From a virus, in the IMG/VR virus record IMGVR_UViG_3300030000_000059, positions 1 to 21,202 of that record: DNA of 21,202 nucleotides. One strand, given 5' to 3'. Below are positions 1 to 21,202 of this stretch, piece after piece; positions within the stretch are counted from its first letter, which is position 1, and the number at the start of each line of letters is the position of its first letter. The notes beneath the pieces are model-generated. The model had not been told where the DNA came from, did not search any database, and worked only from the letters and a program-made list of their open reading frames with translations. The translations under genes were made by a program, and so were the position numbers.

Positions 1-1101
1 GACTCGACGATGATCTCGGGTAACAAGTGGTTCGACAAGTTCCGCGACATGTCCATGCTCAAGAAGAAAGAAGCGAAGTCGCTTCAACGCACCATGCCGT
101 TCATCGACAACAAAGGCGAGTACATCAAGTGCATCATGCCTCACTTGTTCGAGATCGACTCCCTCAGTATGTTCATCACTGACTCGGTCGATGCTATCTA
201 CGACAAGAACGAGATTGGTGACGCTTCTGCTAACACTGACGCCCTGCGCTCTGCTGCGGCCAAGACTCAGATGTTGATGCAGATGCCTAACCTGACAGCG
301 GGTGCCAACAACCTCGTGATCGCTACTGCTCACGCCGGTGACAAACACCAACTGGATCAGTACGCACCTGATCCGAAGAAGCTGGCTCACCTCAAAGGTA
401 AGACGGTCTTCAAGAACGTGCCTGAGAAGTTCACGTTCCTCACCAACAACCTGTGGTACTGCAACTCGGTTAGTGTTCTTCAAAACAAGGCTACCAAAGC
501 TCCTGAGTTCCCTGCTGGACCAGAAGACAACCTTGAAGGTGACACTGACCTGAACTTGCTGGTCATGCAGAACCTGCGGGCTAAGAGCGGTCCTACCGGG
601 ATGCCGTTCGAAGTGATCTACTCCCAGCGTGAAGGTTTGCTGGTTGGGATGACTGAGTTCAACTACTGCAAGTTCTTCAAGTACGGCATTGGTGGTCACG
701 ACCGTGCTTACTTCATCGAACTGTGCCCGGACATCACCATGCAGCGTACTACTGTGCGTGGCAAGATCCGTGATAACCCGCGCCTGCAACGTGCGCTGGA
801 AATCCAGTCCGAGATGTGCCAGATGGAAAACCTTGGCTTCGGTCAAGCTCGCGGCTACCTGATGGAACCGAAGGACCTGTACACCAAGATCAAAGAGATG
901 GGCTACAACTGGGATGAACTCCTGGAGACCCGTGGCTACTGGGATTTCGAAGAGAACAAGAACCCGAAGAACTTCTTGTCTACTCTCGACATTCTCCGCA
1001 TGGCCAAAGGTGAGTACGTCCCTTACTGGTACAAGGGTAAGATCAACATCACCGCCCTTAAACAAACCACTGACCTCAACATCCCTGCAAAGGCTGCGTA
1101 A
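1..1101 (+). CDS. RecA/UvsX-like recombination ATPase, C-terminal part (5' end outside window)
   Basis: The reading frame is open from base 1, so the first in-window ATG (base 10) is probably internal and the gene begins upstream. 367 codons are visible. Near bases 139-165 a hydrophobic strand ends in F-E-I-D-S-L, which resembles the Walker B strand of RecA-fold ATPases. Around bases 307-345 L-V-I-A-T-A-H-A-G resembles the following core strand of RecA/UvsX/DnaB proteins. The Walker A loop would lie upstream and is not seen. The protein would act in homologous recombination, repair or replication of phage DNA. The stop codon overlaps the start of the next gene (TAATG), suggesting translational coupling. 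The family is assigned from these two motifs and spacing only; a DnaB-like or RadA-like ATPase is an alternative. Confidence 0.55.
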   Translation, partial: DSTMISGNKWFDKFRDMSMLKKKEAKSLQRTMPFIDNKGEYIKCIMPHLFEIDSLSMFITDSVDAIYDKNEIGDASANTDALRSAAAKTQMLMQMPNLTAGANNLVIATAHAGDKHQLDQYAPDPKKLAHLKGKTVFKNVPEKFTFLTNNLWYCNSVSVLQNKATKAPEFPAGPEDNLEGDTDLNLLVMQNLRAKSGPTGMPFEVIYSQREGLLVGMTEFNYCKFFKYGIGGHDRAYFIELCPDITMQRTTVRGKIRDNPRLQRALEIQSEMCQMENLGFGQARGYLMEPKDLYTKIKEMGYNWDELLETRGYWDFEENKNPKNFLSTLDILRMAKGEYVPYWYKGKINITALKQTTDLNIPAKAA

Positions 1102-1277
1102 TGGACTTTCGACCGAACTTCTTGAAACGGCTGGAACTGAAACAATTCTGCTACGATCTGGTTACATCGGATCGCAAGACGTTCTGGTTAGAGACCAAAG
1201 CGCGCATGGAACAACGTAAGTTCGACCTCGGTGGTTTACTGAGGTTGGCTATCAAGCGTTCCAAAGAAGGGGTATAA
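1101..1277 (+). CDS. small basic hypothetical protein, coupled to the RecA-like gene
   Basis: A 58-codon gene whose ATG shares a base with the stop of the preceding gene (TAATG at 1099-1103). It ends immediately before a strong stem-loop, so it closes the operon. The product begins MDFRPNFLKRLEL and is rich in Lys/Arg (about 13 of 58) with several aromatic residues. No signal peptide or membrane segment is evident. Function unknown. Its tight coupling to the recombination ATPase and basic nature fit a nucleic-acid-associated or accessory role, but this is inference. The operon-style overlap and correct placement before a terminator are the main support for it being real. Confidence 0.65.
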   Translation: MDFRPNFLKRLELKQFCYDLVTSDRKTFWLETKARMEQRKFDLGGLLRLAIKRSKEGV

Positions 1278-1281
1278 GTAG

Positions 1282-1305
1282 ACGGAGTCCTTCGGGGCTC
1301 CGTTT
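1282..1305 (+). terminator. stem-loop terminator with TTCG loop and TTTATGCC tail
   Basis: A nine-base-pair stem ACGGAGTCC / GGGCTCCGT (one G-T wobble) closes on a TTCG tetraloop. It is followed only by TTT and then ATGCC rather than a long T-run. It sits 4 bases after the stop of the 58-aa gene and before the early-type promoter, so it probably insulates the two units. The tail matches those at 7401 and 9393. Confidence 0.7.
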
Positions 1306-1338
1306 ATGCCGTTTGTCGAATTAAAAAAATCTCAGATC

Positions 1339-1346
1339 TATATTAC
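1339..1346 (+). promoter_or_regulatory. phiKZ-type early promoter motif TATATTAC
   Basis: A perfect TATATTAC lies in an AT-rich stretch (about 1320-1380) between a terminator and the first of four small genes. TATATTAC is the published consensus of phiKZ early promoters, read by the injected virion RNA polymerase. The transcript would start just downstream and leave an untranslated leader of roughly 60 bases before the ATG at 1410. It is the only exact copy I found in the window. Assignment rests on motif and position. Confidence 0.6.
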
Positions 1347-1377
1347 CAATGTGAATAGGATACAAAATCTCTTGTTC

Positions 1378-1405
1378 AAACCTAATCTACTGTTCTATGG
1401 AGAAC
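1378..1405 (+). repeat. early-gene leader repeat, copy 1 (inverted repeat around the RBS)
   Basis: The motif AAACCTAATCTACT is followed by GTTCT-ATGG-AGAAC, four bases before the ATG at 1410. GTTCT and AGAAC are perfect inverted repeats and the Shine-Dalgarno GGAG straddles loop and stem. Near-identical copies precede the genes at 1934 and 2513. It may be a translational control element or a promoter. Confidence 0.6.
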
Positions 1406-1409
1406 GACT

Positions 1410-1877
1410 ATGACAACTTACAAAACTGCTACTCATCAGAACATCGCTGTTTGGGCTCGTCGCCTGAAGGTCGAGGTTCTGGATCTGGATAAAGCTGCGG
1501 CTTTTGCAGATCGGCTTTACGGTGGACCAAGCCGTAAAGGTTGTTTGGCTGTACTGGCGATGAAGTGGGTGGCTGTTGCTACCGACACCATCGTTGTAGC
1601 CCCGCAGAACGTCGCCGCAGGCATTGCCATGAGCAAGGTCCTGTACGACAGTGTTTACGGGGATCAGAAGTATCGGAACGTCTATGACGGTTTCCGTGAC
1701 GAGTTGGCCAAACTCGTTGATGGTAAGCAATGTACTCAGGTACAGGCTGACCAGTACTTCGAAGTCTTGAAAGAGATTGCGTTGGACTTTGTCTCTAAGG
1801 GACAAGCCGCTCGCAATAGCGATCATTCCTCACCGAGCATTGCTCGGCTGATCGTGAACAAGGCACGAGGGCACTGA
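1410..1877 (+). CDS. early hypothetical protein (155 aa)
   Basis: First gene behind the TATATTAC motif. ATG at 1410 has GGAG seven bases upstream inside the leader repeat. The product is 155 residues, soluble-looking, with an Ala/Val-rich helical middle (about residues 48-75) and no recognisable catalytic motif or signal peptide. It heads a run of four small genes that ends at a poly-T terminator, the usual setting for phage host-takeover proteins in phiKZ-like phages. That role is inferred from position only. I do not recognise a family. Confidence 0.75.
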   Translation: MTTYKTATHQNIAVWARRLKVEVLDLDKAAAFADRLYGGPSRKGCLAVLAMKWVAVATDTIVVAPQNVAAGIAMSKVLYDSVYGDQKYRNVYDGFRDELAKLVDGKQCTQVQADQYFEVLKEIALDFVSKGQAARNSDHSSPSIARLIVNKARGH

Positions 1878-1883
1878 TACACC

Positions 1884-1901
1884 GGGGAGTTTCGGCTCCC
1901 C
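1884..1901 (+). other. UUCG-capped stem-loop between early genes
   Basis: GGGGAG and CTCCCC form a six-pair GC-rich stem, extended by a T-G wobble onto a TTCG loop. It stands between the stop at 1877 and leader copy 2. No T-run follows, so it is more likely an mRNA stabiliser, processing site or partial attenuator than a full terminator. Confidence 0.5.
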
Positions 1902-1928
1902 AAACTAATCTAACGTTCTATGGAGAAC
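1902..1928 (+). repeat. early-gene leader repeat, copy 2
   Basis: The motif AAACTAATCTAAC is followed by GTTCT-ATGG-AGAAC and, five bases later, the ATG at 1934. The inverted-repeat arms and loop are identical to copy 1. The upstream part differs by one inserted base and a few substitutions. Confidence 0.6.
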
Positions 1929-1933
1929 ACATC

Positions 1934-2146
1934 ATGTTTAACTGCGCACCAACTATGAAAATGCCTTCTGTTAAAGAAGCCCTCACTAAACTGGCTGAGG
2001 CTAAAGTCCAGTACGAAAAAGCTGAACCTGCAAAGAAATCTTTGTGGGCTCGGATTGTTGCTCGTTATCGTGCCTTCTTGGCAGACGCTGTTGCTTTCGA
2101 AAGAGGGCTGCTGCTCAACAATAACAAACGTCACCTCATCGTTTAA
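1934..2146 (+). CDS. small early hypothetical protein (70 aa)
   Basis: ATG at 1934 is preceded by GGAG from leader copy 2 at eight bases. The 70-residue product is Ala/Lys/Glu-rich and predicted largely helical (residues about 12-60), with a basic stretch near residues 33-45. No family recognised. It is followed without a gap by the AAAGGAG that serves the next gene, so the two are probably co-translated. Confidence 0.65.
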   Translation: MFNCAPTMKMPSVKEALTKLAEAKVQYEKAEPAKKSLWARIVARYRAFLADAVAFERGLLLNNNKRHLIV

Positions 2147-2158
2147 AGGAGTATGACC

Positions 2159-2476
2159 ATGCAACGATTCATCGCTATCCTGACTCTGGCTCAAATGGAA
2201 ACTTCTCTGACTCGTCTTGACGATGCACAGAAAGCCCATGAAGAGATGATGAAGGAAGAGAAAGAACAAAGCACCTTCCTGTTGGAAGAGATCGCACGTG
2301 TGCAAGAGGAAGGTGCTTTGGGCCAGAAAGATTCACTGGCGCAGATCTACCTTGACCAATTGAACTACGACCTGAAACGCATCACCATCAATCAGGCTCG
2401 TCGACTTGAAATGATGATCGGTCGTCGTAAGACGATTGAACTGTTCATGAAGTGGGATCAAGTCCTCGCTGCCTGA
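2159..2476 (+). CDS. early hypothetical helical protein (105 aa)
   Basis: Two in-frame ATGs exist at 2153 and 2159. The Shine-Dalgarno AAAGGAG (2145-2151) is only one base from the first but seven from the second, so I start at 2159. This gene uses an ordinary RBS rather than the leader repeat of its neighbours. The 105-residue protein is Glu/Lys/Gln-rich with heptad-like spacing between about residues 15 and 60, probably a coiled coil, and a basic C-terminal third containing R-R-L-E and R-R-K. No known family; likely a small host-interacting protein by position only. Confidence 0.65.
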   Translation: MQRFIAILTLAQMETSLTRLDDAQKAHEEMMKEEKEQSTFLLEEIARVQEEGALGQKDSLAQIYLDQLNYDLKRITINQARRLEMMIGRRKTIELFMKWDQVLAA

Positions 2477-2481
2477 ACAAC

Positions 2482-2508
2482 AAACTAATCTTAGGTTCTG
2501 TGGAGAAC
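2482..2508 (+). repeat. early-gene leader repeat, copy 3
   Basis: The motif AAACTAATCTTAG is followed by GTTCT-GTGG-AGAAC and four bases later the ATG at 2513. Both arms of the inverted repeat are unchanged while the loop differs by one base (ATGG to GTGG) from copies 1 and 2. The change removes the TATG present in the other copies. Confidence 0.6.
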
Positions 2509-2512
2509 AATC

Positions 2513-2920
2513 ATGACACAAGTTACTCTGGCTCAATACAACGCTGGCATGATCCTGCTCAACGTTAAAACAATCGAACTGGGTAAGATTCGTAAGAACC
2601 TAACTCGGTTGCGGACAATCAATGATCGACTCGACAGTAAGTCAGGCACCAACATGCCTTACACCGAGGAAGACATCATTACCTTGTTGACACACAAGCT
2701 GGCAGCAATCATCTCGGGTAACTACGTGATGACGCTGTTCTGGATGAAGTGTACTAACAAGGTTATTGAGGATGTCATCTGGGCAACTAAGATGGAACAC
2801 CTGTATCAACATCAAGCCCAGCGTGTTGACCGTCTCGCTGAGCGTTACGGGAAGCGTGTTGATGAGATTCAGAAAGAAGCCCAAGCCATCCGTGATCGGA
2901 TTGGCGTTCGAAGCTACTGA
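2513..2920 (+). CDS. early hypothetical protein (135 aa)
   Basis: Last gene of the early-type group. ATG at 2513 has GGAG at seven bases in leader copy 3, and the stop lies six bases before a poly-T terminator. The product is 135 residues and strongly basic in its first third (several Lys/Arg between residues 20 and 45). A hydrophobic stretch lies around residues 65-82, and a charged helical C-terminus (about 95-130) is compatible with a coiled coil. No family recognised. The hydrophobic stretch is too short and polar to call a membrane segment confidently. Confidence 0.7.
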   Translation: MTQVTLAQYNAGMILLNVKTIELGKIRKNLTRLRTINDRLDSKSGTNMPYTEEDIITLLTHKLAAIISGNYVMTLFWMKCTNKVIEDVIWATKMEHLYQHQAQRVDRLAERYGKRVDEIQKEAQAIRDRIGVRSY

Positions 2921-2926
2921 AGAAAG

Positions 2927-2955
2927 TAACCCGCTTGTCTAGGGGTTATTTTTTT
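2927..2955 (+). terminator. poly-T intrinsic terminator after the early-type genes
   Basis: TAACCC and GGGTTA form a six-pair stem around a ten-base loop, followed directly by seven T. This is a classical Rho-independent arrangement and ends the unit that begins at the TATATTAC motif. It lacks the TTTATGCC tail seen at other gene ends. Confidence 0.7.
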
Positions 2956-2971
2956 GCTGTAGGTAATTCTT

Positions 2972-2979
2972 AATATAAC
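2972..2979 (+). promoter_or_regulatory. possible degenerate early-type promoter
   Basis: AATATAAC matches TATATTAC at six of eight positions. It lies in the AT-rich gap between the poly-T terminator and the gene at 3030, where a promoter would be expected. The reverse strand of the same spot reads TATATTAA (seven of eight), so strand is uncertain. Weak evidence. Confidence 0.25.
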
Positions 2980-3029
2980 GAGGTAACTATATAGGCGGTG
3001 TGTCCTCCTTCAACCCACAGGTAACAACG

Positions 3030-3302
3030 ATGAGTTCCTTTTACGATTCAGTGCTCCAATGCTTGAACAAACACAGTACTGATGCTGCTAACAAAATGGC
3101 ACAGCACTTCACTCCCAATCCAGCGAATGCTCTCCCTGAGGTCAATCGTTATCTGCGTACTCAGTTGGGTATGCTCCCTTGCTCAACCACCAACGAGCGT
3201 GAGTGCTTGATGGATAATGTAACCGAGAAAGAATGGTTGCGACTCTTTAACAAACACGTGGCTCCCACGATTGTGGCCTACGGTTTACCTGCCTGGAAAT
3301 AA
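3030..3302 (+). CDS. small hypothetical protein (90 aa)
   Basis: The frame can begin at GTG 3000 or ATG 3030. ATG 3030 is preceded by AGG at a normal distance (bases around 3020) and is preferred, giving 90 residues; the GTG form would add ten. The product has three Cys, is helical by composition, and ends G-L-P-A-W-K. No domain recognised. First gene of a five-gene forward unit (3030-5804). Confidence 0.6.
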   Translation: MSSFYDSVLQCLNKHSTDAANKMAQHFTPNPANALPEVNRYLRTQLGMLPCSTTNERECLMDNVTEKEWLRLFNKHVAPTIVAYGLPAWK

Positions 3303-3306
3303 TCTC

Positions 3307-3918
3307 ATGCGTCCTACACTCGGCGGCTTTGTTGAATCCCTCTCTATCACTCGCGGTTGTGCTGCAATTGCTACCGTCGATGAGGCGATGGCTGCTGTGG
3401 ACAACGGTAGTTATTTCACCCCCCTTACTGCCCAGATGCTCCAGCCACCGGTGAGTGGTTATGTAAGAGCTTGTGCTGGCGGTGTCATTGGTTCACCCGA
3501 AGTACTGAAACGCACACAAGGGATGTACGACGTTGTGCGCCTGATGGTTTACTGCCCTGACTTCATTGGGGACATGCAGACAATCAACCAGACTGTCTCG
3601 CTGTTACTCCAGAACTTAGGCTGGGACCCAGATCAACCCCGTGTGGGTGCTGTGGTTCACTATACAGGCAGCGATGAGTTCATCAAAGCCATGACGTACA
3701 GCTTACTGCGTCAGCGCTTACCTTACTACAGTTTGACCTTGCCTCGACACAACGACCGTGCTCTGGAAGTCTTAGACCACGGCCTGAAACAATGTACCCA
3801 TGCCGTTGAGTTTGTCTCTCGACGTGCAGCCAAAGGTGAGTACGTAACTCAGTCGCAGTTCAATACGCTAGCGTACGCTTCTGGACTGTCATACTTAAAG
3901 TTCGTTCTGTCCGAGTGA
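3307..3918 (+). CDS. hypothetical protein (203 aa) with N-terminal ESLSITRG segment
   Basis: ATG 3307 is four bases after the preceding stop; GGA about ten bases upstream may serve as RBS. An upstream GTG at 3271 would overlap the previous gene and is less likely. The 203-residue protein begins with L-G-G-F-V-E-S-L-S-I-T-R-G at residues 5-17. That segment matches residues 495-503 of the 652-aa virion protein on the other strand. The remainder is mixed alpha/beta without membrane segments. Function unknown. The shared segment hints at a virion or baseplate connection, but the surrounding genes do not otherwise suggest structure. Confidence 0.65.
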   Translation: MRPTLGGFVESLSITRGCAAIATVDEAMAAVDNGSYFTPLTAQMLQPPVSGYVRACAGGVIGSPEVLKRTQGMYDVVRLMVYCPDFIGDMQTINQTVSLLLQNLGWDPDQPRVGAVVHYTGSDEFIKAMTYSLLRQRLPYYSLTLPRHNDRALEVLDHGLKQCTHAVEFVSRRAAKGEYVTQSQFNTLAYASGLSYLKFVLSE

Positions 3919-3949
3919 TCCTATAGGGAACTAATTAGGACACTTCGCC

Positions 3950-4621
3950 ATGGGCAACCGTAAAGCCGCTACCGCCATGATCTTGAAATACATCGAAGAG
4001 ATCCTGCCCGGTAGCCCAAACACTGCGTTCTACGCAAAACGTCTGCCAGAGATGACGGACAAAGAGTTCGATCAGTTCATGAAGAATCTGGAGGACGGGA
4101 CTGAGATCCTGACCATCAAGACTCCGAACCTGTCGAAACAAAAGCTGAACTTGGATCGCAACTTGGCAATCGCTAAGGAGCTGGGTCACGAGTTCTTCCA
4201 GTACCTGATCCTGACAGACCCAACCACAGGTGAAGTCTACCGCACGCCTGTGAAGTATCTGGTCATTGACGTTCCACTGCGTCGTCAGGTTCAGTTGCTA
4301 CAAAGTAAAGCCACGATCCCTGAGAACAACAAACACATCGACGAACTGTCGGGACAATCTACCGGACCTTCTAAAGGCTCGAAGATCTCCTTCCCAGAAC
4401 TTCAGGTGTTGTTTGCTCAGGGTCTGGACTCCACGATCACAGAGCTGATCAAGTTCCGTGGTGGTGACGCCAAAGCGTTTAACGCTATGAACCGGGCCAT
4501 CATTGAGAACGGTGGGGTGAGCATCGACTACCTGTCTCAGTTCAACACCAAGGTTAAGTCAGTGACGACTCTGTCGACTCTGCTCAAAACTATCCACCTC
4601 GACAACACACTGGACAAGTAA
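3950..4621 (+). CDS. RNA polymerase beta C-terminal-like protein (223 aa, tentative)
   Basis: ATG 3950 with AGGA about ten bases upstream; 223 residues. Residues about 88-110 read L-T-D-P-T-T-G-E-V-Y then a hydrophobic strand. Residues 137-173 contain S-T-G-P-S-K-G-S-K-I-S, then F-P-E-L-Q-V-L-F-A-Q-G, then I-T-E-L-I-K-F-R-G-G-D. The order and spacing recall the C-terminal part of bacterial RNAP beta: TGE, then RSTGPYS, then GEMEVWALEAYGA, then LQE and SDD. phiKZ-like phages split beta into separate genes, so a piece of beta would not be surprising. However, this one is far shorter than the beta C-terminal subunits I know of. It may be a paralogous or accessory piece, or a chance resemblance. 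Its stop overlaps the next start (TAATG). Confidence 0.45.
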   Translation: MGNRKAATAMILKYIEEILPGSPNTAFYAKRLPEMTDKEFDQFMKNLEDGTEILTIKTPNLSKQKLNLDRNLAIAKELGHEFFQYLILTDPTTGEVYRTPVKYLVIDVPLRRQVQLLQSKATIPENNKHIDELSGQSTGPSKGSKISFPELQVLFAQGLDSTITELIKFRGGDAKAFNAMNRAIIENGGVSIDYLSQFNTKVKSVTTLSTLLKTIHLDNTLDK

Positions 4622-5097
4622 TGAACGAATCACTGAACGAGATCACCGCCTCATTGCATCGTCGCTTCAATGCAATGCTGGACGAGAAAGCAAAGATCGA
4701 CGTTGTCGAATTTCTTTTTTTTGTTCAAAATGACATCCGCCTGAACCAACTGGCCACCCCTACACAGGTGGAAGAGTTCTGGGCGACTATCCGTGAGAAG
4801 GAGTCCTTAGTGGACTTTGTTCACGGGGCTAGTCAGAACCTGCGCTTCATCCTCGGTAAAGATGGTTGGGATGAACTGTCCACCAAGTTGGCAGATTCGT
4901 TCACGATCCATTACGAGGGTTCGATGGAAGTCTCTGAAGAGGAAGCCATTGACGAAGACTTGATGGAGCGGATGGTTTCTCAACAGAACCTGACCGACTA
5001 CCTGCGACAGTACCCGTGGCTGGTGTTGGTCCTCCTCGTGGACTTCTTGGATCTCGACAAGATTCTGGGGGGTATCCGCCCTGATGGTGACGAATAA
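4621..5097 (+). CDS. acidic hypothetical protein (158 aa)
   Basis: Start and stop both overlap neighbours as TAATG (4619-4623 and 5095-5099), so it is translationally coupled on both sides. 158 residues, acidic (a run rich in Glu/Asp around residues 100-115), with a hydrophobic stretch Y-P-W-L-V-L-V-L-L-V-D-F-L near residues 129-141. That stretch could be a buried helix or a short membrane-associated segment. No family recognised. A run of eight T in the coding strand near base 4723 encodes L-F-F without breaking the frame. Confidence 0.75.
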   Translation: MNESLNEITASLHRRFNAMLDEKAKIDVVEFLFFVQNDIRLNQLATPTQVEEFWATIREKESLVDFVHGASQNLRFILGKDGWDELSTKLADSFTIHYEGSMEVSEEEAIDEDLMERMVSQQNLTDYLRQYPWLVLVLLVDFLDLDKILGGIRPDGDE

Positions 5098-5804
5098 TGG
5101 ATCAGAACATCCTCTGTGAGATCGACGCGCTGTTGGACACGCGTTTGCCTTCTGTGGCTCGTTGTAAGCCAGAAGCTGCAAAGATGTTGGTGACCAGTAA
5201 ACTCTACTGGGAACGTCTGTCGGATGACTTCGAGACTCACACCAAAGGCATGGTCCGTAACAAGTGGTACAAAGAACGGTACGCTGCTCGTGACAAGGAT
5301 ACCCTCAAGGGCGCTCTGGCCACGAACATGTGTCTGTCATTGACCAAGATCTTTGCCGAACTGTGTGACCAACGGATTAACACTCCACTGGTTAGTGACG
5401 TGAAGCTGACCATTAACTTCTATCCCTACGTCTTGACCGATGAAGAGAAAGAAGCGTACCTGACTAGCATCTCTGTGTTCGTGAACAACGAGGTGTTGCT
5501 TGAGCACGTTTGGTTGTCTCCTAAAGAGATCACTCCGCACTTCTTGGAAGCAGACTACTCGGCTTATATCCTCTACGACTTCAACGAGTGGATGTCAGCC
5601 CAACTTAAGCGCTTCTACGACAAAGGGATTCCAACCATTACGGTCTTTGCCCCTGCTCGTTCAGCGATCAAGGACTTTACCGAGGAAGACATCACGATTG
5701 CTGGTGTTGGTCGGGTCTCTCCGTTTGAAGTACTGGAACAGACGTCGCGGTGCCACATGAACCTGCAACTGTTGAACATCGCTTTGTTCAGTCCTGTCAT
5801 CTGA
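5097..5804 (+). CDS. hypothetical protein (235 aa)
   Basis: Last gene of the unit 3030-5804, coupled to its neighbour by TAATG. The 235-residue product has a basic, aromatic N-terminal half (K-W-Y-K-E-R-Y around residues 56-62), then beta-strand-like stretches between about 100 and 140 and a hydrophobic C-terminus. No catalytic motif or signal peptide is obvious. Function unknown. Its consistent coupling to the genes at 3950 and 4621 suggests the three act together or are needed at the same time. Confidence 0.75.
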   Translation: MDQNILCEIDALLDTRLPSVARCKPEAAKMLVTSKLYWERLSDDFETHTKGMVRNKWYKERYAARDKDTLKGALATNMCLSLTKIFAELCDQRINTPLVSDVKLTINFYPYVLTDEEKEAYLTSISVFVNNEVLLEHVWLSPKEITPHFLEADYSAYILYDFNEWMSAQLKRFYDKGIPTITVFAPARSAIKDFTEEDITIAGVGRVSPFEVLEQTSRCHMNLQLLNIALFSPVI

Positions 5805-5807
5805 CGG

Positions 5808-5838
5808 CATAGAGGAGGGCGTTAAGCCCTCCCTTATG
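5808..5838. terminator. bidirectional stem-loop between convergent genes, TATG tails on both sides
   Basis: GGAGGGC and GCCCTCC form a seven-pair stem with a GTTAA loop. On the right the tail is CTTATGACC; on the left, read on the minus strand, it is TCTATGCCG, so CATA and TATG also face each other at the base of the stem. It separates the gene ending at 5804 from the minus-strand gene ending at 5879 and can serve both. The remaining 40 bases to 5878 are AT-rich with no other recognised signal. Confidence 0.65.
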
Positions 5839-5878
5839 ACCATATTTAAATTTACGGTGTAGTGTGATACTATAGTGA

Positions 5879-6304
5879 TCACTCGTCGTCTTCGAAAGCC
5901 TTGACGAAATCACCAAAGTTCATGTTCGCCGTACCGATACCCATTTCACCGGGGACAGGTTCTGCCTTAGGGAGTTTGCGCTGTTCAGTCTCAACGTACT
6001 GTTCGATCAGCAACCCTGTCGCTACGGTACCACCATTCTCGAAAGGAATGTTGGAGCCAAACTTCTTAACCACGTCAGCAATGACACTGGCCACGAATTT
6101 GTCGGACTCCGCAAGCTTCTCAGCCGCACCGATCCGCTTGTTACCCAAAGCCTGCCGATCCATGTCAGCGTAGAGCTTCAACAGGACGTCTTGACCATCC
6201 TTATCGTTAGGCCACCCATTCACCAGCAGATGCGCCTCAAGCTTCTTGCGCTGCCCTTGGGTAAAGCGTAAGATATTGTCGTCTGTCAAAAGGTCATCAG
6301 ACAT
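5879..6304 (-). CDS. small phage protein, possible small terminase subunit (141 aa)
   Basis: An upstream TTG at 6322 is in frame, but the minus strand has GAGGA seven bases before the ATG at 6304, so I start there (MSDDLL). The product is 141 residues, acidic at both ends. The segment D-M-D-R-Q-A-L-G-N-K-R-I (residues 47-58), followed by a charged helix, resembles a pattern I recall in small terminase/DNA maturase subunits of podophages. In those proteins it lies in a helical DNA- or oligomer-forming region. This would make it a packaging factor, but the similarity is short and from memory. It is a lone minus-strand gene whose start codon overlaps that of the divergent gene at 6303. Confidence 0.6.
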   Translation of the reverse strand: MSDDLLTDDNILRFTQGQRKKLEAHLLVNGWPNDKDGQDVLLKLYADMDRQALGNKRIGAAEKLAESDKFVASVIADVVKKFGSNIPFENGGTVATGLLIEQYVETEQRKLPKAEPVPGEMGIGTANMNFGDFVKAFEDDE

Positions 6305-6971
6305 GTTTCGATCCTCACTCAAAAAGATTACAGATGTGTATTATTCCATTGAAGCAGGTCTTAGAAAACTGTTCGGAGTAGTACAAAAGAAACCTACGTT
6401 GCAGAATCAAATCGAAGCGGTGATCCAGAAATACTCAGTTGACGGCGCCGTCCAAAGAGACGTTCGTTACTGTATGGATTTGGCTCGGTTGGTTGATCCA
6501 GCGAAACTTAAGCTATACACACCATTGATCGGACTTTCTGTCAATGTTGTGGTGATCAACCCTACGGTACACCTCATGCTGGTGTTGCTGAATGAGTGTT
6601 CGCGCATCGTGCAAGAGAAAGGACTTGTTCCTGAACGTATCCAGAAAAGCCGTAACCTACACGGTAACTTGCGTGTAACAAAGATGGACGACTACTTGTC
6701 AACTGACAAAGGTCATCAACTCAAGCCTATGGAGGTTTATAATGCAATACTCATGCAACTGGAGTTTCTCCAGAAAGCCCTGCTGTTCGAAAGTGCCGAT
6801 ACAAAAGGGAACGTCGATTACTACACCCGTCAATTCACGCACCTGATGGGTGATGTTGAATCGGTAATCTTAGGTTTCCTTGAGGTTCAAGTGTATGCAG
6901 AACAAGGAACTCAAACAGGTACTCAATTCAAAGACAAAGCTAGCGGAAAAGGCCAGCGGCGTACTGAGTAA
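6303..6971 (+). CDS. hypothetical protein (222 aa) sharing its start codon with the divergent gene
   Basis: The frame is open back to 6246, but ATG 6303 has AAAAGG nine bases upstream and is preferred. The ATG lies within CATG at 6302-6305, whose reverse strand is the start codon of the gene on the other strand. 222 residues with a basic N-terminus, a hydrophobic stretch L-S-V-N-V-V-V-I-N-P-T-V near residues 78-90, and mostly helical composition. No domain recognised. Its last 77 bases overlap the next gene in another frame, giving it a Gln/Lys/Gly-rich tail (T-Q-T-G-T-Q) that may not be conserved. Confidence 0.65.
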   Translation: MFRSSLKKITDVYYSIEAGLRKLFGVVQKKPTLQNQIEAVIQKYSVDGAVQRDVRYCMDLARLVDPAKLKLYTPLIGLSVNVVVINPTVHLMLVLLNECSRIVQEKGLVPERIQKSRNLHGNLRVTKMDDYLSTDKGHQLKPMEVYNAILMQLEFLQKALLFESADTKGNVDYYTRQFTHLMGDVESVILGFLEVQVYAEQGTQTGTQFKDKASGKGQRRTE

Positions 6972-7371
6972 GTTGTTTCGCCAGATTATGGATGAGCAGA
7001 AGTTCAACCAGACAATCTGGGATCGCAACATGTTGCGTTACCTGAAAGACCCGAGGAATCGCATTCCTCAGAACTCCAGAGACATGTCGTCGGCACGTGG
7101 GAACCTTTCTAAGGAACTCCTGCGACCAACGATGACCTGGGGGGTGTTCGAGAAAGCTATCCGTTTCCTGAATCCGTTTCGTGTACGGTTAAGGTTGGAG
7201 TTTGAGTGGAAGTCTGGGATCAAGACTGAATACACCGCCGTGATCTACGTGGGTGATAAGTCTGAGGTAGCCGAAGAAGAAACCACCATTCCTGTGCCGC
7301 ATAACGGCGTCACGATGGATAATCTTGCGAAGACGATCAAAGAGATCCAAGCCCTCGCAAAAGAAGAGTGA
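6895..7371 (+). CDS. hypothetical protein (158 aa), 77-base overlap with previous gene
   Basis: ATG 6895 has GAGG about ten bases upstream, all inside the preceding gene. 158 residues: basic N-terminal half (K-L-F-R-Q, R-Y-L-K-D-P-R-N-R). The C-terminal part is strand-like, with V-R-L-R-L-E-F-E-W around residues 100-108 and Y-T-A-V-I-Y-V-G near 116-123, then a helical end. The pattern could be a small beta-sheet fold, but I do not recognise a family. It closes just before the stem-loop at 7378. The unusually long overlap suggests tight coupling. Confidence 0.65.
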   Translation: MQNKELKQVLNSKTKLAEKASGVLSKLFRQIMDEQKFNQTIWDRNMLRYLKDPRNRIPQNSRDMSSARGNLSKELLRPTMTWGVFEKAIRFLNPFRVRLRLEFEWKSGIKTEYTAVIYVGDKSEVAEEETTIPVPHNGVTMDNLAKTIKEIQALAKEE

Positions 7372-7377
7372 ACTCGT

Positions 7378-7406
7378 AGCCGCTGCCTAACTGGAGCGGC
7401 TTTATG
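7378..7406 (+). terminator. stem-loop terminator with TTTATGCC tail
   Basis: AGCCGCT and AGCGGCT pair over seven bases around a ten-base loop, six bases after the stop at 7371, and are followed by TTATGCC. Same tail as at 1303 and 9393. A second TATG lies at 7441, about 30 bases before the GTG start at 7470, and could be a phiKZ-type late promoter core (TATG), but four bases alone are weak evidence. Confidence 0.6.
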
Positions 7407-7469
7407 CCATCAAAGAAGAAAAGGTTTTCCCGATGTTGATTATGGATGTTAAGTCGGTGAGGTGCGCTT

Positions 7470-7976
7470 GTGATTGAACAACTGCACCCCAAGTTCGATG
7501 GGATCACCCATTTGAACGTTTACACAAAAGCCAAAACTAAACTGGGACTGAGGTTAACCAACTTCTCCCACGATGCGTTCTGGCACCCACTGTTGGGTCA
7601 TTTTGAATCCAGCGAAGGACTCCATTACTTCCTGAAGACAGGACGTAAGTTCAAAGAGTTCCGTACCCTGTGGGGCTACAAGGCTAAAGAACTGGGCATT
7701 GAGTTGTGTCGCGATGCTAACAACATCGTGCTCGACTACCAGTTTGATTGGATGTTCCGTATTGGCTTAGTAGCCAAGATTACACAGAACGCTGAGCTGT
7801 TCGAGATGTTTATCGACAGCGACCTACCGTTCACCCATTACTATTACTATGGAGACCCTGACTCCTTGGATAAATGTAAAGTGGTGAATGCCAAGGAGAC
7901 AGGAACGTTGGTGACCGACTTGGAGGACATTCGTACCTTCTTGAAAGCTGGTCATACTGGTTTGATTGGGAAATAA
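7470..7976 (+). CDS. NADAR-like protein (predicted ADP-ribose/DNA-modification chemistry)
   Basis: GTG 7470 with GAGGTG about six bases upstream; 168 residues. Residues 16-32 (N-V-Y-T-K-A-K-T-K-L-G then L-T-N-F) are followed by residues 43-58 (G-H-F-E-S-S-E-G-L-H-Y-F-L-K-T-G) and 65-76 (R-T-L-W-G-Y-K-A-K-E-L-G). They follow the order of NADAR (DUF1768/YbiA-like) proteins: SNF, then S-x-E-x-x-x-x-x-x-K, then AK-x-LG. Several NADAR proteins remove ADP-ribose, including from guanine in DNA, and are found in phages and next to DarT toxins. A phage copy could reverse DNA ADP-ribosylation by host defence or act in NAD-linked metabolism. Function is inferred from motif order; no structure or activity is shown here. 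Confidence 0.6.
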   Translation: MIEQLHPKFDGITHLNVYTKAKTKLGLRLTNFSHDAFWHPLLGHFESSEGLHYFLKTGRKFKEFRTLWGYKAKELGIELCRDANNIVLDYQFDWMFRIGLVAKITQNAELFEMFIDSDLPFTHYYYYGDPDSLDKCKVVNAKETGTLVTDLEDIRTFLKAGHTGLIGK

Positions 7977-7980
7977 AAAG

Positions 7981-8292
7981 ATGAGCTTGGAAACTGTTCT
8001 GAAGTGCCGTATCGTTGGTGAGGAAACTCCGCTTCCGAAGATGAATCCTTCCGACATGACCTACTGGCGTAAAGGCGACACCGCAAAGTCGTACCTTGAC
8101 CACACCGTCCGCATGGTTCCGCCCCAGATGCCTGGGTTCGAGTTCCTTGAGGAGTCCGATGTGAAAGAAGGTGACTATGTACAGATCAAGAAGTTGTTGT
8201 TCCCGGCTGCTGTCTTCATGAAGCATTTGGCGAGCGCTGGCTTCCTGCGTCTGACCAAACTGGAACGCCCAGTTGGCACCCAGTACTTCTAA
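7981..8292 (+). CDS. small hypothetical protein (103 aa)
   Basis: ATG 7981 lies four bases after the stop of the NADAR-like gene; no good Shine-Dalgarno is visible, so coupling with the upstream gene is likely. 103 residues, with Met and Pro frequent around residues 20-55 and a basic C-terminus. It ends 16 bases before the poly-T stem. No family recognised. As the only partner of the NADAR-like gene before the terminator, it may act with it, though this is guilt by association. Confidence 0.65.
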   Translation: MSLETVLKCRIVGEETPLPKMNPSDMTYWRKGDTAKSYLDHTVRMVPPQMPGFEFLEESDVKEGDYVQIKKLLFPAAVFMKHLASAGFLRLTKLERPVGTQYF

Positions 8293-8300
8293 GCTCTAAG

Positions 8301-8335
8301 AAAGAAGAGAGGGTTCACGCCCTCTTTTTTTTTTT
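8301..8335 (+). terminator. strong poly-T intrinsic terminator
   Basis: AGAGGG and CCCTCT form a six-pair stem with a TTCACG loop. The stem runs into a stretch of eleven T, and upstream A-rich bases can extend the pairing. It ends the NADAR-like unit. The next gene starts only 20 bases later with its own RBS, leaving little room for a separate promoter. Confidence 0.85.
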
Positions 8336-8355
8336 GCCTCGTTTAGGAGATTACC

Positions 8356-9360
8356 GTGACTACAGGAAAGATTGCTACCTCTCTGTTTAAGTCTGGCCCG
8401 GTGGATGCACTCCTAACGGTCGACACGTATAAGCAGAAAGCGAACCAGACGCTTAACTCGTTACCAGACACGCTGAAGAACTTCAGTGCTGATGCTGCAC
8501 AAACGATCCGCAAGAACCCTGCGATGCTTAAAAACATCATGACTTCTGTAATGGCTGCAAAGTCAGGACGGTTGTCTAAGGTCGATGCGCTGGCTCGTAT
8601 CAGTTCCAGTATGGGTTCCTCGGGTTTGATGAAGAACCTGACGGGACAGATGCAGAACACCATGTTCAGTGCCTTTGAAGACTTCGGTGTCTCTAAGGGT
8701 ACGGTGGCCTCTATCATGGGGGCAACCAAGACTGGCGTGAAAGCGTACATGTCGGGTAACTTGGATGACGTTCGTGGGTTGGCTAACCTTGCGAAAGAGT
8801 TAACCGGTAAGTCTGACGTCTTCAGTGTGTTTGACTTGGCAGCAGAAGCAGCGATGGCTACAACCATCATTGACTACGCTATCCGGTCAGGGGCTACTGA
8901 TCTGTTACAGGAAGCTGTAGCATCGGTAAGTGATAAGTCTGTGACCCTCCACTCTTACGGTAAAACGTACACAGTGGCGGTATTGTCGAGTAACATCGAC
9001 GCTTTGAAGATTATGGGTGAGGCTTTGACGGCAGGGGGTGTGTTAAGCACGCTACCAGACGCCTGCAAGCGCATCCTGATGTTTTACAAGTACGCAGACA
9101 AAACCACACCGGCTCAGTACGATCAACGCACCAGCGAGCTTCTAGGGGTTCTGAATCACATCGACCCCGATTGGGCTACGTACAACCGTAATGGTCAGAT
9201 CGTAGATGACTTGGAGATGTTCACGTATGCTTCACCCCATGCGTTGAATCTGCTAGGTCGACTCGATGCGTACAAGCTACCGGTAATGATTGCACCGACT
9301 TACAAGTCGGCTCAGTTGGTATCGCTCGTGCGTCAGTACTACCCAGGTGTTCAGTTGTAA
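8356..9360 (+). CDS. probable virion-associated protein (334 aa)
   Basis: GTG 8356 with AGGAG seven bases upstream; 334 residues. The protein is rich in Ala, Ser, Met and Leu, helical by composition in the first two thirds, with an Ala-rich stretch F-D-L-A-A-E-A-A-M-A-T-T near residue 160 and a more globular C-terminus. No enzyme motif is visible. It lies tail-to-tail with the large virion genes on the other strand, and such flanking genes in phiKZ-like genomes are commonly structural. The assignment is therefore by neighbourhood and composition. Confidence 0.65.
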   Translation: MTTGKIATSLFKSGPVDALLTVDTYKQKANQTLNSLPDTLKNFSADAAQTIRKNPAMLKNIMTSVMAAKSGRLSKVDALARISSSMGSSGLMKNLTGQMQNTMFSAFEDFGVSKGTVASIMGATKTGVKAYMSGNLDDVRGLANLAKELTGKSDVFSVFDLAAEAAMATTIIDYAIRSGATDLLQEAVASVSDKSVTLHSYGKTYTVAVLSSNIDALKIMGEALTAGGVLSTLPDACKRILMFYKYADKTTPAQYDQRTSELLGVLNHIDPDWATYNRNGQIVDDLEMFTYASPHALNLLGRLDAYKLPVMIAPTYKSAQLVSLVRQYYPGVQL

Positions 9361-9363
9361 AGC

Positions 9364-9399
9364 GCATAAAAAGCCAGCCCACAAGGCTGGCCTTTATGC
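9364..9399. terminator. symmetrical bidirectional terminator, GCATAAA...TTTATGC
   Basis: GCCAGCC and GGCTGGC form a seven-pair stem around a CACAA loop. Outside it, GCATAAA (9364-9370) pairs with TTTATGC (9393-9399), giving a second helix across a small internal mismatch. Read on either strand the stem is followed by T-rich bases and ATGC. It lies between the convergent genes ending at 9360 and 9406 and would terminate both. Confidence 0.8.
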
Positions 9400-9405
9400 C
9401 GTGTG

Positions 9406-11364
9406 TCAGCCGACGCCGGTACCAATTGCAAAGCCGGAGAATAATCGAGCCGGAGAGGTGTTCATAAACCAGTTTGCAAAGTGGGACTTGGAGAACCACG
9501 TATCCATGGAACCCATTTGTCTTGCCAAGTTCAGCCGGAGCTTTTGGTAAGTGTACGTCTGTTCCGTCAGTGACATACTACTCAAGATCGCCAAGTAGTC
9601 CGAGAACATGGTGTCTTCAGCAAACACACCTTTAGCGAACTCAGAACCTGCGATAATCGAAGCACCAGCAGCAACAGCTTTGATACCCCCACCACCACCG
9701 ATCGCAGCCGCTGCACCCAAACCGATCGCTACAGCATCGTTGAGTTTGAAGCCTGCGTTGATTGGCATGTGCATGATGGTCGACATGTCCACTACCGAGA
9801 AGGTAACGTCAATGCCCAAAGCTTCACTGTCTTGAGTCCAACCCAAGTTACCAGTACCACGAGTGATACTCAGCGACTCGATCATACCCAGACGTGTTTG
9901 GCTACGACCCTTGGAATACAGCTCACACAAGAACGGGCTCGTGTAAGATTGCTTACCTGTCGAGATTGGCAGAGCAGCAGCCAACAGCATCGACAACGGA
10001 ACGTAGAGGTCAGTGAAGCGCGACATCTTGTTACCGTAAGGGGTACGCAGTTTGATGGTGAAGTCAGACCGTGGGAGTTGTGCTGAAGACGATTCCCACA
10101 TCTTTGGAATGTCCGCAATGGCCATACCAGAGAATGCTGCCAGACCTGAGAGTTTTACCGACTCCAAGGCACCATCAATGAAACTACCTACCATCGACAT
10201 TGCGCCGTCGATGAAGTTGATACCTGACTGACCATCAGCCGTACTGAAACGAGCCGAACGACCAGCAGCAGACAACCCGTTCAGTTTCGAGGAGATGTCT
10301 GATTCACGTGTACTGGAGTTGAAGCTCTCAGATACACTACCGGTGTGTTCCACTTGGAAAGTAACCCACTGGCTACCGTCGTTGTGTTCAGCTTCCACGA
10401 AGTCCAACAGGTTCTTCTTGTACGCTCGAGTGTCCCCAGTCATCTCTGCGGCGCCGTCGTCGGTATCCGACTTGCGTTCGTTGAGACCTTGGTAAGCAGC
10501 TAGGTAAGACTCGAAGTCTTTGTAGATCCGGTTGTCTTGAATGTTCGGTTGTTCTTTGTACCCCAGGATCGCATTGCGGATGTCTTGAGGAGATTCCCGT
10601 GTCTCGAGGATCTCTGCCATCTTCTCTCGTTGATCGTTCGCCAAGCGTTGTGCTTTGGTGGCGAGGGAGTACACGTCCAACTGACCAGACTCGTGCCACA
10701 ACCCCGGATTGAGTCTGTGGTAGAGCTTGGCTGTTTCTGCATCGTTTTCGAGAGAGCCGGGAATGGATTTCTTTTCGTCGTCCTGGAATGTCCGAGGAGT
10801 CAGACCCATGTTCACAGCAATACCGTTGGCGATGGTGTTCACGGCGTTCCAATACAAAGGCATCGCCGGTTTGAGGTAGTAGTACTTCGACGTTGGTCGA
10901 CCCAAGAAGAAGTTCAAAGCCGAACCTGCTGCAATAAACAACTGAGCAGGCATTGTTACGATGGTCCCGATCAACTTACCCAGAGCAAACGAGATCTCGT
11001 TAGCCCGGCCCGTACGAGCCAAGGTAGCTGCTTGGGGGTTGTAGAAGTTGAAGAAGAAGTTCGTCAGTGAGTTGTACTCTGGCACACCGAAGCGCATGTG
11101 GATCAACTGCGCGTTATCGTCGATGGCCTCACTGTAGTAGCGACCCATCCCCGTGGACTTACTGTACAAGCTAGGTACCACCAAGTCAGCATAACGAGTA
11201 AACTGAGGAGGAGGGTTGATCGCAAAGTTGCCGCCTAACGTGGTGTCGGTGAACTTGAACCGGGCATCCGTTAGTGTCCGTCGAATGGAGTCAGCATTCG
11301 CAATGGACTTACGTGGCAACATAAACGATTGTCTGATCCAGTCTGTGTCCTTTAACTCAGCCAT
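9406..11364 (-). CDS. large virion structural protein (652 aa), distal to the transglycosylase gene
   Basis: ATG 11364 with only a weak GAGA upstream; 652 residues. The N-terminal part has an aromatic region and a hydrophobic segment around residues 128-155 (L-I-G-T-I-V-T-M-P-A-Q-L-F-I-A-A-G). The central part is charged. Residues about 494-503 read M-I-E-S-L-S-I-T-R-G, followed by D-V-T-F-S-V-V-D. An Ala/Gly-rich stretch follows near 543-585. The ESLSITRG-like turn followed by a beta strand is typical in my experience of tail or baseplate hub proteins. It lies directly downstream of the giant transglycosylase gene on the same strand, as neighbouring structural genes do in phiKZ. The exact role in the particle is not known. 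Confidence 0.7.
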   Translation of the reverse strand: MAELKDTDWIRQSFMLPRKSIANADSIRRTLTDARFKFTDTTLGGNFAINPPPQFTRYADLVVPSLYSKSTGMGRYYSEAIDDNAQLIHMRFGVPEYNSLTNFFFNFYNPQAATLARTGRANEISFALGKLIGTIVTMPAQLFIAAGSALNFFLGRPTSKYYYLKPAMPLYWNAVNTIANGIAVNMGLTPRTFQDDEKKSIPGSLENDAETAKLYHRLNPGLWHESGQLDVYSLATKAQRLANDQREKMAEILETRESPQDIRNAILGYKEQPNIQDNRIYKDFESYLAAYQGLNERKSDTDDGAAEMTGDTRAYKKNLLDFVEAEHNDGSQWVTFQVEHTGSVSESFNSSTRESDISSKLNGLSAAGRSARFSTADGQSGINFIDGAMSMVGSFIDGALESVKLSGLAAFSGMAIADIPKMWESSSAQLPRSDFTIKLRTPYGNKMSRFTDLYVPLSMLLAAALPISTGKQSYTSPFLCELYSKGRSQTRLGMIESLSITRGTGNLGWTQDSEALGIDVTFSVVDMSTIMHMPINAGFKLNDAVAIGLGAAAAIGGGGGIKAVAAGASIIAGSEFAKGVFAEDTMFSDYLAILSSMSLTEQTYTYQKLRLNLARQMGSMDTWFSKSHFANWFMNTSPARLFSGFAIGTGVG

Positions 11365-11391
11365 TGACTTGATCTCGTTTTAGGTTAAGAA

Positions 11392-11413
11392 GAGTGGGGG
11401 CGAACCCCCACTC
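11392..11413 (-). terminator. perfect GC-rich stem-loop between the two large virion genes
   Basis: GAGTGGGGG and CCCCCACTC form a perfect nine-pair stem with a four-base loop (CGAA on the plus strand, TTCG on the transcript side). It lies five bases past the stop of the 2428-aa gene and 28 bases before the start of the 652-aa gene. On the minus strand it is followed by TTCTTAACC, not a solid T-run. It may be a partial terminator or an mRNA-end stabiliser setting different levels of the two proteins. Confidence 0.6.
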
Positions 11414-11417
11414 AGTG

Positions 11418-14400
11418 TTACCGGGAAGCTGCGATCCGCTTCATGCTGATCGGAGTTGTCCTCACCGGGATGTCAGTAGGACGAGCAGCACTCGAAGGCT
11501 TCATCCCTTGGTTCTCCGAAGAGTCCGCAGTAGAAGGAGCTTGAGACTGTCCACCACCTTTGACCAGCGTCTGGATACCTTGGTCGATGTTATCCAACGA
11601 CTTCGCCATCTTCAACTGAGTCTCCAGTTGTTTCTTCATCACTTCTGCCACACCGCTGAAGTTCTGAGACAACGCAGCGTCTGATTCCTGTGCCTGAAGC
11701 GCAGTAGCATTCGCTTGTCTCTCAGCTTGCGCCTTCTTAATGACAGACGCCTCAGCAACCGTACTACCACCCAGCGAAGGTTCACCTTGGCCAACACCAG
11801 GGTCAGCGACGCTATTGCTAACAGGCGCAACCGTAGTTGGTGCGGGCGTAGACGGGGTTGGCATCGAAGCACCAACAGCCTGAGCCATTGGGGACAATGC
11901 GGAACCACCACCGGCACCCGATTGCGACGCAGCATCAGGAGTACCTACGTCACCTTCAGCGCTAATGATCGTCAGAGTGAATGGACGTCCACCCATCTTA
12001 TCCATAAACGCGGCAACAGCAGCACGAGACTCCTGAATAGTGGCTTGCCCACTCTGCGTGTTACGAGAGAACCCGAGCAAGATACAACCTTGCACGTTTG
12101 ACTTCTGACCCTTATCCACATCCCCAGCAGTGTTACCTGAGTGAATGAGAATACTCGACCGGCCAGGAACGTTCTTCACTTCGTAAGCAGCTTTGCCCAA
12201 CTTCGGCGACATTCTGGTTGCGACTTGATACGTACCGGCTGGGATACACGATTTCCCTGACTGGTTGTTACGCCATGGCAGTTCGAGCGTGTTGTACGTG
12301 GTACCGTCTGGCAGAGTGATCTTACCGAACGTACCCGAGTCAGTTGACTTCTCCCGTTGCAGGATAGCGTTACCTGCGGATTTTGCAGAACCTGCATCAG
12401 GGTTGACTTGCGTCGCCCCCGGTTGAGTACCACCAGCTCCTGAAGTAACCCCTGGAATGTTTGGAGTAGAAGGCGTAGAGCTTGCCCCACCCAAACCGGG
12501 TTCACCACCGCCACCGCCGCCTGAGGCTGCGTTACCAGTGTCATTAGGAGCAGCCGGTGCATCTGGACCCGAAGCAGCACCGCCACCTCCACCAGCAGCC
12601 GGAGCTGTGGCAGGAGCCATGATCCCGACAGTAGCCGGAGTCGATGGAGCAGTTTTAACTTCACCAGAGAACCCGCCACCCGAACGTGCGTCACCAGCGT
12701 ACTTGCTCCGTTGGACTCCAACCCGACGGTCAATCTCTGCGTATACCTGACTCACAGTACGAGGTCGACCATCTGCGAAGAAGATCGACTTGTTAGCGTT
12801 GGCAGCTTTTGGCATCAAGGTAGCAGCGTTAGCATCACCTTTGGCACCCAACAGTTTCAGTGCGCCGTTTGGACCCAGGAAGTGAGCCAGATAGATGTCA
12901 GTGTCAGTAGGCTGACGACCGAGACCTTTGGCCAGAATCTCTGAGTTCTCACGGATGTACTCTGCCCCCAACAAGGCGTTAGCCCGTGGATCAGTTGGAG
13001 GAGTGCTTGGATCAAGTCCATACTTCGGACCGTATTTCGCAAGCATGGCTTTCCAGGTGTCTCCAACGAATTGGTACAGACCAGTTGCCGAGGAGGAGTC
13101 AGACTTCACTCGCCCACGGAAGCCCGATTCGATTGCAGCCATGGTGGCCATCAAACCAGGGTCAACCCCAACCATCTTCGACACAGCGATAATCATGTCT
13201 TTGTAGGTGGAGTACTCACCATCAGGACCTTTCGACTCAGGTAGGTCGTTAACGCTACCCCCTGAACCATTCCCCGGATGCAGTACTTCCAAACCACCAG
13301 TCATGTAACCGGCATCACCACCCGCCATCGGCATGGTGCCGTACATTGCTTTCAACAATGCACTAGAGCCGCTTGATCGCTGAGCGTTACCTAGGTCTTT
13401 TCGCAGAGGACTAGGTGGGCCATTGTTACCTGCACCACCAGTGGTCTTGTTAATGAGACTTTGGACTTTAGCCGCTTGACCTGTTTTGACTTTCTCATTG
13501 AGGATTTCCTTGTTGGCGTCCTCTTCCAGTACCATCATGAAAGGTTTCACAATGCTGGAGTCTGTGTTCAACTGGTAATCGTCGAACGGGGATTCAGTGC
13601 TCGACCAGACTGAGGTGTTATCCTCGGACTTCTTGTCTTCTGATGACGATGCACTGTTCATGAAACGAGCAATCTCAAGACTCTGAGCTGCACGCAGGTT
13701 ATCGTAAGCCTCGAATGGGTTGCCGTTAGAAGCGAACTTCTGAACAGCAGTCAGATACGAGATCAGTACCGGAAGGAAACGGTTTCCGAACCACTTCATC
13801 CAACGGCCCTTAACGTCTTCGGATTCAGGGGATGAGGTAAAGCTACCACCCACTTCTTTCCAAATGTCGTCTTGGTCACCATCGAACTCAGCTTTCTTCT
13901 GACCGTTGTAAGAGATGTCTTTAATCACCCGTTCTTCCAAACGAGAGATCGGAGACACCCGTGCGTACTCCATCGAGAACACACCGTACAGGCGGTAACG
14001 AATGGAAGTCAGTGGGTCGATCTCGCGGTTCAAGATACTTGGGACTTTGAACTCCTTCCCAATGATCTTGTCCTTGAGCCAGTTGAATGCACCGATAGCC
14101 AAACCAATTACTGGAGCGACTTTAGCGATAGCACCCGCATGGTCAGAGATCCAACTACCTACTGCTTTGGCTTTATCCCCCAAACCGAACTTCGCGTTCA
14201 GAGCTGAAAGCCCTTTCATCGCCAAGCCTACAGGAGACATCCAACCAGCAACAGAAGCAGCCTTAGACAACAGACTCTTCTCACCCGCACCGTCTTTCTT
14301 ATCTACCTTATCCCCCAACTCTTCCTTAATGTGGGCAACGACTGTGTCATAGACCTTCTTAACTTCTTCAGGACCCATCGACAGTGAATCGGCATCGAAT

Positions 14401-17400
14401 GGACTGGTCTTGTTCCCGTACGTTGCGTCTGGGTCATCAACCTGTACGCCTTCGAGGAACTTGAGTTTGTCCTTCATCTCTACCGATTCATCGGCTTCTT
14501 CGATCTTGGTCGCCTTGGAATACTTCTGGAGCATTTTCAAGTGAGCAATGAAGATTGGACCGAAACGAGTTTCGAACCAAGAACCGAACCGTTTGATACC
14601 GTCTTCGTCATCATCCTTAATGCCAAAGATCTCACGGATACGCTTGATGTTGACTTCTTTCCAATTGATGGTTGGGTTGGTCGAGTTGAACTTAACGTTC
14701 GGCCCGATGATGCTTTCCAACTCAAACACTTTCTTGGTCTGATCGTCATTCTCGTAGTCCAGACCGTACTGTGCTACCCGGTATTTCAACAGGTCAGAGT
14801 TCTTGGATTTCTTGTAAGCCTTCCAAGCTTTGAACCCGAGATAACCGATAGCAGCAGCGGCAGCGATACCCAATACAACTGGAGCACCCAAGACACCGAT
14901 CGCAGCAGAGCCAACAGCCCATGCACCGCGCAACAAACCACCCGTACCACCCAACAACATACGACCAGCACCCAAAGCAGCACGGCCCAACATCTTGCCG
15001 CCACCCAGAGCAAAGCGTCCTACTGCTTTTGCCCCACGTCCCAGTTTGCCAGCACGACCACCACTCAAGGCGTCTGCGACACCGGCAACACCTTTGGCTG
15101 CACTGACACTGCGTGCAAGCGTCATCAACATCTTAGGAAGTCCGAAGAGGCTTTTGGCCATCCCGACTACGCTGCCAGCAATGATGCCAAGAAGACCGAG
15201 CAACCCGCCTTTCTTTTCACCTTTACCTTTCTTGCGTTCTTCCTCACGCTCCTTCTGTTTGGCTTCTCGTTCTTCCTTGTTCTTCTTGCGCCCCATACTC
15301 AGAGCGATGCCAGAACCATTACGAATGCCGTCCCCGTCAAAGTCACCTTTAACTTTCTTCGGATTGTTAGCACGGATAGCATCACGAATTTCTTCGAGGA
15401 GGAGGATCTGGTATTCACCGATCACTTCCATCATTTCATTGCTACCACCCATCCCAGGCATCTTCATGCCTTTGAGCATTCCTTTGCCCTTACTGAACAG
15501 GTTACCCGCACCTTTCTTAATCCCGCCCAAGGTTTTAGCCATGGTGTTCTTGACGCCTTTGAAAGCTTTAACGCCGAGGCCAACTACACCACCGACCAGC
15601 TTCTTAGCACCATCCCACATAGCCCCACCCAGGGACTTGAACTTCTTACCAGCGATGTCCACCAAACCGGCTTTCAAAGACTCCAGAGAGATAACGACGT
15701 TACCTTCCAGATCGTAAACGGTGCCTTTGATGTCTGTCATCTTCTTGATTTCAGACCCGTCCGAGTTCTTGTAACCGCCCGCTTTCATCACGGAGGCCAA
15801 GAGTACCGGCACCGGATTGCCCGGCAGGTACATGTCTCGGGGACGTTCGACGAAGTTCTTAACGCCAGAGTACACATTCTTAATCGCGTTCTTCATCCCT
15901 GTGAAAGGAGAGGTAACGAAACTAGTCATGCGACCAGCCCACTTCTTGCCGAAGTCTTTCAGCTTGGTGAACATTGGTCGAGCGTGTTCATCCACCAACC
16001 CTTTTGCAAACTGGTCGGCTGTGAGGATGTACTCACCCGCTTTGTTCTTCACAGGACCTTTAACGTCCTTCCACGAAGTGATCGGCGTACCGTCTTCGTT
16101 GAGGTACTCGCCGGCTTTGAGTTGAGCCCACGTCAAGATTGGTCGAGCCGAACCTTTAACGTAGACATCACCCCACTCGTTGAGTTTACCTTTAGCCTTA
16201 CCAAAGAGCAGGTTGCCAGTACCTTTAACTGCTGACCATGCTCCCTTGAAACCACCTTTGATCATTTTACCTTGGAGATCCATCGCCCCTTTGTAGAAGC
16301 CACCGACTTTACCAAAGCCCCACTTACCAGCGTTCTTGAGTTTACCCAATCCGCCTTTCAAGTGACCGCCCAACGACTTCATGCGTTCAGGATCAAACGG
16401 CATGTTCGTGGACAATGTCTGGAGTTGCCCAGATTGCAACAGTTCGTAGATCTGTTTCTGGATTTCGAGGTTAGCTTTGCAGCACTCATCGGAACCTTGA
16501 GCTACGATTGTTTTAACCAGTTCGGCGTTGCCTTCCTTGTACGCTTCAATTAACCGATCAATCTCCGACTTGCTGTTTACCGTTTCCGGCTTAGGAGACT
16601 GGCTACCTTGGACAGTAGCTTGGCTAGCAGCATCAGCAGCGTTCGGGGTGCGTTGAAGATCCCCGAGAGGACCTCCACCCCCAATACGATCACCCAAAGG
16701 ACGAGGAGGACTACCAGGAGGAGTAGCTCCGTCATCAGTTGGTTCACCGAAACCTCCGTTCCGCAATATTTCGACAATGCGCTCTTGGTTAACCTTCCGG
16801 TCGTCTCCTTCCCCAGTGATCAGACCCAGTGCTCGCATACTCTCGAGTTGACCAGAATCAATCAGACCTTTGATAGCGTCAGTTGGGTTGTTAACGCCTT
16901 CACGAATCTTCAAGAACTCTTTCGAGAAATGGTTCTGCTTGTCCTCTCCCACGTCATCGCTGAACATGTAAGAGAGCTTCAGAGCATCGTCGTCGCTCAG
17001 GTCTTTCCACTGGTCTACGTCACTGAACTTCTTAACGTCAAACCGGCCTTGACCTGACGCAGCTTCCCCAATGAACTTGTCATACAGGGCTTTGCGTTGG
17101 ACGTCGGAGAATTTCTCTCCGTGTTGTTTCTCCAGTCCGTCAATCAGACCGTTAGTAGTGTCCTTAACCTTGTCGAAGTTCTCAGTCTGCCCGAAGAGAG
17201 ACGCGCCCATCGACTTAGCCACTTTGTCCATCTTGGCAAAGCTACCGTCTTTCAGGTCGTAACCCAAACGCTTGATAGAAGGATCACCGGTACGGATGAT
17301 GGCCAACTCATGGTGGATACGTGAGAGGTAACCTGGGATGATGTCCGTCAACGACTTGCGAGCCAAGTGCGTAAACGGTACAGCGTCTTGTGACTTCGTA

Positions 17401-18704
17401 AGGTCAGATTCACCAACCTTGGAATCGACTACATCGGTAGGAGAGAGGTCTTTGAAACCACGCAGCAACTTGTTCCAGAGTTCGGAACTCGTGTTCTCAC
17501 CCTTATCCCCTTTAGCCCAGTCTGAAGCCAGCGATGCGAAGTTATCCACACCGTACTCAGCTTTGTTACCCCACTTGGCGATCCCTGGGTTTTTCTCCAG
17601 GATGGGTTTAAGCCACTTAGCAGCTTTGTTACCCAACCAACCGCCAGCCATACCACCGGCCATTCCTCCACCGGCTGTGTACTTGTCTCCACCGCCCCCA
17701 GCTTCCTGGGTCATCTCGTTGGCGTCCATGAGCATGTCTGCACCCTGAAGGCCCTGCATAGCACCTTCTTTGAATGCACCGACTTGCTTCTTACCGGCAG
17801 CTACGATGTTGTCTTTGTACTTGTTGATGTACCCCTTTGCAAACTGGTTAACTTTCGACGAGGTCGCATTGAGCAGACGTTCGCGGAATAAGTGTCCAGC
17901 GTGCTCACCCAAGTTCGATTTCGCAAACTCAGGCAAGCCCGTGTTCTTGACAACGTTATCCAGTTGAGACTTGGTCTCTTTGGCCGAAGCCTTATGCAGT
18001 TCGTACGTGTCCCGCAAAGTGAAGTACTGGAGAAATTGCAACTCCAGGTGTTTCTTTTGATACTTCGAGGCGATCTGGTCTTGGTAAGCAACTTGTCGGT
18101 TGATACCACCCAAGATAGCGTTCAGGGTTTGCAACGAGGTTTTAAACCGTGCAGTGTCCTGTTTGCGATCAATGGTGTCCTGAACGTTCTCTTCCGCTTT
18201 GTCCTGTGCATCATTCTCCATCTGGAGTTTGAAGATGTCACTGACTTCGGAGTTGATTTGTGCGTCGCGTGTTTGTTCCGCCGTCGGACCACGGACGTCA
18301 TCGTCGGAGGTCATAGCCTCCAGTTTCTTTTGTAACTTGTCCGGCAAGAAGCTTTTGGTCAGGGGCAAAGCACGTTTAACAACACGCTTTGTCTCTTTTA
18401 TTACAGGCTTCAATTCCTCGGAGGTCGTATGGTATAGTTCGCGTCCAGTTGACGCTATAGTGTCGGCAAGATTAGCTGCTTTACCATAGCCATCCGGCAA
18501 CGAATCCAGAGCGATTTTACGCACTCTGCTAGGGTCAGTCAGTTCTTCAGCAGCACCCTTCAAGAAAGAGGTGGCAACCTTCACTACTGGCTTGCGGTCG
18601 TCTTTAGGGGGCGGTGCATCGAAATCGGGAAAGTCATCCCCAAAGTCTAAGTCATCCCAATCCTCTAGACCGTCATCCCCTAAGTCGTTCTTATCCTTAG
18701 CCAT
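11418..18704 (-). CDS. giant virion protein with lytic transglycosylase (SLT) and DUF5675 domains (2428 aa)
   Basis: ATG 18704 with GGGAG eight bases upstream on the minus strand. Visible order: acidic N-terminus (residues 1-35); long helical/coiled region; 59-residue repeat pair (about 847-905 and 958-1016); Lys/Glu-rich segment (about 1136-1166). Then Ala/Gly-rich hydrophobic stretches and a second duplicated module (about 1303-1466 and 1565-1732), the SLT domain (about 1834-1993), a Gly/Pro/Ala linker, a DUF5675 domain (about 2113-2249), another linker and a C-terminal helix. The SLT shows A-A-I-E-S-G-F with candidate catalytic Glu1859, then S-A-T-G-L-Y-Q-F. DUF5675 shows I-P-A-G-T-Y, H2188-S-G-N and G-C2207-I. 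It should cut peptidoglycan during DNA entry. phiKZ gp181 (about 2,200 residues from memory) is the likely counterpart, also beside the RNAP beta' gene. Confidence 0.88.
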   Translation of the reverse strand: MAKDKNDLGDDGLEDWDDLDFGDDFPDFDAPPPKDDRKPVVKVATSFLKGAAEELTDPSRVRKIALDSLPDGYGKAANLADTIASTGRELYHTTSEELKPVIKETKRVVKRALPLTKSFLPDKLQKKLEAMTSDDDVRGPTAEQTRDAQINSEVSDIFKLQMENDAQDKAEENVQDTIDRKQDTARFKTSLQTLNAILGGINRQVAYQDQIASKYQKKHLELQFLQYFTLRDTYELHKASAKETKSQLDNVVKNTGLPEFAKSNLGEHAGHLFRERLLNATSSKVNQFAKGYINKYKDNIVAAGKKQVGAFKEGAMQGLQGADMLMDANEMTQEAGGGGDKYTAGGGMAGGMAGGWLGNKAAKWLKPILEKNPGIAKWGNKAEYGVDNFASLASDWAKGDKGENTSSELWNKLLRGFKDLSPTDVVDSKVGESDLTKSQDAVPFTHLARKSLTDIIPGYLSRIHHELAIIRTGDPSIKRLGYDLKDGSFAKMDKVAKSMGASLFGQTENFDKVKDTTNGLIDGLEKQHGEKFSDVQRKALYDKFIGEAASGQGRFDVKKFSDVDQWKDLSDDDALKLSYMFSDDVGEDKQNHFSKEFLKIREGVNNPTDAIKGLIDSGQLESMRALGLITGEGDDRKVNQERIVEILRNGGFGEPTDDGATPPGSPPRPLGDRIGGGGPLGDLQRTPNAADAASQATVQGSQSPKPETVNSKSEIDRLIEAYKEGNAELVKTIVAQGSDECCKANLEIQKQIYELLQSGQLQTLSTNMPFDPERMKSLGGHLKGGLGKLKNAGKWGFGKVGGFYKGAMDLQGKMIKGGFKGAWSAVKGTGNLLFGKAKGKLNEWGDVYVKGSARPILTWAQLKAGEYLNEDGTPITSWKDVKGPVKNKAGEYILTADQFAKGLVDEHARPMFTKLKDFGKKWAGRMTSFVTSPFTGMKNAIKNVYSGVKNFVERPRDMYLPGNPVPVLLASVMKAGGYKNSDGSEIKKMTDIKGTVYDLEGNVVISLESLKAGLVDIAGKKFKSLGGAMWDGAKKLVGGVVGLGVKAFKGVKNTMAKTLGGIKKGAGNLFSKGKGMLKGMKMPGMGGSNEMMEVIGEYQILLLEEIRDAIRANNPKKVKGDFDGDGIRNGSGIALSMGRKKNKEEREAKQKEREEERKKGKGEKKGGLLGLLGIIAGSVVGMAKSLFGLPKMLMTLARSVSAAKGVAGVADALSGGRAGKLGRGAKAVGRFALGGGKMLGRAALGAGRMLLGGTGGLLRGAWAVGSAAIGVLGAPVVLGIAAAAAIGYLGFKAWKAYKKSKNSDLLKYRVAQYGLDYENDDQTKKVFELESIIGPNVKFNSTNPTINWKEVNIKRIREIFGIKDDDEDGIKRFGSWFETRFGPIFIAHLKMLQKYSKATKIEEADESVEMKDKLKFLEGVQVDDPDATYGNKTSPFDADSLSMGPEEVKKVYDTVVAHIKEELGDKVDKKDGAGEKSLLSKAASVAGWMSPVGLAMKGLSALNAKFGLGDKAKAVGSWISDHAGAIAKVAPVIGLAIGAFNWLKDKIIGKEFKVPSILNREIDPLTSIRYRLYGVFSMEYARVSPISRLEERVIKDISYNGQKKAEFDGDQDDIWKEVGGSFTSSPESEDVKGRWMKWFGNRFLPVLISYLTAVQKFASNGNPFEAYDNLRAAQSLEIARFMNSASSSEDKKSEDNTSVWSSTESPFDDYQLNTDSSIVKPFMMVLEEDANKEILNEKVKTGQAAKVQSLINKTTGGAGNNGPPSPLRKDLGNAQRSSGSSALLKAMYGTMPMAGGDAGYMTGGLEVLHPGNGSGGSVNDLPESKGPDGEYSTYKDMIIAVSKMVGVDPGLMATMAAIESGFRGRVKSDSSSATGLYQFVGDTWKAMLAKYGPKYGLDPSTPPTDPRANALLGAEYIRENSEILAKGLGRQPTDTDIYLAHFLGPNGALKLLGAKGDANAATLMPKAANANKSIFFADGRPRTVSQVYAEIDRRVGVQRSKYAGDARSGGGFSGEVKTAPSTPATVGIMAPATAPAAGGGGGAASGPDAPAAPNDTGNAASGGGGGGEPGLGGASSTPSTPNIPGVTSGAGGTQPGATQVNPDAGSAKSAGNAILQREKSTDSGTFGKITLPDGTTYNTLELPWRNNQSGKSCIPAGTYQVATRMSPKLGKAAYEVKNVPGRSSILIHSGNTAGDVDKGQKSNVQGCILLGFSRNTQSGQATIQESRAAVAAFMDKMGGRPFTLTIISAEGDVGTPDAASQSGAGGGSALSPMAQAVGASMPTPSTPAPTTVAPVSNSVADPGVGQGEPSLGGSTVAEASVIKKAQAERQANATALQAQESDAALSQNFSGVAEVMKKQLETQLKMAKSLDNIDQGIQTLVKGGGQSQAPSTADSSENQGMKPSSAARPTDIPVRTTPISMKRIAASR
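13509..14012 (-). repeat. internal protein repeat B, copy 2 (giant virion protein)
   Basis: Residues about 1565-1732, again after a hydrophobic stretch (A-P-V-I-G-L-A-I-G-A). Landmarks: R-Y1570-R, W1638-F-G-N-R-F-L-P, S-P1706-F-D. The W-to-P spacing is nine residues longer than in copy 1, where a Ser/Glu/Asp-rich insertion sits. Confidence 0.65.
14307..14798 (-). repeat. internal protein repeat B, copy 1 (giant virion protein)
   Basis: Residues about 1303-1466, after an Ala/Gly hydrophobic stretch. Landmarks: K-Y1308-R, W1376-F-E-T-R-F-G-P, S-P1435-F-D. The Y-to-W distance is 68 residues, identical to copy 2, and the W-F-x-x-R-F-x-P-x-x-I and S-P-F-D signatures recur. Confidence 0.65.
15657..15833 (-). 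repeat. internal protein repeat A, copy 2 (giant virion protein)
   Basis: Residues about 958-1016, 111 residues after copy 1. Conserved positions include M-Y-L-P-G, K-A-G-G-Y, N-S-D-G, D-I-K-G and A-G-L-V-D. Both copies are followed by Lys/Gly/Phe-rich helical segments. Confidence 0.7.
15990..16166 (-). repeat. internal protein repeat A, copy 1 (giant virion protein)
   Basis: Residues about 847-905. Aligned without gaps to copy 2 over 59 residues, with about 20 identities including Y, G, KAG-x-Y-x-N-x-DG, D-x-KG and the closing GLVD. Each copy looks like a small beta-rich module. The nucleotide sequences have diverged, so the duplication is old. Confidence 0.7.
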
Positions 18705-18741
18705 GGTTACGCTCCCGGCTCTTGGGTGAAGTAGTGGTATT

Positions 18742-18745
18742 CATA
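18742..18745 (-). promoter_or_regulatory. possible late promoter core TATG for the giant virion gene
   Basis: On the minus strand the 61-base divergent gap reads TTTATATGAATACC, containing TATG about 37 bases before the ATG at 18704. phiKZ late promoters are described with a minimal TATG core read by the non-virion RNA polymerase. Position is suitable for late structural genes, but four bases are not specific. Confidence 0.3.
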
Positions 18746-18765
18746 TAAATTCCTGAGAGTCTCCG

Positions 18766-20397
18766 ATGAAAAATAGTCAGATTCCTTTTAACGTAACAAT
18801 CATGAATCTCACACCAGAGAAACTCAAGATGTTACGTCCCGTAAAGTCCCCGGACGTTTACGATCAAGTTACTGGCAACTTCCATGAAGATGGCTTGTTC
18901 TCAGTGTTGACTTTTGGCCGAGTGGGTGACGAATTGAGAGATCAGAAGTTCTCTTACATCGACATGCACTTGAATGTCCTTCATCCTACTATTTATCGCG
19001 CTTTAGTGCAGTTGCGGTCTTTGTACCGTGACATCATGGGTGGGACAGCCTACGCAGTGTTTGATGAGAAGGAAAGTGACTTCGTTCCTGCTAACGAATT
19101 GACTGGTCAAACCGGTTACGCTTTCTTCCTTAAGCACTGGAAAAAGATCAAGTACCGTACGTCCAAGTCTCCAGTTCGGACTGAACGGATTGCGATGATT
19201 CACAAGTACCTCGCCGTGGCCACCACTAAACAGTTGTTGGTGATGCCTGCTGGTTTACGTGACTTCGTAATTGATGCCAGTGGTCGTGGTACTCAAGACG
19301 AGATCAACGATATTTACCGTCGTGTCCTCGGGGCCTCTAAAGTCATCGTAGGGGCTGATGGTGCAGAAACCTCCCCGTTGTACGACAACAGTCGTAAGTC
19401 GCTCCAGGCGGGCTTCAACGACATCTACGACACTGTCCTGTCGATGGTAACCGGCAAGAGTGGGTTCATTCAGTCCAAGTTCGGTTCTCGTCGTATCTTT
19501 AACGGTACTCGTAACGTGATCTCGGCAATGGACACCTCCACGGCTGACTTGGATGGCGTTCAAGCTCCTGATTACACCGACACGATCTTGGGCCTGTTCC
19601 AAGTAATCAAAGGGGCACTACCACTGACCATTAACCTGTTGCGTACAGGCTGGTTGGGTGAAGTGTTCTCCGTGGGTGGTTCTGCAACAACTGCACGCTT
19701 GGTAGATGCTAAAACTCTGAAAGCAGAGATGGTGGATCTGCCCTCCGATACTCGTGACCGTTGGATTACGGTTGAGGGTTTGGAGAAGATCATTGAGTCG
19801 TACCGGATCGTTGAGAATCGTCACAAGCCAATCATGGTGGAAGGACGTTACTTGGGTCTGATCTATAAAGGCCCGGACATGACGTATCGGATCTTTGGGG
19901 ACATCACTGAACTGCCTGCTGACCGTGACCCGAAACACGTTGAACCGATTACGCTGGTTGAGTTGCTCTACCTATCGGGCTACCGCAAGTGGAACACCTT
20001 GAAGACCATCGTGACTCGTTACCCAGTAATTGGTATTGGTTCGACTTACCCTTCGACTATCTACACCAAGACCACGATCGTTGGCGAGATGCGCTACGAA
20101 CTCGGTCAAGACTGGTTGCCGTTGGGTGATGAGTTTATGACGTTGGAATTTCCAACTCGTGAACCGAATGCTTTCGTGGACAGTCAAGTGATCCACCCTT
20201 CCCGACTTGCAGGTCTGGATGCTGACTTCGACGGTGACACGGCTTCATCGACTATGGTCTACACCTCTGAGGCTGTGGCTGAGATCGACAAGCTGTTGAA
20301 CAGTCGTGAGGCATTCCTCGATCCACGTGGGGGCTTCCGTGCTTCGTGTAACGTAACCACGGTGAAACTTGTTTTGAGAAATATGACCGGAGACTAA
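18766..20397 (+). CDS. RNA polymerase beta' subunit, N-terminal part with DFDGD active site (phiKZ gp180-like)
   Basis: ATG 18766 follows GAGAG at a normal distance; 543 residues. Near the C-terminus L-D-A-D-F-D-G-D (Asp487, Asp489, Asp491) matches the NADFDGD loop that holds the catalytic magnesium in all multisubunit RNA polymerases. The following T-S-E-A-V-A-E and L-D-P-R-G-G-F match the bacterial sequence after that loop. The protein then stops, so beta' is split just after the active site, as known for phiKZ-like phages. Adjacency to the transglycosylase-type virion gene points to the virion polymerase (phiKZ gp180) rather than the non-virion one. The rest of beta' must be encoded elsewhere. 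It transcribes early phage genes after injection. Confidence 0.85.
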   Translation: MKNSQIPFNVTIMNLTPEKLKMLRPVKSPDVYDQVTGNFHEDGLFSVLTFGRVGDELRDQKFSYIDMHLNVLHPTIYRALVQLRSLYRDIMGGTAYAVFDEKESDFVPANELTGQTGYAFFLKHWKKIKYRTSKSPVRTERIAMIHKYLAVATTKQLLVMPAGLRDFVIDASGRGTQDEINDIYRRVLGASKVIVGADGAETSPLYDNSRKSLQAGFNDIYDTVLSMVTGKSGFIQSKFGSRRIFNGTRNVISAMDTSTADLDGVQAPDYTDTILGLFQVIKGALPLTINLLRTGWLGEVFSVGGSATTARLVDAKTLKAEMVDLPSDTRDRWITVEGLEKIIESYRIVENRHKPIMVEGRYLGLIYKGPDMTYRIFGDITELPADRDPKHVEPITLVELLYLSGYRKWNTLKTIVTRYPVIGIGSTYPSTIYTKTTIVGEMRYELGQDWLPLGDEFMTLEFPTREPNAFVDSQVIHPSRLAGLDADFDGDTASSTMVYTSEAVAEIDKLLNSREAFLDPRGGFRASCNVTTVKLVLRNMTGD

Positions 20398-20400
20398 CCC

Positions 20401-21202
20401 ATGTTTCAGTACCCCATTTGGTACCGTCGTTATGGTGTCCGTCGACTTGCGATGTTTGCGTTGCCTCTAACGTTTGGCATTAACAAGTTACAGATGCCGT
20501 TATCGACAGTGATCAACTACTTCCCGGAGGATACCGTTAACTTCGGTCCTTCGGTAGATGATCCGATGATCAAGAACGCTGAACGGATGGTCTTTGTTGA
20601 ACACATCACTGAGATGCAAAGTGACGTGGGTAATCCAAAGGTTACGCCTTTCATCGTGGCTAAACCGATTCGTGACTATCACCGTAAGAACCGTGCGAAG
20701 ATGCGGTTGCTGTTGAACCCTGCTGGGGCTTTCGGCAACCCACGGACCTTGGTAGTAGAGAACTACGCTCCACTGGTTTTCACCAAGCGTTACACCTCCA
20801 GCTTCTTCGCCAACTATTACCGCTGGATCAACGTTCGTAACACCATGTGGAAACACATTAACCAACTGGCTGAGTCGCAACCAGACCGTCACCAGTTTGT
20901 TCGTGTGATCCTCCCTGAAGTGTTGCCTTCGTTCCCAGCTCTGCGTTTGGCTGAACGTCGTATTGACCGACAGACTCTCGGGAAACTCAAAGGCTGGGAG
21001 TCTTACAACTTGCTGGACATGTTCCAGTGGTTGGGTGAGGCTCGTGCTGAGTCCCCGTTGGGTAACGTTAAGGCTGAGAACCTGAGCAAGGTCAACATCG
21101 TGTTCCAGAGCCAAGACAAATGGTTCTGTGTCAACTTGGGGATGCTTGACTCGTGGCGTGCTTCGATTGGTCCTGACGGCAAGAAGACTGAGGGTGTTGC
21201 CA
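20401..21202 (+). CDS. possible virion RNA polymerase beta N-terminal subunit (3' end outside window)
   Basis: ATG 20401 begins three bases after the beta' stop, and the frame stays open for 267 codons to the window edge. The protein begins M-F-Q-Y-P-I-W-Y-R-R-Y-G and is rich in Arg, Asn and aromatic residues, with no membrane segment. I do not see a diagnostic beta motif in this part. The call rests on being directly downstream of the beta' gene, since phiKZ carries the beta N-terminal subunit (gp178) near gp180. A phage-specific protein equivalent to the gene between them is an equal alternative. Confidence 0.45.
   Translation, partial: MFQYPIWYRRYGVRRLAMFALPLTFGINKLQMPLSTVINYFPEDTVNFGPSVDDPMIKNAERMVFVEHITEMQSDVGNPKVTPFIVAKPIRDYHRKNRAKMRLLLNPAGAFGNPRTLVVENYAPLVFTKRYTSSFFANYYRWINVRNTMWKHINQLAESQPDRHQFVRVILPEVLPSFPALRLAERRIDRQTLGKLKGWESYNLLDMFQWLGEARAESPLGNVKAENLSKVNIVFQSQDKWFCVNLGMLDSWRASIGPDGKKTEGVA

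Follow-up and report, generated by a model that had tools for sequence, protein, structure and literature searches.

A structure-conserved predicted hairpin over the Shine-Dalgarno sequence at early-gene starts in one lineage of phiKZ-like jumbo phages

Introduction

The closest precedent for the element described here is the family of Start-Associated Sequences (SAS/ESAS) of cluster K mycobacteriophages, which occur in 11-19 copies, lie over an AGGAG a few nucleotides from the starts of non-structural genes, and are of undefined function; their outer bases can pair, as GGG-ATAGGAG-CCC, and a subset carries an upstream promoter or inverted-repeat extension (PMC3203893; PMC11373665; PMC12699233). 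The conserved SAS sequence spans 13 bp, could form a 3-bp stem with a 7-nt loop and was described by its authors as non-palindromic. Structured initiation regions have also been studied for single genes of phage T4, namely e, soc, 49, I-TevI, 25 and 38, and T4 RegB without S1 cuts GGAG that has an unpaired GGA and a constrained last G (PMC3014915). Among phiKZ-like phages, early promoters have been predicted in phiKZ, where the motif is TATATTAC, and in OBP, EL and 201phi2-1 (PMC7058600), and the centre of such early motifs lies some 10 nt upstream of the transcription start (PMC7598289). No report of the Shine-Dalgarno hairpin element was found in the open-licence papers covered. Here, sequence comparisons lead us to propose that one phiKZ-like lineage folds the ribosome site of most promoter-proximal early genes into a hairpin.

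Results

The window, meaning the whole stretch of 21,202 nt that was analysed, represents part of the genome of an uncultured phiKZ-like jumbo phage. At 18766-20394 it encodes an RNA polymerase beta subunit (PHROG 2986, E 1.7e-201), part of the multisubunit virion RNA polymerase (vRNAP) of phiKZ-like early transcription, and in a relative it carries annotation as virion-associated. Named phages gave 294 relatives of the beta subunit, headed by Xanthomonas phage LucasX at 52%, and no DNA-level match to the window. Closely related IMG/VR contigs are 79-91% alike in the beta subunit protein, and these relatives, with contigs found through the leader pattern, made up a clade set of about 11 metagenomic IMG/VR contigs (G001-G011), several of them fragments. 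Bacterial genome contigs searched for host identification contained no relative. Gene starts were called by a script (ATG plus Shine-Dalgarno) in the same way in observed and control sets, and the named-phage controls were whole or nearly whole genomes for phiKZ, EL, T4 and LucasX (LucasX being taken whole only in the promoter-proximal survey of ten named jumbo phages) and parts of genomes for the remaining phages.

The initial annotation had reported three copies of a GTTCT-N4-AGAAC inverted repeat near early-gene starts, and all three were found to be exact and on the + strand (Table 1), with 0.05 copies expected in dinucleotide shuffles and none of 100 shuffles containing three. The shared upstream sequence AAAC(C)TAATCT, the spacing of 4, 5 and 4 nt from stem to ATG and the sizes of the three downstream reading frames likewise agreed with that description, as did the gene at 2159, which has an ordinary Shine-Dalgarno sequence, AAAGGAG, in place of the hairpin. 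That the downstream genes are unrelated held for the 155- and 135-aa proteins, which were compared pairwise, the 70-aa protein lying outside this comparison. The stem arms had been called invariant, which did not survive comparison: the two arms vary in concert among relatives and across other early genes, and the features that persist are pairing, a constant tetraloop size and the C-U/A-G closing step. The 155-aa protein had no PHROG match and no significant Pfam match, and Rfam gave no match over the gathering score across window positions 1200-3000.

Table 1. Positions of the early promoter, leader elements and genes in the window
Feature	Position	Strand	Basis
vRNAP early promoter, AAAAAAATCTCAGATCTATATTAC	1323..1346	+	PWM of 38 clade instances
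5'-terminal hairpin of early mRNA (1352-1360 paired with 1370-1378)	1352..1378	+	RNA fold
Linker copy 1, G-poor, AAACCTAATCT, with UAAYCY motif	1378..1388	+	sequence
Shine-Dalgarno hairpin copy 1, GTTCT-ATGG-AGAAC	1392..1405	+	shuffles, fold, covariation
Early gene, 155 aa	1410..1877	+	ORF; orthologues with hairpin in G001, G003, G010
Strong GGGGAG-type hairpin between genes, no U tract, preceding copy 2	1884..1901	+	fold
Linker copy 2, AAACTAATCT	1902..1911	+	sequence
Shine-Dalgarno hairpin copy 2, GTTCT-ATGG-AGAAC	1915..1928	+	shuffles, fold
Early gene, 70 aa	1934..2146	+	ORF
Early gene, 105 aa, without hairpin in the window	2159..2476	+	orthologue comparison
Linker copy 3, AAACTAATCT	2482..2491	+	sequence
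Shine-Dalgarno hairpin copy 3, GTTCT-GTGG-AGAAC	2495..2508	+	shuffles, fold
Early gene, 135 aa	2513..2920	+	11/12 clade family members keep hairpin, loops vary

Across the clade there were 781 gene starts with GGAG, and CU stood at the loop-closing position in 166 of them (49 expected). At 98 of these 166 sites all three further positions pair (13.9 in shuffled sequences); pairing was at chance at GGAG starts without CU (6/615), and only 3/52 CU sites in ten other phages pair at all three flanks. Covariation was assessed in 34 early leaders that were chosen by CU-NNGG-AG alone, after leaders more than 75% alike had been removed. Pairs 3, 4 and 5 were Watson-Crick in 32, 30 and 28 of the 34 (shuffled 14.6, 14.1 and 15.0), each of these pairs occurring in three or four Watson-Crick types, and pair 6 was at chance (7/34 against 10.9 shuffled); the stem is therefore held at five pairs. 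This class I hairpin, NNNCU-NNGG-AGNNN, has exactly 5 pairs and a 4-nt loop, while class II, UCCU-NAGA-AGGA, is held at four pairs around a 4-nt loop in which the AG is conserved. The start codon follows either class by 2-8 nt. At gene starts only a loop length of 4, with its inner subsets 6 and 8, was enriched, lengths of 3 and 5 being at or below chance. No fewer than 20 different arm sequences occur in paired form in the clade, and the stems are weak, with a median of about -2.2 to -2.5 kcal/mol. Comparative analysis of the leaders thus shows the predicted hairpin to be real, conserved in structure and tied to gene starts and early operons.

The restriction to early genes was seen when gene starts were sorted by their distance from early promoters. 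A 4-bp hairpin with a 4-nt loop over the Shine-Dalgarno sequence was present at 40/68 promoter-proximal starts (about 59%; shuffled control 6.0), leaving about 40% of promoter-proximal early genes without one. The same type was found at 25/51 starts up to 700 nt from an early promoter (control 3.8), 41/122 up to 2 kb (control 6.2), 29/167 up to 5 kb (control 5.4) and 93/1081 beyond 5 kb (9%; control 33). One contig (L319), identified afterwards by nothing but the promoter pattern, has one promoter and a gene with GTTCT-TAGG-AGAAC. The element was not shared by ten named jumbo phages (phiKZ, 201phi2-1, D6, EL, OBP, LucasX, FLC9, KpLz-2_45, pEa_SNUABM_54 and SPN3US), where 5/78 promoter-proximal starts had a hairpin. 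Apparent matches in D6 and 201phi2-1 were discarded as mostly terminators read on the opposite strand, as judged by eye.

Orthologues change their arms or their Shine-Dalgarno register with the pairing kept (clusters 5, 8, 10, 15, 20, 22, 27 and 45). G001, G003 and the window share GTTCT-ATGG-AGAAC ahead of the 155-aa gene, for which direct reading of the G010 leader gave UUCCU-CAGA-AGGAA; one gene family has arms ACCCT/AGGGT and CUUCU/AGAAG, another has GUGCU/AGCAC, GUUCU/AGAAC and a stem in the GAG register, and a further family has both AAUGC-AGGA-GCAUU and UACCU-UAGG-AGGUA. Loops of the 135-aa gene orthologues are GTGG, CTGG, ACGG or AAGG. The hairpin is lost in some members of orthologue families, including the window gene at 2159, whose orthologues in G003 and G008 carry UCCU-UAGA-AGGA. 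A gene for a 754-aa RNA polymerase beta subunit with a GTG start (G007:207194; L154:7194) was also seen to be preceded by AGACT-AAGG-AGTCT, which is present in G007 and G004 and absent from the other orthologues.

The early operon of the window lies behind a TATATTAC-type promoter (1339-1346), and at the score cut this motif was found 94 times in the clade, always on a single strand of each genome. The longer motif AAAAAAATCTCAGATCTATATTAC at 1323-1346 matches in kind the early promoters predicted in phiKZ, OBP, EL and 201phi2-1 (PMC7058600). Transcription upstream of copy 1 is predicted to start at about 1351-1353. With the vRNAP early promoter TATATTAC about 45 nt upstream, copy 1 falls within the 5' UTR; copies 2 and 3 lie further inside this operon, and the + strand around them contains no sigma-70-like promoter. 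The leader of copy 1 folds at -11.5 kcal/mol (z -2.3). A hairpin at the 5' end is a tendency of promoter-proximal leaders across the clade, where this terminal structure has a mean z of -1.06; in phiKZ, EL, 201phi2-1 and D6 it is not enriched, the means being near zero or positive. When a longer stretch is folded (1386-1442), the GTTCT arm of copy 1 has an alternative partner, AGAAC, in the coding region at 1438-1442. Several early promoters of D6 (OQ363659; for example L276 and L277) are followed by GTGAATATAGCCC, mirroring an upstream GGGCTATATTAC, and the two form an inverted repeat that spans the promoter.

A UAAYCY motif, scanned as UAA[UCA]C[UC], precedes the hairpin in 56/106 early hairpin leaders and was found in 24/135 early leaders without a hairpin; it lies mostly 8-9 nt before the loop, in a linker that is G-poor in early hairpin leaders (6.7% versus 20%). 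The same bipartite motif was seen in another phage group (L055, L058, L061, L063, L064, L066 and L067), as CTCTAACCTTTAGTTCTAAGGAGAACAAAACATGGCTCAGCC before one gene.

Two further structures were noted around the operon. Internal Shine-Dalgarno hairpins in G002, G004, G007 and G008 have, by eye, a strong intergenic hairpin without a U tract just upstream, and hairpins of this kind, including the one preceding copy 2, could be processing or 3'-end protecting elements. At 2927-2955, TAACCC/GGGTTA followed by seven T was also recognised by eye, the loop being too long for the scan used, and is likely the terminator of the early operon.

Folds from -45 to +24 gave the GG of the Shine-Dalgarno sequence an unpaired probability of 0.80 in hairpin leaders, 0.40 in other early genes and 0.30 in genes far from early promoters, and gave the AG 0.13 in hairpin leaders versus 0.36. 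Stem stability rose with Shine-Dalgarno strength (overall rho 0.47; in class I 0.37, p 0.03), which is what tuning would give and is weak evidence, because both energies share nucleotides.

Discussion

Like the SAS, the jumbo-phage element occurs in many copies per genome near the starts of unrelated non-structural genes and lies over the Shine-Dalgarno sequence, several copies standing 3-7 bp before such starts. Unlike the SAS, whose sequence is fixed, it varies, with a 4-5-bp stem and a 4-nt loop kept by covariation, and it belongs to phiKZ-like phages and is tied to vRNAP promoters. The 13-bp SAS consensus GGGATAGGAGCCC was absent when up to two deviations were allowed, and none of the leaders, read directly, had GGG...CCC outer bases. 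The structured starts of T4 e, soc, 49, I-TevI, 25 and 38 resemble it in that a folded Shine-Dalgarno sequence or spacer in a phage mRNA sets initiation, and differ in being gene-by-gene structures, mostly of late or homing-endonuclease genes, with stronger stems. RegB also targets the Shine-Dalgarno sequence of early mRNAs, and a structured GGAG with an unpaired GGA and a constrained G is a good substrate for it in vitro, but class II has no GGAG and RegB (PF10715) was absent from eight related contigs, several of them fragments, in a search that did find it in T4 as a control. CsrA/RsmA sites share a GGA at a hairpin loop over the Shine-Dalgarno sequence with a free stem sequence. Their register is off by one from that of the jumbo-phage hairpin, which has the A of GGA in the stem, and the class II loop is without GGA; no ANGGA was found fully within a loop, the A in class I pairing with the U at the stem top and the motif being absent from class II, and the phages searched held no CsrA (PF02599) homologue.

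The reading that we put forward, at about an even chance of being correct, is that the element belongs to early, vRNAP-made mRNAs of one phiKZ-like lineage and sets 30S entry through the Shine-Dalgarno hairpin. A marginally stable hairpin behind a single-stranded, G-poor UAAYCY linker would offer the exposed loop GG as a nucleation point for the anti-Shine-Dalgarno of the 16S rRNA tail, which, once nucleated, would displace the weak 5' arm. Being local, the hairpin may also shield the ribosome site from other pairings, and initiation on unrelated early genes would then proceed at a uniform, modular rate. The initial annotation had suggested a hairpin in the RNA that restrains translation: covariation and the restriction to early genes strongly bear out the RNA hairpin, and restraint is one possible effect of it. 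Since the stems are weak and the GG is predicted to be more exposed, such presentation of the Shine-Dalgarno sequence is no less likely than restraint. The class II leaders, which bury AGGA in the 3' arm, do not fit simple presentation.

Ribosome entry alone also leaves unexplained the fixed distance of UAAYCY and the loop AG of class II, which is kept even though the Shine-Dalgarno sequence does not need AG there, and these two features favour a trans-acting reader, instead or in addition. This main rival, in which UAAYCY and the hairpin form a binding or cleavage site by which a factor of phage or host origin would set early mRNAs apart as a class, is a tentative but substantial possibility; the factor might be a repressor or nuclease that ends early translation, in the manner of RegB, or one that recruits or exports early mRNAs. 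The enrichment of UAAYCY, the invariant loop size, the confinement to the early class and a class I geometry close to that of the T4 RegB substrate without S1 (PMC3014915) all speak for it. The loop and stem letters are loose, however, class II offers no GGAG and neither candidate homologue was found in the phages searched. That the bipartite motif and tetraloop hairpin serve as a class-wide tag, through which a phage or host factor switches, recruits or protects early-mRNA translation, is a shade more doubtful. An improbable alternative is that the hairpin merely makes early mRNAs less competitive, so that unstructured late mRNAs later take the ribosomes, as its early specificity, the paired AG and the inhibitory helices of T4 e, soc, 49 and I-TevI (PMC3014915) would allow. 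A weaker Shine-Dalgarno sequence would be a simpler route to the same effect, and other genes have a less exposed GG. Stems this weak lie in the range that de Smit and van Duin reportedly regarded as harmless to translation, and braking through stem stability on its own is the less likely option.

A promoter role had been named as the main alternative, and we now regard it as very unlikely that the motif holds a late (nvRNAP) TATG promoter, with the inverted repeat incidental or with transcripts that start at the G and lose the 5' arm, as for T4 gene e. Late transcripts of phiKZ do start at TATG (PMC7598289), and TATG is present in copies 1 and 2 of the window, but among non-redundant class I leaders just 8/40, all with the loop AUGG, contain this sequence (the closing U plus a loop AUG), and no class II leader does; copy 1 lies downstream of a vRNAP promoter, the orthologues of the third gene have other loops, and the arms covary. 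Still less probable is a DNA palindrome for a dimeric regulator, or a set of leaders copied by shared descent without selection on pairing. An inverted repeat in several near-identical copies could suggest either, but the many distinct paired arms, the NNGG loop that is always on the coding strand, the fixed distance to start codons and the covariation among non-redundant leaders all stand against them, and a DNA operator is rejected on account of arms that vary in a paired manner.

Accounts of early gene control in phiKZ-like phages usually concern promoter and polymerase, and strong selection for RNA structure at early-gene ribosome sites across a lineage adds a translational layer. By analogy, the finding suggests that the SAS of mycobacteriophages, as unexplained start-associated repeats, may merit a test as structural RNA elements.
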